Source of the DNA: Mongoliibacter ruber | GTDB taxonomy: Bacteria; Bacteroidota; Bacteroidia; Cytophagales; Cyclobacteriaceae | Assembly: GCF_003003005.1 (NCBI RefSeq) | Contig: NZ_PVTR01000011.1 | Span: 62,001 to 126,000, forward strand | Direction: 5' to 3' | Length of the DNA stretch: 64,000 nt | Shown here: positions 1-64,000 of the stretch, piece after piece | Layout of the letters: every line of letters starts with the position of its first letter | Numbering within the stretch: the stretch's first letter is position 1 | Position numbers and translations under genes: made by a program | Notes under the pieces: generated by a model | The model's database searches: none | Seen by the model: only the letters and a program-made list of their open reading frames with translations | Told to the model about the DNA's origin: nothing

Positions 1-1433
1 TGGGAGGTGTCTCCGTCAATGTGGATTCTAAAATCGGTGGAGGAACACTGACATCAACCACAGCTTGGAGATATTGGAATTGGGATCCTTCCAATGACAG
101 GGATTTCACAGGATTGCAGGCATTGACCTTATCCCAGGCTCCATCCAAACATGATCAGGTTTCTCAGGAGATCCGCTATGCGGGAGATTTCAATTCAAAA
201 CTTTCGGGAGTGGTCGGTGTATACAGCCTTTGGCAGGATTTAAGGTCTACCCCTTTTCATTCTGAAGAATCAGGAATGCATCAGTGGAGGTTTGTCCAAA
301 ACAATCAAAATCCACTATGGGAAACCCCCGGATTATTGGAGGGCTATGGTATCAGGACCAGGAATAGTTTAAAGAGTTTTTCAGGAGCAGTATTTGGTCA
401 ATTGGACTGGAAAGTGACAGAGAAGTTCAGTGTTTTGCCTGGCTTGAGGTGGAATTATGACCAGAAAAGCGTGTTTTTCCAGAGAACCAGTTATGGTGGT
501 CTTCAAACAGATGATCCGGAGCTGATAGCTTTGAAAAACTCCGTTTACAACGATCAGGAATTTGAAGCAGAAGTAGTAGAATCCAATTTTTCCGGACAGC
601 TGACACTTGCTTACAAAGTTAATAATAAGGTGAACACTTTTGGGACTTACTCAACCAGTTTTAAGCCAGTCGGAATCAATTTGGGAGGTCTTCCCCGGGA
701 AAATGGCCGGACCATGACAGAGCTGGCGCGTATAGAACCTGAATTTGTTTCTCACTATGAGTTTGGTATCAAAACCACTCCTGCCAGAGGAACTACTGTA
801 AACCTTGTGCTTCACAACACAGACATCACTAATTTTCAGACATTGGTGCAGACCCCTGATCTGTCCGTGAACAGAGGTTATCTGGCCAATGCGGAACGGG
901 TCAATGTCAAAGGAGTAGAATTGGACGCAACCACAAAGTTTCATAAGAATGTATCTGTTTTTGGCGCTATTGCCTTCACAGATGGCAGGTACATTGAGTT
1001 TACCAACGCACCAGTCCCCTTGGAGGAAGTAGGAGGAGAAAGCTTTAAGGATGTTTCAGGAGGTAGATTACCGGGAATTTCCAAATGGGCAGGTTCTTTG
1101 GGAGGTGAATGGACCAAAGATTTGAAATTCAAAAATACCGAAGGCAAATTCTTTTTTGCCTCTGAAATTTTTTATCGATCAGAATTCTCATCAAGTCCTT
1201 CGCCATCTGCTTACTTGAATATAGATGGTTATGCACTGGTAAATGCCAGAATGGGGCTAAGATTTCCAAATGGGACTTCTCTATTTTTATGGAGCAGAAA
1301 TCTGACTGACAGCCAATATTTTGAACAATTACTTCCAGGTGCAGGCAATGCAGGGCATTTTGCCGCAGTATTGGGTGATCCTAGGACTTATGGGTTTTCT
1401 GTAAGGTTTAAAATCGCTGATGAATCTTTTTGA
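1..1433 (+). CDS. TonB-dependent receptor, C-terminal part (5' end outside window)
   Basis: The reading frame is open from the left edge (frame of base 3) to a TGA at 1431-1433, so the 470+ residues seen are the C-terminal beta-barrel of a larger outer-membrane receptor; the GTG at 21 is not a believable start. The sequence shows alternating barrel strands, a WSRNLTDSQYFEQ segment close to the end (typical of TonB receptor barrels, where NLTD/NLFD motifs precede the last strands) and a final strand ending in RTYGFSVRFKI. Receptors of this family import siderophores, vitamins or glycans using TonB energy. The plug domain and signal peptide are not in the window, so the ligand cannot be assigned. 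A TauE-like exporter follows 57 bp downstream on the same strand. Confidence 0.9.
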   Translation, partial: GGVSVNVDSKIGGGTLTSTTAWRYWNWDPSNDRDFTGLQALTLSQAPSKHDQVSQEIRYAGDFNSKLSGVVGVYSLWQDLRSTPFHSEESGMHQWRFVQNNQNPLWETPGLLEGYGIRTRNSLKSFSGAVFGQLDWKVTEKFSVLPGLRWNYDQKSVFFQRTSYGGLQTDDPELIALKNSVYNDQEFEAEVVESNFSGQLTLAYKVNNKVNTFGTYSTSFKPVGINLGGLPRENGRTMTELARIEPEFVSHYEFGIKTTPARGTTVNLVLHNTDITNFQTLVQTPDLSVNRGYLANAERVNVKGVELDATTKFHKNVSVFGAIAFTDGRYIEFTNAPVPLEEVGGESFKDVSGGRLPGISKWAGSLGGEWTKDLKFKNTEGKFFFASEIFYRSEFSSSPSPSAYLNIDGYALVNARMGLRFPNGTSLFLWSRNLTDSQYFEQLLPGAGNAGHFAAVLGDPRTYGFSVRFKIADESF

Positions 1434-1477
1434 GATTAAATCATATATAAAAGATAGGAATTATAATATTGGTAGGG

Positions 1478-1485
1478 TATTTTTG
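1478..1485 (+). promoter_or_regulatory. Bacteroidetes -7 promoter element (TAnnTTTG)
   Basis: TATTTTTG matches the Bacteroidetes -7 consensus TAnnTTTG exactly and ends 5 bp before the ATG at 1491, so a transcript starting the usual 5-7 bases later would have almost no leader. No clear -33 TTG is visible at the right distance, so this rests on the -7 match alone. Confidence 0.4.
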
Positions 1486-1490
1486 AGTTC

Positions 1491-2363
1491 ATGAATATGG
1501 AAAGGTTAATCATAAAAATAAAAGAAGAACCTTACTGGATGGCATTTTTTGTCTTTTCAGCAGTTGTGTTGGCTCTTGTAATTTTTAAAACTTTCCCTCC
1601 CATGTTGGATTCGGCCATGGATTACGAAATGTTTTTCTGGTTTTTATTGGTGGGATTTGTGGCACAGACAATAGACGGGGCTTTGGGGATGGCTTATGGG
1701 GTAAGTTCGAATTCCATTTTGTTAGGTATTGGGATTCCACCTGCTACTGCCAGTGCTTGGGTGCATTTTGCACAGGTATTTACCAGTCTTGCCTCTGGAT
1801 TTTCACATTGGAAACTTGGGAATGTAAAATGGCATTTGGCGAAAAAAATCCTTATTCCCGGTGTATGTGGTGCGATTATCGGAGCCATTTTTCTATCCAA
1901 TGTTGATGGGGATGCCATCAAGCCTTTTATCGCAGTGTATTTGTTTGTTATGGGTTGTATTATCCTTTCCAAAGTCATCAAATACAAAAAGAAGACGGTC
2001 AAAAAGCAGGATAAAAGCCTGCCCTATCTTGCCAGTGTTGGTGGTTTTGCCGATGCCATCGGAGGTGGAGGATGGGGTCCGATTGTCAACTCCACGCTTC
2101 TGGGCAAAGGTCACATTCCCCGTTATGCCATTGGGACGGGCAATTTTGTAGAAATATTTGTGTCCTTGGCAAGTGCCAGCACTTTTGTGTTTTTTGTAAA
2201 AGACCTGAGTCTTGCACCCGTCTTGGGGTTGATATTGGGCGGAGTCATTGCGGCACCCTTCGCGGCTTATATTTGTAAAAAATTAAACCCCAAAATACTT
2301 TTAGTCATGGTGGGTGTTTTGATTATTTTTTTAAGCATCCGAACATTTTATTTGTCATTATAA
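1491..2363 (+). CDS. TauE/SafE family anion (sulfite) exporter-like membrane protein
   Basis: A 290-residue polytopic inner-membrane protein of the TauE/SafE (formerly DUF81) family, whose studied members export sulfite, sulfoacetate or related organic anions. The first membrane segment is around residues 16-35. Then comes the family-like stretch FVAQTIDGALGMAYGVSSNS (near 56-75), with a second glycine-rich copy (GGFADAIGGGGWGPIVNS, near 184-201) that reflects the internal duplication of the family. Length is normal. The start at 1491 is chosen because a -7 promoter box lies just upstream; a second ATG two codons later (1497) is an alternative. The Rrf2 regulator 72 bp downstream is a likely partner, which would suit a sulfur-responsive circuit, but the substrate is inference. 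Confidence 0.85.
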   Translation: MNMERLIIKIKEEPYWMAFFVFSAVVLALVIFKTFPPMLDSAMDYEMFFWFLLVGFVAQTIDGALGMAYGVSSNSILLGIGIPPATASAWVHFAQVFTSLASGFSHWKLGNVKWHLAKKILIPGVCGAIIGAIFLSNVDGDAIKPFIAVYLFVMGCIILSKVIKYKKKTVKKQDKSLPYLASVGGFADAIGGGGWGPIVNSTLLGKGHIPRYAIGTGNFVEIFVSLASASTFVFFVKDLSLAPVLGLILGGVIAAPFAAYICKKLNPKILLVMVGVLIIFLSIRTFYLSL

Positions 2364-2435
2364 CAACTGGTAGGACTATTTGCTTATGAAAATCAACTCG
2401 AATTTATGTACTTTGGCTTTTCAAAAAATAACTAT

Positions 2436-2846
2436 ATGCTTTCGAAAAGAGCCAAATACGCAATTAAGACTATATTATTTCTACATGATAATCCTTCCAA
2501 GTCACCTATTTCAGCGAAAGTGATTTCAGAAAGAGAGAATATTCCTTATAAATTTTTAGAAAATATCCTTAGAGATCTCAAATCACATCAGATTGTCAAA
2601 AGTAATAGAGGAGCTGAGGGTGGTTACACTTTGGGAAAGGATCCCAACGAAATCACAGTAGCACATTTGATGCGTGTCATTGACGGTCCCATAGCATTGA
2701 TTCCCTGCGTTTCAGAAAAATTTTATGAATCCTGTGGAGAATGTGAAGACGAAGAAACCTGTAGGATCAGGAAACTTTTTGCAGAATTAAGGACTGAGAT
2801 GGTTCATGTCTTGGATAAATCAATAGTGCAGTTGTCCAATATGTAA
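2436..2846 (+). CDS. Rrf2/IscR-family transcriptional regulator
   Basis: With the ATG at 2436 the protein is 136 residues (MLSKRAKYAI...), matching the usual Rrf2 N-terminus; the ATG at 2406 adds ten unlikely residues. The winged helix-turn-helix fills residues 1-70, with the family signature NRGAEGGYTLGK near 57-68. Four cysteines follow (C91, C100, C103, C109) in the place where IscR, NsrR and RsrR carry an iron-sulfur cluster, so an Fe-S or redox/NO sensor is plausible; four rather than three cysteines is notable. Rrf2 proteins usually repress iron-sulfur, sulfur or nitrosative-stress genes. Its position behind the TauE-like exporter suggests it controls that gene, but I saw no operator to prove it. 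Confidence 0.88.
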   Translation: MLSKRAKYAIKTILFLHDNPSKSPISAKVISERENIPYKFLENILRDLKSHQIVKSNRGAEGGYTLGKDPNEITVAHLMRVIDGPIALIPCVSEKFYESCGECEDEETCRIRKLFAELRTEMVHVLDKSIVQLSNM

Positions 2847-2868
2847 AGACGAGTTTTTAACCTTTTTA

Positions 2869-2888
2869 CCCCCCCCCCAAAAAAAAAA
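2869..2888. repeat. Homopolymer pair C10-A10
   Basis: Ten C followed immediately by ten A, 23 bp after the Rrf2 stop codon. It is non-coding and prone to slippage or to sequencing error. Confidence 0.9.
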
Positions 2889-2930
2889 CATTCACAGGGG
2901 CAATTTTTAACCTTTAACGATCTAGTTTTC

Positions 2931-3480
2931 AGTTCCCCAGTTCGTCAGTTCGTCAAAAACCCTACACCCACAATCCACCCAACCTTTAACACAACAATTG
3001 TAGAGTGTAGATCTTAGATTTCAGATTGGGGTTAATACTGAGTTGAAGGTTTGGTGTTCTGGTCTCAGTTCGTCAGTTCATCAGTTCATCAATTCATCAA
3101 TTCATCAATTCCCTACACCCACAAGCCACCCAACTTTTAACGTTTTTAACCTTTAACACCAAAATTGTAGATTGTAGATCTTAGATTTTAGATTGGGGTT
3201 AATACTGAGTTGAAGGTTTGGTGTTCTGGTCTCAGTTCGTCAATTCGTCAATTCGTCAATTCATCAATTCCCTACACTCACAATCCACCCAACTTTTAAC
3301 ATTTTTAACCTTTAACACCAAAATTGTAGAGTGTAGATCTTAGATTTCAGATTGGGGTTAATACTGAGTTGAAGGTTTGGTGTTCTGGTCTCAGTTCATC
3401 AGTTCCCCAGTTCATCAATTCATCAATTCGTCAGTTCGTCAGTTCGTCAATTCCCCAGTTCCCCAGTTCGTCAGTTCGTC
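2931..3480. repeat. Octamer arrays (ARTTCRTC type) nested in a ~160-bp repeat
   Basis: This fills most of the 709-bp gap between the Rrf2 and SDR genes. Four arrays of the 8-bp unit a(a/g)ttc(g/a)tc, with variant agttcccc, lie at 2931-2954 (3 units), 3067-3114 (6), 3234-3273 (5) and 3393-3480 (11). Each of the last three follows one base after a near-identical 68-bp block at 2998-3065, 3165-3232 and 3324-3391 (TTGTAGA...GGTTAATACTGAG...TTCTGGTCT). The arrays are followed by a block containing CCTACACCCACAATCCACCC. Block spacing is 167 and then 159 bp, a difference of exactly one octamer. No open frame here looks like a gene. Confidence 0.92.
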
Positions 3481-3555
3481 AAAAATCCTACACCCACAAT
3501 CCACCCAACCATTAACCTTTTTAACTGAGTCCCCTGAACACACTCATCTCTTCTC

Positions 3556-4341
3556 CTACCTCACTTTTGCTTTCTTGAGGATTTTCGAGAAAATGGAAGG
3601 AAGCAATCTTTTGAGGTACACAGCGTATTTTTCTTTGCCCCCAACCAATACTTCTTCTTTTCCGGTTTCCATAGCCTTAAAAATAACTTTCGCACAATCT
3701 TCTGCGGACATTCCCTTTGCTTGAGCTTCATCCATTTCGTTGAGTGGACTGCCATCACCTGTGAGGGCATTGACGGAAACTTGAGTACGGATAAATCCTG
3801 GACAGATCATCGTGACAGCGATATTATCCTTGAAATGTTCTGCCCTTAAGGAGTCAAAAAAACCGTGTAAGGCATGTTTGCTCGCTGCATAGGCCGAGCG
3901 ATAAGGGGAACCGAACTTCCCTACCAAACTACTGACTACACCAAAATGACCTGATTTATTGGCTATGAAATGAGGCAAGAGGGCTTTGCTTAGGGCAATT
4001 GTCCCAAAGAAATTCACCTCCATGATTTTTCTGTCTACCTCCAAACTTGTGTCTGCCGCAAGTGACCGCTGACTAATGCCTCCATTATTGATGAGAACAT
4101 CTACTCTGCCAAACGCTTGAATCGCTGCTTCGGCTTTTTCTTCCATTTCAGCCGCTTCATTCAAGTCCAAAGGCAAGACAAAGATGTTTTCAGGTGAGCT
4201 ACTGTCTGACCTCATTTGATCCAATACCTCCTTTTTTCTCGCAGAAATGATCACTTTGTGACCATTTGCAAGGTATGTTTTGGTCAATGCCTCTCCTATG
4301 CCTGAAGAAGCACCTGTGATCCAAACAATTTTCGATTTCAT
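3556..4341 (-). CDS. Short-chain dehydrogenase/reductase (SDR) family oxidoreductase
   Basis: A 261-residue classical SDR with a Rossmann fold. The dinucleotide-binding TGASSGIG is at residues 9-16, NNGG at 85-88, the active-site N110, a serine near 137, and the catalytic YAASK with Y151 and K155. Residues around 35-37 (ARK) replace the acidic residue of NAD-specific enzymes and suggest NADP(H). It overlaps the upstream folA-type gene by four bases (ATGA), so the two are translationally coupled. SDR enzymes oxidise or reduce alcohol/ketone substrates; the substrate here is unknown. The pairing with dihydrofolate reductase could mean a pteridine-related role, but that is only a guess. Confidence 0.9.
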   Translation of the reverse strand: MKSKIVWITGASSGIGEALTKTYLANGHKVIISARKKEVLDQMRSDSSSPENIFVLPLDLNEAAEMEEKAEAAIQAFGRVDVLINNGGISQRSLAADTSLEVDRKIMEVNFFGTIALSKALLPHFIANKSGHFGVVSSLVGKFGSPYRSAYAASKHALHGFFDSLRAEHFKDNIAVTMICPGFIRTQVSVNALTGDGSPLNEMDEAQAKGMSAEDCAKVIFKAMETGKEEVLVGGKEKYAVYLKRLLPSIFSKILKKAKVR

Positions 4342-4838
4342 GGCTTCACTCTTTTGTAAGTCACAAATTCAAAGTTGTATTCGTTTTTATCATCCTTGCG
4401 GTAGGAATCGGAAGAGACTTTCTTCCAATGATCAGGATCAATCGCAGGGAAAAAGACATCAGCTTCTGGACTAGCATCTACTTCAGTCACCAAGAGTTCG
4501 TCGCTAAGCCCTAAGGCCTGCTTGTATATCTCCGCACCTCCAATGACAAACACCTGGTCCAAATGTTTGCCTATACACAATTGAATTGCTTCCTGAAGGG
4601 AATGGCACACAACATGACCGTTTGGGAGTTTGAAATCAGGGTTTCTCGTAATGACAATTGAAGTCCTGTTGGGCAAAGGTTTCCCTACTGATTCATAGGT
4701 TTTTCTTCCCATGATGATGTGGTGGCCGGATGTGATTTGTTTGAATAGCTTCAAGTCTGAAGACAATTTCCAGATCAGCTGATTGTCTTTGCCTATGGCA
4801 TTGTTCTTCGCTTTGGCTACAATGATGGATATTTTCAA
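4338..4838 (-). CDS. folA: Dihydrofolate reductase
   Basis: This enzyme reduces dihydrofolate to tetrahydrofolate with NADPH, serving thymidylate, purine and methionine synthesis. Visible landmarks are the N-terminal strand ISIIVAKAKNNAIGKDNQLIW, the folate-site acidic residue in KLSSDLKLFK, the NADPH-binding MGRKTYESVGKPLPNR and the later VIGGAEIYKQAL. The longest frame starts at an ATG at 4889, giving 183 residues, but its first 17 residues do not belong to the family. A TTG at 4838 gives a 166-residue protein beginning MKISIIVAKAK, the normal length, and is preferred; the ATG cannot be excluded. The stop overlaps the SDR start by four bases. Confidence 0.9.
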   Translation of the reverse strand: MKISIIVAKAKNNAIGKDNQLIWKLSSDLKLFKQITSGHHIIMGRKTYESVGKPLPNRTSIVITRNPDFKLPNGHVVCHSLQEAIQLCIGKHLDQVFVIGGAEIYKQALGLSDELLVTEVDASPEADVFFPAIDPDHWKKVSSDSYRKDDKNEYNFEFVTYKRVKP

Positions 4839-4906
4839 AATATTGATAGTTTGGCTTACAATATAACACTCATAGGGGTAGAATGGCAATCAAATCAGCA
4901 TTGAAT

Positions 4907-4944
4907 AAAAAAAATCCCGAATTGGATAATACCATTTCGGGATT
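4907..4944 (-). terminator. Rho-independent terminator of the DUF4412-like gene
   Basis: AATCCCGAA (4913-4921) and TTCGGGATT (4936-4944) form a 9-bp stem. On the minus strand it is followed by a run of eight T (4914-4907), 24 bp past the stop of the upstream gene. Confidence 0.8.
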
Positions 4945-4967
4945 GGAAAAAGGGAAATTGTTTAAGT

Positions 4968-5915
4968 TCAATCTTTATCTGCCTGCATTCCTGCAAACAC
5001 ACTAGGGTAATCACTCATATTAAATACTTGTTTTTGACTGTCATTGATTTCAATGACTTTCATATCCATCACACTTTTGTCGATTTTGCTCACGTAATTC
5101 ATTTCCATCATATTTCCTTGGGGCATGTCTTTCAAATAGGAAGGATTTTCATTTTTCATTTTGGCAGTAAGAAAAGGGTTGTCACTACCCCAAAATGTGT
5201 TCTTACCTTTGATAGGCTCTTTGGTGACCCAATATTGCCCAGTGCCTTCTTCTGAATCAAACATGTACTCTTCACAGCTGTATCCATTGATGGTTTTGGT
5301 GTTGCCGGTTTTTTTGAGCGTATAATCATCTGCGGCCTGATTATCATCATCAGCTTCAGTATCTGCTACTTCCACCGCTTCAGCCATTTTGACCAAATCA
5401 ATGCCATAAGCCATCCTTTGTTTTTGGCCATCACTTTCCATCAGGATGATGGAAGCATTTCGTGCAAAATCGTAGATCATAATGGCGGTACCATCCTCTT
5501 TTTTCTTCTTACCCTGATCCATATCCACTTCCATGCCCATTACCTGTACATCTTCTGTCAGGAATGCCTTCATTTTCATGGGTTCAATGTCTTTTCCTTT
5601 GTCATCTTTTCCCGTAATCTCCAATAGTGTAAATCCGGTGAATGCATATTGGTCTGCAACTTCCACATCTGAACTTATACCGCTCAGGATTTTATCCCAA
5701 TCCATCCCCGGCATTCCATCTTCGCCATACAGCCCTGCAAATGCTTTTTGAAGCTGTCTTTGGGCCAGTTTTTCGGCTTCGTTTTCGACTGTTTTCTCTA
5801 TCGCCCGGCTGACTCCACGCTCTGCGGCATTTCGAAGCCTATTCATAATCTGGGCTTCTGAGATAAATGGAATCATCAGAAAAAATACCAGTAAAAACTT
5901 ACATACATTTTTCAT
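4968..5915 (-). CDS. Exported DUF4412-like protein
   Basis: A 315-residue protein with a clear signal peptide (residues 1-21, cleavage after SEA) and therefore probably periplasmic or surface-exposed. Residues 24-60 are charged and helical (RNAAERGVSRAIEKTVENEAEKLAQRQLQ). The later part contains the pattern KKTGNTKTINGYSCEEYMF followed by a tryptophan-bearing strand (QYWVTKEP), which resembles the DUF4412 domain of Bacteroidota secreted proteins. An acidic linker (ADTEADDDNQAADD) separates the halves, and methionine is unusually common. The function is unknown. The gene stands alone with its own terminator. The DUF4412 assignment is from memory of the family pattern and needs a profile search. 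Confidence 0.72.
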   Translation of the reverse strand: MKNVCKFLLVFFLMIPFISEAQIMNRLRNAAERGVSRAIEKTVENEAEKLAQRQLQKAFAGLYGEDGMPGMDWDKILSGISSDVEVADQYAFTGFTLLEITGKDDKGKDIEPMKMKAFLTEDVQVMGMEVDMDQGKKKKEDGTAIMIYDFARNASIILMESDGQKQRMAYGIDLVKMAEAVEVADTEADDDNQAADDYTLKKTGNTKTINGYSCEEYMFDSEEGTGQYWVTKEPIKGKNTFWGSDNPFLTAKMKNENPSYLKDMPQGNMMEMNYVSKIDKSVMDMKVIEINDSQKQVFNMSDYPSVFAGMQADKD

Positions 5916-6047
5916 AAGAGGCTAGTTTTTATTTATTTAACAAGTTATGAAAAATAAAAGAGATTGACCAATACGATGATGTTAAGCTTTTTTTGAGTGA
6001 TTATAACCAGCTTTTGGATGAGAATTTTTGTAGAATGGAAAAGGGTA

Positions 6048-6980
6048 TCAATTCTTAAATTGGTAACCACGCAAGAAGTCAGTAATGGCCATCCGCTTTT
6101 TACCTTCCAACTGCAATTCAAGCACTGATATTTTGCCGGAGCCTGTTTTAAATGTCAGGTGACTTTTTCCATCAGTTTCGAATTCTCCCGGCTTGAGTTT
6201 GTCGTTTTGTTCCTCCTCAATTTGGGTTTTATAAATCTTACAGTTTTTGCCTTCCAAAGTAGTCCAGGCAGCGGGGTAGGGGGAGAGTCCTCTCACAAGA
6301 TTGTGGATTTCAAGGGAGGATTTATTCCAGTCTATTTCGCAGGTTTCTTTAAAAATTTTGGGTGCATGATGCTTGAACATGCTTTCATCTTGTACAGTCG
6401 GGTTGATTTGTCCAGCAGCTACCGCCTCGATGGTTTTCAACACAAGCTTGGACCCTTTTTGCATCAGCCTCTCATATAGTGTACCCACATTATCTTCAGG
6501 AGTGATAGGCTCTTTTTCCTGAAAAATAATACTTCCGGTATCTATTTCATGTTTGAGAAAAAAGGTAGTAATGCCAGTTTCCTTTTCACCGTTGATGATG
6601 GCCCAGTTGATGGGTGCAGCACCTCTGTAATTGGGCAAGAGGGAAGCGTGCAGGTTGAATGTGCCTTGCGGAGGCATGTTCCAGACGGCTTCGGGCAACA
6701 TGCGGAAGGCTACCACTACTTGAATGTCTGCCTGATATGACTTCAGTTCTTCCAAAAACTCAGGTGACTTTAAATTGGTCGGCTGCAACACCGGAATGTT
6801 GTGTTTTACTGCCGTCTCTTTGACCGGTGAAGGGATTAATTTTTGACCTCTTCCTTTTGGTTTGTCAGGTGCTGTAATCACTGCGACTACATTCCATCCA
6901 TCTTGGATCAATACCTCAAGTGAGGGTACCGCAAACTCCGGGGTACCCATATATATGATGCGTAAATCTTGCTTGTTCAT
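6048..6980 (-). CDS. fmt: Methionyl-tRNA formyltransferase
   Basis: This cytosolic enzyme transfers a formyl group from 10-formyltetrahydrofolate to initiator Met-tRNA. The 310-residue length is normal. The formyltransferase core (about 6-185) has the expected catalytic residues N109, H111 (in the HASLLPNYRGAAPINW motif) and D147 (EIDTGS). The C-terminal OB-like tRNA-binding domain runs from about 205 to the end (LVRGLSPYPAAWTTLEGK). The start (MNKQDLRIIYMGTPEFAVP) agrees with the family. It is transcribed alone on the minus strand; the usual partner def is not adjacent. With folA nearby it makes a loose folate-linked neighbourhood, though no shared operon is evident. Confidence 0.97.
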   Translation of the reverse strand: MNKQDLRIIYMGTPEFAVPSLEVLIQDGWNVVAVITAPDKPKGRGQKLIPSPVKETAVKHNIPVLQPTNLKSPEFLEELKSYQADIQVVVAFRMLPEAVWNMPPQGTFNLHASLLPNYRGAAPINWAIINGEKETGITTFFLKHEIDTGSIIFQEKEPITPEDNVGTLYERLMQKGSKLVLKTIEAVAAGQINPTVQDESMFKHHAPKIFKETCEIDWNKSSLEIHNLVRGLSPYPAAWTTLEGKNCKIYKTQIEEEQNDKLKPGEFETDGKSHLTFKTGSGKISVLELQLEGKKRMAITDFLRGYQFKN

Positions 6981-7085
6981 TTTACAAATGTCTAAATTCT
7001 GAACGAGTTCATGGAATTAAATTACCATCAATCTCAGATTTATGTGAAATCTTCCAATAATATGAATGTTAATCAAAGAATAAGT

Positions 7086-7093
7086 TAATTTTG
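7086..7093 (+). promoter_or_regulatory. Bacteroidetes -7 promoter element (TAnnTTTG)
   Basis: TAATTTTG matches TAnnTTTG and lies 5 bp from the ATG at 7098, so the transcript would begin at or very near the start codon. No convincing -33 TTG is seen. Confidence 0.35.
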
Positions 7094-7097
7094 CAGC

Positions 7098-7463
7098 ATG
7101 ATTCAAAACCTAAGAAATTTTCTGTTTAAGCAATTCAGGCTTCTTGCCTGTATGCTGGCATTATTTTTCGTGGTTTTGGCGGTATTTGATGGCTTCGAGG
7201 TTGAAGAGGACATAGAGTATGAAGGGCATTTTTTGGATGAAGCTGATTTCGACTATGTTGATTTCCCAACTTCCATCTCCCGTCCTTCGAGTAACTCGAC
7301 TTCAAAAGTCCAGAGAATAGAGTTGGTCAGGATTTATGATTTTTTTCTAAGTGTTATCCGTTTTGAAGTCAAGCCTGTCCAATGCCTGACTTATATTCCT
7401 ATAGAGATTTTTTCAAGTTTAGACATATTGATAGGGAAATCTATCAGCAGTAATGCTCCTTGA
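7098..7463 (+). CDS. Small membrane-anchored protein of unknown function
   Basis: A 121-residue frame I do not recognise. It starts with a basic segment (MIQNLRNFLFKQFRLL) followed by one hydrophobic stretch (CMLALFFVVLAVF, about 18-30). Then comes a strongly acidic and tyrosine-bearing section (EVEEDIEYEGHFLDEADFDYVD, split here by description at residues 34-55) and a serine-rich linker. This suggests an anchored or exported protein with a short soluble tail. A -7 promoter box sits just upstream and the gene faces the efflux operon 75 bp further on, which could mean a pump accessory, but nothing proves it. It fills an otherwise empty interval and no competing frame is better. Confidence 0.55.
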   Translation: MIQNLRNFLFKQFRLLACMLALFFVVLAVFDGFEVEEDIEYEGHFLDEADFDYVDFPTSISRPSSNSTSKVQRIELVRIYDFFLSVIRFEVKPVQCLTYIPIEIFSSLDILIGKSISSNAP

Positions 7464-7498
7464 GTAGTTTTTTGACTCGTTTTATGTTCTAAACCCAA

Positions 7499-7522
7499 AA
7501 TAACCTTTTCCCAAAGGTTATT
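7499..7522 (+). promoter_or_regulatory. Perfect inverted repeat in the efflux operon leader
   Basis: AATAACCTTT (7499-7508) and AAAGGTTATT (7513-7522) form a perfect 10-bp dyad with a 4-base loop, ending 16 bp before the adaptor start codon. It has no T-run, so it looks more like an operator or a leader hairpin than a terminator. Confidence 0.5.
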
Positions 7523-7538
7523 CACTATTTCTTATACC

Positions 7539-8714
7539 ATGAAAATCAATCAATTCAAAGCAGGCTTTGCAGGTAATGCTGCATTTAAGTCTATTGCTGT
7601 AGTAATACCAATTATTAGCCTCATGCTGATTCAATCTGCATGTAGCAGCGGTACTGGTAAAAATCAAAATACCAAACCAATAGCTGTACCTATCGTCGAG
7701 CTCAAGGCAATGGATGTCATTGTCCCTAAGACCTATGTGTGCGATATTCAGGCAGTTCAGTTTGTAGAAGTCCGTGCAAAAGTGGAAGGCTTTGTCGATA
7801 GGATCTATGTGGACGAAGGAGAGTTTGTCCAAAAAGGTCAAAATCTTTTCCAATTAAGCTCCAATGAATTCAATGAGGTAGTGAATTCTGCAAAAGCCAA
7901 ACTCATGCAAGCCCGTGCTGAGGCCCAGGGAGCCCAATTGGAAGTCGATAGGCTCAAGACCTTGGTGGAGAAAAACATCATTTCCAGCTCTGAATTGGAA
8001 CTGGCAAGGTCACGTAGGGCTGTAGCGCAATCTGCAATTACAGAAGCTGAATCAATGCTGAAAAATGCCCAAACAGGCCTTTCCTACACTACCATCAAAG
8101 CGCCCTTTGATGGGATAGTGGATAGGATACCATTTAAAACAGGGAGTTTGGTCACCTCAGGGGATTTATTGACCAATATCACGGATGTCTCAGAAGTATT
8201 TGCCTATTACAAGGTCAATGAAAATGAGTACCTGCAGTATATGCGTGAAAAAATAGAAAATGAGTCACTGGAAAAAGATCTAAACCTGATTTTATCAGAT
8301 GGAGAAGTTTATCCATATGCTGGAAAGTTAGAGACTATGGAAGCCGATTTTGAAAGGGGAACCGGATCTATCGCTTTCAGGGTAAGGTTTCCAAACCCTG
8401 ATCAATTGATCAAACATGGGGCTTCGGGAAAAGTCCAAACAGAAAATAAGCTGGAGGGTATATTTTTGATTCCCCAAAAGGCAACTTTTGAAATCCAAGA
8501 TTACAGTTATGTGTATTTGGTGGATAAAGACAATAAAGTCAAAGTAAGGAGCTTCAAGCCTTTGCAACGCTTTGGCTTGTTTTATATCACGGATGATTTT
8601 GAAGAGGGTGACCGCATCATTTATGAAGGTATTCAACAGGTAAAAGACGGCATGGAGATTTTTCCTGAGCTGACACCCGAGATTGAGGTTTACGACACTT
8701 TAGCCAAAGTTTAA
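7539..8714 (+). CDS. RND efflux periplasmic adaptor subunit (membrane fusion protein, AcrA/MexA type)
   Basis: The 391-residue adaptor joins an inner-membrane RND pump to an outer-membrane channel. The N-terminal hydrophobic segment ends in LIQSACSSG, giving a probable lipoprotein cysteine near residue 35, although the -3 residue is not ideal. Next come the first half of the lipoyl domain (EVRAKVEGFVDRIYVDEGEFVQKGQNLFQL), a helical hairpin (about 110-185), the second lipoyl half (TTIKAPFDGIVDRIPFKTGSLV), and beta-barrel and membrane-proximal domains. It is the first gene of a three-gene operon, with the pump 12 bp downstream. A palindrome at 7499-7522 sits where a repressor could act. Confidence 0.95.
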   Translation: MKINQFKAGFAGNAAFKSIAVVIPIISLMLIQSACSSGTGKNQNTKPIAVPIVELKAMDVIVPKTYVCDIQAVQFVEVRAKVEGFVDRIYVDEGEFVQKGQNLFQLSSNEFNEVVNSAKAKLMQARAEAQGAQLEVDRLKTLVEKNIISSSELELARSRRAVAQSAITEAESMLKNAQTGLSYTTIKAPFDGIVDRIPFKTGSLVTSGDLLTNITDVSEVFAYYKVNENEYLQYMREKIENESLEKDLNLILSDGEVYPYAGKLETMEADFERGTGSIAFRVRFPNPDQLIKHGASGKVQTENKLEGIFLIPQKATFEIQDYSYVYLVDKDNKVKVRSFKPLQRFGLFYITDDFEEGDRIIYEGIQQVKDGMEIFPELTPEIEVYDTLAKV

Positions 8715-8726
8715 TTTTCCCATACC

Positions 8727-11700
8727 ATGCTAGAATTATTTATACGAAGACCGATACTGTCTACAGTGATTTCGGTTTTTATCACGCTATTGGGTTTGTT
8801 GTCTTTGAGCTCATTGCCCATCACCCAATTTCCGGAAATTGTACCACCAGGTGTTACCGTCACAGCAAAATATACAGGAGCCAATGCTGAGGTTTTATCC
8901 AAAGCTGTGGCTACCCCTCTGGAAAGGGCCATCAATGGGGTTCCCGGAATGAGTTACATGACTTCCGTCAATACCAATGACGGGATCTGTCTGATCAATA
9001 TCATTTTCGAAGTAGGAACGGATCCTGACCAAGCCGCCGTCAATGTCCAAAATAGGGTAGCCACAGTCATCGATGAATTGCCTGAGGAGGTGATCAGGGC
9101 TGGAGTAATGACCGAAAAAGAGGTCAATTCCATGTTGCTCTACCTCAATTTGATGACATCAGACAGCACACAGGATGAAAAGTTCGTTTTCAATTTCGCA
9201 GATATCAATATCCTGTCCGAACTCAAAAGGATTGATGGTGTAGGTTTCGCTCAGATAATGGGTTCAAGGGACTATGCTATGCGTATTTGGTTAAACCCCG
9301 ACAGACTTGTGGCCTATGACCTCACTCCACAAGACGTTTCAGATGCCATAAGGAGGCAAAATGTAGAAGCTGCTCCGGGAAAATCCGGTATTTCATCTGA
9401 TCGAGATCCGCAAGCTTTGCAGTATGTACTCAAATACACAGGGAAGTTTAACCAAGAAGAAGATTTTGAAAACATCACTTTGAAATCCCTCCCTGATGGT
9501 TCATTGTTGAGGCTAAAAGATGTAGCAGAAGTAGAATTTGATTCGCAGGATTACAACATGGTATCCATGACGGATGGAAGACCTTCTGCTTCTATAATGA
9601 TCAAACAAAGGCCAGGATCCAATGCAAGAGAGGTTATCCAAAACATCAAGGACAAAATGGAGGAGCTCCAAGTCAGTTCTTTCCCTCCGGGAATGGAGTA
9701 CAATGTGTCTTATGATGTGTCAAGATTCTTGGATGCTTCTATCTATGAAGTAGTAAAAACACTTATTGAGGCTTTCCTTTTGGTGTCCTTGGTAGTTTTT
9801 ATATTCCTTCAGGATTTTAGATCGACCCTGATTCCGGCCATAGCTGTCCCTGTATCCTTGATCGGTACTTTCTTTTTCATGCAGCTGTTCGGTTTTTCTA
9901 TCAACCTACTGACATTATTCGCTTTGGTTTTGGCCATTGGAATAGTGGTGGACAATGCCATAGTAGTGGTGGAGGCGGTCCACGTCAAGATGCACGACCT
10001 GAAGATGAATGCCATGGATGCTACCATTGCTGCGATGAAGGAAATCGGCGGAGCAATTGTAGCAATCACATTGGTAATGTCAGCTGTTTTTGTACCTGTG
10101 AGTTTCCTTTCAGGTCCCGTGGGGATATTTTACAGGCAATTCTCCCTGACTTTGGCGATTGCGATTGTCATCTCAGGTATCAATGCCCTGACCTTATCAC
10201 CGGCCCTTTGCGCCATGTTGCTCAAGCCTGCTGATGTAGAACACAATCCCAAAAAGGGCCCATTGCAGAAATTCTTTTTTCAATTCAATAAAATATATGA
10301 TGCGCTATCTAAAAGGTATGCAGGTATCCTAAATGTGATAGCACATAGAAGGTCTATTACCATGGGCATTTTGGTCTTGTTTTTGGCCTTGACTTATGGA
10401 GGTTTGGCAGTGGTGCCGACTGGATTTATCCCAAATGAAGATCAGGGAATGCTCTATGTGAATGTGACCACTCCTCCAGGAGCTACAGTGGAGCGGACTT
10501 CTGAAATCATGGATCAGGTCCAGGCGAGTCTACTTCCGCTCGAAGAGGTAGAGACCATTTCCACATTGGCAGGTTATAGTTTGTTGACCGAAACAGCTGG
10601 TGCTTCTTATGGAATGGGGATGATCAATTTGGTCGATTGGGCAAGTAGAGATCAAAGTGTCAATGAGCTCATATTGTCTTATCAGGACAGGGTGTCTCAT
10701 ATCAAAGGTGCTGAAATTCAGTTTTTTGCACCACCACCTGTGCCGGGTTTCGGTAATGCCTCGGGATTTGAATTGAGGTTGCAGGATAAAACAGGCGGTA
10801 CCTTGGACAAGACGGCTGATATCAGTCAGTCTTTTGTTCAAGAACTCAACGATAGGCCTGAACTCAAGGAGGTTTTTACGAGCTTCGAAGCCAATTTTCC
10901 ACAATATGTACTCAATGTAGACCATGACAAGGCTGCAAAACTGGGTATATCAGTAGTTGACGCCATGGAAACCCTTCAGAGCTATGTGGGAAGTTATTAC
11001 TCCAGTAATTTTATCAGGTACGGACAGATGTACAAAATCATGATTCAGGCTTCTCCGGAATTTAGGACTTCCCCAGAATCCATCTTGAGTATGTATACCA
11101 AAAATGAGCGTGGACAAATGGTGCCTTACTCCAACTTTCTAACCCTTACCAGGGTGTATGGTCCAGAACAGATTACACGCTACAATATGTTTACTTCTGC
11201 CATGATCAATGGTGACGCAGCGGAGGGATATTCTTCCGGTGATGCTATCAAAGCGGTGGAAGAAGTGGCCCTACAAACCTTGCCACGTGGATATGATATC
11301 GATTGGTCGGGTATCACAAGAGAGCAGATTGCTTCCGGAAATCAAGCCATCTACATCTTTATCATTTGCTTGGTGTTTGTGTACTTGCTTCTGGCGGCCC
11401 AGTATGAAAGCTATTTCCTTCCGCTTCCAGTAGTGCTGTCACTTCCTGCAGGGATATTTGGTTCATTCCTGTTTCTGAAAATCACAGGCTTGGAGAATAA
11501 TATTTATGCCCAGGTTTCGCTGGTGATGCTCATTGGTCTATTGGGGAAAAATGCCATCCTGATTATTGAAATCGCATTGCAAAACAGAAAGAAAGGTTAC
11601 TCCATTCTCAAGTCAGCCATCAATGGTGGAGTGGAAAGGTTGAGACCGATTTTGATGACTTCATTTGCATTTATTTCAGGGTTGATTCCATTGACCATTG

Positions 11701-11882
11701 CAAGCGGTGCAGGAGCGGTGGGAAACAGGACCATAGGTACTGCTGCTGCGGGTGGAATGTTGATAGGAACCATTGTTGGAATATTTCTGATACCAGGTTT
11801 GTTTGTGGTTTTTGAAACCCTTTCAGCCAAAATCAAGGAAAAAAAATCAATCAAAGCATCTAAAACTGTCACAGCATCATGA
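8727..11882 (+). CDS. RND efflux transporter permease, HAE1 family (AcrB/MexB type)
   Basis: The 1051-residue proton-driven pump has the standard HAE1 length and layout: TM1 (about 9-27), a first periplasmic porter loop (about 40-330), TM2-TM6, a second loop (about 560-860), and TM8-TM12. Typical motifs are the N-terminal FIRRPILSTVISVFI, the TM4 acidic pair region ALVLAIGIVVDNAIVVVE with the conserved aspartate, and GLLGKNAILIIEIA in TM10 with the partner lysine. It forms a trimer that captures substrates in the periplasm and exports them through the adaptor and the channel encoded on either side. Substrates cannot be read from sequence. Its stop overlaps the next gene by four bases (ATGA). 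Confidence 0.97.
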   Translation: MLELFIRRPILSTVISVFITLLGLLSLSSLPITQFPEIVPPGVTVTAKYTGANAEVLSKAVATPLERAINGVPGMSYMTSVNTNDGICLINIIFEVGTDPDQAAVNVQNRVATVIDELPEEVIRAGVMTEKEVNSMLLYLNLMTSDSTQDEKFVFNFADINILSELKRIDGVGFAQIMGSRDYAMRIWLNPDRLVAYDLTPQDVSDAIRRQNVEAAPGKSGISSDRDPQALQYVLKYTGKFNQEEDFENITLKSLPDGSLLRLKDVAEVEFDSQDYNMVSMTDGRPSASIMIKQRPGSNAREVIQNIKDKMEELQVSSFPPGMEYNVSYDVSRFLDASIYEVVKTLIEAFLLVSLVVFIFLQDFRSTLIPAIAVPVSLIGTFFFMQLFGFSINLLTLFALVLAIGIVVDNAIVVVEAVHVKMHDLKMNAMDATIAAMKEIGGAIVAITLVMSAVFVPVSFLSGPVGIFYRQFSLTLAIAIVISGINALTLSPALCAMLLKPADVEHNPKKGPLQKFFFQFNKIYDALSKRYAGILNVIAHRRSITMGILVLFLALTYGGLAVVPTGFIPNEDQGMLYVNVTTPPGATVERTSEIMDQVQASLLPLEEVETISTLAGYSLLTETAGASYGMGMINLVDWASRDQSVNELILSYQDRVSHIKGAEIQFFAPPPVPGFGNASGFELRLQDKTGGTLDKTADISQSFVQELNDRPELKEVFTSFEANFPQYVLNVDHDKAAKLGISVVDAMETLQSYVGSYYSSNFIRYGQMYKIMIQASPEFRTSPESILSMYTKNERGQMVPYSNFLTLTRVYGPEQITRYNMFTSAMINGDAAEGYSSGDAIKAVEEVALQTLPRGYDIDWSGITREQIASGNQAIYIFIICLVFVYLLLAAQYESYFLPLPVVLSLPAGIFGSFLFLKITGLENNIYAQVSLVMLIGLLGKNAILIIEIALQNRKKGYSILKSAINGGVERLRPILMTSFAFISGLIPLTIASGAGAVGNRTIGTAAAGGMLIGTIVGIFLIPGLFVVFETLSAKIKEKKSIKASKTVTAS

Positions 11883-13333
11883 GAATAGTATATCAATCGA
11901 AAATATTGCTTGGAGGATTGATGGTGTGTCTTCTTTTTTCCTGCAAAGTTTCAGAGATACCTTCAGTCCAACTTGAAGATTTACCTGAAAAATACGAAGT
12001 TGATTCCAGTGAAGAAGTCTCTCAGTCTAGTGTTGCCTCGATCAATTGGGAAAACTATTTTGATGACCCGCATCTCAAAGCGCTTATTCAAATAGCGTTG
12101 GAAAATAACCAAGATAACCTGAAAACCCTTGAAAAAATCAAGATTGCAAGGGCTAATCTGGGTATAGCAAGAGGTGGTTTGCTTCCGGAAATAGACGGTA
12201 TCGCCGGTGCCATGTCAAGGAGGTTTGGTGAGTATACCATGGATGGTGTCGGTAATACTGACTCCAACCTTTCACCGACTGTACCTGAAGATAAGTTGAT
12301 TCCTGATCCTTATAGGGATTTTATCATAGGTGCGCAGTTCAGTTGGGAAATAGATGTCTGGGGTAAGTTGAAAAACCGAAAAAGGGCTGCCTTCGAAAGG
12401 TATCTGGCTTCAGAAGAAATGGCAAATTACATCAAAACCTGGTTGATAGGAGAGGTGGTGACGCATTATTACCAACTTATCGCCTTGGATGAAGAGCTTA
12501 GGATCTTGGAATCCAATATAGCCTTGCAGGAAAATGCGGTGAATTTATCCAAAGACCTTAAGGAATCAGGGAAAGAAAACCAATTGGCTGTGGATCAATT
12601 TGAAGCCTTGATGCTTAACTCAAAAGCATTGTTGATCGAAAGGCAAAGGCAACTCAGGACTACGGAGCTTCACCTGACGCGTTTATTGGGCAAATATGCA
12701 ATGGAGCATCAAAGGACTACCCTTGATGATACATTTGATGCGTCTGAATTGGCAGAACTAGGGCTTCCTGCCGAACTGCTGCGCAACAGGCCGGATATCA
12801 GGATTGCCGAGCGTGAACTCATTGCGTCAAAAGCTGATGTAAATGCTGCCAGGGCTGCTTTTTTTCCAAGTTTGAACCTGTATGGAATGGCTGGTTACAA
12901 TGCATTTGACTTTGGGAAGCTATTTTTCAGTCCGGCCTCGATGGTATATCAAATAGGAGCGGGATTGACCGCACCGATTTTTAACCGAAACCGCATAAGG
13001 ATGGAAATGGAAACAGCCAAGGCTTCGCAAAAAATCGCATACCTGGATTATGAACAAACGGTCTTCAAGAGCTATCTGGAAATCCTGAATCTGATCAATG
13101 AATTCAAGACTTATGATGAACAACTCCAGCTCAAATCCTATGAAGTGGAGGTTCAAAAGAGATCTGTGGAAAACTCCAATGTGATGTTTAGGGTAGGTTA
13201 TGCAGATTATCTGGAAGTACTGAATGCACAGAGCCGTGCCCTGCAATCTGAAATTGAATTGATAGCCATCAAAAAGGAACAATTGCAAACCAATGTGAGA
13301 TTATATGTGGCCTTGGGAGGAGGTTGGATGTAA
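11879..13333 (+). CDS. Outer-membrane efflux channel lipoprotein (TolC/OprM, NodT family)
   Basis: The 484-residue outer-membrane factor completes the first RND system. The signal segment ends in CLLFSCKVS, a lipobox-like site with the lipidated cysteine near residue 22. Two outer-membrane-efflux repeats follow (about 60-255 and 275-480), marked by NWENYFDDPHLKALIQIALENN, the internal RPDIRIAERELIASKADVNAARAAFFP segment (typical of OprM/NodT proteins; given here only as the stretch near 280-310), and FRVGYADYLEVLNAQ near the end. Its start overlaps the pump stop. A strong terminator follows 41 bp downstream, so the operon ends here. Confidence 0.94.
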   Translation: MRIVYQSKILLGGLMVCLLFSCKVSEIPSVQLEDLPEKYEVDSSEEVSQSSVASINWENYFDDPHLKALIQIALENNQDNLKTLEKIKIARANLGIARGGLLPEIDGIAGAMSRRFGEYTMDGVGNTDSNLSPTVPEDKLIPDPYRDFIIGAQFSWEIDVWGKLKNRKRAAFERYLASEEMANYIKTWLIGEVVTHYYQLIALDEELRILESNIALQENAVNLSKDLKESGKENQLAVDQFEALMLNSKALLIERQRQLRTTELHLTRLLGKYAMEHQRTTLDDTFDASELAELGLPAELLRNRPDIRIAERELIASKADVNAARAAFFPSLNLYGMAGYNAFDFGKLFFSPASMVYQIGAGLTAPIFNRNRIRMEMETAKASQKIAYLDYEQTVFKSYLEILNLINEFKTYDEQLQLKSYEVEVQKRSVENSNVMFRVGYADYLEVLNAQSRALQSEIELIAIKKEQLQTNVRLYVALGGGWM

Positions 13334-13374
13334 GTAGTTTTGAATTTAAAAATCAGGAATGTATCTAAGGAACC

Positions 13375-13408
13375 AAAAAAGCCCCTGTTTTAAACAGAGG
13401 CTTTTTTT
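13375..13408. terminator. Bidirectional terminator between the efflux operon and the plug-domain gene
   Basis: AAAAAAGCC...CTGTTT pairs with AAACAG...GGCTTTTTTT. Runs of A upstream and T downstream make it usable from both strands, and it separates two convergent genes. A near copy lies at 17817. Confidence 0.85.
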
Positions 13409-15857
13409 AATTTTCTTCCAAGGTATCGTTTCCAACATCTAAAGTGAAAGATTGATACAATGGTTCACCGCTATCCGTAATCCCTTCTATGGTGACCTGA
13501 TAGGTTCCCGGGGTATCCGAAGTGAAAAACCGGAGTTCTCTAACCGAATTTTTCATGATCGGGACAGTAGGATTCCAGTAAATGGTGCTTCTTAGGTCTG
13601 GCAGGTCGTAGTATTCGCTTGTCTCATACACGGGAGAATAAAATTGTCTTGTCCGGTTAAACCCGGCAGCATGATGTAGGGTGATGTGTTTGCCTGACTC
13701 CAAGTCCACTTCTTCTTCATCCAGTCCACTTTTACTGAAAAATGCAATGACTCCATTTCCGGCTCGGCCTCCATATATGCCTGCACTTCCAGGACCTTTC
13801 AGTATTTCGATTCTCTCAATATCAAACTGATTGATACTTTGTAATGTACTTTCACCTATGGGGATGCCATCCCAAAGATAGAGAGGGGGGCCTTGTCCAC
13901 GGATGACAGCGCGAAACTGGTTCATCCCGTCCGGCATCACCTGTAAACCTGCAACCCTGCCCTGAAGCACTTCCAACACATTCCCGGAAGGCGCCACAGG
14001 AAGCTGACTCTGGTAAATGACTGCGTCTGCACGGGTATGTAACTTGAAGGGCTTAAATACCTCGGCTCTTCCTTCTACTACCACTTCCTGCAAAAGCAAA
14101 TCATCAAGCTCCATTCCCCAAACCTCTGTTTCAATGCTTTGAAACTGTTCTTGGGTATAACTGATATAGTGATCTGGTAAGGCTTGTATGAATTGGGGTG
14201 ACAAGGAAATCCCCTTATCAATTGTTGGTTGGATATCATCCATGCCGAGCATCTGAACCTCTACATTATCCCTTCTTCCACGTTTATCTGTCCCTTGGAC
14301 TACCACTGGAATATTACCTTTAAAATAGAAACCTTTGAACGTGAAATAACCTTTGTCATCTGTTGGGGCAATCATAAATGTAGTGTATTTGTCTTTTAGA
14401 TAGAGAAGGGCTTCACCCTCACTAATTGGATTCCCTTTGTTATCCACCAGTCTGCCCCTGATATTCAGGTCTCTTTCATTTTGGAAGCGGATGATAGGGA
14501 ATCGGTCGGACACCAAATCATCCCAACCAAACCTTCTCCAGCCCTGTGTCATCATCAGGGTTCTAAGTGCAGATTGTTTTTCTGTTTCCCTATTTTCAAA
14601 ATAGTACCCGGGATCTTCTACATAGCCTTTTAAATCTGAGCTCATCAAGAGGTAAGTTTCGATATTTTCTTGGTGCTTGGGTTGGTTTACCAAGGTATTA
14701 GCAGTTACTGAAACTGAAATATGGGAGATTTCTGCTCCTCCCTCTGATTGAATGGATAATTTTACTTCTTCTCTGGTAAAGTAGGCATCTTTCTCTGAGA
14801 TGACTTTTAAGTTGTTTTTTTTAGGATGCCTGACAAATACCAGCCTTTCTGCCAAAGGTTCGCCATCCTCAAGGGCCAAAGTAAATCTCACAACTCCTGT
14901 GGGAAAATCGGATTTTGGGACTTTGCTCTCAAATGTCTTGGAAGCATGTGTAAGCACAGCTTCATCATAGAGTAATTGATCTTGTGAGATTCCAAAAATG
15001 TGTAAAGGTCTCTGCTCTTCAATATTTGTTGCTACCCTTAGGAGGATGTTTTCAGGGTCGCTTACTTCATCCACACTCAGGATATACCCACGTTTTTTGG
15101 CTATTGGCAAAGGGAATTCTGCATCACTGCCATCCTCCTGATCCAGTTTGACAAAATACTGTTTATCCGGTTCAGGTGTAAAGCTGAATGACCCCATTCC
15201 TGCGTGCTGGTCTTTGATGTCAAGAATTTCATTTCCGGTATCGTCAATCACAGTTGCAGAGAATGAAATACCATAGCCATTTGAGTCCAAAGCCTTAAAG
15301 GCAAGCTCTTGATGAAGGCCTTGTATTAAATCTCCTCCTTCCGGAAAAAATTGAAGGTCAAACCCAGCATTGCTACCAGTGCTTTTTGGCCTTGGGTCCT
15401 CCTTTGAACCCAAAATATAAATGTCTTTTTGAAAAAATGTTTCCTCTCCAAAATTGCGCATCCAGCTGGTGAAGGCCGAAAGGCGGTAAATTCCTTCATC
15501 CAGATTGTCGGGTAAAGAGATGTCACCAAAGGCTTGGCCTTCTTCAATAGGTAAGGTCAACCTTTCAATGGCCTGATTACTGGAATCAATCAGGTCTACG
15601 TACAATACTCCGCTTCTATTAGTGGATTGTAAGCTTGCCGCATCCACCACATAAGCTTTCAGCCATAGCAGTTCACCTGCCATATAATACGGTTTGTCAT
15701 GGTGGAGATAGACTTTTTCAGGGGAATAATATAACTGAAAGGATTTCAGGTTCTCCTTTATTTTTTCCGCCAATTTTTCTGTCGGTCCTATAGCTGCAAT
15801 CAGAAAAATTAGTAAAAAGAGAAAGGAAGTTTTTTTTATCAAATTTATGGTACACAT
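13407..15857 (-). CDS. MG2-like / TonB receptor plug-domain protein without beta-barrel
   Basis: An 816-residue exported protein with an N-terminal hydrophobic signal (about 10-24). Residues 40-150 resemble the MG2 macroglobulin-like fold (VYLHHDKPYYMAGELLWLKAYV). A carboxypeptidase-regulatory-like beta-sandwich lies near 470-540 (RGRLVDNKGNPISEGEALLY). A TonB receptor plug runs from about 595 to 715 (VLEVLQGRVAGLQV, RGQGPPLYLWDGIPIG, IERIEILKGPGSAGIYGGRAGNGVI). A TonB receptor would continue with some 500 barrel residues, but this protein ends about 100 residues later in a small beta domain. Similar barrel-less proteins occur in Bacteroidota, and their role (surface assembly or protease-inhibitor-like) is unsettled. 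The sulfatase gene lies 80 bp upstream on the same strand. Confidence 0.82.
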   Translation of the reverse strand: MCTINLIKKTSFLFLLIFLIAAIGPTEKLAEKIKENLKSFQLYYSPEKVYLHHDKPYYMAGELLWLKAYVVDAASLQSTNRSGVLYVDLIDSSNQAIERLTLPIEEGQAFGDISLPDNLDEGIYRLSAFTSWMRNFGEETFFQKDIYILGSKEDPRPKSTGSNAGFDLQFFPEGGDLIQGLHQELAFKALDSNGYGISFSATVIDDTGNEILDIKDQHAGMGSFSFTPEPDKQYFVKLDQEDGSDAEFPLPIAKKRGYILSVDEVSDPENILLRVATNIEEQRPLHIFGISQDQLLYDEAVLTHASKTFESKVPKSDFPTGVVRFTLALEDGEPLAERLVFVRHPKKNNLKVISEKDAYFTREEVKLSIQSEGGAEISHISVSVTANTLVNQPKHQENIETYLLMSSDLKGYVEDPGYYFENRETEKQSALRTLMMTQGWRRFGWDDLVSDRFPIIRFQNERDLNIRGRLVDNKGNPISEGEALLYLKDKYTTFMIAPTDDKGYFTFKGFYFKGNIPVVVQGTDKRGRRDNVEVQMLGMDDIQPTIDKGISLSPQFIQALPDHYISYTQEQFQSIETEVWGMELDDLLLQEVVVEGRAEVFKPFKLHTRADAVIYQSQLPVAPSGNVLEVLQGRVAGLQVMPDGMNQFRAVIRGQGPPLYLWDGIPIGESTLQSINQFDIERIEILKGPGSAGIYGGRAGNGVIAFFSKSGLDEEEVDLESGKHITLHHAAGFNRTRQFYSPVYETSEYYDLPDLRSTIYWNPTVPIMKNSVRELRFFTSDTPGTYQVTIEGITDSGEPLYQSFTLDVGNDTLEEN

Positions 15858-15937
15858 AGGTATTTCGGTTTAATGAATTAAACCCTCCTCAGCTGTCAGG
15901 AATCAAAGAGTCCTATTTATCATACGTTAAACTCTCC

Positions 15938-17605
15938 TTATGGATTGGTAAATGTCCCGATGTCAGAGGTTTTATACCCTATTCTTACAGCTCTGGCAGC
16001 GATTTTCTGGCCTTTTTCCAATTTTAGGGGTTCAGTGTAAAGGCTCCAATATTTTCCGCCAATTTCCGAATCGATTTGAAAAGCAATGCTGGCTCCCTCA
16101 GTTTTGGATGACAAGCCAAGCATGGCGTCTTCGGACACAAATTCCACAGGGGCCGTTTCAGGTTGTACCATGCCCGGCCACATCATATTGACCAGGTCAT
16201 ACTCAGGTACAAAGCCCAAGTCTCCGATTTCCAGCTGCCAAGCAGATAAAGCATTTCTGAGTTCCTTAAGTTTGGCCTGATGCTCAGGAGCAGCTGAGAG
16301 GTTATGGATTTCATCTGGATCAGTACTGAGGTCGTACAATTCTTCCAAAGGCTTTGTTTTCATGAAAATATACGCTGCACCGCCTGTGAGTTCTCCCTTT
16401 TGGTCCATTTCGACCAAGGTCTTGGTCATGTCAATCTGTTCACGGTATTCGTTCCGATATATTAAAGGCAGCTCTGGCCGGAAATTTCTGATATAGACAT
16501 ACCTTCCGTCAATGACCGATCTGCTCATATCCAAGGCTTCATCAAACCTGTCCGCTGAACCGAAAGCATATTGATGCGGGTGTTTGGTTTTATGGGGTCC
16601 CAAAAACGCTTTTCCATGCATATAATCGGGTGGTACAATACCTGCAAGGGACATTACTGTAGGCCCTAAGTCCATCAGAGAAACGATATCATCAATTTTA
16701 GTCCCTCCCATCTGTCCATTGGGCATTCTCACGATCAGCGGAACATGTAAACCTGAATTGCCGACTGCTCTTTTTTGCCTCAATAAGGGTCCTCCATGAT
16801 CTGACCAAAAGAAAATAATCGTTTTGTCCAACAATCCCTGATCTTCCAAGCCTTTGAGCATATCACCTATTTGCTTATCGAGTTCCATAATATTGGAATA
16901 TGCTCTTCCCACATCCTGCCTGACCACAGGAATATCAGGAAAGTATTCTGGAAGTGTGACCTTGTTCTTGTCTGCCAGCATGGGATCTTCCTTCTTCATG
17001 AAAATCCTGGATTCGTGTGTGATTTCATGGTTGAATACCGCAAAAAAAGGTTGGTCTACTTTCCTGTTTTTGTAGGTAGCTTCTCTTCCAATCTCATCCC
17101 ATGCTGTAAGGGGAGAATTGAATTGATAGTCAGTCTTGGCATTGTTGCTGGTATAATACCCTTCGGCTCTCAGGTATTCAGTAAAGCATTTGACAAAAGG
17201 GGGTGGTACAGTGGCATATTCGGGCACGTTTCTCCCTTTGATGTCTTTTTGTGCATAATAATCCCTGTAGGTTTCGTCTTCCGGTTCACGGTAGGCATAG
17301 TGAGGCCCAGTTCTCATATTGTGGGAACCGATACTGACTGGATACATTCCCGTGATGATGCTGCTTCGGCTTGGGGCACATACCCCTACCGTAGCATAGG
17401 CGCGGCTGTAGGTGATTCCTTCCTTGGCCAAACGGTCTATATTTGGGGTACTGATACTCTGATCACCATACATTTCCAACATAGGGCTGATGTCTTCGAC
17501 CGATAACCATAAAATATTGGGTTTTTCCGCGGATTGAGAAAAGGCTGCATGGCTAACATATAGGAATAAAGCGATAAATAGGGGAAAGGCTTTTTGATAG
17601 GTCAT
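15938..17605 (-). CDS. Secreted type I (formylglycine) sulfatase
   Basis: A 555-residue sulfatase with a signal peptide (1-24, SHAAFSQ). The metal-binding N-terminal motif NILWLSVEDISPMLEMYG replaces the common DD pair with ED. The catalytic signature C-A-P-S-R has C76 as the residue converted to formylglycine by a maturase. Further metal and substrate residues are visible in FFWSDHGGPLLRQKR (near 267). It removes sulfate esters from a glycan or small molecule in the periplasm or outside the cell. No maturase or polysaccharide-utilisation susC/susD pair is adjacent, so the substrate is unknown. The last about 80 residues form an extra beta domain with LEKGQKIAARAVRIGYK, close to chitobiase-type C-termini. 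Confidence 0.93.
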   Translation of the reverse strand: MTYQKAFPLFIALFLYVSHAAFSQSAEKPNILWLSVEDISPMLEMYGDQSISTPNIDRLAKEGITYSRAYATVGVCAPSRSSIITGMYPVSIGSHNMRTGPHYAYREPEDETYRDYYAQKDIKGRNVPEYATVPPPFVKCFTEYLRAEGYYTSNNAKTDYQFNSPLTAWDEIGREATYKNRKVDQPFFAVFNHEITHESRIFMKKEDPMLADKNKVTLPEYFPDIPVVRQDVGRAYSNIMELDKQIGDMLKGLEDQGLLDKTIIFFWSDHGGPLLRQKRAVGNSGLHVPLIVRMPNGQMGGTKIDDIVSLMDLGPTVMSLAGIVPPDYMHGKAFLGPHKTKHPHQYAFGSADRFDEALDMSRSVIDGRYVYIRNFRPELPLIYRNEYREQIDMTKTLVEMDQKGELTGGAAYIFMKTKPLEELYDLSTDPDEIHNLSAAPEHQAKLKELRNALSAWQLEIGDLGFVPEYDLVNMMWPGMVQPETAPVEFVSEDAMLGLSSKTEGASIAFQIDSEIGGKYWSLYTEPLKLEKGQKIAARAVRIGYKTSDIGTFTNP

Positions 17606-17816
17606 GGGTCAGTGGAGATGATGTTTTGTTCAATTTGGGAAAAAATAAGGAATAACTCAAAAAAGATAGGGAAGCTCGATTTGAGCTCTCTGAATGTGAA
17701 TTTCCTCTTGCCTTTCAGCCATGCTCTTTGTGGAAAGATAGAGGATGATGGAGCGGAAATAAATAGGATACGGTCAGTGTTGAAATCTCAGGAGGGCAGT
17801 GGGATATCACCTAACC

Positions 17817-17848
17817 AAAAAAGCCCCTGTTACATACAGAGGCTTTTG
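17817..17848. terminator. Hairpin nearly identical to the terminator at 13375
   Basis: AAAAAAGCCCCTGT pairs with ACAGAGGCTTTTGT, followed by a T-rich tail. The arms and flanks (ACCAAAAAAGCCCC) match the 13375 terminator; only the loop and tail differ. Confidence 0.65.
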
Positions 17849-17933
17849 TTTTTCGGGATAACCCTTTTTGAACTTAAACACTTTAGAGAAAACTCTAAAA
17901 GATACTTCAAGTATACAGTTTTTTTTTGGTGAA

Positions 17934-17959
17934 AAAAATACCCAATATTGGGTATTTTT
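17934..17959. terminator. Perfect 26-bp palindrome, probable terminator of the S9 peptidase operon
   Basis: AAAAATACCCAAT (17934-17946) is followed directly by its reverse complement (17947-17959). It lies 72 bp beyond the stop of the minus-strand peptidase and ends in T5 on that strand. It could instead be a dyad protein-binding site. Confidence 0.55.
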
Positions 17960-18030
17960 AAGTTTAATTTATTGGATTATTATAATTATTGCAATGATAT
18001 TTCATGTTTACTAGTGTGTAACTTTCTGAA

Positions 18031-20988
18031 TTAAAATACTCGTTGCTCTAAATGTGTATCCAATTTAAGTCTGTCAACTCCTTCTGATATCCATTGTGGT
18101 GCATCATTTCCTTTGAGGTGATGATCGAAAAATTCCATCATCCTGACGCTATAGTCCTTCCTGTTTTCCAACTTGGAAAGACCATGGTTTTCTCCCTTGT
18201 ATTGAACCATAATGACTGGCTTTTTTAACCTTCTCAAGGCATTGTAGTATTCTATGCCTTGTGTAAAGTCTACAGCACCGTCTTTGTCGTTATGGAGCAT
18301 CAGCAATGGTGTTTTCACATTTTTGACATGGTAGACTGGTGAGTTTCTGAGATATGAATCCCAATTTTCCCATGGTCCACCTCTGAATCTTCCCTGAGAA
18401 GCTTCAAAAATCGCCATATTACCACCACCGGTATTCCAATAAATCAGGTCATACATGGAGACCATATTGGTCAAAGGTGCACCAGCAGCTGCCGCTTTGA
18501 ACATGTCTGTTTGAGTGATCAGGAATGAGGTCTGATAGCCACCCCAAGAGTGACCATGTAAACCCATCTTTTTTTCGTCTATCACACCTGTTTTCAAGGC
18601 TTCTTTTACCGCAGGCAAGACACACCACACAGCGGACATCCCCGGATCATCAAGGGTGTACACGATATCTGGAATCAAGACAGCATATCCGTTGCTGGTA
18701 TATATGCCAGGATTCCATCCTGTGCCCGAAAATCCAGGACTGGAGTAGTTGTGAAGGGTCTGGGAAAGCTTTTCATAATAGTACACAAGGGTTGGGTACT
18801 TTTTGCCTTCTTCATAACCAGCTGGTAAGAATAAAGCTGCCTGAAGGCTGTCTCCTTTGTCTGAGACATAATCTACGAGTTGGACGCCTGAAGACCAAGC
18901 GTATTTGTCAGCATTAGGGGCATTGGAAGTGAGCTTTTTAGGATTTTCCAACTTAGGTCCAGTGACAAAATAATCTGTTGGTGTGCTGAATTTTTCTTTA
19001 GTGAAGAAATACACATCGGCATTTTCTGCTTTGCTCAGCCTGTTGATGTTTGCCTCTTCCCAGATCAGCTTTTCCACACCAGGGTTCAGACCGTTTTTAC
19101 CGGAGTTGATCTTTCCGATACCGCTCATTTTGTTGTTTTCACCATAAAGACGGACATATAGGCCTTTACTTAGGTCTATGCCTTTTTCTTCAGGATCTAA
19201 AGAAAAACGGCTTTGGTACCTGATTTTGTCGGTTTTTCCGTTTTGCGTAAGGTTAGTGGCAGTGGTAGTCCCGCTGACAGGGACCTGCCAGATGTCCCAA
19301 TTGTCCCTTAATAAAACAAACTTGCTGTCCGAACTCCACCCCAATGGAGCATTCATCGGTTTTTCTACATTTCTATCGTCCTCTACATTCACAAATGTAG
19401 TTGCGATTTTCTCGGTAAGGTTGGATTTTTTGCCACTTGGAATGTCATATAGGTAAAAATGACCATCTTCTGCATACAACAATTTAGTACCATCTTCAGA
19501 AGGCCTTGGACGCGAATTGTAATTCGGTTGGTAGAATTTTGTAAACAATTCTTTTCGCTCCCCAGTGCTCAAATCCACTACGTAATAGTCATAGTAGTTT
19601 TGTCCATCCAAGTTAATGTCCAATTCATATTGCTTCAAATCTGAACCCAGTGCGAATTTTTGTTTTGGAAGTAACTGAAGGTCTTTCATGCTGCTGTCCT
19701 GTAAAGCGATATGCTTGGCATCTGATACTTGGTACATTGCCCAGAAACTGTAATTCTTGTCCTGATTTTCCAATACCTGTTGCCTGGATTGCAGCCTGCT
19801 GTCCTTCCAATGCCAAATGGTCATGTCGGGCTTTGAAGGATCACCCTTGGAGGTGCTGGATTTTGTTTTTCCCGTGTCTAGCTTTGCGATAGCGCTTTGA
19901 AGGTCGGAAATGGACTTGATTGTTGTGTCGGCCATAATTCTGCCCAACTTATCAGCCTCATTGTCTTCGGTTTTCTCTTCCTTTTTTTCTTCTTTTTTAT
20001 CATCCTTTTTTTCTGCAACAAGCGGATGAATACCATAGAACAACCTACTCAGGTCTTCAGACCACATAGGCTTTCTGTTGGGGCTGATGGTAAAATCCTT
20101 AGGAAACCCGGTGCTATCAGCTTTCGGATCGTAGAGCACGAGTTCGGGTTTATTGGGATTTTTTACGCCTATGACTTTACCCTGATCTTGCTTAAATGCT
20201 TTGTCATCCACCATTTTGAGTAAGGCAAAAGCATCACCTTTTTCAGTCCAGTTGATTGACCTGTAGGTTGCTTTGTCAGTCTCAAGGATATTGATGTTGC
20301 CTGAACCTACTTGGTAGAGGTGTAGGCCATTGCCGTTTTTATTGGCAGCATCAATGGTATAAGCCAAATATTCACCGCTTTTATTGAAAGCAAATTCCAA
20401 TACGTTTCCGATATTATGGGATTTGAGATTGGAAAGGTTGACGATCAATAGGTCAGATCCTTTTGCATCCCCATTGGCTCCCTCTTTGCTGAGGTTGATT
20501 GCCAGGTGGCTTGAGGATTTGCCATTGAATGAAAAGGAGGCAATATTATCGTATTCAGTTTTTTTGTAGTCATGCTGCAAGTCTATGAGAACAAGCTTTT
20601 CTTTGAGGTTTTTTCCTCCGTTTTTGGAAGCGGCTTTCTTATCCTTTTCTTTTGGATATTCTTTGAATGCTACCCATCTCCCATCATCTGAAAAAGAGAT
20701 GCTTGGATTGCTGGAAGAACCTATTGGGAAAGATTTTTTGCTCTCGGGATCATTTACTTTTTGGATGATGACTTCTCCATCACCTTCCACTAGGACCATG
20801 CCGTATGCCATCCATTTTCCATCTTTGGAGAACTGGACAGAGCCTTGAGAAATGGACTTCCATGAGGGCACATCTTTCCAAGACATGGGTTTTTGGTCTT
20901 GTGCCATTCCCCCATTTGCAAGAAATAAGGAAATGACAATGAGACTGAATATCCCTTTTAGGGTGTTGTACTTTATCATTTTTTTCAA
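18031..20988 (-). CDS. S9 family peptidase (prolyl oligopeptidase-like), large form
   Basis: A 985-residue exported serine peptidase with a signal peptide (about 1-29, ending GGMAQ). WD40-like beta-propeller repeats fill roughly 40-700 with a charged, low-complexity insertion (KKDDKKEEKKEEKTEDNE, near 325-345). The C-terminal alpha/beta-hydrolase domain carries the nucleophile in GLHGHSWGGYQ (S814), the aspartate in HNDKDGAVDF and the histidine in GENHGLSK. S9 enzymes cleave after proline or release dipeptides from short peptides, probably in the periplasm. It overlaps the upstream S9 gene by four bases, so the two are made together. The protein is longer than a typical 650-750-residue S9 enzyme. 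Confidence 0.93.
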   Translation of the reverse strand: MKKMIKYNTLKGIFSLIVISLFLANGGMAQDQKPMSWKDVPSWKSISQGSVQFSKDGKWMAYGMVLVEGDGEVIIQKVNDPESKKSFPIGSSSNPSISFSDDGRWVAFKEYPKEKDKKAASKNGGKNLKEKLVLIDLQHDYKKTEYDNIASFSFNGKSSSHLAINLSKEGANGDAKGSDLLIVNLSNLKSHNIGNVLEFAFNKSGEYLAYTIDAANKNGNGLHLYQVGSGNINILETDKATYRSINWTEKGDAFALLKMVDDKAFKQDQGKVIGVKNPNKPELVLYDPKADSTGFPKDFTISPNRKPMWSEDLSRLFYGIHPLVAEKKDDKKEEKKEEKTEDNEADKLGRIMADTTIKSISDLQSAIAKLDTGKTKSSTSKGDPSKPDMTIWHWKDSRLQSRQQVLENQDKNYSFWAMYQVSDAKHIALQDSSMKDLQLLPKQKFALGSDLKQYELDINLDGQNYYDYYVVDLSTGERKELFTKFYQPNYNSRPRPSEDGTKLLYAEDGHFYLYDIPSGKKSNLTEKIATTFVNVEDDRNVEKPMNAPLGWSSDSKFVLLRDNWDIWQVPVSGTTTATNLTQNGKTDKIRYQSRFSLDPEEKGIDLSKGLYVRLYGENNKMSGIGKINSGKNGLNPGVEKLIWEEANINRLSKAENADVYFFTKEKFSTPTDYFVTGPKLENPKKLTSNAPNADKYAWSSGVQLVDYVSDKGDSLQAALFLPAGYEEGKKYPTLVYYYEKLSQTLHNYSSPGFSGTGWNPGIYTSNGYAVLIPDIVYTLDDPGMSAVWCVLPAVKEALKTGVIDEKKMGLHGHSWGGYQTSFLITQTDMFKAAAAGAPLTNMVSMYDLIYWNTGGGNMAIFEASQGRFRGGPWENWDSYLRNSPVYHVKNVKTPLLMLHNDKDGAVDFTQGIEYYNALRRLKKPVIMVQYKGENHGLSKLENRKDYSVRMMEFFDHHLKGNDAPQWISEGVDRLKLDTHLEQRVF

Positions 20989-23150
20989 TTATTAGGGTGT
21001 TCTACATAGCGTTCAAAAAATTCAATAATTCTCGCCATTCTGTCAATTCTCCTGTGAACAGCGCCGGATCTTGACATTTCATGTCCTTCTTCTGGGTACC
21101 TGACGTATTCTACAGGTTTACCTAGGATTTTTAAGCTTTTGTAAAGCAGTTCGGACTGCCTGACTCCAGTTCTTAAGTCTTGATCACCATGCTTGATCAA
21201 AAGAGGTGTTTGGATATTTTGGACATAAGTTTGTGGGCTGTTGTAATCCATAATTTCTTTGACACCATCTTCCCAAGGATATCCGAAGTGATTTGGTACC
21301 AATCTCCAGGCATTGCCCTCACCCATGAAAAAAGTCAGTTCATAAACGCCTCTTTGAGAAAATGCAGCATTGAACCTGTGGTCGTGGCCCACTATCCAAG
21401 CAGTAAGATATCCTGCATAAGAACCTCCTGTAAGTACCAAGTTGTCTCCATCTATCCAGTCATATTGTTCCATGGCGGCATCTAGTGAACCCAATACATC
21501 TGCTGCTGGTCCATCTCCCCAATTTTGAAAATTTCCTTTCTGAAAAACTTTTCCATAACCACCACTACCTCTTGGGTTTGAATATACCACACCATATCCT
21601 TTGGCAGCCATCACTTGGAATTCATGCCACATAGAAGCTTCACCCGGTCCCCACATGGCTGAAGGGCCTCCATGCATATTTACTACAGTAGGATATTTGC
21701 TGCCTTCTTTTCTGACACTGGGTTCCATCACCCAATAATCTACCGTAAAGCCATCTTCTGTTTTCAACTGATGTGCTGTTGGTTTGGAAATTTTCTTTCC
21801 TGCCAACCAAGACTCATTGTTTTTGGTAATTTGTTTGGCGTTTTTATTTGCAAGGTCTGCATGGTAGACCTCAGAAGGATTTTCGATTTTGGTAAGCGCA
21901 TAGACAAGGTTTTGTCCTTTGACATCAAAGCTCGTCACTCCCTGTGGTCCGGTGATGATTGGATCAACTTTCCCGGAGGACACACTTACTTTCCACAGGG
22001 AGAAACCTCCCTGATTGGCACCTGTAAAATAAAAATCCTGTGAATTAGAAGCCCATTTTCCTGAACCTATACTTCTGTCAAGGGATTCTGTCAACCACTT
22101 AAAGCCGCTGCCGTCAGGCTTGATGGCTCCAAGCATGGACATGTTATAAGAAGGTTCTTCTACATTCTGACCTCTAAAAATTATCCACTTGCCATCTGGC
22201 GAGAAATTCGGGGCACCTACACTGTGTTCATCCAGGGAAAAGAATACTTCTGTGGACTTATCATTCAAATTGATTTTCCATATTTCAGTGGTCCTTGTTA
22301 AGTCAGGATGCTCATTGTTTTCCAAGCTGGATGCGAGAATATAAGAAGCATCAGGTGACCAGCTCCCTCCGAAGAAGCTCTGGAAGCCATTTGTGATTTG
22401 CTCGGTTTCTCCGGTCTCAAGGTCAAGGATGTTCAAGTGAGAAAAACTTAACTCGGGACTGAGGTCTCTTTCGCCAAGGAAGTTCAACCTGTCAATGACT
22501 TTTGGGTCACCTTTGGAGTTGTTTTTAGCCAAATAAGCCCTCAATTCCTCTAATGAGCCATCTGGATTTGGGGAGATTTCTTCTTTGGCCAGACCGGCAT
22601 TTATGGCTTTGTAGTTGGGTTCATCGTTGTGTTGTCTTCCTGGTCTTTGTACTTCCCAGGTAGGTTCTCCATCAATTTGCCAAATAGGATGTGTAGAGGA
22701 AAAAAGGATTTTTTTGCCATCGGGAGCCCACACTGGGCTAGAGGCTCCGTTTTTCTCCGAAGTCACTACCTGACTTTCTCCTCCCTTTAGAGGTAGAATC
22801 CAGATTTGTGCTTTACCGTCTTTTGGCCTGACAAAAGCTACTTTGCTACCATCCGGTGAAAGGGATATAGAGGAGATATTGTACTCTGAGGAAGTCAGCG
22901 GCTTGGTTTCAAAAGGGGCGGCCAAATCGCTGATCCAAAGTTGGCTCTTGTAAGCGTAATCTTCTTTGCTTTTTTCGTCAATAAAATTTTTAACATAAAT
23001 GACTTGTTTGCCATCGGGGGTGATTTCATGAGAACTGGTACTGACGATTTTGGTCAGGTCAGTGATATTTACCAATTCAGGGTTTTGTGCCAGTACAATC
23101 TGGCCCAAAAACATCATCACTAGGAATAAAGGTATATTTTTTCTTATCAT
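20985..23150 (-). CDS. S9 family peptidase (dipeptidyl/acylaminoacyl-peptidase-like)
   Basis: A 721-residue exported serine peptidase. The signal peptide is about 1-21 (LGQIVLAQ). TolB/WD40-like propeller repeats follow (SLSPDGSKVAFVR, WAPDGKKILFSS, WSPDASYILASS, FSPDGKWIIF). The C-terminal peptidase domain has the nucleophile in TGGSYAGYLTAW (S577), the aspartate in KHGDQDLRTG and the histidine in PEEGHEMSRSG, all in the usual order. It is the promoter-proximal gene of a two-peptidase operon, and its last four bases overlap the start of the next peptidase. Together they probably degrade peptides outside the cytoplasm for nutrition or turnover; the exact specificity cannot be deduced. Confidence 0.94.
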   Translation of the reverse strand: MIRKNIPLFLVMMFLGQIVLAQNPELVNITDLTKIVSTSSHEITPDGKQVIYVKNFIDEKSKEDYAYKSQLWISDLAAPFETKPLTSSEYNISSISLSPDGSKVAFVRPKDGKAQIWILPLKGGESQVVTSEKNGASSPVWAPDGKKILFSSTHPIWQIDGEPTWEVQRPGRQHNDEPNYKAINAGLAKEEISPNPDGSLEELRAYLAKNNSKGDPKVIDRLNFLGERDLSPELSFSHLNILDLETGETEQITNGFQSFFGGSWSPDASYILASSLENNEHPDLTRTTEIWKINLNDKSTEVFFSLDEHSVGAPNFSPDGKWIIFRGQNVEEPSYNMSMLGAIKPDGSGFKWLTESLDRSIGSGKWASNSQDFYFTGANQGGFSLWKVSVSSGKVDPIITGPQGVTSFDVKGQNLVYALTKIENPSEVYHADLANKNAKQITKNNESWLAGKKISKPTAHQLKTEDGFTVDYWVMEPSVRKEGSKYPTVVNMHGGPSAMWGPGEASMWHEFQVMAAKGYGVVYSNPRGSGGYGKVFQKGNFQNWGDGPAADVLGSLDAAMEQYDWIDGDNLVLTGGSYAGYLTAWIVGHDHRFNAAFSQRGVYELTFFMGEGNAWRLVPNHFGYPWEDGVKEIMDYNSPQTYVQNIQTPLLIKHGDQDLRTGVRQSELLYKSLKILGKPVEYVRYPEEGHEMSRSGAVHRRIDRMARIIEFFERYVEHPNN

Positions 23151-23266
23151 CTTAAATTTTTAATTGTGTTATGGAATTCCAATGAATATTTTTAGATTGC
23201 TATTTCAACATTGCCCCTAAATAAAACCATAATTAATCAAACCTCCACTTAGTTTTACAGGATTGC

Positions 23267-26200
23267 ATGGCGTATTTTGAGAAGTTAGACATTTCTGTGT
23301 TCAGTTTTTTCGACGAGGTACAGGATCCAATGATGGTTTTTAGTGAGGAGCAGATTGTTTTTGTAAACAAGTATTGGCTGGACAACTTCTTTTTTGGCGT
23401 AAACAAATGGCAGGAATTTGTTAACAGCGGTGCGAGCCAAAATGAACTTTACCGCTTTTTCCTGAGTGGTGTCAGTCCCAAAGCAGACTTTATAAGAACG
23501 CTGAAGGACAAAAATGGTATTTTGCATAAATTCCATTGGTCTTTTGTCAATCTTTCATCAAATACTGATGTACGGTATTGCCTTGCAAAAGGAAGACACC
23601 ATATTCCCCTGAGTGCCTTTATGGATTCCGGGAACCAACAATATCAGATACTGGAATCTCAGCAAGAGTTGAGTTTTGTCAATACAATCCTAAGAAATAG
23701 CTATGATATCCTTGCGATCATTGATGAGGAAGGAGTTTTCAAATTTATAAGTGCAGCGGCTATAGATAAGTTGGGTACTAAACCAGAAAGAATCATTGGT
23801 AAATCCTTGGATGATTTTATCGAGGAAGGGGTTATTGAATTTGTCAAAGGAGATTTTAATTCATTAAAAAGATCCAAGAAAGAGATACAGATTGATTTCT
23901 GGTTGACCAAAAATGACGGTTCGAAAATTTTCCTGGAGAGCTATGCCAAAAACCTGCTTCAAGAACCCAGTATAGATGGCTACCTCATCAGTGCCAGAGA
24001 GGTGACGGATTACTACGTGGCTAAAAAATCCCTGCAAAAAAGGTATGAACTTGAGATACTGATCAATCAGATTTCAGCCCGATTTGTCAATGCTGACATC
24101 AATAGACTTGACTCTGTTTTCAACCTTTCGCTCAAAATGTTGGGGGATTTTGAAAAAGCGGATAGGACCTACATTTTTTTAGTGCATGATGATTTACAGA
24201 TCCTGGAATATGCTTACGAATGGACCAATGATGGGATTGACGCACAAATCACCTACATAAAGACCATCCCTATCGATGAAGATGCCATGACTATGCAGGA
24301 ACTCAGGAAAGGTGAAATCCTGATTATCCCGGACGTTGAATTGATGGACGAAGCCTTTGCCCACGAAAGGGAAGTATACATGCAACAGGGCATCCAATCA
24401 GTAATTTTAATTCCGATTTTCTCTGAAAATAGGTTGATTGGTTTCTTTGGTTTGGATGCTGTCAAACAAAAGAGGGATTGGCACGAAAAAGATGAATATG
24501 TCTTGAGGCAATTGGGGGATATTTATGCGGGTAGTTTTATTAACAGGGCCATCCGGAAAAGTCTTGATCGCAATGAAAGGTTGTTGGAAAGCACAGAAAT
24601 ACTAGCCAAAGCGGGATCTTGGAGGCTTAGTAATTCAAAAAATCTAATTTACTTCTCAAAAGGATTCAACCAGATTTTTGACTTGGATGAAAACATCAAT
24701 GCATCCAAGCCCAGAGACTTATTGCAAAGACTCTCTTCCGAACATAAAAGACAAATTCTCGAGAACACAAAGCTAGCCAAGACCACCATGGCTACCACTT
24801 CAGGGGAATTCAGTATTGTCAATCATGAGGGAAAAGAGAAATATATCAATTACAGTATTCAGGTAAGGGATATAAACGAGTCTGGAGAAATTGAAATCTA
24901 TGGGTATTGTTCTGACATAACCCATAAAAGAGATGCGGAAAACTACCTCAAACTACAATCCCAAATTTTGGCCCAGGTGGATGATCCTATTTTTGTGACA
25001 GACAATAACTGGAACATCCTGTACATGAATCGGGCTGCCAAAAGCGAGTGTAAGATCAAAACCACAGAGCATTTTTCAGGAAAAATATTCGATTTATATG
25101 AGTTTTTGAGTTCAGAAAACACCAATGTCAAGAAGACGCTTCAAAAACTAAAACTCACCAAAGTATATAAAAAGGAGCTCAACCTCAAGTCAAGGGATGG
25201 AAAGGTTCAGCCTTATGAAGTTTCCGTTCAGGCCTTTATGAATGACGAACAGGTCAAAATAGGCTACTCCTTTGTGATTCGAAATTTGTCTCTACTGCAC
25301 AAGCAAGAAGCCTTGGCCAAAAGGGCCAAAATGGTAGTAGAAAACAGTCCAGCGGTTTTATTTACAGTGGATCCAAATGATGATTTCAAACTTGTATATG
25401 TTTCTGAAAACATCAGGCAGTTTGGATATGATGCTGAAGACCTGATACACCATCGGGTTAGTATCATGGATTTGATACATCCGGATGATGTAGAGGACTT
25501 ATTGAACGAGCATATCAACAATAAGAAGAAAAATGGCATTCCAGCCTATTCCGGTGAATACAGGCTACGAAGAAAAGATGGCACCTATCGCTGGGTGGAG
25601 GACAAATCAAGTGAAATTTTAGATGATCAAGGGAGTATTTTGCTCCATGAAGGTTTGATTCAGGATATTACAGAGCGAAAAAAATCACGTGAAGAAATCA
25701 TCAGAAGTCAATCAAGGTACAGGGTTTTGGCGTCCAATATCCCACTTACTTCGGTCTTTCTGATAGATAGAGACCTGAAGTATATAGTGGCAGAAGGCAC
25801 CACTTTATCTGCATGGGGAATGACACCGAAAGATTTTGAAGGCAAAACACTCTCAGAAGTACACGTCAAAAATCTCAAAGAAATTCAGCCTGCGGTGACT
25901 CGCGCACTTTTGAAAAAAGAAATCATCCAAAAAAACATGGTATATAGGCGTAGGGTCTATGAAATGACCGTTAGGCCAATTTTTTATGGAGGAGAGGTGG
26001 AATACGCTTTAGGTATCCTGAGAGACATCAATGAAGAATATGAAGCTAAAACCAACCTAAAGAAAAATGAGGAAAAATACAGAAAGCTTGTAGAGGAGTC
26101 TACTGAAATTATTTTCTCCATTAACCTTGACCTGGAGTTCACCTATGTATCACCCAACGTCAAGCAGTTTTTGGGATATGAGGTGAGTGAAGTCATAAAC

Positions 26201-27595
26201 AAAAGCCTCAAAGTTTTCCTCAATATGGAGGATAGCAAAGTCTTGGAGGAGTTCGAAAAAGATAAAATCCAATTTTTGAAAAACAACCAATACCTGGAGT
26301 TCAAACTTAGGAGGAAAGATGGAGAAAACAGGGTTTTTAGCACCAATGGGAAGCTGGTAGAAACAGATGAAGGGGAAGTGTACTATAATGGTATTGCGAG
26401 GGATATCACCAAATTGAGGATGGCTCAAAAAGACCTGTATTTGGCCAAGGAAAAAGCAGAACAGGCCTCAATGGTGAAGTCCCAATTTCTTTCGATCATG
26501 AGTCATGAAATCAGGACTCCAATGAATGCAGTAATCGGGATGTCGCATTTACTATTAGAGGACAATCCACGGTCTGATCAGATGGAAAATCTTAAAACAC
26601 TACAATTTTCTGCTGAAAACCTTTTGGGTTTGATCAATGATATCCTTGACTACACTAAGATTGACTCAGGTAAAGTTGAGCTGGAAAACGTTGAGTTTGA
26701 CCTTAAAAATGTAATCAATAGAATCATTCACTCATACTCTTATCAGGCTAGAGAGAAGTCCCTGGATATACGCTTTGAGTTTGATGCCAACATACCCAAG
26801 AAGATACTGGGAGACCCTGTCCGCTTGGGACAGATTGTCAATAATCTGATTTCAAATGCTATAAAATTCACTGAGTCTGGCTTTGTTAGGATAAAGTTGA
26901 CTCTATTAAAAGATGATTTTACAAAAATTAAGGTTCGATTTGATTTTGAAGACACTGGAATAGGAATTCCGGAGGATAAGTTAGAGTCAATTTTTGAAGC
27001 ATTTACCCAAGCAAGTACAGAAACTACCAGGAAGTTTGGAGGAACGGGACTTGGCTTGGCTATAGTGAAAAGGTTAGTACTATTATTTGATTCAGAGATC
27101 AAAGCCATAAAAAGAGAGGAGGGTGGAAGTCTCTTTACCTTTGATGTGGAATTTGAAAAAGTAGAGGCCAACCAAAGCGTAGTCTTGGACAATAGTGGGG
27201 AATTGGGCAGAAACCTCAATAAAGCTAAGGTTCTCGTAGCCGAAGATAACCTTGTCAATCAGATCATGATTAAGAAATTCCTGCGCCGATGGGGAGTGGG
27301 CAGCATTGTGATAGCTGCCGATGGAATTGAAGCGATTAGTGCTTTCGATCAGAGTGATTTTCATCTTGTCCTGTTGGATTTGCAGATGCCACATGTAGAT
27401 GGTTTTGAAGTGGCAAGACATATCAGGAATGTAGAAAATTTGAAAAAAAGACTGACACCTATAATAGCACTGACAGCTTCATCTTTGATTGATGTGAAAG
27501 ATCAGCTTGAAGAAGTAGGTATGGATGATTTTATACCCAAACCATTCAACCCTGATTACCTCTATTCTAAAATCATCAAATACCTCAGGTTATAA
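23267..27595 (+). CDS. Hybrid sensor histidine kinase/response regulator with multiple PAS and a GAF domain
   Basis: A 1442-residue signalling protein without obvious membrane segments. In order: a PAS-like region (about 1-110), PAS (125-245), GAF (255-420, ADRTYIFLVHDD...IPIFSENRLIGFFGLD), then about five PAS/PAC units (430-1060, each ending in motifs such as GLIQDITERKKS and GIARDITKLR). These are followed by a HisKA dimerisation domain with phosphoacceptor H1080 in MSHEIRTPMNAVIGMSH, an HATPase domain (LGDPVRLGQIVNNLISNAIKF, DTGIGIPED, FGGTGLGLAI) and a receiver domain with phosphoacceptor D1371 in LLDLQMPHVDG. No partner regulator gene is adjacent, so the output probably passes through a phosphotransfer protein elsewhere. 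The signal is unknown. Confidence 0.95.
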   Translation: MAYFEKLDISVFSFFDEVQDPMMVFSEEQIVFVNKYWLDNFFFGVNKWQEFVNSGASQNELYRFFLSGVSPKADFIRTLKDKNGILHKFHWSFVNLSSNTDVRYCLAKGRHHIPLSAFMDSGNQQYQILESQQELSFVNTILRNSYDILAIIDEEGVFKFISAAAIDKLGTKPERIIGKSLDDFIEEGVIEFVKGDFNSLKRSKKEIQIDFWLTKNDGSKIFLESYAKNLLQEPSIDGYLISAREVTDYYVAKKSLQKRYELEILINQISARFVNADINRLDSVFNLSLKMLGDFEKADRTYIFLVHDDLQILEYAYEWTNDGIDAQITYIKTIPIDEDAMTMQELRKGEILIIPDVELMDEAFAHEREVYMQQGIQSVILIPIFSENRLIGFFGLDAVKQKRDWHEKDEYVLRQLGDIYAGSFINRAIRKSLDRNERLLESTEILAKAGSWRLSNSKNLIYFSKGFNQIFDLDENINASKPRDLLQRLSSEHKRQILENTKLAKTTMATTSGEFSIVNHEGKEKYINYSIQVRDINESGEIEIYGYCSDITHKRDAENYLKLQSQILAQVDDPIFVTDNNWNILYMNRAAKSECKIKTTEHFSGKIFDLYEFLSSENTNVKKTLQKLKLTKVYKKELNLKSRDGKVQPYEVSVQAFMNDEQVKIGYSFVIRNLSLLHKQEALAKRAKMVVENSPAVLFTVDPNDDFKLVYVSENIRQFGYDAEDLIHHRVSIMDLIHPDDVEDLLNEHINNKKKNGIPAYSGEYRLRRKDGTYRWVEDKSSEILDDQGSILLHEGLIQDITERKKSREEIIRSQSRYRVLASNIPLTSVFLIDRDLKYIVAEGTTLSAWGMTPKDFEGKTLSEVHVKNLKEIQPAVTRALLKKEIIQKNMVYRRRVYEMTVRPIFYGGEVEYALGILRDINEEYEAKTNLKKNEEKYRKLVEESTEIIFSINLDLEFTYVSPNVKQFLGYEVSEVINKSLKVFLNMEDSKVLEEFEKDKIQFLKNNQYLEFKLRRKDGENRVFSTNGKLVETDEGEVYYNGIARDITKLRMAQKDLYLAKEKAEQASMVKSQFLSIMSHEIRTPMNAVIGMSHLLLEDNPRSDQMENLKTLQFSAENLLGLINDILDYTKIDSGKVELENVEFDLKNVINRIIHSYSYQAREKSLDIRFEFDANIPKKILGDPVRLGQIVNNLISNAIKFTESGFVRIKLTLLKDDFTKIKVRFDFEDTGIGIPEDKLESIFEAFTQASTETTRKFGGTGLGLAIVKRLVLLFDSEIKAIKREEGGSLFTFDVEFEKVEANQSVVLDNSGELGRNLNKAKVLVAEDNLVNQIMIKKFLRRWGVGSIVIAADGIEAISAFDQSDFHLVLLDLQMPHVDGFEVARHIRNVENLKKRLTPIIALTASSLIDVKDQLEEVGMDDFIPKPFNPDYLYSKIIKYLRL

Positions 27596-27634
27596 TTTTT
27601 CTTCAAATCATCTGTTCATTCATAGGTTTAGCCT

Positions 27635-27642
27635 TATTTTTG
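27635..27642 (+). promoter_or_regulatory. Bacteroidetes -7 promoter element (TAnnTTTG)
   Basis: TATTTTTG matches the consensus and lies 8 bp before the ATG at 27651. It supports that start over the in-frame one at 27525, which lies inside the kinase gene. Confidence 0.4.
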
Positions 27643-27650
27643 ATTCCGCA

Positions 27651-28967
27651 ATGAGACTTATGAGATTTCCAGCACTTATTCTGTTTTTACTTTTGATTTC
27701 GCAAGTAGCGCAAGCTCAGCTTGAAAGGGCTACGAGATCTTCCATGTACGTCAACTTTGGGAGGACGGGAGCCAATCTCAGGGAGTTCAACCTTATGCTA
27801 CAAGATAAAGGCTTGACCCCAATGAGAAAGAGCTATTCAAATTTTGGCTTTGGTTATCAAACCCGATTCAATGATTTTATATTAGGTTTGGAAGTATTAC
27901 AAAGTTCCGGCCCCGCCTCCAATTTCAACGGATACGAAATTGATTATAGGTCTACTAGATTTTTGTTGAATGTTGGTTTTTCATTTACGGAAGAGGGCCC
28001 ATTTCAACTGATTCATTATATGGCTATAGGTTCAGGGTCTTTGAACTTCCAGATGTTACGCGAGTCAGACGCCAACTCCATAGATGCATTTCTTCAGCAG
28101 CCACAGCAAGGTTTTATTCTCCGTGATGGCAATATTCAGAAGAGTTCGCTCAACATGACTGGGTTTCTCACAGAGATTGGATTCCATACCAGTTATGATT
28201 TCCCGATTCCTGGCAGGGATGAGTCACTGGAAATACTGGCCCGTTTTGGATATGCTTTTAGCCCATTTGAAGATTCTTGGAACTTGAACGGGATTAATTT
28301 CGGTGCTGCACAGGCAGGTGCATTTTTTAGGGTAGGAGCTGGTATAACCTTACCTGATCATAATTTCTTTTATCGTGATGCTTCGATTGGAGCCCATTTG
28401 ATTTATGGTTTGAATTTTACCACGCCTGATGCACTGAACAGTAATCTTGAAGAAAATGGCCTACAACCTTTTAGTGGAAGACCAAATAATATTGGATTGA
28501 AGATTTTGGGATTCAACAGAAATAAACTCTACGGTGTGGATTTCTATAATCTCGGTCTTTCTGGGCAGGCAAATGAAACCATGAACCATAACCTCAATAG
28601 TGTAAGGATTTATGGAAATGCCGGCTTGATACTATTTGACTTGAGAAATATTGAGGTTGGTGTATTAGGTGGATTGGGATATGGGAATCTTCGTTACACC
28701 TTGTATTCGCCTAATAAGCCCGACTTTCCAAGCCTATTTGAGCAGCCTGATTTTGACGGATATGTCAGGTCCGCCGGTTTGATGGGCAAACCTGAGCTGA
28801 TGGTGACTTATGCCTTGCCTACCAATAGGGGCAACTTTTACGACATAATATTTGGTGTGCATGCAGGTTATGAGTTACCACTTACACCATATAATTTCTT
28901 AGGCTTGCCTATGTTTAAATATATGGCAAATCCCTACCTACAATTCACCTTAGGTATCAGGCCTTAA
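27651..28967 (+). CDS. Exported outer-membrane protein of unknown function
   Basis: From the ATG at 27651 the protein is 438 residues, with a clear signal peptide (MRLMRFPALILFLLLISQVAQAQ; cleavage near residue 23, described in two parts here as a basic start and a leucine-rich core). The mature part has many alternating aromatic and polar strands (FGYQTRFNDFILGLEVL, GFHTSYDFPIPG, RVGAGITL, LQFTLGIRP at the end), as in an outer-membrane beta-barrel. The frame extends upstream to 27525, but that would overlap the kinase by 71 bp and bury the signal peptide. I do not recognise the family. It is convergent with the RidA-like gene, and the two stops are 4 bp apart. Confidence 0.78.
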   Translation: MRLMRFPALILFLLLISQVAQAQLERATRSSMYVNFGRTGANLREFNLMLQDKGLTPMRKSYSNFGFGYQTRFNDFILGLEVLQSSGPASNFNGYEIDYRSTRFLLNVGFSFTEEGPFQLIHYMAIGSGSLNFQMLRESDANSIDAFLQQPQQGFILRDGNIQKSSLNMTGFLTEIGFHTSYDFPIPGRDESLEILARFGYAFSPFEDSWNLNGINFGAAQAGAFFRVGAGITLPDHNFFYRDASIGAHLIYGLNFTTPDALNSNLEENGLQPFSGRPNNIGLKILGFNRNKLYGVDFYNLGLSGQANETMNHNLNSVRIYGNAGLILFDLRNIEVGVLGGLGYGNLRYTLYSPNKPDFPSLFEQPDFDGYVRSAGLMGKPELMVTYALPTNRGNFYDIIFGVHAGYELPLTPYNFLGLPMFKYMANPYLQFTLGIRP

Positions 28968-28971
28968 GTTG

Positions 28972-29526
28972 CTATTCCTCAATTTCAACAATTAATTCTA
29001 TTTCTACCGAGATATCCATAGGCAAAGCATTCATTCCTACAGCTGATCTTGCATGTTTGCCCTTTTCTCCAAATACTTCGACCATGAGATCGGAAAAGCC
29101 ATTGATGACCTGAGGTTGGTCTTTGAAATCGGAATCGCAATTCACCATACCCAAAACTTTTACGATCCTTTTGACTTTATTCAAGTCACCCAATTCGGCT
29201 TTGAGGACAGCGAGTTGTGCCAAACCTACCAGTCTGGCAGCTTCCCGTCCTTCTTCAATAGTCAAATCACTTCCGACTTTTCCGGTAATATAAGTGCCGT
29301 CAGCCTCGCTAGGACCTTTACCTGCCAGAAAAAGCAGATTTCCTGTTCGCACTGCATTTACATAATTGGCAACAGGTGCACTGGGATTGGGAAGTGTGAT
29401 ACCCATTTCTTTTATTTTCTTTTCGGCATCCCAGTAGCCGTCATTTACCGTGTCTCCTTCCTTGTAGGAGAAATTACATGAGGCCAAAACGATACATAGC
29501 AGGATTGGGAACATTTTTTTTATCAT
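28972..29526 (-). CDS. RidA/YjgF-family protein with lipoprotein signal
   Basis: The preferred start at 29526 gives 184 residues beginning MIKKMFPILLCIVLASCNF. This is a good lipoprotein signal with lipobox LASC (cysteine 17); the longer frame to 29559 adds 11 residues in front of it. The rest is a RidA-fold domain (about 45-184) with VRTGNLLFLAGKGPSEADGTY, GLAQLAVLKAELGDLNKVKRIVKV split over residues near 100-125, and HARSAVGMNALPMDISVEIEL, in which the family arginine (ARSAVG) is present. Classical RidA is a cytosolic deaminase of reactive enamines/imines, so an exported form is unusual and its role is open. Confidence 0.88.
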   Translation of the reverse strand: MIKKMFPILLCIVLASCNFSYKEGDTVNDGYWDAEKKIKEMGITLPNPSAPVANYVNAVRTGNLLFLAGKGPSEADGTYITGKVGSDLTIEEGREAARLVGLAQLAVLKAELGDLNKVKRIVKVLGMVNCDSDFKDQPQVINGFSDLMVEVFGEKGKHARSAVGMNALPMDISVEIELIVEIEE

Positions 29527-29675
29527 GACTGAAAATTGAAGGTTTATGAATTCAAACATAAAGTACTGTCAGAATTTGGTAAATCAAATTAGAATGGGTG
29601 TAAATGGAAAATCCTTAATGTATCTATCTCAATTTTATATAAATGAATAGGAAAAGAGAAGATTTTTGAAAAAAC

Positions 29676-29707
29676 TTGACATAATTCACTTAAAGGCTTT
29701 ACATTTG
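29676..29707 (+). promoter_or_regulatory. Promoter of the methionine operon (TTG-N21-TAnnTTTG)
   Basis: A -33 TTG at 29676-29678 (within TTGAC) and a perfect -7 element TACATTTG at 29700-29707 are separated by 21 bp, the Bacteroidetes arrangement. Transcription would begin around 29712-29714, at the first base of the riboswitch. Confidence 0.75.
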
Positions 29708-29712
29708 AACTT

Positions 29713-29811
29713 GCTTATCGAGAAAGACTGAGGGAAGGGCCCGTTGAAGTCTTAGCAACCTGAATCCAAGGTGCTAACTCCCATTCCGGAAAAGCCGGAA
29801 AAAGATGAGCG
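29713..29811 (+). promoter_or_regulatory. SAM-I (S-box) riboswitch
   Basis: The conserved core is plain: CTTATCGAGA at the 5' side of P1 and the kink-turn side, GAGGGAAGGGCCCG, TGAAGTCTTAGCAACC and GGTGCTAACTCC, followed by a variable hairpin (TTCCGG/CCGGAA) and GATGAG (29804-29809), which closes P1 with CTTATC (29714-29719). It lies in the leader of the split metH-metF operon and should reduce expression when S-adenosylmethionine is high. A stretch GAAAAAGA (29798-29805) can alternatively pair with TCTTTTTC (29823-29830), overlapping the 3' side of P1. This could be the expression-platform switch, though that part is inference. Confidence 0.93.
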
Positions 29812-29869
29812 AAAGAGTTTTTTCTTTTTCGACCAGTTGTCTCGCATAGGCTTTTTAATATATAAATTG

Positions 29870-30913
29870 ATGAATAGAAGCGAGCAATTACTAAAAGCAT
29901 CCAAGAAAAGAGTACTTATCCTTGATGGCGCCATGGGTACCATGATTCAACGTTACAAGTTGACAGAAGAGGATTTTCGCACTCCTGCCCTCAAAGATCA
30001 CCCAAAAGCTTTGAAAGGAAACAATGATTTGTTGTCACTTTCCAAGCCTGAAATAATCAAAGCCATTCATGCTGCATATCTTGATGCAGGGGCTGACATT
30101 ATAGAAACCAACACTTTCAGTGGCACCTCCATTGCCCAGGAAGATTATGCACTTCCGCACTTGGCCTATGCCATCAATTTTGAATCTGCCAAAATTGCCA
30201 GAGAGATTGCAGAAGTTTATACCGAGAAAAATCCAGATAAACCTAGGTTTGTTGCAGGTGCTATAGGGCCAACAAACAGGACAGCATCCATATCCCCTGA
30301 TGTGAATGACCCAGGATATAGAGCGATTACATTTGATCAGTTGTCAGAGGCTTATCAGGAGCAGGTAAAAGGGCTTCTAGATGGCGGGGCGGATGTGCTT
30401 CTGGTAGAAACAATTTTTGACACACTCAATGCAAAAGCTGCCCTTTTTGCTATCCAGGAAGTATTTGAAGAAAGGGGAATCCCATTAAATCCAGAAGAAG
30501 GGGGAGTTCCTGTGATGATTTCAGGTACTATTACTGATGCCTCTGGTAGGACACTTTCAGGCCAGACTACTGAAGCTTTCCTGATTTCCGTGTCGCATGT
30601 ACCCCTTTTTAGTGTTGGTCTCAATTGTGCTTTGGGAGCAAAGGAACTTAGACCTTATTTGAAGGTGCTTTCAGACAATGCGCCTTTTTTGGTTTCTGCA
30701 TACCCTAATGCAGGATTGCCCAATGAATTTGGACAATATGACCAAGGTGCAGAAGAGATGGCTGCACAAGTAGAAGAATTTCTTAAAGAAGGTTTTGTGA
30801 ATATCCTCGGAGGTTGTTGTGGAACTACACCTGAGCATATTTCGGCCATAGCAAATGCAGCTGCGAAATATAAGCCCCGCACTGTGGAACTAGAAAATAT
30901 AGGAGATGAGTAA
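29870..30913 (+). CDS. metH: Split methionine synthase, homocysteine-binding subunit (MetH N-terminal domain)
   Basis: This 347-residue protein (start ATG at 29870, [23 protein letters not shown]) corresponds to the first domain of cobalamin-dependent methionine synthase, which binds homocysteine and zinc. The zinc cysteines are visible in VGLNCALG and in [11 protein letters not shown] near the C-terminus. The frame extends upstream to 29771, but that lies within the riboswitch, so the later start is chosen. The other MetH domains are encoded separately by the next gene, whose ATG lies 8 bp inside this gene's end, so the two halves are probably translated together and assemble. A two-gene MetH is known in Bacteroidota. 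Confidence 0.93.
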
Positions 30914-33617
30914 AATCCAAAAACATAATACGTTAAGACTTTCAGGTTTGGAGCCTCTGGTGTTTACGCCTGAGCTGAACTTTGTAAATGTAGGGGAAAG
31001 GACCAATGTGACCGGCTCTAAAAAGTTTGCCCGGCTAATATTGAATGGCCAATACGATGAAGCGCTAGAAGTGGCCTTGGATCAAGTCCGTGGAGGTGCC
31101 CAGATATTGGATGTCTGCATGGATGAAGGAATGCTCGATGGTGTAGCTGCTATGGAGAAGTTTTTGAACTTGATCGCTTCAGAGCCTGAAATCAGCCGAA
31201 TTCCCATTATGATCGACAGTTCCCGCTGGGAAATAATCCTGGCAGGATTGAAGTGTGTCCAAGGAAAAGGTATAGTCAATTCCATCAGTCTTAAAAATGG
31301 AGAAAAAGAATTTTTCCATCAGGCCAAAACCATCAAAAAATTTGGTGCAGCTGTGGTTGTGATGGCATTTGATGAGAATGGACAGGCAGATACATACAAG
31401 AGAAGAATCGAAATCTGTAAGCGTAGCTATGACCTATTGGTGAATCAAGTGGGTTTCAATCCACAGGACATCATATTTGATCCAAATATTTTCCCTGTAG
31501 CTACAGGGATGGACGAACACAGGAAAAATGCACTTGATTTTTTCCATGCCACACAATGGATCAAACAGAATCTTCCAGGCGCTAAAGTCAGTGGGGGAGT
31601 GAGTAATGTGAGTTTTTCTTTTAGGGGAAATAATACAGTAAGGGAAGCCATGCATGCTGCCTTTTTGTATCATGCGATCCGTCATGGGATGGATATGGGA
31701 ATTGTGAATCCGACCATGTTGGAGATTTATGATGACATACCAAAAGATCTTTTACAAAAAGTAGAAGACGTATTCTTTGACCGTCATGAAAATGCCACTG
31801 AGGAATTATTGGAATTTGCGGAGACAGTCAAGCAGACCGGCAAGAAAGAAGCTGTTTCGGAGCTGTGGCGTGAAGATCCGGTAGAAAAAAGAATAGAGCA
31901 TGCCCTTGTTAAAGGCATTATAGACCATATCATTGAAGATACTGAAGAAGCAAGATTGCAGTTTAAAAATCCCCTAAAAGTAATAGAAGGGCCACTGATG
32001 GACGGTATGAATGTGGTAGGGGACCTCTTTGGGGAAGGTAAAATGTTTTTGCCCCAAGTGGTAAAATCTGCAAGGGTAATGAAAAAAGCTGTTGCTTATT
32101 TAGAACCATTTATGCCCAAAATCGGTGATGCAGATTACAATGCAGAACAAAGCAGTATCAAAAAGATCCTCTTAGCCACCGTCAAAGGTGATGTTCACGA
32201 TATCGGGAAAAACATTGTAGGTGTGGTTTTGGCCTGCAACAGCTATCAAATCATCGATCTTGGTGTAATGGTAGATGCCCAGACGATCATTGATGAAGCC
32301 ATCAAGAACAAAGTAGATATCATCGGCTTGAGTGGATTGATTACGCCATCTTTGGATGAAATGGTCTATGTAGCTTCTGAGATGGAAAGACAGGAGCTAA
32401 AGATCCCATTGTTGATCGGTGGTGCCACAACTTCACGGATCCATACAGCGGTAAAAATCGACCCAGTGTATTCCGGAACAGTGATCCACGTAACAGATGC
32501 ATCCAAGTCTGTTCCGATCGCAGGGGAATCGATCAGTGAGGAAACACGAGATGATTATCATAAAAAGATCAAAGAAACTTATTTGCAACTCAGGGTAGAG
32601 CATGAGGCGAAGCAACAGGTCAAGCAATTGGTGAGCTATCAGGATGCAAAAGCCAATCCTGTGTATATTGATTGGGAAAATTACCAACCAGCCAAACCAG
32701 CCATTTTGGGTTTGACAGATATGCAAGAATTGGATTTGGAGGTTTTGAGAAAATATATAGACTGGACTCCGTTTTTCAGTACTTGGATGTTGAGTGGTAA
32801 ATACCCCAAAATTCTTGAAGACTCGGTTGTAGGTACTGAAGCTCAGCGCCTTTTCAAAGAGGCCAATGCTATGTTGGATAAAATTATCTCAGAAAAATGG
32901 CTTCAGGCCAAGGCAGTTGTCGGTTTATTCCCTGTAAAAAGAGTTGGAGATGATGTCAGGGTTTTGGATTTAGAAGAAAATGAAACAGCGTTTTCGTTTC
33001 ATTTTTTAAGACAACAAGGCAAAAAAGGAAAGGGAGTGCCAAACAGGTCTTTGGTAGATTACCTTCATCCTGAGGCCATTGATTACATGGGGGGGTTTGC
33101 CGTGACTGCAGGTTGGGGTATTGAAGATAAATTGAAGCAATTCCAAGAGACCTTCGACGATTATCAAGATATCATGCTCAAGGCATTAGCAGATCGTCTG
33201 GCAGAAGCTGGAGCTGAATACCTTCACTCCCTTGTCAGAAGGGAGCTTTGGGGCTATTCTTCTGATGAAAATCTGCAAAATGAAGATTTGATCAAGGAAG
33301 TTTATCGTGGAATCAGACCGGCACCAGGGTACCCTGCCTGCCCAGAACATTCAGAGAAAAAGACCTTGTTTGAATTGCTTCAGGTAGAAAAACAAACCGG
33401 AATCACCCTCACGGATAGCTTTGCCATGTATCCAACTTCTTCGGTAAGTGGATTTTACTTTGCCCATCCGGAAAGCAAATATTTTGGATTGGGAAAAATA
33501 GGAGAGGATCAAGTCATCGACTATGCACTGAGAAAAGGAGTATCGCAAGCCCAAGCCGAAAGGTGGCTGTCTCCCAATCTAGCATATAATCCATCATTAG
33601 TAGTACAAGAAAATTGA
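30906..33617 (+). CDS. metH: Split methionine synthase, folate/cobalamin/activation subunit (MetH C-terminal part)
   Basis: A 903-residue protein with the three remaining MetH domains. The pterin-binding TIM barrel (about 15-290) begins [16 protein letters not shown]. The cobalamin-binding part has the cap helix region (about 310-400) and the Rossmann-like domain with the cobalt-ligand motif D-V-H-D-I-G (near 437-442), then [13 protein letters not shown] and GGATTS. The C-terminal AdoMet-dependent reactivation domain (about 590-890) contains [15 protein letters not shown]. It transfers methyl from 5-methyltetrahydrofolate through cobalamin to homocysteine bound on the partner subunit. The start overlaps the upstream gene by 8 bp, and metF begins 2 bp after its stop. 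Confidence 0.96.
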
Positions 33618-33619
33618 CC

Positions 33620-34573
33620 ATGAAAATCACAGAATATATCAATCAGGCTGACAAGCCACTGTTTTCATTTGAAATCCTACCCCCGCTTAAAGGCCAAAGC
33701 CTGAATGACCTCTTGGTGGGAATAGAACCCTTGATGGAGTTCGAGCCACCCTTTGTGGATGTTACCTATCATAGAGAGGAGTTTATTTATAAAAAACATC
33801 CAAATGGTCTCTTGGAAAAAGTAAGTACCAAGAAACGCCCGGGCACGGTAGGCATCTGTGCGGCTATCATGAACAGGTTTCATGTAGAGGCAGTGCCTCA
33901 TTTGCTATGCGGTGGATTTACCAAAGAAGAAACGGAAAATGCACTTATTGACCTGAATTTTATCGGAGTTCAAAATGTGCTTGCCCTTCGAGGAGATGCT
34001 CCAAAGAATGAGGGTAAGTTTGTTCCCGAACCAAAGGGGCATGAGTTTACCACGGGATTAGTACAGCAGATTATAGGGATGAACCATGGTAAGTACTTGC
34101 ATGAGGAAACAGAAACCAGTTTTCATACTGATTTTTGTGTAGGAGTGGCGGGTTACCCCGAAAAGCACTTTGAGGCACCAAGCATGAAGTTTGACTTGAA
34201 ATTCCTGAAAGAAAAAATAGATGCAGGTGCGGAATATATCGTCACTCAGATGTTTTTTGACAATGAGAAATATTTTGATTTTGTTAAAAAAGTCAGGGCC
34301 GCAGGTATTGACGTTCCTATTATACCGGGTTTAAAACCAATTACAACGATTGGGCAGATTACCATGTTGCCGAGAACATTTTTCCTTGACCTTCCGGATG
34401 ATCTTTTGGATGATTTAATGAAGTGTAAAACCAATGCTGATGTCAAGCAAGTAGGTATAGAATGGGCAATACAACAGAGTAAAGAATTGATTGCCAATGG
34501 TGCTCCTGTTTTACACTATTATACTATGAGCAAGGCAGACACTACTTATAAAATCGCTAAAGAGGTGTTTTGA
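33620..34573 (+). CDS. metF: 5,10-methylenetetrahydrofolate reductase
   Basis: This flavoenzyme makes 5-methyltetrahydrofolate, the methyl donor for the MetH proteins encoded just before it. From the ATG at 33620 it is 317 residues, normal for MetF; a TTG two codons earlier is possible but less likely. Visible family features are KPLFSFEILPPLKGQ with the catalytic glutamate near the N-terminus, FVDVTYHREEF, NVLALRGDAP, FCVGVAGYPEKH and AGAEYIVTQMFFDNEKYFDF. It is the last gene of the operon controlled by the SAM riboswitch, and a strong terminator follows about 125 bp downstream. Its place explains the operon as a complete methyl-supply and methionine-forming unit. Confidence 0.97.
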   Translation: MKITEYINQADKPLFSFEILPPLKGQSLNDLLVGIEPLMEFEPPFVDVTYHREEFIYKKHPNGLLEKVSTKKRPGTVGICAAIMNRFHVEAVPHLLCGGFTKEETENALIDLNFIGVQNVLALRGDAPKNEGKFVPEPKGHEFTTGLVQQIIGMNHGKYLHEETETSFHTDFCVGVAGYPEKHFEAPSMKFDLKFLKEKIDAGAEYIVTQMFFDNEKYFDFVKKVRAAGIDVPIIPGLKPITTIGQITMLPRTFFLDLPDDLLDDLMKCKTNADVKQVGIEWAIQQSKELIANGAPVLHYYTMSKADTTYKIAKEVF

Positions 34574-34697
34574 TTGTTAGGGTTTAAAACAAGATAACAT
34601 GTGAATAAGGTGTTTCGTCTGTTTTTACACAAAGTCCTACTCTGGATATAAATTTGGATGAAGGCGATTATCGGAAAAGTAGCTTAATATTATATCA

Positions 34698-34737
34698 AAA
34701 AAGAGCCTTGTCACGAATTCGTAACAAGGCTCTTTTT
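34698..34737. terminator. Bidirectional terminator between metF and the DUF4332 gene
   Basis: AAAAAGAGCCTTGT (34698-34711) pairs perfectly with ACAAGGCTCTTTTT (34724-34737) around a short loop that is itself self-complementary (CGAATTCG). It separates two convergent genes. Confidence 0.9.
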
Positions 34738-34761
34738 CCATTTTGAGAGATATACGATATC

Positions 34762-35169
34762 TCAATGCGTAACTACAGGGGGTAATTCTTTCGCCTGGTT
34801 AATGAAGTTTTCAACCTGAGAAAGAGCAGGTACTACTCTTGTAAGTTTCTTCTCAGCATTTTTCTCTGTCAAAGCTTTATGAAGGTTTTCTGGGTTTCGG
34901 TTTCTCAATTCTTTTACTGTATCCACTCCTGTTGCTTTCAAAAGTTCTGCAAATTGACTAGCAACGCCTTTGATTCTAAAAAGGTCGGCCATATTTACCC
35001 AAACAAGGATTCTACTTTCATCTAGTCCTGAAGCTTCAGCGATTTCTTTCCTTCCTTTTTTGGAGGCTCCTTTTTCTAATAGTGCTCCCACAGTAGTGAT
35101 GCCTGCCAGACCTAGTTTTTCCTTAAATACTGGTCCGATACCTTCGATATCTGTGATTGTTTTTGCCAT
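34762..35169 (-). CDS. DUF4332-like helix-hairpin-helix protein
   Basis: A 135-residue cytosolic protein. The first helix-hairpin-helix is ITDIEGIGPVFKEKLGLAGI (near 5-24), and a second runs through FRIKGVASQFAELLKATGVDTVKELR (near 65-90, described by position). This pattern is typical of the DUF4332 family, which resembles the DNA-binding (HhH)2 modules of polymerase beta and ribosomal proteins. A nucleic-acid-binding role is likely but unproven. The next gene upstream on the same strand is a DUF937-like protein 25 bp away, so they may be cotranscribed. The only coherent alternative is a stand-alone HhH accessory protein. Confidence 0.72.
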   Translation of the reverse strand: MAKTITDIEGIGPVFKEKLGLAGITTVGALLEKGASKKGRKEIAEASGLDESRILVWVNMADLFRIKGVASQFAELLKATGVDTVKELRNRNPENLHKALTEKNAEKKLTRVVPALSQVENFINQAKELPPVVTH

Positions 35170-35193
35170 TTTTTGAATTTTTATAATTTGTGA

Positions 35194-35646
35194 TTACTTA
35201 AAGAAACTTCCAATCCCCTTCTTGATTGCGTCAGCTGCACTTGATTTGACTCCATCTCCTAGCGCAGATCCCAGCATCTTTGTTAAATCTGTTTTGTCAA
35301 AATCTTTTGATCTGTCACCTTTTATTGCCGATAAAATTTTTGGTAATACAAAATTTGCAATCATTGATGATTTCTCTGGAGATAAACCTAGTTTGCTTGA
35401 ATAGGACGAAGTCAAGTTTGAGATAAAACCAGTGTATACAGCATTTGAGGAAAGGTTTTGGCCTTGATTGAGCATGCCCAAGATCCCATTTACATCACCA
35501 TATCCAAATTGTCTTGTGAGGGAGCTCAGTAGAGTATCTTTAGTCGTGGAAATAGCCCCAGATGCTTCTTCACTGGTTAGGTTGAATTTATCTGTTAGCC
35601 CCGTTGTAAGTTGGGGAGCAAGGCTACTGATTACTTCTTGAATCAT
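35194..35646 (-). CDS. Small DUF937-like protein of unknown function
   Basis: A 150-residue alanine/serine-rich helical protein without signal peptide or membrane segment. Features seen are MIQEVISSLAPQLTTGLTDKFNL, then ISTTKDTLLSSLTRQFGYGDVNGILGMLN and a C-terminal segment ending IKKGIGSFFK. The glycine-containing helical repeats resemble the DUF937/DUF2780 proteins, some of which form assemblies (inference from pattern only). It lies directly upstream of the DUF4332-like gene on the same strand, with 24 bases between. I do not know its function. Confidence 0.65.
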   Translation of the reverse strand: MIQEVISSLAPQLTTGLTDKFNLTSEEASGAISTTKDTLLSSLTRQFGYGDVNGILGMLNQGQNLSSNAVYTGFISNLTSSYSSKLGLSPEKSSMIANFVLPKILSAIKGDRSKDFDKTDLTKMLGSALGDGVKSSAADAIKKGIGSFFK

Positions 35647-35989
35647 TTTATTGATATTTATATTGAAATAGTTTTTTAAATGAAGTCAGTGATAATCACC
35701 AGCTTTTCATTTTCAATACACAATATTAATTTAATGAGGATGTCTAGCAGTATTTTCCAATACGCATATCTACTCAACTAAAAATGTTTTTAAATCTTGT
35801 GGGATCCTTAAAAGCAAAGTAGTTTTGATTGGTTTAAAATCAGTGGTTAACAACATACTTCCAGGTTCAAAAAGTTTTATTGTCTTTAAAAAGCCAGTTT
35901 TCTTTCCGGGTGAGAAAACACCTCATTGGAGCATAACCAAAACTTGATTTCAAGATTGACTTCAACTCAAATAAGCATTCAATATCAAA
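35647..35989. other. AT-rich intergenic region, nothing recognised
   Basis: This 343-bp gap lies between two minus-strand genes. No frame, RNA motif or strong hairpin is evident; the right-hand part of the DUF937-like leader presumably contains its promoter. Confidence 0.5.
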
Positions 35990-37303
35990 TCAAGAGAAGG
36001 AATATTCATGTTGGTCCAAGAGTTTGGATAGATCAGCTGTGAGGTTTTTTCTGGAATATTTAAGGATTGAGGGAGACAATTGAAACCTTCCGGGAATTGC
36101 AAAGGCATTTAAATATTCCTCTATACCCTTTATATCTTGATGTGAATATACTTGTCCAGCTTTACTTTCATTCAAAATATGAGCACTATCCCCTTTTGGA
36201 TCACCTAAGGCAAGAACAGGTCTTCCTGTCGCCATATATTCAAAAAGCTTTCCGGGAATATTCCCTTTTGCATTTTTTGTATCTGTCAGAATCAGCAAAA
36301 GCAAGTGAGACTTTTGATAAAAATCAAAAACAGCTTTATGACTGACATATCCTTCAAATACCACCTTTTCTTTTAGCCAAATATCGGCCTCTACATATTG
36401 GATAACCTCCTCAGATACTTTCCCCACAAAGCGTAGAATGGCTTTTTTTTCACTCAATTCGAATACTGACCGAAATGCATTTAAAAAGGGGATAGGATTC
36501 CTGATGGCATCTATCACCCCTGTATATAGGATTTCTATTGTTTCAGATTTTTCATTGCTCTTATCAAAAAAATCAACCGGAATATCAGATTCATCATAAC
36601 CGTTGGTGAGTAATCTGATTTTTCTTTGGGAAAGGTCTTCGAACTCTTTTTGAAACGTCGGTGAGATAGTCAGGATTTCATCAGCTTTTGACAATACTTT
36701 TTGCTCCAAACGTATGTGTCTAGACCTTGCCCATTTAGTCATAGGTAGGGTGTCTAAGAATTCCCATTTGCTCCACGGGTCACGAAAGTCAGCAATCCAT
36801 GGAATACCTGTCTTTTCCTTCAGCTGAAGACCAATCAAGTGCATGCTATGGGGTGGTCCTGTGGTGATGATGCATTGAAACTGATTTTTTTTGATCAAAT
36901 CCACCAGGAAGTTTACAGATGGCTTCACCCAAAAAATCCTTGGGTCCGGAATCAATACATTGGCCCTAGCCCATAGTCCCAACCGATCTGTTACCGACTT
37001 GTCTTTTTTTTCCAGGATTTTTTCTGGTTGTTCAAGTTTGTTTTTTTTAAGTGAGCGAAACAAACCATAAGGCTCCCAAATAGGAAATTTTAAAATTTCC
37101 ATCTGAGGAGAAACTTCCTCCAGAAGGCTAGGATCTTTGAGCGCAAAGTCGGGGTTTTCCGGAGTGAAAATAACAGGTTCCCAACCGAATTCTGGTAGAT
37201 ATTTTGCTGTTTTCAGCCACCTTTGAACACCTGATCCTGCAGAAGGAGGCCAGTAGTAAGTGATGATCAGGACACGTTTGTTTGGTTTTGTGCTCAAAGT
37301 CAA
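35990..37303 (-). CDS. Glycosyltransferase (GT4-like, GT-B fold)
   Basis: A 437-residue enzyme starting RVLIITYYWPPSAGSGVQRWLK, a glycine-rich N-terminal segment typical of family 4 glycosyltransferases that receive activated sugars. The donor-binding half (about 215-400) includes LLTNGYDE, ILYTGVIDAIRNPIPFL, RFVGKVSEEV and a C-terminal GKLFEYMATGRPVLALGD, where the glutamate is the usual nucleotide-sugar contact. It has no signal peptide and probably acts at the cytosolic face of the membrane. It probably builds a cell-surface glycan. No polysaccharide cluster surrounds it; the aldo/keto reductase gene lies just upstream (38 bp gap). Confidence 0.88.
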   Translation of the reverse strand: MTLSTKPNKRVLIITYYWPPSAGSGVQRWLKTAKYLPEFGWEPVIFTPENPDFALKDPSLLEEVSPQMEILKFPIWEPYGLFRSLKKNKLEQPEKILEKKDKSVTDRLGLWARANVLIPDPRIFWVKPSVNFLVDLIKKNQFQCIITTGPPHSMHLIGLQLKEKTGIPWIADFRDPWSKWEFLDTLPMTKWARSRHIRLEQKVLSKADEILTISPTFQKEFEDLSQRKIRLLTNGYDESDIPVDFFDKSNEKSETIEILYTGVIDAIRNPIPFLNAFRSVFELSEKKAILRFVGKVSEEVIQYVEADIWLKEKVVFEGYVSHKAVFDFYQKSHLLLLILTDTKNAKGNIPGKLFEYMATGRPVLALGDPKGDSAHILNESKAGQVYSHQDIKGIEEYLNAFAIPGRFQLSPSILKYSRKNLTADLSKLLDQHEYSFS

Positions 37304-37341
37304 GGAGGGTTAGGGGCAAGAAGGGTTTTATATTTGGGAGA

Positions 37342-38328
37342 TTACCAGTTGGGATGAATTTCGGATCTGAAGTATTGGTCATAGATTGCCTTTACCTTTG
37401 CCATTTTTTCTGCGGAAATAGAGGGAAGGTTCATTGCCTTTAGGTTTGCTGAAACCTGCTCAACTTTAGAAGCACCGGGAATGACAGTGCTCACTTCAGG
37501 AAACATCAAAACCCATCTGATAGCCCATGAAGCCAAGCTTTCATTGCCTTCAAATAGTTCTTTCAATTGTTCTACTGCTTCCAACCCTTTTTCAAAGTCA
37601 ATTCCTGAGAAGGTTTCGCCTTTGTCAAAGGCTTCGCCGTTGCGGTTGAAGCTTCTATGGTCTTCTGGGTCAAACATTGAATTGGTAGTGAGTTTCCCTG
37701 TAAGTAAACCACTTGCCAAAGGCACCCTTACAATGACGCCAAAATCTTTCAGCTCAGGCAACACAAATAACTCTTCGGCTGGCTTGTGCCTGAACATATT
37801 GAAAATGATTTGAATGCTTGACACGATTTCATAATTCATGGCCGTTTTCGCTTCACTGACTTTTTCCACGCTGACGCCCATGGCCTGAATTTTACCTTCT
37901 TGGATTAGGTCTTCAAACAGCCTGTATATTTCATCTCTCTGATAAACGGAGCTTGGAGGACAATGAAGTTGGATGAGGTCAATGGTGTCCAATCCTGTAT
38001 TTTTCAAAGATGCTTCCACATATTTTCTCAATACCTGTGGCGTGTAACCTTCATTGACATGTGGGTTGATCTGTCGTCCGCATTTGGTAGCCACATATAT
38101 ATATTCAGACCTCTCCCTGATTGCTTTTCCAACAGCAGCCTCACTTAGTCCGGCATCATAGACATCGGCTGTATCTATAAAATTAATACCTTGATCAATG
38201 GCTGAATGGATAATTTTGCTTGCTGCCTGATGGTCAAATGTGCCTCCCCAGCCTCCCCCGACTTGCCAAGTGCCTAAGGCCACCTCTGATACTTTCCAAT
38301 CTGTTTTTCCAAACTTCCTATGCTTCAT
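37342..38328 (-). CDS. Aldo/keto reductase
   Basis: From the ATG at 38328 the protein is 328 residues (MKHRKFGKTDWKVSEVALGTW), the standard length; two ATGs upstream (38331 and 38361) give extensions not found in the family. The catalytic tetrad is visible: aspartate in FIDTADVYD, tyrosine in the same stretch (VYDAG), lysine in VATKCGRQ and histidine in IQLHCPP. The C-terminal cofactor-binding motif VSTVIPGASKVEQVSANLKA contacts NADPH. It probably reduces aldehydes or ketones; the closest subfamily is the YajO/Tas/L-glyceraldehyde-reductase group. The gene faces the Dabb gene divergently across about 70 bp. Confidence 0.92.
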   Translation of the reverse strand: MKHRKFGKTDWKVSEVALGTWQVGGGWGGTFDHQAASKIIHSAIDQGINFIDTADVYDAGLSEAAVGKAIRERSEYIYVATKCGRQINPHVNEGYTPQVLRKYVEASLKNTGLDTIDLIQLHCPPSSVYQRDEIYRLFEDLIQEGKIQAMGVSVEKVSEAKTAMNYEIVSSIQIIFNMFRHKPAEELFVLPELKDFGVIVRVPLASGLLTGKLTTNSMFDPEDHRSFNRNGEAFDKGETFSGIDFEKGLEAVEQLKELFEGNESLASWAIRWVLMFPEVSTVIPGASKVEQVSANLKAMNLPSISAEKMAKVKAIYDQYFRSEIHPNW

Positions 38329-38399
38329 CATAATAGTATTCGCTAAAATTTCAGGAAGCAATTTAAATTTTTATATTTAATGCCTTTAATAATATCACC

Positions 38400-38789
38400 A
38401 TGAAATCAAGAAGAAAATTTCTCCAAACCTTAACCGTTGCAGGTGCAGCGGCTACTTTACCTATTTCAATTATGGCACAAGAAAACAAAAAACAAAAAAT
38501 GATTCATCAGGTTTACTTTTGGCTGAACTCCGGTGTGGATACGCAAGATTTTATCAAAGAAGCATCGGCGTTGGGAAAATGTAAATCAGTTGGAAAGTTT
38601 TATATAGGTACTCCTGCGCCCACAGAAGCAAGGGATGTAGTTGATCACAGTTATCAGGTAGCTTGTACGTTGTTTTTCGATAGTATCGAAGATCAAAACG
38701 AATACCAAGTAGACCCACAACACTTGGCCTTTATAGAGAAAAATTCTACAAAATGGTCATCTGTCAAGGTTTATGACACCGTGATATGA
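38400..38789 (+). CDS. Tat-exported Dabb-family (stress-responsive alpha/beta-barrel) protein
   Basis: A 129-residue protein whose N-terminus carries the twin-arginine signal SRRKFLQ followed by a hydrophobic segment and a cleavage site near IMAQ (residue 27). The mature 100 residues form a Dabb ferredoxin-like domain: MIHQVYFWLNSGVD, an ALGKCKSVGKFYIGTPAPTEARDVVDHSY stretch (by position 58-85) and VDPQHLAFIEKN near the end. Dabb domains occur in stress proteins, olivetolic acid cyclase and heme-related enzymes. A Tat signal suggests a folded, possibly cofactor-containing protein in the periplasm. The promoter lies in the 71-bp gap shared with the divergent aldo/keto reductase. Confidence 0.85.
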   Translation: MKSRRKFLQTLTVAGAAATLPISIMAQENKKQKMIHQVYFWLNSGVDTQDFIKEASALGKCKSVGKFYIGTPAPTEARDVVDHSYQVACTLFFDSIEDQNEYQVDPQHLAFIEKNSTKWSSVKVYDTVI

Positions 38790-38838
38790 ACCGAACCCGC
38801 ACTTTGATACGTTCATAGGTTAAATAAAAATAGTAAGA

Positions 38839-40179
38839 ATGAGTAATTTCCGCTTGCCCCTTTGGAGCCTGATGCTGGCCATGATGCTGGTGTTGGTTTC
38901 CTGTAATCCAGATGATGAGGATGTAAATCCCACAAAAGTTCAAAATGTTGTCCACAAGGCCATCTATGATGTCATGAATGACTGGTATTTATGGAATCTC
39001 AATATGCCTCCAAACGTAGACCTTACTGGCAATATGAGTAATCAAGAATTTCTTGAGCAACTCAGGTATACCCGATTGGACAGGCAGGGATGGACATATA
39101 TTACCACACAAGAAGCCTTCAGGGCTGCATTTACAGGTCAGGTAAGTGGCGCTCATGGATTCAGAATGGCAATGGACGCAGAAGAAAGGCTGTTTATAGC
39201 CTCTGTCATCAAAACAGGTCCTGCGGGACAGGATGGCTGGCAAAGAGGTTGGCAAATCCTTGAAATCAATGGTAAGCCAATTAGTGAATTCAGAACTTCT
39301 ACAGGCTACAGGATTGACACAGGTCCAAATGATGTAGGTGTATCAAATACATTCAAATTCAAACTTCCTGACGGTAGCGAGACTTCCCGCACCATTACCA
39401 AACAGTCTTTTGGAGCTAATTCAGTAGCCTTTGAAGATGTATATGAAATTCAAGGTAAAAAAATCGGTTATTGGGTATATGAAAACTTCAGAGCTAGTCC
39501 AAATGTAACGCCAACGAAAAGTTTAGAAGTTGAAGAATCCTTCCAGAAGTTTATGGCTCAGGATATCGATGAATTGGTCATTGACTTGAGGTACAATGGA
39601 GGAGGCTCTGTAGACGTGGCTTTGCAAATCCTGAATTATATCGTACCTGCGAGTGGGGATGGAAAAGTAGCCTATACATACAGGTACAATGAAAAACAGT
39701 CAACCAACAACAGGACGACTAATTTTACAAAAAATGGTAGTCTGTCCTTAGATAGAATAGTAGTCATCACTTCTAGAGGTTCCGCATCAGCTTCCGAGTT
39801 GCTTATTAATAGTCTTAGACCCTACATGACAGTAGTAGTGATTGGGGACAATACGTATGGTAAACCTGTAGGTCAATTTCCTCTTTCCTCATTCAGCAGG
39901 ACTTTAGTAGAAAATAACGTAGAGGTGGTACCGGTAACTTTCTCGTTGGCAAATGCCCGAGGAGAGGCTGATTTCTTTGAAGGATTTAGCCCCAATCAAA
40001 TGGTAGGTGATGACCTTACCAGAAATTGGGGTGATACCGAAGAGGCTAGATTTGCAGCTGCCCTTAATTTTATAGTTAATGGTAATGTATCGGCAAGGAT
40101 GCTTAATACATACTACAAACCAAAATGGGAAATGATAGACCAGTTTGAAGGTTTAGAAAAAGAATTCCCGATGTTTTAA
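38839..40179 (+). CDS. S41 family peptidase lipoprotein
   Basis: A 446-residue exported serine peptidase. The signal ends in a lipobox LVSC (cysteine near 22), and an acidic stretch follows (NPDDEDVN), so it is probably surface- or periplasm-anchored. An N-terminal helical region is followed by a PDZ-like part (about 100-185; GPAGQDGWQRGWQILEINGKPISEF, by position) and the S41 domain (about 200-420). Here VIDLRYNGGGSVDVA marks the family. The catalytic serine lies in the GSASASELL motif and the partner lysine in YGKPVGQF. C-terminal-processing peptidases trim protein tails. A hairpin terminator follows about 100 bp downstream. Confidence 0.92.
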   Translation: MSNFRLPLWSLMLAMMLVLVSCNPDDEDVNPTKVQNVVHKAIYDVMNDWYLWNLNMPPNVDLTGNMSNQEFLEQLRYTRLDRQGWTYITTQEAFRAAFTGQVSGAHGFRMAMDAEERLFIASVIKTGPAGQDGWQRGWQILEINGKPISEFRTSTGYRIDTGPNDVGVSNTFKFKLPDGSETSRTITKQSFGANSVAFEDVYEIQGKKIGYWVYENFRASPNVTPTKSLEVEESFQKFMAQDIDELVIDLRYNGGGSVDVALQILNYIVPASGDGKVAYTYRYNEKQSTNNRTTNFTKNGSLSLDRIVVITSRGSASASELLINSLRPYMTVVVIGDNTYGKPVGQFPLSSFSRTLVENNVEVVPVTFSLANARGEADFFEGFSPNQMVGDDLTRNWGDTEEARFAAALNFIVNGNVSARMLNTYYKPKWEMIDQFEGLEKEFPMF

Positions 40180-40276
40180 AGAGAGGCGAGAAGCGAGAGA
40201 TTAGAAGCGAGAAGCGAGAGTCGAGAAACACCTGTCAAGACAAGACGAAATGCCATCGGCATGACAGATATAATAG

Positions 40277-40299
40277 CCCGGCAATTTATTGCCGGGTTT
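40277..40299 (+). terminator. Hairpin terminator after the S41 peptidase gene
   Basis: CCCGGCAAT (40277-40285) pairs with ATTGCCGGG (40288-40296), followed by TTT. Confidence 0.65.
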
Positions 40300-40330
40300 A
40301 AATATCAAGTGTGTTTTTTCAAAGTACCGT

Positions 40331-40478
40331 AGGCCTAAAAGTGAAATGATTAAAGGTTTCACGCAACGGACGCAACGATAAAAGCAGCGTCCGCAGCGAA
40401 AAAAATAAATCCGCATTTAAAGTATATCCCTCGTTGTGATCGTCGCGAATCTCTTAGCGCTCTCTGCGTGAAAAAACA
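40331..40478. repeat. Inverted-repeat-ended intergenic element, copy 1
   Basis: This ~148-bp block starts AGGCCTAAAAGTGAAATG. It contains TTTCACGCA (40357-40365) and its reverse complement TGCGTGAAA (40465-40473) as terminal inverted repeats. Internal text includes GCAGCGTCCGCAGCG. It is non-coding. Confidence 0.85.
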
Positions 40479-40561
40479 AAAACCTTCGAGGTCAAAAAAG
40501 ACCTCAAAGGTTGGCAGCCACCTGACCTTTGAGCCCCGATAGTTGGGGTTCAGAACCCCGA

Positions 40562-40710
40562 AGGCCTAAAAGTGAAATGATTAAAGGTTTCACGCAACGG
40601 ACGCAACGATAAACGCAGCGCCCGCAGCGAAAAAAATAAATCCGCATTTAAAGTATATCCCTAGTTGTGATCGTCGCGAATCTCTTAGCGATCTCTGCGT
40701 GAAAAAAACA
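40562..40710. repeat. Inverted-repeat-ended intergenic element, copy 2
   Basis: A direct copy of the block at 40331, 231 bp further on and differing at only a few bases. The terminal repeats are TTTCACGCA (40588-40596) and TGCGTGAAA (40696-40704). It has MITE-like structure but no recognised transposase relative. Confidence 0.85.
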
Positions 40711-40744
40711 AAAAAACCAGCGGATGCAATTCCGCTGGTTTTTT
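40711..40744. terminator. Strong hairpin terminator
   Basis: AAAAAACCAGCGGA (40711-40724) pairs perfectly with TCCGCTGGTTTTTT (40731-40744). It abuts the stop of the minus-strand SRPBCC remnant and can terminate transcription in either direction. Confidence 0.85.
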
Positions 40745-40910
40745 ATTTGCTTTCCAGTATCTTTTTGAAGTTTTGTAGTCCGGTCTCAAAATCATCACCA
40801 ATCATTTTTTCCATGTCCATTACAAGCAGCATGGCATTCATAGGATAAGCCATGTGTCCATCAAAGCCCCAAAGAACCTTGGTGCTGTAATTATCTATTG
40901 TAAAGTGAAT
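40743..40910 (-). pseudogene. C-terminal remnant of an SRPBCC (polyketide cyclase-like) protein
   Basis: Too short for a normal gene call. The minus strand from 40910 to the TAA at 40743 reads, in order, FTIDNYSTKVLWGFDGHM, AYPMNAMLLVMDMEKMIG and DDFETGLQNFKKILESK. This is the pattern of the last ~55 residues of SRPBCC/START-like proteins (the TKV.WG...HM.YPMN...ETGL.NLK ending). The frame is closed by a stop at 40911-40913 and has no start codon, so about two thirds of the gene are missing. The alpha/beta hydrolase gene begins its 3' end only 11 bp further on, suggesting that a deletion joined the two. The family assignment is from recalled pattern. Confidence 0.72.
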
Positions 40911-40923
40911 TTACGCATTGAAT

Positions 40924-41739
40924 TTAAAAAATATCCCTTATCTCTCCTGAATTTTTGATGAAGTCAAATGTGTCTTCTACAAGTGTATTGTGACCACTGG
41001 GAAGTTCTAAGTTTTTAAGATGAGGAATTTTGGAACTGAAACGATCGAGATTTTCTGAGGTAACCATTTTATCATAAGTTCCTGTGATCAAGATGATGGG
41101 TTGCTGATGAAGCCTAAGCATCTTGATAATCGACCCCAAGTCAGGCTGCATAGGTTTGAATACATTCCAAGTAAAATATACCTGAGCGCGTTTGGTTCGG
41201 GTCTGCATCTGAAACTTGACAAATTTCACCAAACTACTTTGTAATAGGCCAATCTTATACAAGCCATCTATGGTTCTGAAAAAGCGGTCGGGATGAAAGA
41301 CCACATGTTTGAAAACTCTGTTCAAGATACCGGGGAAAGTAGCCATATTGTACCAAAATCCTGTTTTTATACCATCAGGAGCCATTAGAAGAAGTGACTT
41401 GATGTAATTTGGGAAAAGCTCATAGGTGATCAAACTGAATTTTCCGCCCATGGAATATCCTATCAGGTGAAATTCTTTGAAAGACTCATCTGCCATCAAT
41501 TGAAGAAGGATATCCTTCCATGCTTCCTTGGTCAATTTATTGGTAATTGATCTCCAGCTGCTTTCGCCGTGATAAAAAATATCAATGAATAGGAAGCTTT
41601 GATTTTCTTTTCTGATTTGTAAAAAGGGGTGATAGATTTTTCGATTTTGACCAAATCCATGGAAAAACAAATATACCTCTGGCCCATTGCCCTGTCTTTC
41701 ATAAGCTAAACGCCCCAACGTTGTCTCTAAAAATTTCAT
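40924..41739 (-). CDS. Alpha/beta hydrolase
   Basis: A 271-residue cytosolic hydrolase. The oxyanion segment is LFFHGFG (near 24-30), the nucleophile elbow GYSMGG has S96, and the histidine is in LPSGHNTLVED near the C-terminus; the acid is probably in ILITGTYDKMV. Length and motif order fit the small esterase/haloalkane-type hydrolases. The substrate is unknown. No signal peptide is seen. It is transcribed leftwards into the SRPBCC remnant and the terminator at 40711. The TetR-led efflux operon starts about 250 bp upstream on the other strand. Confidence 0.88.
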   Translation of the reverse strand: MKFLETTLGRLAYERQGNGPEVYLFFHGFGQNRKIYHPFLQIRKENQSFLFIDIFYHGESSWRSITNKLTKEAWKDILLQLMADESFKEFHLIGYSMGGKFSLITYELFPNYIKSLLLMAPDGIKTGFWYNMATFPGILNRVFKHVVFHPDRFFRTIDGLYKIGLLQSSLVKFVKFQMQTRTKRAQVYFTWNVFKPMQPDLGSIIKMLRLHQQPIILITGTYDKMVTSENLDRFSSKIPHLKNLELPSGHNTLVEDTFDFIKNSGEIRDIF

Positions 41740-41934
41740 GTGAATGTATCTGCGCTTGGTACAGTATAAATGTACTCTTTTTAAATCCTTTCTTGAATCT
41801 ATTCACAAAACATCAAGGTGCATTGTCCATTATCGAACGAATTAAATTTCATTTTGGTCGTATTTGAACAGGGTTACAGTATTATGTTTGATTGGTGACA
41901 ATAAATATTTAATAAAATTCTATAAAAAACTTTA

Positions 41935-41960
41935 GAAACTTTGAACTATTGGAAAGTTTC
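41935..41960 (+). promoter_or_regulatory. Putative TetR operator upstream of the second efflux operon
   Basis: GAAACTTT (41935-41942) and AAAGTTTC (41953-41960) form a perfect 8-bp inverted repeat with a 10-bp spacer, 29 bp before the TetR start. A weak -7-like GAGTTTTG follows at once, so bound repressor would block the promoter. Confidence 0.6.
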
Positions 41961-41989
41961 CTGAGTTTTGCATTCAAATTAAAATCAAA

Positions 41990-42613
41990 TTGGAGACAAA
42001 AGACAAAATAATCGAGACCGCAACAGAGCAGTTTATGCGCTATGGGGTAAGGTCAGTCACCATGGATGATATTGCCCGGCAAGCAGGAGTGTCCAAAAAG
42101 ACCATTTATCAGGAGTTTTCTGACAAGAATCAGTTGGTTTATGAAACCTTCAAGGTCGCGATAGAAACAGATAAATGTTCTTTACAGCGATTTCCAAATT
42201 CAAAGTCAGGGGTAATTGGTCATTTGGTAGAGTTGTCTGCTTATATCAGAGAACGCTTTACGGATATCAATCCATTGGTGCTGAACGAAATCCAGCGGTA
42301 TTTCCCACAAAGCTGGCAACTTTTTGAGGATTTCAAAAAGGATTATGTACTAAAAGATGTCATTGAATTGCTGGAGGAAGGCAAAAAAGAAGGCTATTTC
42401 AGGCCAGAAATCAATTCTGAAATTTTGGGCTTACTCAGATTGGAACAGATGATGTTAAGTTTTGATCCGATCAAATTTCCACCTTCCAGATTCAATATTC
42501 TTGAATTACAATTGGAAATCTTCGAACACTTTCTTTATGGGATTTTTACTGAAAAAGGAAAACAAGCATACCTAAACCAAAAAAACACAAAGCAACATGA
42601 AAACCACAATTAA
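41990..42613 (+). CDS. TetR/AcrR family transcriptional regulator
   Basis: A 207-residue repressor-type regulator. The N-terminal HTH (about 5-50) reads VTMDDIARQAGVSKKTIYQEF, a standard TetR motif. The rest is a helical ligand-binding domain. The start is a TTG at 41990 (METKDKIIETATEQF); there is no earlier ATG and the frame fits the family. Its end overlaps the TolC-like gene by 17 bp, so it leads the efflux operon and probably represses it, autoregulating through the dyad at 41935-41960. The inducer is unknown. Confidence 0.9.
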   Translation: METKDKIIETATEQFMRYGVRSVTMDDIARQAGVSKKTIYQEFSDKNQLVYETFKVAIETDKCSLQRFPNSKSGVIGHLVELSAYIRERFTDINPLVLNEIQRYFPQSWQLFEDFKKDYVLKDVIELLEEGKKEGYFRPEINSEILGLLRLEQMMLSFDPIKFPPSRFNILELQLEIFEHFLYGIFTEKGKQAYLNQKNTKQHENHN

Positions 42614-43982
42614 ACAGAAATCGGGAATTTTGACACTCCTGATGGCGGTTTTTGCAGTCTTTGCTACCCAAGCACAACAAGTAGTAGAATTGACTTTGGA
42701 AGAAAGCTTAAAATACGCGCTTGAAAACAATGTAGATGCAAAAAATGCACAGTTGGAAGTCTTGATTTCGAAAGGAATCATAGGAGAAAATAGAGCAGCA
42801 GGTCTACCGCAGATAACAGGAAATCTGGAATTTACAAAAAACCTTCAACCTCCCTTATTGATCCTTCCAGCCGAAGCAGGTGGGGTGATAGGTGGTGATG
42901 ATGGCCCTCCCGGTCAAGGTAGCTCTCCTGGAGACATTACTGTAATTCCATTTGCGGTAAATTATCAGTCATCTCTAAGCATAAACTTAGAGCAGATGAT
43001 TTTCAACGGATCATACTTTGTTGGGTTGAAAGCTGCCAAAACGCTAAAATCGCTGACAGAATATGACAAAGAGAAGACGGAAATTGATGTAATAGAAGCA
43101 ACCAAGAAGGCCTTTTTTACAGTGTTGATCAATAAGGAAAGAAAAGTCTTGGTCTCTGCAAATCTCGATAGGGTAAAAGTTCTTTTACAGGAAACTGAAG
43201 CTTTATATAACGAAGGTTTTGTAGAAAAGCTTGATGTAAGTAGGGTGAAAGTGCAGCTAAATAATATTCAGACGGAGTTGGATAGAATAGAAGCGGCCGA
43301 AGAAATCAGTAAGCAGCTTTTGAAACTTCAAATAGGAATGCCACTCCAATTGGATATAGAGGTCAATCAGAAAATATTAGACATCCATTCGGTTGACGAA
43401 TTGGAAACCCTGCTCGGTAATAATGGTTATAGGAGGGTTGAAATCGATCAGATCAAGACCAACTTAGATCTGACAAAATTGGATATGAAGAACAATCAGG
43501 TTCAATATATTCCAAACATTTCAGCATTTGGGACTTTCCAAAGAGTGACCGGTGCTCAGGCATTTAACACTATTTTAGACACTGATAGATGGTTTTCCAC
43601 TTCATTTGTAGGACTTAGGATGAATATACCAATTTTTGACGGATTAAATAAAAGTTATAGAGTCCAACAAAACAGGGTACAGATCAGACAGCTTGAAAAT
43701 CAACAATACTTTATTGAAGAGAATATTGAACTTGAGATTTTTCAGGCAAAAACCACTTTACAAAATGCCATTAAGACTTTAAATGTACAGTCAGAAAACA
43801 GAGAATTGGCTTTGGAAGTCTTTGAAATGACCAAAATCAAATACCAAGAAGGTGTAGGCTCCAACCTTGAAGTTGTGGAGGCTGATTCTGCATTGAAAGA
43901 AGCAGAAACCAATTATTTCTCGGCCCTTTATGATGCCCTGATCGCCAAAGTCGAATTGGAAAAAGCATTGGGTATACTTTAA
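42597..43982 (+). CDS. TolC-family outer-membrane efflux channel
   Basis: A 461-residue outer-membrane factor. The signal peptide (about 1-26) ends in FATQAQQ with no lipidation cysteine, unlike the channel of the first system. Two efflux repeats follow: the first begins VELTLEESLKYALENNVDAKNAQLEV, the second covers about 255-455 with NIPIFDGLNKSYRVQQNR and KYQEGVGSNLEVVEADSALKEAE (by position). A Gly/Pro-rich loop lies near 95-105 (GGDDGPPGQGSSPGD). The start is inside the tetR gene (17-bp overlap). Its product should join the adaptor and pump encoded next. Confidence 0.93.
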   Translation: MKTTIKQKSGILTLLMAVFAVFATQAQQVVELTLEESLKYALENNVDAKNAQLEVLISKGIIGENRAAGLPQITGNLEFTKNLQPPLLILPAEAGGVIGGDDGPPGQGSSPGDITVIPFAVNYQSSLSINLEQMIFNGSYFVGLKAAKTLKSLTEYDKEKTEIDVIEATKKAFFTVLINKERKVLVSANLDRVKVLLQETEALYNEGFVEKLDVSRVKVQLNNIQTELDRIEAAEEISKQLLKLQIGMPLQLDIEVNQKILDIHSVDELETLLGNNGYRRVEIDQIKTNLDLTKLDMKNNQVQYIPNISAFGTFQRVTGAQAFNTILDTDRWFSTSFVGLRMNIPIFDGLNKSYRVQQNRVQIRQLENQQYFIEENIELEIFQAKTTLQNAIKTLNVQSENRELALEVFEMTKIKYQEGVGSNLEVVEADSALKEAETNYFSALYDALIAKVELEKALGIL

Positions 43983-44013
43983 AAACTATCATTTAAGAAT
44001 TTACAAGAAACAT

Positions 44014-45144
44014 ATGAAAACATATTTTCCATTTATTATCGCTGCATTGATTTTGACAGTGGCGTCCTGTGGATCCAAGGATGATTTGGAGGCCAAAAAA
44101 GAAAACCTTGAGTCAAAGAAAAAAGAGGCAGCAGCCTTAAGGACTTCAATTGAGGCTCTTGAAAAAGAAATTGCTGAAATGGACCCTGACTTTGCAAGAG
44201 AAAACAGAAAGTCTGTTCTGGTGTCTACAATCAATTCAAAGTTGGGTCAGTTTGACCACTATATTGAAGTTACCGGATCAGTGCTATCCAAAAAAAATGT
44301 AAGTATCAGTGGTGAAGTATCCGGAAGGGTTCAGGAAATAAACGCTGTGGAAGGCATGCAGGTCAAAGCAGGACAGGTTTTGGCAAGGGTGGATGCAGAA
44401 TCTATCCTAAGAAATATAGAAGAGGTAGAAAAGCAAATGGAGCTTGCCCGAACCATTTTCGAAAAGCAAGAAAGGCTTTGGAACCAACAAATAGGTACAG
44501 AGATCCAATACTTGGAAGCCAAAAACAGGATTGAATCACTGGAAAAAAACCTTGCCAGTCTCAAAACACAAGAATCAAGAACGTTGATCAGAGCACCTTT
44601 TTCGGGTACTGTTGAAACTGTTACCATCAGGTTAGGAGAATTGGTACAACCGGGAACGCCTTTGTTTCAGTTTGTAGGTGATTCTGATTTGTTCATCGAA
44701 GCTGATGTGTCCGAAAGGCATATTGGTATAGTCAGCAGAGGGGACTCCGTAGATATTTCTTTCCCATCAATCAATGAAACTTTCAAAACCAAAGTTTCTG
44801 CTGTAGGCTCGATCATCAATCCGAATAACAGAACCTTCAAGGTGGAAGTGTTTTTGCCAAGAATGCAAAATGTAAAGCCTAACATGATTTCTGTTTTGAA
44901 AATCAAGGATTATGAAAATGAAGCTGCAGTGACAGTACCGAATTATTTGATCTTACAGGACACCAAGGGGGACTACGTATTCTTGGTGAAGGATGGGAAA
45001 AGTGAGAAAAGGTATGTTCAAAGAGGTAAAACTTATCGTGAAGAGACTGAAATAACCGAAGGTTTGGACGGTACAGAAGTGTTGGTTGACAAAGGATTCA
45101 GAGAAGTAGGAGATGGTTTCAGTGTAAACATTGCCCAGCAATAA
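44014..45144 (+). CDS. RND efflux periplasmic adaptor subunit (lipoprotein)
   Basis: A 376-residue membrane fusion protein. The signal ends in LTVASCGSK, a good lipobox (VASC, cysteine near 20). A charged coiled coil follows (about 24-57, DLEAKKENLESKKKEAAAL and SIEALEKEIAEM), longer than in AcrA. The lipoyl halves are GEVSGRVQEINAVEGMQVKAGQVLARV and LIRAPFSGTVETVTIRLGELVQPG (by position near 95-125 and 190-215), around a short helical hairpin. The beta-barrel part ends KPNMISVLKI. It sits between the channel and the pump of the operon and 3 bp before the pump start. Confidence 0.95.
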   Translation: MKTYFPFIIAALILTVASCGSKDDLEAKKENLESKKKEAAALRTSIEALEKEIAEMDPDFARENRKSVLVSTINSKLGQFDHYIEVTGSVLSKKNVSISGEVSGRVQEINAVEGMQVKAGQVLARVDAESILRNIEEVEKQMELARTIFEKQERLWNQQIGTEIQYLEAKNRIESLEKNLASLKTQESRTLIRAPFSGTVETVTIRLGELVQPGTPLFQFVGDSDLFIEADVSERHIGIVSRGDSVDISFPSINETFKTKVSAVGSIINPNNRTFKVEVFLPRMQNVKPNMISVLKIKDYENEAAVTVPNYLILQDTKGDYVFLVKDGKSEKRYVQRGKTYREETEITEGLDGTEVLVDKGFREVGDGFSVNIAQQ

Positions 45145-45147
45145 ATC

Positions 45148-48100
45148 ATGAGCGAAGAAAAAAAAGATAAAAAAGGAGTCATCCGAGAGTTTGGGCTGAG
45201 TTCACTCTCTGTCAATAACCAAACCTCTGTGGTGATATTGGTGCTCATCATTTCGGTATTGGGAATGTTGGCCTATAGGACAATGCCTAAGGAAAGTTTT
45301 CCGGAAATTGTAATCCCCACGGTCTATGTAGGGACTTCATATCCGGGAAATTCCCCTGTGGACATGGAAAACCTCATCACACGGCCTATTGAAAAGGAGT
45401 TGAAATCCATCAATAATGTCAAAAGTATCAAATCTACCTCTGTGCAGGATTTCTCATCGATCGTGATGGAGTTCAATCCGGGAGTGGAGATTTCGAAAGC
45501 GCTTCAAGATGTCAAAGATGCGGTAGATAAGTCCAAAAGTGAATTGCCTACCGATTTGGATAGAGACCCGGACGTGTTGGAGATCAACACCTCTGATTTC
45601 CCGATCATGAACATCAATATCTCCGGGAATTATTCAGAACAGGAGCTAAAGAAATTTGGTGAATTTTTGGAAGATGAGATTGAGAAACTTCCTGAAGTTT
45701 CCAAAGCGGAACTCAGGGGAACTGTGGAGAGAGAAATAAGAGTAGATGCTGATATCTATAAAATGGAAGCTTTGGGCGTGGCATTCAGTGATATTTCTGA
45801 TGCCATCTCCCAGGAGAACGTGACCATTTCTGGAGGGAATATCCTTTCAGGTGAATTCAGACGCTCATTGAGGATCACAGGTGAATTTGATCATCCTGAT
45901 GAGCTCAAGGATATCATCATCAAGACCGAAGAAAACAGGATCGTGTACTTGGCCGATGTCGCTGAGGTATCTGATACATATAAGGAAAGAACCAGTTATG
46001 CCAGAAGCAATAAACTTCCCGTTGTCACTGTCAATGTGGTCAAAAGAAGTGGGGAAAACTTACTTGCAGCTTCTGATAAGATCAAAGAGATCATTTCTGA
46101 TGCTAAAATTAACCGTTTTCCTGATGATTTAGAGATTTCCATTACCAATGATCAATCCAAACAGACACGTTCCCAGGTAAATGACTTGGAAAACTCCATC
46201 ATTTTCGGTGTGATTCTGGTCGTATTGGTTTTGATGTTTTTCTTAGGATTCAGGAATGCCTTGTTCGTGGGGATTGCCATTCCTCTGTCCATGTTTATTT
46301 CCTTTTTGGTGCTCAATGCATTGGGGATCACATTGAATCTAATGGTGCTTTTTGCATTGATTCTTGCTTTGGGCATGTTGGTGGATAATGGTATCGTAGT
46401 GGTGGAAAATGTCTACCGATTGATGCAGGAAGGCAAGTCAGCAGTCAGGGCAGCCAAGGAAGGAGTAGGAGAGGTGGCATGGCCGATTATTACCTCTACC
46501 GCTACCACATTGGCGGCATTTATGCCATTGGCATTTTGGGATGACTTGATAGGGGAGTTCATGAAATACCTTCCAATTACCTTGATCATCGTTTTATCCT
46601 CATCGCTTTTCGTGGCATTGGTTGTCAATCCTGTATTGACTTCCTTGCTGATGAAGGTCCAGGATGTGGATAAGGAAAAGCCTAAAAAGAAAGCTCTTTT
46701 GGTTGCGCTATTCCTTATGGTAATGGCAGGAATCAGTTACTTGGCAGGTTCCATCACCTTTGGAAATCTCTTTGCATTGGCTTCATTGCTGACCGCTTTC
46801 AATGTGTTAGTGATGAGAAAAGCCATCAGGTGGTTTCAGAATGTGTTTTTGGTGAATTTGGAAAACTTATATGAGACAACATTGAAATTTGCCTTAAGAG
46901 GCAAAAAGCCATATTTGTTTTTTGGAGGTACTGTCCTTTTGTTAGTCCTTAGTGTGGTATTATTGGGTATACGGTCTCCGAAAGTACTTTTCTTCCCTGA
47001 TAATCAGCCTGCATTGGTCAATATCTTTATCGAAAATCCAATTGGGACAGATACTGAGGCGACCAATACATTTATGAAGCAGATGGAGAATGACTTGGCC
47101 GATGTATTGGAGCCTTATTCAGATATCATAGAAGCTGTCATTACTCAGGTAGGTGAAGGTACAGGTGATCAGATGTCAAGTATGGGCAATACACCTACGC
47201 CACATAAAGCAAAAGTGACCATTAGCTTTGTGGAGTATCAATACAGACAGGGAGTGAACACCAACAAAATCATGGAGGAAATGCGTGAGTTGGTAGAGAA
47301 GTACCCTGGAGTATTGGCTACAGTGGATAAACAAACGAATGGACCTCCTGTAGGTAAGGCCGTCAACATTGAAGTAAGTGGTGAGAATTTCGAAGAATTG
47401 ATTGCTTACACCACGAGATTCAGAGAATTTTTATCCAATTCAAATGTTCCTGGTATAGAGGAGTTGAAATCTGATCTGGAATTGGGTAGTCCTGAGGTGG
47501 TCTTGAATATCAATAGAGAAACTGCCAGGAGATTTGGGCTTTCCACCTCTACCATTGCCAATGAATTGCGTACGGCGCTTTTTGGTCTTGAGGTGTCCAA
47601 ATACAAAGAAGGAGAAGATGATTATCCTATTCAGCTTAGATTGAAAGATGAGCAAAGGTATGATATGACCTCTTTGATCAATAAGAAAATCAATTTCAGA
47701 GACAAATTCGGTAATAAGAAAGAAGTGCCAATTTCAGCTGTAGCAGAATTGGAATATGGTTCTACTTATGGTTCTGTTAAAAGAAAGGATTTGGATAAAG
47801 TAATCACGATATTCTCCAATGTCACGGATGGCTACAACCCAACCGAAATCAATAACCAATTGAAGGCGCTCAGCGCGGAATTTGAAGAGCAGGATGGTAT
47901 TACGGTTAAGTTTACCGGTGAACAAGAAGAGCAGGCAAAATCTACTGAGTTTTTGATGCGAGCACTCTTTATCGCGGTGTCGGTGATATTCCTGATCATT
48001 GTAGCTCAGTTTAATTCTGTAACTACACCATTTATCATCATGGCTTCGGTAGTTTTGAGTACTATTGGTGTATTCTTGGGGTTGTTGATATTCAATATGG

Positions 48101-48555
48101 ATTTCGTAGTCATCATGACTGGGATCGGTATCATATCTCTAGCTGGTGTGGTGGTGAACAATGCCATTGTACTGATTGATTACACCAATTTGGTCAGGGA
48201 AAGAAGAAGAGAAGAACTCAATATCCAAGAAGATGAATATTTACCATACAATGAATTGTTGGACAGTATTGTATTGGGTGGAAAGACGAGGCTTAGACCA
48301 GTACTTTTGACTGCCATTACTACAGTACTTGGATTGATTCCATTGGCTATTGGTATGAATATTAATTTTGCAACATTGCTCAGTTCGTTTGATGCCCAAT
48401 TCTATGTGGGAGGAGATAATGCAGATTTTTGGGGGCCGATGGCATGGACTGTAATATTTGGGTTAACCTTTGCTACTTTCCTTACGTTAGTCATCGTACC
48501 TGTCATGTATTTAATGGCAGATAAATTAAACATGTTGATTCGTAGAATGAAGTAG
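45148..48555 (+). CDS. RND efflux transporter permease with extra membrane segments
   Basis: A 1135-residue proton-driven pump of the HAE1 group. After a short charged N-terminus (EEKKDKKGVIREFG), TM1 is at about 27-45. The TM4 aspartate lies in LILALGMLVDNGIVVVENV, and GIISLAGVVVNNAIVLIDY is the TM10 counterpart, with an asparagine where many pumps have lysine. Between TM6 and TM7 (about 513-560) are two additional hydrophobic stretches (LLVALFLMVMAGISYLAG and LFALASLLTAFNVLVM) in place of the usual cytoplasmic helix. They explain much of the extra length over AcrB. It closes the tetR-led operon and is followed by a strong terminator. Confidence 0.95.
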   Translation: MSEEKKDKKGVIREFGLSSLSVNNQTSVVILVLIISVLGMLAYRTMPKESFPEIVIPTVYVGTSYPGNSPVDMENLITRPIEKELKSINNVKSIKSTSVQDFSSIVMEFNPGVEISKALQDVKDAVDKSKSELPTDLDRDPDVLEINTSDFPIMNINISGNYSEQELKKFGEFLEDEIEKLPEVSKAELRGTVEREIRVDADIYKMEALGVAFSDISDAISQENVTISGGNILSGEFRRSLRITGEFDHPDELKDIIIKTEENRIVYLADVAEVSDTYKERTSYARSNKLPVVTVNVVKRSGENLLAASDKIKEIISDAKINRFPDDLEISITNDQSKQTRSQVNDLENSIIFGVILVVLVLMFFLGFRNALFVGIAIPLSMFISFLVLNALGITLNLMVLFALILALGMLVDNGIVVVENVYRLMQEGKSAVRAAKEGVGEVAWPIITSTATTLAAFMPLAFWDDLIGEFMKYLPITLIIVLSSSLFVALVVNPVLTSLLMKVQDVDKEKPKKKALLVALFLMVMAGISYLAGSITFGNLFALASLLTAFNVLVMRKAIRWFQNVFLVNLENLYETTLKFALRGKKPYLFFGGTVLLLVLSVVLLGIRSPKVLFFPDNQPALVNIFIENPIGTDTEATNTFMKQMENDLADVLEPYSDIIEAVITQVGEGTGDQMSSMGNTPTPHKAKVTISFVEYQYRQGVNTNKIMEEMRELVEKYPGVLATVDKQTNGPPVGKAVNIEVSGENFEELIAYTTRFREFLSNSNVPGIEELKSDLELGSPEVVLNINRETARRFGLSTSTIANELRTALFGLEVSKYKEGEDDYPIQLRLKDEQRYDMTSLINKKINFRDKFGNKKEVPISAVAELEYGSTYGSVKRKDLDKVITIFSNVTDGYNPTEINNQLKALSAEFEEQDGITVKFTGEQEEQAKSTEFLMRALFIAVSVIFLIIVAQFNSVTTPFIIMASVVLSTIGVFLGLLIFNMDFVVIMTGIGIISLAGVVVNNAIVLIDYTNLVRERRREELNIQEDEYLPYNELLDSIVLGGKTRLRPVLLTAITTVLGLIPLAIGMNINFATLLSSFDAQFYVGGDNADFWGPMAWTVIFGLTFATFLTLVIVPVMYLMADKLNMLIRRMK

Positions 48556-48592
48556 CATGATTAAATAAAGGTTGGTGGTTTTTAAATGTGTA

Positions 48593-48622
48593 AACCCTTG
48601 AGGCTCTACCTCAAGGGTTTTT
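48593..48622 (+). terminator. Terminator of the second efflux operon
   Basis: AACCCTTGAGG (48593-48603) pairs with CCTCAAGGGTT (48609-48619), followed by T-rich sequence. Confidence 0.88.
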
Positions 48623-48681
48623 TAATGTCCTATGATATCCAAAATTCCAATTGGTATGCTCAGAGGGCTACATTTATTTCG

Positions 48682-48689
48682 TATTTTTG
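48682..48689 (+). promoter_or_regulatory. Bacteroidetes -7 promoter element (TAnnTTTG)
   Basis: TATTTTTG, 22 bp before the UpxY-like start codon. The -33 element is not clear. Confidence 0.4.
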
Positions 48690-48711
48690 AAATCAAAATT
48701 ATCTGAGAAAC

Positions 48712-49212
48712 ATGAATGATTTACAGTGGTTTGTCATGTACACTACTTCAAGAGCTGAAAAGAAAGTTGCGCAGCGCTTGAGAGAAAAAGGACTGGAAGT
48801 GTACCTGCCGATGGTGGAAGAATTGAGACAATGGTCTGATAGAAAAAAGAAAGTGCAAAAGGCATTATTCAACGGCTACCTTTTTGTGAAAACCTCCAAA
48901 ACCAATTTGTGGGAAGCCTTGCAGGTTCCCGGTGCTGTGAAGTTTGTGCATTTTGCGGGCGAGCACGCGACTGTCAGACAGACTGAAATAGATACTATCC
49001 AAAGGATTTTAGAAACTGGTGTAGCGGTAGAAACCGACAATTCCGAAATAGAAAGTGGGGAGCAGGTGAAAATTCTGGGTGGTCCACTTGAAGGTATGGA
49101 AGGAGAATGTGTCAACAAAGGAAATAAAGATTACTTTATCATTCGTGTGCCCGGAATTCATCAAAATGTGATGGTCAATATACCAAGGAAGTATCTGGAG
49201 GTGATAGGGTAG
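48712..49212 (+). CDS. UpxY/NusG-like transcription antiterminator
   Basis: A 166-residue NusG paralogue. The NGN domain (about 5-100) begins QWFVMYTTSRAEKKVAQRL and contains VYLPMVEELRQWSDRKKKVQKALFNGYLFVK, the RNA-polymerase-binding part (by position 30-60). A C-terminal KOW domain (about 112-164) has ESGEQVKILGGPLEGMEGE. In Bacteroidota, UpxY proteins are specialised elongation factors that let polymerase read through long surface-polysaccharide operons, usually as their first gene. Here no glycan operon follows; the next gene is a small unknown. It is therefore an orphan, or it serves distant targets. Confidence 0.9.
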   Translation: MNDLQWFVMYTTSRAEKKVAQRLREKGLEVYLPMVEELRQWSDRKKKVQKALFNGYLFVKTSKTNLWEALQVPGAVKFVHFAGEHATVRQTEIDTIQRILETGVAVETDNSEIESGEQVKILGGPLEGMEGECVNKGNKDYFIIRVPGIHQNVMVNIPRKYLEVIG

Positions 49213-49261
49213 GGATGAATTGGAAAGGGAGAGTTTTTCCTGACATAGGTTATAATCTTCG

Positions 49262-49309
49262 TTTCTAAACTTTCAAATTTTTTTCTTGGTATCCCAGTGT
49301 CAAAGTCAA
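49262..49309. repeat. Imperfect ~47-bp direct repeat, copy A
   Basis: It contains CTTTCAAATTTT, then a variable middle and CCCAGTGTCAAAGT. It matches the block at 50260 with about four fifths identity by eye. Confidence 0.7.
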
Positions 49310-49384
49310 ATTGTTATTATTGAATTATTTTATTAGTTTTAATACAAATAACATTTTTAATTCAATTTAAGATAGATCAAGATC

Positions 49385-49801
49385 ATGTTCATTATTTTAA
49401 TTGTCATACTTGCATTAAATGATCCAATTTTGGAAGGAAGGTGGATTATAGAAAGGTTTATAAGTTTTGAAAATATAATTGCATCAAAAAATTTTCAAAA
49501 CATGGACAATGAGCAACAAATAAGAGCATTAAAAATGTATGATTTGTACATGGAACGTGTTGATTTAAATTTTAAAAGTGATACCGTTTATTTCAAGGAT
49601 TTAAAAAACGAAGAAATTATTGACAAAATAGGGCTTTGGTATATTATTCAGGATACTTTGGTTATTAACGATCTGGAAAAAATAGCTACTTACAAATACT
49701 TTATTGAATCATACTCAAATTGTGATTTGCATTTAAAACCAATACTTCCTGGAAACCTAGTAAGTAAAAGTGGAAGTACTTTTAAGAAAGAAGAATGTTA
49801 A
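49385..49801 (+). CDS. Small protein of unknown function
   Basis: A 138-residue frame I cannot assign. It starts with a short hydrophobic segment (MFIILIVILAL, about 1-11), too short for a confident signal peptide, then DPILEGRWIIERFISFENI, which resembles the opening of lipocalin-like stress domains (EGRW), and a strand-rich remainder (DTVYFKD, GLWYIIQDTLVIND). Base composition is more AT-rich than neighbouring genes, and the gene is bracketed by imperfect direct repeats at 49262 and 50260, so it may be a recent arrival. A lipocalin-type lipid-binding role is a weak guess. Confidence 0.55.
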   Translation: MFIILIVILALNDPILEGRWIIERFISFENIIASKNFQNMDNEQQIRALKMYDLYMERVDLNFKSDTVYFKDLKNEEIIDKIGLWYIIQDTLVINDLEKIATYKYFIESYSNCDLHLKPILPGNLVSKSGSTFKKEEC

Positions 49802-50377
49802 TAGCAATTTGAAATATATAAGATTGCAGACAGTTCAAATGATACTAACCTACTTTTTCCTGACCTCGATACAGGGATATCCACATGGTAATCTGAAAAT
49901 TTTGAAATTAGTGTATACTATATAGCGTGAGTTGTTTAAATCCTGGAACATAGAGGGAAATAATTTACCACAAAAATAAGCAAAAGTCACAAAAGCTATT
50001 GAAGGCAGTCTTTTTCCCGGAATATTAATCTAATTTTCAAAACTGTAAAAATTTGTAATTCAATATAATTCATGGCAGGACCCTAAAGTGTCCGGTACTT
50101 CGGTCTTCCGTCTTGCCTGTGATAGGATATAGGGTTACTGGCAAAGAAGCGTACATTCAAAATAGTATTTATTCTTTTGTTTTCTTTATCACTTTGTGGT
50201 TGAAAATTCCCTAAGGACTGCCAAAAGACTAACTTTGATCTTAAAAACAAAAACTATTATCTAAAACTTTCAAATTTTCTTATGAGTACCCAGTGTCAAA
50301 GTTAAGGCGAATAAGCTTACCTAAGAGATAAACAATAACCATATCCAATCTGATGTCTTATATCCTATGAAACTAAT
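49802..50377. other. AT-rich intergenic region with decayed repeats
   Basis: This 576-bp stretch has no believable gene. It contains a repeat-like phrase TTTACCACAAAAATAAGC, a GC-richer segment (GTCCGGTACTTCGGTCTTCC, near 50088-50107) and the second copy of the direct repeat at 50260-50306. No tRNA or strong hairpin was seen. Confidence 0.5.
50260..50306. repeat. Imperfect ~47-bp direct repeat, copy B
   Basis: Same orientation as the block at 49262, about 1 kb away; it shares CTTTCAAATTTT and CCCAGTGTCAAAGT. Confidence 0.7.
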
Positions 50378-51076
50378 TCACCTCTTTTTTCTTGCCAAAA
50401 ATCTTTTATAAACAATCTGGGCTTGGGCCAAATGATCTCCAAACCTGTTAAAGTTTTCATTGCCGTCAATATTGTCAGAGAAGGTGAAAAGCATCGTTCC
50501 TTCCAAAGCAATATCAGATAAGTCTCCAAGTCTGAAACTGATCCCGGCCCTGAAGGGAACATACCCTGTTGTTACATTGGCTCTGGTAAACTGAGCATCT
50601 GGCTCCAATGAAAAAGCTTCTTTTCTTTCCACATGCATTACCCCAATCCCTAGACCAGAATATAGGTTGACCCATGACCTGTTCATATGATTGATATAAG
50701 GGAAAAGATAAAATATAGGCATCACATCTGCATGGTAAGCTTCTCCTGAAAATTGGAAAGCACTTCCATAAAGATTCCAGTGATCTTGTACCTTTTGAGA
50801 TGGATTTCCACCGCTTTCAAGCCATTGAATACCCGCTGTGGCTTTCAAACCCCAATGCGGATGGAATCTTTTGGTGTAAGAAATAGAGGCCGCCGGATTC
50901 CAGGGAAAGTTGAAAGATCTATACGCGCCACCATTGTCGGCATAGATGAATGAGGGTCCTATCCCAATAGATAGCACCTCTGTTTTCGGTATTTTTTCTT
51001 TGTAAAAGTTCTGTGCATCCACGCTACACACTAAAAAGAAAAATAGGGCTGCCAGTAAAATTGTTTTTGTATTCAT
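50378..51076 (-). CDS. Outer-membrane beta-barrel protein
   Basis: A 232-residue exported protein with signal peptide about 1-21 (CSVDAQ). The mature part has regularly spaced amphipathic strands with aromatic ends: LSIGIGPSFIYAD, AASISYTKRFHPHWGLKATAGIQWL, VNLYSGLGIGVMHVERK, RAGISFRLGDLSDIALEGTMLFTF and a closing AQIVYKRFL. This is the look of a small OmpA/OmpW-type or DUF6089-like barrel. The C-terminal lysines after the last strand (ARKKR) are not typical of barrel ends. The role is unknown. It stands alone on the minus strand. Confidence 0.8.
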   Translation of the reverse strand: MNTKTILLAALFFFLVCSVDAQNFYKEKIPKTEVLSIGIGPSFIYADNGGAYRSFNFPWNPAASISYTKRFHPHWGLKATAGIQWLESGGNPSQKVQDHWNLYGSAFQFSGEAYHADVMPIFYLFPYINHMNRSWVNLYSGLGIGVMHVERKEAFSLEPDAQFTRANVTTGYVPFRAGISFRLGDLSDIALEGTMLFTFSDNIDGNENFNRFGDHLAQAQIVYKRFLARKKR

Positions 51077-51216
51077 CGTATATTATCAAACATCTAAATC
51101 AATCATCAGCCACAAAAGTGCCAACTTGGCCGTGATAAATGAATTAAGCTCAAAAATGTATCTAAAGTCTTTATTATGGTAATTTTTGACAATTTTAATT
51201 AAAATTATAGTAAAAT

Positions 51217-51411
51217 TCAATCTTCGTTTAATGTTTTGTGTATCTCTTCTTCAGTTTTTCTAAGTTTTTCTTTACACTTTTTTACCAGTAAAGAAGCTTC
51301 CTTAACCAATTCGGATAGCTCGTCCATTCCCTTTTCACCACTTTCTAACTGCTCTACGATTTCTTCTATTCTTGAAACCGCATCATCATAGCTGTTTGCT
51401 TTATTTTCCAT
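51217..51411 (-). CDS. xseB: Exodeoxyribonuclease VII small subunit
   Basis: A 64-residue helical protein, the normal XseB size, with the family pattern YDDAVSRIEEIVEQLESGEKGMDELSELVKEAS, in which the E-G-E turn joins two helices (positions 8-40). XseB binds along the large subunit to form the nuclease that degrades single-stranded DNA. Its start overlaps the end of xseA by 11 bp, which suggests tight coupling. A weak palindrome (AATTTTAATTAAAATT, 51191-51206) just downstream may serve as the operon end. Confidence 0.92.
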   Translation of the reverse strand: MENKANSYDDAVSRIEEIVEQLESGEKGMDELSELVKEASLLVKKCKEKLRKTEEEIHKTLNED

Positions 51412-52717
51412 GTTTCTCTACTTTATTGATTGTACTTGATATTTTTTCACTCTTTGTAAATGTCATCAGTTCTTTTCCCGGTTCAGGCTGAGTCAAGTGT
51501 AACGGAATGCCCCCAATTTCAGATCTTGTATATCCTTTTTGGAAAAAACTTTCAGGATTCAACGTCCTGATATCTTTTTCCAATTGGTCAAGACGCGTCT
51601 GTGCTTTTTGTAGTTTGGTATTGACAGTTGATTTCAGGGCTTTTCCATAATTGTCCAATTTCAATTTTTCAAATGAAATCAAATGCCTTGACTTCGATAG
51701 AAGCTGCTCCTTCTTATGATCAAGAAAATGATGCTGTTGTTGTAAGGTTGCTCTTGTTGCCAATTGGAGCCTTGACATGAGTTGGGATAGATTTCCTTCT
51801 TCCCTTTTTAGAATCAGCTGAGAATGCCTGTCAATCCCTTTGAGTAGGGTGATAAGGTTTTCTTCGAAGGCTTGAAATCCCGAAAGGATAAATTCGGCAG
51901 CAGCAGTTGGTGTTTTCATCCTTGTATGTGCCACCAAGTCAGCGATTGTTTCGTCCCTTTCGTGCCCTATGCCTGTGATGACTGGTATTTTGCTGTTTGC
52001 AATGCTTATTGCCAAGCCATAATCGTCAAAGCAATCCAAATCCAATTGTGCACCACCACCTCTGATGAGCACAATGGCATCATATTTTTTCTGAACCAAG
52101 TCAATTTCAATGCTCTCAAATGCTTTTTTTAGTGTCGCTGAAGCTTCAGCACCTTGTAGTGTTGCTTGGTATAGTGTGTGTTCAATGCGGTAGCCGAACC
52201 TATTATGATCGATTTGGTTGGTGAAATCACCATAACCTGCTGCAGTTACAGAACTGATGACAGCGATTTTTTGAGGTACTGTTGGAAGCTTTAAGCCTTT
52301 GTTGATGTCCATCATTCCCTCTCGGTGTAGTCTATCTATCACCTCCTGCCTTTTTCGCGCCCTTTCCCCCAATGTAAAATTTGGGTCAATATCTTTCACA
52401 TTGAGGCTAAATCCATACAGTTCATGAAAAGTCACTGATACCAAGGCCAATACTTTCATTCCTGATTTTAATTGCTGGCCTGTAGCTTCAAAGAATTTCC
52501 CTGAGATAGTTCTGTAGGCATAGACCCAACAGTTGGCACGGGTTTTTGCAACTATCTTGTTCCCGCTTTTTTCTACCAAGTCCATGTAGGCATGTCCTTG
52601 GGTGCCAAAATTCAATTGGGCAATTTCCGCAATCACCCAATAATGAGGCTCAAGATACCTGTCCACCGTATCCCTTATAATTTCATTGAGAGCTAAAAGT
52701 GAAATGGGCTGCGACAT
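51401..52717 (-). CDS. xseA: Exodeoxyribonuclease VII large subunit
   Basis: The 438-residue catalytic subunit degrades single-stranded DNA from both ends to oligonucleotides in repair. The N-terminal OB-fold domain (about 1-100) has HYWVIAEIAQLNFGTQGHAYMDLVEK (by position 23-48). The catalytic domain contains IAVISSVTAAGYGDF, IVLIRGGGAQLDLDCFDDYGLA and VITGIGHERDETIADLVAHTRMKTPTAAAEFI, the strongest family signature (by position 255-287). A long coiled coil (about 290-390) binds XseB. It is longer at the N-terminus than some relatives, but no alternative start is needed. It is the first gene of the two-gene operon. Confidence 0.96.
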   Translation of the reverse strand: MSQPISLLALNEIIRDTVDRYLEPHYWVIAEIAQLNFGTQGHAYMDLVEKSGNKIVAKTRANCWVYAYRTISGKFFEATGQQLKSGMKVLALVSVTFHELYGFSLNVKDIDPNFTLGERARKRQEVIDRLHREGMMDINKGLKLPTVPQKIAVISSVTAAGYGDFTNQIDHNRFGYRIEHTLYQATLQGAEASATLKKAFESIEIDLVQKKYDAIVLIRGGGAQLDLDCFDDYGLAISIANSKIPVITGIGHERDETIADLVAHTRMKTPTAAAEFILSGFQAFEENLITLLKGIDRHSQLILKREEGNLSQLMSRLQLATRATLQQQHHFLDHKKEQLLSKSRHLISFEKLKLDNYGKALKSTVNTKLQKAQTRLDQLEKDIRTLNPESFFQKGYTRSEIGGIPLHLTQPEPGKELMTFTKSEKISSTINKVEKHGK

Positions 52718-52732
52718 AATGATTTGTTCTTT

Positions 52733-52778
52733 TCAAATTTAAAAATAACCCTTCAGGCTCAATTTGCTAGCCTGAAGG
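52733..52778 (-). terminator. Terminator of the ligA-dapA operon
   Basis: CCCTTCAGGCT (52748-52758) pairs with AGCCTGAAGGG (52768-52778). On the minus strand it is followed by TTATTTTT, and it begins 9 bp after the dapA stop. Confidence 0.82.
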
Positions 52779-52786
52779 GGTGTTAC

Positions 52787-53644
52787 TTATTTGATCATAT
52801 TGGCCTGGATGTTTTCTTTTAGACCTTTAGAAGCTTTTACCAAGGGAAGCCTTACAGCATCTCCACAGATTCCCAAAAGATTCATCAGACATTTAAGTCC
52901 TACGGGATTGCTTTCCTCATACATATATGGATTGATATCCAACAACTTAAATGCAGCCTCTTTGGACTTTTCAGGAGTTCCATGACAGATGATTTTGAAA
53001 AGTCCCGGATAAGCATTTGCCAATACTGAAATCACACCTGAACCTCCGATCACATTCATGGAGGGAGTAAGGATATCATCTCCAGAAATCAGAAGAAAAT
53101 CTTCAGGCATTTTGGAAGCAATTCTCATGCATTGAGACAAGTCCCCGCTTGCCTCTTTCATGCCAATGATGTTTAGGTGCTGGGCCAAGCTAAGTGTAGT
53201 CTGATAAGATACATTAGACATGGTTCTTCCAGGCACATTGTATAAGATGACAGGTACCGGACTGGCATCTGCAATGGCGGTATAATGTGCAAGAATCCCG
53301 GCCTGACTCGGTTTGTTGTAATAGGGGCTGACCGATAGGATTGCATCTATGCCTGCAAAATCCGTTGTTGCGATTTCTTCAAGTACGGATTGGGTGTTGT
53401 TACCACCGAGACCATATACGATGGGTAGACGGCCTGCGTTGTACTCGAGAGCAGCCTTCAGCACCGCAGTTTTTTCATTTTTACTCAGTGTAGCACTTTC
53501 TGCTGTGGTACCTTGCACTACCAGATAATCAGCCCCCCCTTCAATGACATGGTTGATTACCCTTTTGAGGCCATCAAAGTCTATGGATAAATCTTCGTGA
53601 AAAGGAGTGATAAGGGCGACACCTGTGCCTTTGAACTTTAACAT
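52787..53644 (-). CDS. dapA: 4-hydroxy-tetrahydrodipicolinate synthase
   Basis: This enzyme condenses pyruvate with aspartate semialdehyde, the first committed step of lysine and diaminopimelate synthesis. The 285-residue TIM barrel has all landmarks: the paired threonines T46-T47 in VQGTTAES, the proton-relay tyrosine Y135 in LYNVPGR and the Schiff-base lysine K163 in IIGMKEASGD. The start at 53644 overlaps the preceding gene by 7 bp. It is the last gene in a minus-strand operon with ligA and the DUF6913-like gene, and a terminator follows directly. Confidence 0.96.
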   Translation of the reverse strand: MLKFKGTGVALITPFHEDLSIDFDGLKRVINHVIEGGADYLVVQGTTAESATLSKNEKTAVLKAALEYNAGRLPIVYGLGGNNTQSVLEEIATTDFAGIDAILSVSPYYNKPSQAGILAHYTAIADASPVPVILYNVPGRTMSNVSYQTTLSLAQHLNIIGMKEASGDLSQCMRIASKMPEDFLLISGDDILTPSMNVIGGSGVISVLANAYPGLFKIICHGTPEKSKEAAFKLLDINPYMYEESNPVGLKCLMNLLGICGDAVRLPLVKASKGLKENIQANMIK

Positions 53645-54144
53645 GCTTCTTTGATTTTTTTAAGGTAATCTATAAGGTGATGAACATTGCTTTTGAGATC
53701 ATCACTTTCAGCTGTCAGCATCAGGTCTAGATATGGCTTATTTTCTTCTGAGAAAAGACCTATGGTAAACCCACTCTGATTTTGGAGGAGCAAATAACGT
53801 AAATAAGGATTAAGCTTTAAAGAAGGGATAAGAATAAAATCCATTTTTTCGAGTAAAAACTCATTGAAATATTCGGAAGGCAATGCCAACCAATTGAAGT
53901 TTTTGTGAGAAATACCTTCAACCATCCTGTTTTCCTCTTCAGTGTAGAAAAGGCCGATGATTCTTACTTTATACCCCCATAGATCTCTTAAAAGTTCTTT
54001 GGTAATCAGAAAGTCTTCCTCTGAATTGGATAAAACACCTACGCACTTAAACTCCTGGGGAACCTGAATGTCTCTTTTAGGTAGATTTTTGAGTAGTTTG
54101 TCGAGTTGCCATTCTATCAGAATGTCTTTGAGCCATTTCATCAT
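53638..54144 (-). CDS. DUF6913-like protein of unknown function
   Basis: A 168-residue cytosolic protein. Residues 30-90 form an alternating beta/alpha region (FKCVGVLSNSEEDFLITKELL...YKVRIIGLFYTEEEN) and 95-165 continue with FNWLALPSEYFNEFLLEKMDFILIPSLKLNP. There is no signal peptide and no catalytic motif I know. Its conserved place between ligA and dapA in related bacteria (recalled, not tested) is the reason for the DUF6913 label. It overlaps ligA by 4 bp (ATGA) and dapA by 7 bp, so all three are translationally coupled. The function is unknown. Confidence 0.7.
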   Translation of the reverse strand: MMKWLKDILIEWQLDKLLKNLPKRDIQVPQEFKCVGVLSNSEEDFLITKELLRDLWGYKVRIIGLFYTEEENRMVEGISHKNFNWLALPSEYFNEFLLEKMDFILIPSLKLNPYLRYLLLQNQSGFTIGLFSEENKPYLDLMLTAESDDLKSNVHHLIDYLKKIKEAC

Positions 54145-56600
54145 GCTGTATTTTTGCCTAACATTTTAAGGAATTCTTCTTCGGAAATCAGTTTGACACC
54201 CATTTTTTGTGCTTTTTCTTTTTTGCTTGGTCCCATGTCTTCGCCTTCTATGATAAAGGATAATGCCTTGGAAACGGATTTCACATATTGTCCGCCGTTG
54301 GCTTCTACAAAGTCTATGATTTCGTCTCGCTTAAAATTATTGAGTTTTCCCGATGCAAGTATTTTCATTCCATCAAGAGCATTGGATTGAAGTTCTTTTT
54401 CATCTTCTATTACCTCAAAATTCAACCCATGTGATTTCAACCTTTCTATCATCCTTAGGTTTTCTTCATCTGCAAAATAGTCAAAAATGCTGGTTACCAG
54501 CGTGTCACCCACTCCATTCACTTCAATCAACTGCTCGGTGGTGGCGACTTTAAGGTTTTCCAGACTTTTGAAGTGACGAGCAAGAATCTGGGCTGTATTT
54601 TCCCCTACGTTTCTAATGCCCAACCCAAATAGCACCTTTTCAAAAGGTTGTGTCTTGGATGATTTGATACCGCTCATCATATTGGAAATAACACCTTCCT
54701 GAAAAGTATTGGCCTTGAGTTTTTTGATTCTATCCTCTATTTCACCACTGATAGGGAGGTTCAGCTTGAGCATAATTCGGTGTATGGTATTTTCCTTGAG
54801 GGAGGCTTTAGCGATTTTTTCCAAGTCTACATAATTGCCGATCAATTGGTACAATACCACAGGAACTGGAAGGAATTCTTCAATTTTTGGAAAGCCTGCT
54901 TGTCCAAGGCTATCAATCAATCTTTGAATACTGCCGACATTCTGGGCTGTTTTTTTGTTTGCCTTCCTGATGAAATCCTGAAACCTGACCAAAACTTCCT
55001 CCAATGGGAATGCTGTATTTTGTTCTAGAAATTTGCTGATGGCACTAAGAGCAAGACCTTCTGTCAAAGCGAAAAGTGCCTTTGTCAGGGAGATGTATAA
55101 AATACCCTCATCACTCTTTTGGTATTGATCCTGACTCATTTCAAGTCCGAGCAATTCATCAGCCTTTGATTCCAAATCATAAAGATCAGCTGGATCTTTG
55201 ATATAACCTTGGTCTATGAGCGTTCGGATTCTTTCTGTGCCTAGAGAGTCGATATCCATGGCTCTTTTGTGGAGGAAGTGTTCGATTTTACCCAAAACCT
55301 GTGGCGGGCAGGATTTGGTGTTTGGGCAGAAATGCTTTGCTTCTCCTTCTTTCCTCTCAAGTGCGGTACCACATTCCGGACAATGGTCAATGTATTGAAT
55401 GGGTTTAGCTCCATCGAGTCTACTGTCTTCAACTACTTCGGTGATTTTGGGTATGATTTCTCCGCCTTTCTCTACCAAGACAGCGTCCCCTTCGTGCAGG
55501 CCTAATCGCTCAATTTCATTTGCATTGTGCAAGGAGGCCCTTTTGACCGTGGTCCCTGCCAAGTGAACGGGAGACAAGTTGGCCACAGGAGTAATGGCAC
55601 CCGTCCGGCCTACCTGATAGGTGATAGAAAGCAACCTGCTTTCAGCACTTTCAGCTTTGTATTTGTAGGCAATGGCCCAGCGTGGTATTTTGGCAGTAAA
55701 GCCCAGTTCTTCTCGCTGATCATAATTATTGACCTTGAGCACAACTCCATCTGTGTCCAGTGGAAGTTCAAAACGTTTTTCCCTCCATGCCTCTATGTAA
55801 GCAAGCACTTCTTTTATTGAGTCACATTTGGAATAGGTCTGGGATACATTGAAACCCCATTTTTCTATCAACTTGATCGCTTCTTCGTGGGTATCTACTC
55901 CGATTTCATCCCCCAAGAGCTGATAAAAATAGCAGTTCAACCTTCTTTTGGCAACGATGCTGCTATCCTGCATTTTGACTGTGCCAGAGGCGGCATTCCT
56001 AGGATTAGCCAATAGTGCATCACCAGCGGCTTCTCTTTCTGCATTGATTTTGTCAAACTCTTTTCTTGGCAGGAAGATTTCACCCCTTACCTCAAAAAAG
56101 TCAGGAATATTATCTCCTTTAATGTGAAGGGGGATATTTCTTATGGTCCTAATATTCTCGGTTACTACATCTCCTTTTGTTCCGTCCCCACGGGTCACGG
56201 CACGGATCAACTTGCCGTTTTCATAGACCAAGCTAATTGCGACACCATCAAACTTCATTTCACAGAAATATTCGTAATTCCTATGTTCAAGCCCTTTGGC
56301 TACCCTTTCATCAAATGCCAAAAGTTCCTCATCTGAATAAGTATTGCCCAAAGAAAGCATCCTAGATCCGTGAAGAGCAGTCTCAAATTCTTTGGTAATG
56401 GTTCCACCAACCCGCTGACTGGGACTATCTGCTTCCAGGTATTCGGGAAATTCGCTTTCCAGGCGGACCAGTTCTTCTAACAGTTTATCAAAATCAAAAT
56501 CGGAAATTTCCGTCCTATCTTCCTGATAATAAAGGTGATTGTGGTGATTGATTTGCTGGGTCAATTCTTTGATTCGGGCTTGGGCCTGTTCTGCAGTCAT
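54141..56600 (-). CDS. ligA: NAD-dependent DNA ligase with internal insertion
   Basis: The 819-residue ligase seals nicks in replication and repair using NAD. Domain Ia is at about 1-70 and the adenylation domain contains KFDG with K116 as the AMP-accepting lysine. An OB-fold (about 320-400) is followed by a zinc finger with C407, C410, C425 and C431, an HhH domain, and a C-terminal BRCT domain (about 742-819). Typical LigA is 660-700 residues. Here about 140 residues (488-630; bases 54711-55139) are inserted in the HhH region, between DELLGLE and FQEGVISNMMSGIKSSK, which would normally be contiguous. The insert is mostly helical and not recognised. It is the first gene of the operon. Confidence 0.95.
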   Translation of the reverse strand: MTAEQAQARIKELTQQINHHNHLYYQEDRTEISDFDFDKLLEELVRLESEFPEYLEADSPSQRVGGTITKEFETALHGSRMLSLGNTYSDEELLAFDERVAKGLEHRNYEYFCEMKFDGVAISLVYENGKLIRAVTRGDGTKGDVVTENIRTIRNIPLHIKGDNIPDFFEVRGEIFLPRKEFDKINAEREAAGDALLANPRNAASGTVKMQDSSIVAKRRLNCYFYQLLGDEIGVDTHEEAIKLIEKWGFNVSQTYSKCDSIKEVLAYIEAWREKRFELPLDTDGVVLKVNNYDQREELGFTAKIPRWAIAYKYKAESAESRLLSITYQVGRTGAITPVANLSPVHLAGTTVKRASLHNANEIERLGLHEGDAVLVEKGGEIIPKITEVVEDSRLDGAKPIQYIDHCPECGTALERKEGEAKHFCPNTKSCPPQVLGKIEHFLHKRAMDIDSLGTERIRTLIDQGYIKDPADLYDLESKADELLGLEMSQDQYQKSDEGILYISLTKALFALTEGLALSAISKFLEQNTAFPLEEVLVRFQDFIRKANKKTAQNVGSIQRLIDSLGQAGFPKIEEFLPVPVVLYQLIGNYVDLEKIAKASLKENTIHRIMLKLNLPISGEIEDRIKKLKANTFQEGVISNMMSGIKSSKTQPFEKVLFGLGIRNVGENTAQILARHFKSLENLKVATTEQLIEVNGVGDTLVTSIFDYFADEENLRMIERLKSHGLNFEVIEDEKELQSNALDGMKILASGKLNNFKRDEIIDFVEANGGQYVKSVSKALSFIIEGEDMGPSKKEKAQKMGVKLISEEEFLKMLGKNTA

Positions 56601-56696
56601 AAAATTTCAAAAGAGTCTTGATTGACAATAAGTCAAAATTAAGCTTTGTGTAAACAAACACAAAGGAAAGATTCCATGGGAAGTCATTTTAATGCT

Positions 56697-56730
56697 TTGG
56701 TCAGTTTGTAAATGGGATTAATTATATTTG
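56697..56730 (+). promoter_or_regulatory. Promoter of the second TetR gene
   Basis: A TTG near 56697-56699 and a perfect -7 element TATATTTG (56723-56730) are about 23 bp apart. The -7 box ends 17 bp before the ATG at 56748. Confidence 0.5.
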
Positions 56731-56747
56731 CCTCCCATTCGGCAACT

Positions 56748-57380
56748 ATGAGTAAAAAAGCAGATATAGAAAATAGGATTTTGGTGGTGTCATACCAGCT
56801 CTTTTTGAAGCAGGGGTATAAAAACACCACCATGGATGATATTGCGCAGGAACTTTCTATGAGTAAAAAAACCCTGTATAAATATTTTCCCGGTAAAATG
56901 GAATTGCTTTCGGCCACATTTGATGTACTCAAAACCAGGTTGGCAATCAAGGTCCAGACATTGTTGGACAATAGGTATATTCCATTTGCTGCAAAGCTCA
57001 AATCACTCTTGACTGTAGTGGCTACTGATTTGGCACCCATCAATCCTGAACTCTTGGAAGATTTGCGTGATCATGCTCCGGAAGTTTGGAAAGAGTTGCA
57101 GGAATATATCAGAGAAGCGGCCTATCTGAGATTCAGTAAATTGATTCAGGAAGGAATGGAAAAGGGGTATGTTGCAAGTCATGTCAACATCAGTTTGGTG
57201 GTGTTTCTCTATGCATCTGCCATCCAAAATCTTATTGACCCCAAGTTTCTTTCACAATTCCCTAAAGAAATGAGGGATAAAATGGGACTTAAAACTTCAG
57301 AAATATACGATCAAGCTATTCAGATCATTTATCAAGGTATCCTTACAGATGAAGCCAAAGAAGAATACCAACAAACTTAA
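56748..57380 (+). CDS. TetR/AcrR family transcriptional regulator
   Basis: From the ATG at 56748 the protein is 210 residues (MSKKADIENRILVVSYQLFLKQGY). The in-frame ATG at 56712 lies upstream of the -7 box, so it is rejected. The HTH reads TTMDDIAQELSMSKKTLYKYF, a standard TetR recognition segment, and the remaining helices form the effector domain with LEDLRDHAPEVWKELQEYI. It precedes metG by 43 bp on the same strand, but there is no reason to think it controls that gene. The ligand is unknown. Confidence 0.9.
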   Translation: MSKKADIENRILVVSYQLFLKQGYKNTTMDDIAQELSMSKKTLYKYFPGKMELLSATFDVLKTRLAIKVQTLLDNRYIPFAAKLKSLLTVVATDLAPINPELLEDLRDHAPEVWKELQEYIREAAYLRFSKLIQEGMEKGYVASHVNISLVVFLYASAIQNLIDPKFLSQFPKEMRDKMGLKTSEIYDQAIQIIYQGILTDEAKEEYQQT

Positions 57381-57423
57381 TCACTTCAAGATTTACTTAA
57401 TTACCAGATTTCCTTTTTGATTT

Positions 57424-59484
57424 ATGAAAAACCAATCATTCAAAAGATATACAGTTACTTCGGCACTTCCATATGCGAATGGACCATTACATATTGGTCA
57501 TTTAGCGGGCTGCTATATTCCATCAGACATCTATGTGAGGTATCTTAGGTCCATGGGCCGAGATGTGGCTTATGTATGCGGCTCAGATGAACATGGTGTT
57601 GCCATTACCATTAAAGCAAGAAAAGAGGGTATCACCCCACAGGAAGTGGTAGACAGGTATCATGACATGATGAAGAAGAGTTTTGGTGAATTTGGAATCA
57701 GTTTTGACCACTATTCCAGGACTTCGGCCAAAATACATCATGAAACAGCTTCTGAGTTTTTCAAAGACCTTTATGATAAAAAGGAATTTTTGGAGCAAAC
57801 CACCGAACAGTATTACGACGAGGAGGCAGGGCAGTTTTTGGCTGACCGGTACATTGAAGGCACTTGTCCAAAATGCGGCCATGAAGGCGCTTACGGTGAC
57901 CAATGTGAAAAATGCGGTTCTTCTTTGAGCCCAACAGAACTGATCAACCCCATTTCCAAATTGTCAGGTAGCACACCTGTTTTGAAAGAAACCAAGCATT
58001 GGTTTTTGGATTTGGCCAGGTACACCGAATTCCTGAAAAACTGGATTTTGGTAGAACATGAGTCTGACTGGAAAAATAATGTACTTGGCCAATGCCGCTC
58101 TTGGCTGGAAGCCGGAGAAGGCTTGCAGGCTCGGTCAATGACCAGAGATATGGATTGGGGAATTCCTGTCCCAGTCGAAGGTGCCGAAGGAAAAGTATTG
58201 TATGTGTGGTTTGATGCACCTATTGGATACATATCCTCTACTAAAGAATGGGCTGCGGAGAAAGGGATTGACTGGGAGCCTTATTGGAAAGACAAGGATA
58301 CCAAGCTGGTTCATTTTATCGGGAAAGACAATATTGTGTTTCATTGTATCATTTTTCCTGCGATTCTCAAGACACATGGGGAGTTTGTACTTCCCGAAAA
58401 TGTGCCTGCCAATGAATTTCTAAACCTTGAAGGAGATAAAATTTCCACCTCCAGAAACTGGGCGGTATGGTTGCATGAGTACCTAGAGGAATTCCCAGGT
58501 AAACAGGATGTATTGAGGTATGTACTTACCGCCAATGCGCCTGAGACCAAAGACAATGACTTTACCTGGAAGGATTTTCAGTCCAGGAACAATTCCGAGT
58601 TGGTCGCTATCTATGGTAATTTTGTGAACAGGGCAGTAGTACTGACCCATAAGTTTTTTGATGGAAATGTGCCGGATGTAGGAGATCTTCATGGGATTGA
58701 CAAAGACGTATTGGAAGAGATCAAGGCCTTTCCTGAGAAAATAGCGGCTTCAATTGAAAGGTACAGGTTTAGAGAAGCGCTGTCTATTGTGATGGATTTT
58801 GCAAGAACGGGCAATAAGTACCTCGCAGATACAGAACCTTGGAAAACCATCAAAACAGATAAAGAAAGAACAGGCACAATACTTAATATTGCTTTGAATA
58901 TCGCAGCTAATCTTGCGGTGGTAGGAGAGCCGTTTTTGCCATTCACTTCTCAGAAAATATTCGAGATGTTCAGTCTGGAAGATCTAAAATGGGCTGATGC
59001 CGGAAGGATAGATATTCTTCAGTCAGGAGTCAAAATTAATCCAGCTGCACTTTTATTTGAAAAAATAGAAGACAATGTGGTGGAAGCACAAGTGAATAAA
59101 TTATTGGAATCGAAAAAACAAAACGAATTGGCCAACGCCAAAGCAGCACCTATGAAAGAGATTATCACTTATGATGATTTTGTGAAACTGGACATGAGAG
59201 TAGTCAAAGTATTGACTGCTGAAGCCATGCCGAAGTCCAAAAAATTACTCAAACTTACCGTGGAAACAGGTTTGGGAAAAAGAACAGTGCTTTCCGGTGT
59301 GGCCGAGCATTTCAAACCGGAGGATTTAGTCGGTAGGCAAGTTGTCATGTTGATCAACCTCGCTCCGAGAAAAATGATGGGAATAGATTCTGAGGGCATG
59401 ATTTTGATGGCAGAGGATAAGGATGGTAGCCTGAAATTGCTACAACCCCATGAGGCTACTGCGGATGGGTCTACCATTTCGTAA
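57424..59484 (+). CDS. metG: Methionyl-tRNA synthetase
   Basis: The 686-residue class I enzyme charges tRNA-Met. HIGH is at residues 23-26 in [11 protein letters not shown]. The zinc-binding insert has [18 protein letters not shown] (near 144-161), a complete four-cysteine site. The KMSKS loop is present as GDKISTSRN. The anticodon-binding helical domain contains [14 protein letters not shown]. The C-terminal EMAP/Trbp111-like tRNA-binding domain (about 580-686) starts [18 protein letters not shown]. The C-terminal domain makes it the dimer-forming long form. A strong terminator follows 27 bp after the stop. Confidence 0.98.
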
Positions 59485-59511
59485 ATAAATTGATTTGAAT
59501 TTTAGTCATTT

Positions 59512-59548
59512 ACAGGCAGGAACGATTGTGTTTCCTGCCTGTTTTTTT
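59512..59548 (+). terminator. Terminator of metG
   Basis: ACAGGCAGGAA (59512-59522) pairs with TTCCTGCCTGT (59532-59542), followed by a T-run. Confidence 0.9.
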
Positions 59549-60349
59549 ATAGGCTTAATGCAATGCCAAAATTTGCTAAGATAATTCTGAAATCAATCAG
59601 ATCTTCTATAAAATAACCGTAAGAAGCTCCTCTAGCCAAAGTCCAGTATTGATGTGGATGGTCGGACCTTAGGTAACTGAAGGATAAAAATGCGTTGGTT
59701 TTTTGATAGAGTGGATATGAAGCCTTAAGATCTAAACCGTAAACCAATGCGTTTAGCCTTCCTGGGACCGAGTTGTCGGCAAGTGGTGCGGGACGAAAGA
59801 GAATTGGGTCATAATCCTAAGAGTAAAAAGGGAATTCTAAGGCGTTTTGCCCCATTAGTCCGGCAAAAGAAAACTCAAAATTTTTAATTTTAAGACTATG
59901 CCCAAATCCTAGAAAAATCAGATTTGCTTGGTAATTGTCGCTGGTTAAAAAACCAGGGAATACGAATTCATTTCCCCAAAAATCTATAAGAAAACGGAAA
60001 TTCTCATCATAATACTGCTGTTGCGGATTGGTGTTGATGCTGTTATTTGTACTTATGTAATTGAGGTTAACAAAAAATGAGGGATCAATCGTGTACGTCA
60101 ATTTTAAGCCGTAATTGTATCCGATTTGTGCTTGGCCACCTTTGTCTTTTGGGAATCCCCGAAAACTTCCAGGACGATCTTCTGAAGAATTTAGCACGAG
60201 AGAATTTTTTACATTTACCGCGCTGAAATTCCCAATAGGAAGAGCTGCTCCTCCAAAAACACCAATTTCAAAATTCTCCAGAAATGAACTTTGTCCAAAG
60301 AGTTGATTTGAGGTCAAAAGTAGAAGAAACAAAAAAACTTTTTAATCAT
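59547..60349 (-). pseudogene. Disrupted outer-membrane beta-barrel protein gene
   Basis: The original gene appears to run from an ATG at 60349 to the stop at 59547 (about 267 codons), but it carries two lesions. The start reads MIKKFF, then a run of seven T (60331-60337 on the plus strand as A7); one more T would join it in frame to LFLLLLTSNQLFGQSS, a perfect signal peptide. An in-frame TAG at 59817-59819 then interrupts the barrel, after which the same frame resumes (DYDPILFRPAPLADNSVPG) to the last strand FRIILANFGIALSL. Strands such as IGYNYGLKLTYTID and FFVNLNYIST mark the barrel. The gene is probably dead, or switchable at the T-tract only if the TAG is also read through. Confidence 0.8.
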
Positions 60350-60561
60350 ATCAACATCTTAAAATCTAAAACTTAAGTTAGTTAATTTGAAGGGTTATTT
60401 AAATGATTATATGAAAAAATCCTTTAATAACTTCACTATTTCTTATTTAAAGAACTAATATTATTTAAGGTAAGGATTAGATTTTTCATCTCCTGTTTCA
60501 TATTTCCCGACAATTTGAGTAACTTAAAAACAAACCTCTTAACAAGCATAATTTTTAATCT

Positions 60562-61989
60562 ATGAATACTGAAAATTACCAGTCCGGTGAGAATTTTGAT
60601 GAAATGTTCACCGAAGAGGGTCAGTGTAGACCCCATTATTCTGAATTTCTTGACCAAGTAAAAAAAACCAGTCCAAAAAAGATGTCCCAATTGCAGTTTT
60701 CTGCAAATAAGACGCAGGTAGCTATGGGGATGACTTTCAATGTCTATCATGATAATCAGGGAACTGAGAAAATTCTTCATTTGGACATTGTTCCCAGGAT
60801 TATTCCGCGAAAAGAATGGGAACATCTTGAGGCAGGCTTAAAGCAAAGGATCAAAGCCCTGAATCTCTTCCTGGATGATATTTATAATGAGCGAAAAATC
60901 CTCAAGGATAAAGTAGTTCCGGAAGATTTGATTTTGAAAAGTCAGGATTATCTAGAGCCCTGTATAGGTCTCAAACCCCCAAAAGGAATATGGTGCCACA
61001 TTACAGGTACAGATTTGGTTCGAGACAAAAGCGGAGAATATTATATTCTTGAAGATAATCTAAGATGTCCATCAGGTGTATCCTATATGCTAGAAAGCCG
61101 GGAGATTATCAAGCGGGCCTATCCGGACTTGATTAATCAGCTTGGAGTCATGCCCGTATCGGATTATCCTGTGAAACTACTCAAAATGCTGCAGTTTCTT
61201 TCAGACAAGGAAAATCCTGTAATCGGTGTGCTGACTCCAGGAATTTATAATTCTGCTTACTTCGAGCATTCTTATTTGGCTTTGCAAATGGGAGTGGAGC
61301 TGGTTTCTGGTGTGGATCTTATCGTGAAAGATAAAAAAGTATACATGCAGACCACCAAGGGTTTGGAACAAATCGATGTCCTATACAGAAGAATAGATGA
61401 CACTTTTATGGATCCAGAGGTCTTCAATCCCGAATCCATGTTGGGTGTTCCTGGGCTATTTGAAGCGTATAAAGCTGGAAATATAGCCATTGCCAATGCA
61501 CCGGGTACAGGAGTAGCCGATGATAAAGCCGTCTATGCCTATGTTCCTCGTATTATTGAATACTATTTGAACGAAAAACCTATTTTAAACAATGTGCCTA
61601 CCTACCTCTGCAGAGAAGAAAAAGACAGAAACTATGTCTTGGAAAATATTGAGGAGTTGGTGATCAAAGAAACCAATGCTGCTGGTGGATATGGGATGAT
61701 GATCGGGCCGAAAGCTACTGTTGAAGAACATGCAAAGTTCAGAAATCTCATTAAAAACAATCCAAATAACTACATAGCGCAGCCCACCTTGTCGCTTTCC
61801 ACGGTGCCAACTCTTACTGATGAGGGACTGGCAGGCAGACATGTGGATTTACGACCTTATATTCTGTATGGTGAAGAAATAGAAGTGATTCCCGGTGCCC
61901 TTACCAGGGTAGCTTTGAAAAAGGGTTCATTGGTTGTCAACAGTTCACAAGGTGGGGGAAGTAAAGATACTTGGGTTCTTTATAAATAA
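60562..61989 (+). CDS. Circularly permuted ATP-grasp protein (DUF404/DUF407 type)
   Basis: A 475-residue cytosolic protein of the circularly permuted ATP-grasp family (CP_ATPgrasp). Recognised features include the N-terminal RPHYSEFLDQV, the central DNLRCPSGVSYMLESREI, the glycine-rich GGYGMMIGPKA near 374-384 (nucleotide-binding part) and the C-terminal VVNSSQGGGSKDTWVL. The family is predicted to ligate carboxylates to amines, in keeping with peptide synthesis, but no substrate is known. It is the first gene in a set with alpha-E, Anbu and transglutaminase genes, which is how this family typically occurs. The 191-bp gap to the next gene contains the hexamer array. Confidence 0.93.
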   Translation: MNTENYQSGENFDEMFTEEGQCRPHYSEFLDQVKKTSPKKMSQLQFSANKTQVAMGMTFNVYHDNQGTEKILHLDIVPRIIPRKEWEHLEAGLKQRIKALNLFLDDIYNERKILKDKVVPEDLILKSQDYLEPCIGLKPPKGIWCHITGTDLVRDKSGEYYILEDNLRCPSGVSYMLESREIIKRAYPDLINQLGVMPVSDYPVKLLKMLQFLSDKENPVIGVLTPGIYNSAYFEHSYLALQMGVELVSGVDLIVKDKKVYMQTTKGLEQIDVLYRRIDDTFMDPEVFNPESMLGVPGLFEAYKAGNIAIANAPGTGVADDKAVYAYVPRIIEYYLNEKPILNNVPTYLCREEKDRNYVLENIEELVIKETNAAGGYGMMIGPKATVEEHAKFRNLIKNNPNNYIAQPTLSLSTVPTLTDEGLAGRHVDLRPYILYGEEIEVIPGALTRVALKKGSLVVNSSQGGGSKDTWVLYK

Positions 61990-62016
61990 TTTTGTAAGTA
62001 GTTATAAGACTTGGCT

Positions 62017-62108
62017 GATATTCATTGATATTGGATATTGATCGATATTAATAGAAATAATGTGGAAATAAAATATCCATAAATATCAATTTAATATCTA
62101 CAAATATC
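62017..62108. repeat. Mirror array of GATATT/AATATC hexamers
   Basis: Four GATATT start at 62017, 62027, 62034 and 62044, and four AATATC (the reverse complement) start at 62072, 62082, 62093 and 62103. Start-to-start steps are 10, 7, 10, then 28, then 10, 11, 10. The array lies between the ATP-grasp and alpha-E genes. It could be a multi-site operator with sites one helical turn apart, or a large imperfect hairpin in the mRNA. Confidence 0.85.
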
Positions 62109-62180
62109 ACAGAACTAACCTCTAGAGCATTAAAGCAAGAATAAATCATAGACTTTTAATTAAGCAGAAATAATAAAAAT

Positions 62181-63158
62181 ATGTTAAGTAGAGTAGCGAA
62201 CTCCATATATTGGCTGGGAAGGTACCTGGAAAGGGCTGAGAACTATGCCAGATTTATAGATGTAAATTTCAACCTGATGTTGGATCTTCCGCCAGACCTT
62301 AAGGAGCAATGGGAACCCTTGATTTTTGCCACAGGTGATCAGGAATTGTACACCACAAAGTATAAGGGTTTTGACAGGAAAGATGTGATTTTTTTCCTGA
62401 CATTTGATACAGACAACCCCAATTCTATTATTTCCTCTATTTCTTTTGCAAGGGAGAATGCCAGAGTGATCAGAGAAAATCTTACCAAAGAAACATGGGA
62501 AAAGCTCAATGAATTGTATCATTTTGTCCAAAAAAGAGCGACCAAGAAATCCTGGCTAAATGGAGATCCGAGACAGTTTTTCGAAGATGTGAAAAATCAG
62601 ATCTTGTTATTGTATGGGCTTGGTGAAAGTACGGTTGCCAGGACTGAAGGTTGGTATTTCAGGCAACTTGGACTTTATCTTGAGCGTGCCGACAAGACTA
62701 GCAGGATTGTTGATGTAAAGTATCATATATTGCTGCCGTCTGCATCTATGGTAGGAACTCCCTTAGATTTTCTGCATTGGACAGCATTGCTCAAGTCAGT
62801 GACAGCTTTCAATACTTACAGGAGGTTGTATGGGAATATAGAGCCTTCCAAGGTGGTGAATCTGTTGTTGCTGAATAAATATTTTCCAAGGTCTGTTTTT
62901 TATTGCTTGTCAGAAGCGGAAATTTGCCTGAATAAAATTTCGGGAAACGGGGATGGGAAAATAAACAGTGCGCAAAGAAAAATAGGTGCTTTGAGATCCA
63001 AATTAGAATTTGATGATGTAAATGAAATTATGTCAAAGGGCCTACATGAATACTTAGACGATTTGCAATTGAAAATAAACAATGTTTCAAACAGCATAAA
63101 CGAAAACTTCTTTCAAATCAAGGAGAACGTTATGACACAAAACCAAACTCAAGAATGA
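62181..63158 (+). CDS. Alpha-E domain protein (DUF403)
   Basis: A 325-residue all-helical cytosolic protein. The N-terminal signature MLSRVANSIYWLGRYLERAENYAR is the family hallmark (first 24 residues), and a second copy-like segment, YFRQLGLYLERADKTSRIVDVKYH (about 155-178), shows internal symmetry. No catalytic motif is known; the family is found with ATP-grasp and transglutaminase proteins and is predicted to be part of their complex. Its stop overlaps the Anbu start by four bases (ATGA), so these two are coupled. The long gap upstream with the hexamer array suggests that expression from here on may be separately controlled. Confidence 0.93.
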   Translation: MLSRVANSIYWLGRYLERAENYARFIDVNFNLMLDLPPDLKEQWEPLIFATGDQELYTTKYKGFDRKDVIFFLTFDTDNPNSIISSISFARENARVIRENLTKETWEKLNELYHFVQKRATKKSWLNGDPRQFFEDVKNQILLLYGLGESTVARTEGWYFRQLGLYLERADKTSRIVDVKYHILLPSASMVGTPLDFLHWTALLKSVTAFNTYRRLYGNIEPSKVVNLLLLNKYFPRSVFYCLSEAEICLNKISGNGDGKINSAQRKIGALRSKLEFDDVNEIMSKGLHEYLDDLQLKINNVSNSINENFFQIKENVMTQNQTQE

Positions 63159-63901
63159 CCTTTTGCTTAGGAATAAAAACCAAATATGGCCTTATTGGGC
63201 TCTCAGATACCAGGATTACATCTGGTACCGAGACGACCACTTCCAAAAAAGTATATACCGTAAATAGGGAAAAACACTCTTTTTTCATCATGACTTCTGG
63301 ACTAAGGTCCGTTAGGGATAAGGCTATAACTTATTTTACAGAAGTTATAGAAGACCAGGATTCTGAATTCAATAAGCTTTATAAGGCTGTGAATGAATTT
63401 GGAAATCAGATCAAAAGAGTAGCCAAGGAGGACAAGCAGTATTTGGAAGAGGCGGGTCTCTCATTCAATCTTTTTTCAATCATAGGCGGACAATTAGAGG
63501 ATGACAAGACACCAAAACTCTATCTTTTGTATCCGCAAGGCAACTGGATTGAAATCCGGAGGGGAACGCCCTTCGTTATCATCGGGAATTCCGGTTCGGG
63601 AAGTCCTGTTTTGAGGCGTTCATTAAGCTATGATGAATCCTTGGACTATGCCTTGAAATGTGCTTTTTTAGCCTTTGACGCGACAAGGATTTCAGCAAAT
63701 GATGTGGATTATCCCATTGATACGATTGTGTTGGAAAATGACAAATACCATATCGTAGAGCGTCGTTTTGAACACAAGGAATTGGAACATATTTCTACTT
63801 TTTGGAATGAAAGACTCAAAGAAGCGGTGAAAGAACTTCCTGCAGAAATTCTGCAAAAGGCATTTTTTGACGAGGAGATCCCGCAAGGAGCAGAGGTATG
63901 A
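63155..63901 (+). CDS. Anbu-type proteasome-related peptidase
   Basis: A 248-residue Ntn-hydrolase of the Anbu (ancestral beta-subunit) type. The protein begins MTFCLGIKTKYGLIGLSDTR: after removal of methionine, T2 would be the N-terminal nucleophile, with the supporting D18 and lysines K31/K32, as in proteasome beta-subunits. Unlike HslV or true beta-subunits it has no propeptide. GNSGSGSPVLRRSLSY and the following LALKCAFLAFDATR-like segment (about 147-180) match Anbu proteins. Studied Anbu assemblies form rings or helices, and their natural substrates are unresolved. It overlaps both neighbours by four bases. Confidence 0.92.
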   Translation: MTFCLGIKTKYGLIGLSDTRITSGTETTTSKKVYTVNREKHSFFIMTSGLRSVRDKAITYFTEVIEDQDSEFNKLYKAVNEFGNQIKRVAKEDKQYLEEAGLSFNLFSIIGGQLEDDKTPKLYLLYPQGNWIEIRRGTPFVIIGNSGSGSPVLRRSLSYDESLDYALKCAFLAFDATRISANDVDYPIDTIVLENDKYHIVERRFEHKELEHISTFWNERLKEAVKELPAEILQKAFFDEEIPQGAEV

Positions 63902-64000
63902 AGTTATCGATCTCTCACCTGACCCGCTATACCTACGAAGAAAAAGTGCCACTCAATACCCATCAGCTCTTTTTGATTCCGCAACAGCGGACCTATTACC
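63898..64000 (+). CDS. Transglutaminase-like protein, N-terminal fragment (continues past window)
   Basis: Only the first ~34 codons are seen (MKLSISHLTRYTYEEKVPL, then NTHQLFLIPQQRTYY). This matches the bacterial transglutaminase-like N-terminal region (a beta-sandwich opening with L.H.T.Y.Y...V), the usual fourth member of the Anbu gene set. The start overlaps the Anbu stop by four bases. The catalytic Cys-His-Asp domain would lie beyond base 64000, so its activity cannot be judged. Confidence 0.85.
   Translation, partial: MKLSISHLTRYTYEEKVPLNTHQLFLIPQQRTYY

What the first reader, a model, noticed from the sequence alone, without database searches (positions are those of the whole stretch)
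62017..62108. Mirror-image array of eight GATATT/AATATC hexamers inside the Anbu operon
Four GATATT and four AATATC form two opposed blocks with steps of about 10 bp, one helical turn apart, separated by a 28-bp step. The layout looks designed for cooperative binding by a regulator, or for a long imperfect hairpin. It sits in the only long gap of an otherwise overlapping operon, just before alpha-E, so it could set alpha-E/Anbu/transglutaminase expression apart from ATP-grasp. I know of no named motif of this form.
Basis: partly seen in the sequence, partly recalled or inferred. Interest (0 to 1): 0.68.

Follow-up and report, generated by a model that had tools for sequence, protein, structure and literature searches.

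The report
Dispersed inward-facing GATATT arrays, protein-linked
The eight mirrored GATATT boxes are real, but they are one of dozens of copies of a lineage-specific intergenic repeat in this bacterium (a Belliella-like member of the Cyclobacteriaceae); the repeat occurs where a small protein of unknown function, a relative of the 23S rRNA 'intervening sequence' protein, is also present, so it is not a private switch of the Anbu operon.

Summary
In detail: four GATATT (62017, 62027, 62034, 62044) face four AATATC (62072, 62082, 62093, 62103) in a 191-bp gap between ATP-grasp and alpha-E. It is not chance: GATATT-N4-GATATT occurs 92 times in this genome, against 0 for the reversed pattern.

It is not an Anbu operator. 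Of 30 relatives, 4 (the window genome and its three nearest) have such arrays before alpha-E. Two genomes rich in the repeat elsewhere have 11- and 29-bp gaps there.

The array is one free copy of a clade-specific dispersed repeat. Its grammar is GATAYT-NRTN-GATAYT-G at 10/7-bp steps. Opposed blocks nearly always face inward (42 pairs to 2). The hexamers are conserved across genera while the spacers drift, and the arms are not complementary beyond chance, so protein binding fits better than a hairpin.

In an RND-efflux operon the same arrays bracket a four-helix-bundle gene (PF05635). Type A of this protein carries GATAYT arrays and type B carries GAAATA arrays, at the same site, which is empty in some relatives. 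Genomes with intact type A or B are almost exactly those with dispersed arrays (24/27 versus 1/121).

I propose a REPIN/RAYT-like layout without a transposase. Binding by the protein, and any effect on Anbu, are inferred.

The parts
60562..61989 (+). Upstream gene: circularly permuted ATP-grasp (PF14403/PF04174)
61990..62180 (.). 191-bp gap that holds the array; 5-43 bp in most relatives, so the array came with an expansion of this gap
62017..62049 (+). Left block: GATATT at 62017, 62027, 62034, 62044 (10-7-10 grammar: GATATT-catt-GATATT-g-GATATT-gatc-GATATT)
62054..62070 (+). Centre: two copies of the second word, GAAATA (62054-62059 and 62065-62070, 11 bp apart), the word that flanks type-B four-helix-bundle genes
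   Evidence: sequence; for the word
62072..62108 (-). Right block: AATATC at 62072, 62082, 62093, 62103 (GATATT on the - strand); kept in register in G001, G061 and G065
62181..63158 (+). Downstream gene: alpha-E (PF04168)
63155..63901 (+). Anbu-type proteasome-like protease (PF00227 match), overlapping alpha-E

Best explanation
The feature is a gene-less copy of a clade-specific dispersed repeat: a pair of inward-facing arrays of a protein-binding word (GATAYT-NRTN-GATAYT-G). It most likely belongs to a family of elements whose gene-carrying form brackets a PF05635 four-helix-bundle (S23/IVP-like) gene with arrays of a matching word. SHOWN: the dispersed copies, the grammar, the inward polarity, conservation of the hexamers at one orthologous site, occupied and empty sites, the match of protein type to word at the gene-carrying site, and the match of intact protein to dispersed arrays across genomes. 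INFERRED: that the four-helix-bundle protein (perhaps as the pentameric barrel known for this fold, from my own knowledge) binds the hexamers of both arrays and bridges them; that the protein or a partner spreads or maintains the arrays; and that the copy in the Anbu operon is a passenger that widened the ATP-grasp/alpha-E gap, with at most a secondary effect on expression.
For: (1) 92 GATATT-N4-GATATT sites in this genome against 0 for the reversed control; the word is enriched only in certain Cyclobacteriaceae. (2) Strict grammar: same-strand start distances peak at 7, 10, 17 and 27; the spacer is N-R(95%)-T(94%)-N, followed by G. (3) Polarity of neighbouring clusters: GATATT then AATATC 42 times, the reverse 2 times. 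(4) Hexamers conserved (mismatch 0.08) against spacers (0.40) and flanks (0.59) at a site found by its protein, not by the motif. (5) At the RND-efflux operon the arrays bracket a PF05635 gene. Type A (9 rows in the tree) carries GATAYT and type B (11 rows) carries GAAATA; no shuffle of 200 was as well sorted. A and B alternate within one genus at one site (G159 A against G117 B; G142 A against G086 B). (6) Empty sites, with a few dozen bp from the permease to the next gene, in G040 and G067, which have neither the protein nor the arrays. (7) Of 148 genomes, dispersed arrays occur in 24 of 27 with type A/B and 1 of 121 without (Fisher p 2.6e-23). Five of five independent pairs on the species tree agree (sign test p 0.06). 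G019, whose type-A gene is truncated, has background counts (3 and 3), while its congeners with an intact gene have 18 and 0 (A) and 5 and 13 (B). (8) Generally, 51 of 76 PF05635 genes are bracketed by inverted short-word arrays, against 5% expected and 9 of 76 in direct orientation; they have a 7-bp period and a G-rich strand upstream.
Against: Gene and flanks are inherited as one unit, so the protein-word match at the site does not by itself prove recognition. Within the core clade both words persist whichever protein is present (G000 has type A but 35 GAAATA hits; G001 has type B but 85 GATATT hits). Of the GATAYT arrays read here, only the RND locus holds a four-helix-bundle gene. No mobilising enzyme was found and the protein has no known nuclease or transposase domain. 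The phylogenetically corrected test has only 5 pairs. The thresholds that make a genome 'array-positive' were set after seeing the counts.
Confidence: 0.62

Rival explanations
1. The arrays are operators of an unidentified clade-specific DNA-binding protein (nucleoid-associated or regulatory) unrelated to the four-helix-bundle protein; the four-helix-bundle gene merely inserted between two such arrays once.
For: Hexamers are conserved and spacers are not; free arrays in several genera lack any terminal repeats; only one locus family holds the four-helix-bundle gene between GATAYT arrays.
Against: A second protein type at the same site carries a second word, and most PF05635 genes have their own inverted arrays, which a single accidental insertion does not explain. 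Arrays are depleted in divergent (promoter-bearing) gaps, 10 of 141, and frequent in convergent ones, unlike regulatory operators.
Confidence: 0.22
2. One reading: a dedicated cooperative operator that sets alpha-E/Anbu expression apart from ATP-grasp.
For: Position inside the operon; the right block is kept in register in the four nearest genomes.
Against: Absent in 26 of 30 relatives with the same gene order; the same array lies in dozens of unrelated gaps; promoter-like matches do not exceed chance (2 found, 2.2 expected).
Confidence: 0.06
3. An RNA or DNA hairpin (mRNA stabiliser, terminator or RNase III site).
For: Opposed blocks; fold energy slightly below shuffles (z -1.97).
Against: Arm spacers not complementary beyond chance in 32 pairs; no terminator-like site; spacing of the arms unequal (1 nt against 5 nt in the middle).
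Confidence: 0.04
4. A decayed copy of the 150-bp miniature transposon (25-bp terminal repeats, 9-10 bp target duplications) that carries GATAYT arrays in this genus.
For: About half of the arrays in this genome (44 of 86) have at least one such terminal repeat at a fixed distance.
Against: The window array scores below even the 5% shuffle threshold for both ends; the same free arrays exist in genera with hardly any such transposon (2 of 58 in Cognataquiflexum).
Confidence: 0.06

Closest known systems
REPIN/RAYT system (within-genome evolution of REPINs, PMC3116915)
   Same: A gene flanked by a short repeat, and gene-less inverted pairs of that repeat dispersed through intergenic DNA of the same genome; repeat and gene type go together.
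   Different: RAYT is a Y1-type transposase and REP is a hairpin; here the gene is a PF05635 four-helix-bundle protein and the unit is an array of direct hexamers without arm complementarity. (What I say of RAYT and REP is my own knowledge; the paper was seen as a search hit only.)
Intergenic heptamer arrays, such as TAACTGA repeats of Beggiatoaceae, Cyanobacteria and a few Bacteroidetes (MacGregor 2015, PMC4679880)
   Same: Short words in direct repeats, intergenic, patchy across lineages, position conserved in near relatives with indels.
   Different: There mostly one orientation next to start codons and no inverted pairing rule or partner gene reported; here 10/7-bp steps, inward-facing pairs and a partner protein family.
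23S rRNA intervening sequence with S23 protein (Coxiella IVS, PMC4990558)
   Same: A PF05635-family gene between inverted repeats, regarded as a selfish element.
   Different: There a nearly perfect 28-bp stem inside 23S rRNA, excised by RNase III; here imperfect word arrays in protein-coding operons.
Miniature inverted-repeat transposon of Belliella-like genomes (found here)
   Same: Carries one GATAYT array in its middle.
   Different: Has 25-bp terminal repeats and 9-10 bp target duplications, which the window array lacks.

Membership tests
REPIN/RAYT | Dispersed gene-less inverted pairs of a short repeat in intergenic DNA | tested here: met
   42 inward pairs against 2 outward; nearly all intergenic
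REPIN/RAYT | Partner gene flanked by the same repeat | tested here: met
   type-A gene between GATAYT arrays in several genera
REPIN/RAYT | Partner gene is a Y1 tyrosine transposase | tested here: not met
   partner matches PF05635 and TIGR02436 only
REPIN/RAYT | Repeat unit forms a hairpin | tested here: not met
   arm spacers not complementary beyond chance
Conserved Anbu-operon operator | Present before alpha-E in relatives with the same operon | tested here: not met
   4 of 30
Miniature transposon of this genus | Terminal inverted repeats around the array | tested here: not met
   window array scores -2.3 to 2.6, 1% threshold 9.3
Heptamer arrays (STRR/TAACTGA type) | Short word in direct repeats at a fixed 7-bp period | tested here: inconclusive
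   7-bp steps are frequent but alternate with 10; arrays around other PF05635 genes do peak at 7, 14, 21
23S rRNA intervening sequence element | PF05635 gene between inverted repeats | tested here: inconclusive
   met for the RND locus, no such gene at the window copy
Any system with protein-DNA binding | A protein binds the hexamers | not testable with these tools
   only conservation of hexamers was measured

The most novel reading that the evidence does not exclude
PF05635 four-helix-bundle (S23/IVP/Avd-like) proteins are the sequence-specific partners of short-word arrays: each subtype recognises its own word, sits between two inward-facing arrays of it, and maintains or spreads gene-less array pairs through the genome. 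This would be a transposase-free analogue of REPIN/RAYT and would give a job to a widespread protein family without known function.
Probability: 0.4. Interest if true: 0.8.

Novelty: new variant of a known kind. Interest (0 to 1): 0.6.

Why it matters
S23/IVP-like four-helix-bundle genes are common in Bacteroidetes and have stood without a role since they were noticed inside 23S rRNA. If their subtype decides which word is scattered through the genome, that is a directly testable protein-DNA (or protein-RNA) pairing and a new kind of selfish or domesticated repeat system. It also warns that conspicuous mirrored motif arrays in one operon gap need not be operators of that operon.

Tried and rejected
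Rfam: no family matches the array. Terminator and promoter scan: nothing above chance. Miniature transposon as the origin of the window copy: rejected by its scores; a gapped resemblance of the right flank to the terminal repeat that I saw by eye was not pursued. Search for an autonomous transposon with the same ends: none among inward-facing ends; many small contigs of the genome read as N (withheld), so absence is not shown. Arm complementarity: negative. PF05635 presence alone as the cause: rejected, since the family is in most relatives with or without GATAYT arrays; only the type A/B subclade tracks them. Correlation of flanking word with protein identity over all PF05635 genes: weak (Mantel r 0.14, 1 of 500 permutations as high) and confounded by orthology. 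Literature searches found no description of the GATAYT arrays or of word arrays around PF05635 genes; only open-licence papers were searched. The query had a mistyped tail (last ~20 residues), so it is 91% identical to its source; ranks of hits should not be affected.

Full report
OBSERVATION. Steps are 10, 7, 10, 28, 10, 11, 10. The middle also contains two GAAATA words (62054, 62065). Clustering is far from chance (8 of the window's 70 GATATT lie in 92 bp).

NOT PRIVATE TO THE ANBU OPERON. GATATT-N4-GATATT occurs 92 times in this genome (0 for the reversed pattern), nearly always between genes. Named genomes with the long form are all Cyclobacteriaceae or their order: Belliella, Cognataquiflexum, Aquiflexum, Cecembia, Lunatibacter, Arthrospiribacter, Mongoliibacter, Mongoliitalea, Indibacter, Pararhodonellum and unnamed relatives. 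Near-identity of L043-L045 to Belliella alkalica L133 suggests that the window is from a Belliella-like species. In 30 genomes with the alpha-E gene, only G000, G001, G061 and G065 have such arrays before it (gaps of 191-505 bp). G002, G107 and G040 have 152-182 bp of other sequence, which in G002 and G040 includes GTAC-rich repeats. All others have 5-43 bp, among them G021 and G048, which have many arrays elsewhere. The right block is kept in register in the four, while the left block varies in length.

GRAMMAR. Over the arrays of many genera, same-strand start distances peak at 7, 10, 17 and 27. The unit is GATAYT-N-R-T-N-GATAYT, usually followed by G and a second unit. Opposed clusters face inward 42 times and outward twice. 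Arrays are rare in divergent gaps (10 of 141) and common in convergent and codirectional ones. The two arms of 32 opposed pairs do not share complementary spacers (0.41 identity against 0.49 for shuffled partners), so a stem is not what is being kept. At one orthologous site, located by its protein and not by the motif, 11 genomes show mismatch of 0.08 in hexamer columns, 0.40 in spacers and 0.59 in flanks; part of the 0.08 comes from one genome whose array has another spacing. Such conservation suggests binding by a protein.

TURNOVER. Copies come and go: an array in G061 is absent from the same gap in G065, and G000 arrays L085 and L062 are missing or replaced in G061. Whole units are tandemly duplicated in Cognataquiflexum. 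In Belliella-like genomes a 150-bp miniature transposon with 25-bp terminal repeats and 9-10 bp target duplications carries an array; it accounts for about half of the copies here (44 of 86), but not for the window copy and for hardly any in other genera.

THE PARTNER GENE. In an RND-efflux operon of this genome and several genera, arrays in the same inward orientation bracket a small gene matching PF05635/TIGR02436, the four-helix-bundle protein known from 23S rRNA intervening sequences (distant solved relative 2rld). A family-wide search found two types of this protein at that place. Type A is flanked by GATAYT arrays and type B by GAAATA arrays; on the protein tree the words sort with the types. 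Both types occur within one genus (G159 A, G117 B; G142 A, G086 B) and within the Belliella-like group (G000, G065 A; G001, G061 B), as if one element replaced the other. In G040 and G067 the place is empty: permease and next gene are a few dozen bp apart. G019 keeps a truncated type-A gene and array remnants.

GENOME-WIDE COUPLING. Counts of the two words in 148 genomes against presence of type A or B: 24 of 27 genomes with the protein have dispersed arrays, 1 of 121 without it (Fisher p 2.6e-23; thresholds chosen after seeing the counts). The most telling contrasts lie outside the core clade: G159 (intact A) 18 GATATT pairs and 0 GAAATA pairs; G117 (intact B, same genus) 5 and 13; G019 (broken A, same genus) 3 and 3; G104 and G151 (type B by similarity) 2 and 11, 1 and 9. 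On the alpha-E/Anbu tree the array state changes at least five times on supported branches, and in five of five independent pairs it follows the intact protein (p 0.06, the best that five pairs can give). In the core clade both words are present whichever type is found now, which fits past replacement but weakens a strict one-to-one rule.

A WIDER PATTERN. Of 76 PF05635 genes from the order, 51 have inverted similarity between upstream and downstream flanks above the 95% level of mismatched controls; only 9 have direct similarity. A random-ORF control run with the first 29 genes gave the same background. These flanks are short-word arrays with a 7-bp period and a G-rich strand upstream, and the word differs from gene to gene. 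A gene-less GTAC-rich array in the alpha-E gap of G002 resembles the arrays around PF05635 genes of G001 and G002. The polarity is the same as that of the gene-less GATAYT pairs.

READING. The window feature is best seen as a gene-less copy of such an array pair, with both words, that entered the ATP-grasp/alpha-E gap in the ancestor of four near genomes. What binds it, how copies move, and whether alpha-E or Anbu expression is touched are not shown. I rate the dispersed-repeat part at about 0.9 and the link to the four-helix-bundle protein at about 0.6.

LIMITS. Genomes are anonymous and some stretches are withheld; the literature search covers open-licence papers only; presence calls rest on one similarity threshold; and gene plus flanks are inherited together, so trans recognition rests on the genome-wide counts.

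Noticed in passing
L001, L008, L010, L078, L086 and about 25 other places of G000: A 150-bp miniature transposon with 25-bp terminal repeats (ATGATTATCCGCAATCATGCCACTA / TACTGGTATGAAAGCGGATATACAT), 9-10 bp target duplications and one GATAYT array in its middle; no autonomous partner found.
   Followed up: partly
L243-L272, L311-L350: PF05635 four-helix-bundle genes across Cytophagales are generally bracketed by inverted short-word arrays with 7-bp period, each gene with its own word.
   Followed up: partly
L023 (G002), L209 (G040), gap before alpha-E: The same operon gap holds GTAC-word arrays in other genera, similar to the words around PF05635 genes in L244 and L249: the gap seems to collect such arrays.
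   Followed up: no
L004, L045, L057, L061, L074, L141, L199: GC-rich palindromes (such as CCTGCCCTCCGGGAGGCGGG and GGATCCGCCNCGGCGGAC) sit inside GATAYT arrays, replacing a middle step.
   Followed up: no
L142 3859-4319; L122 and L195: Whole array units tandemly repeated (five perfect copies about 102 bp apart; a 97-bp repeat that differs in number between sister species).
   Followed up: no
window 29712-29811: SAM riboswitch (RF00162, 84.4 bits) on the + strand.
   Followed up: no
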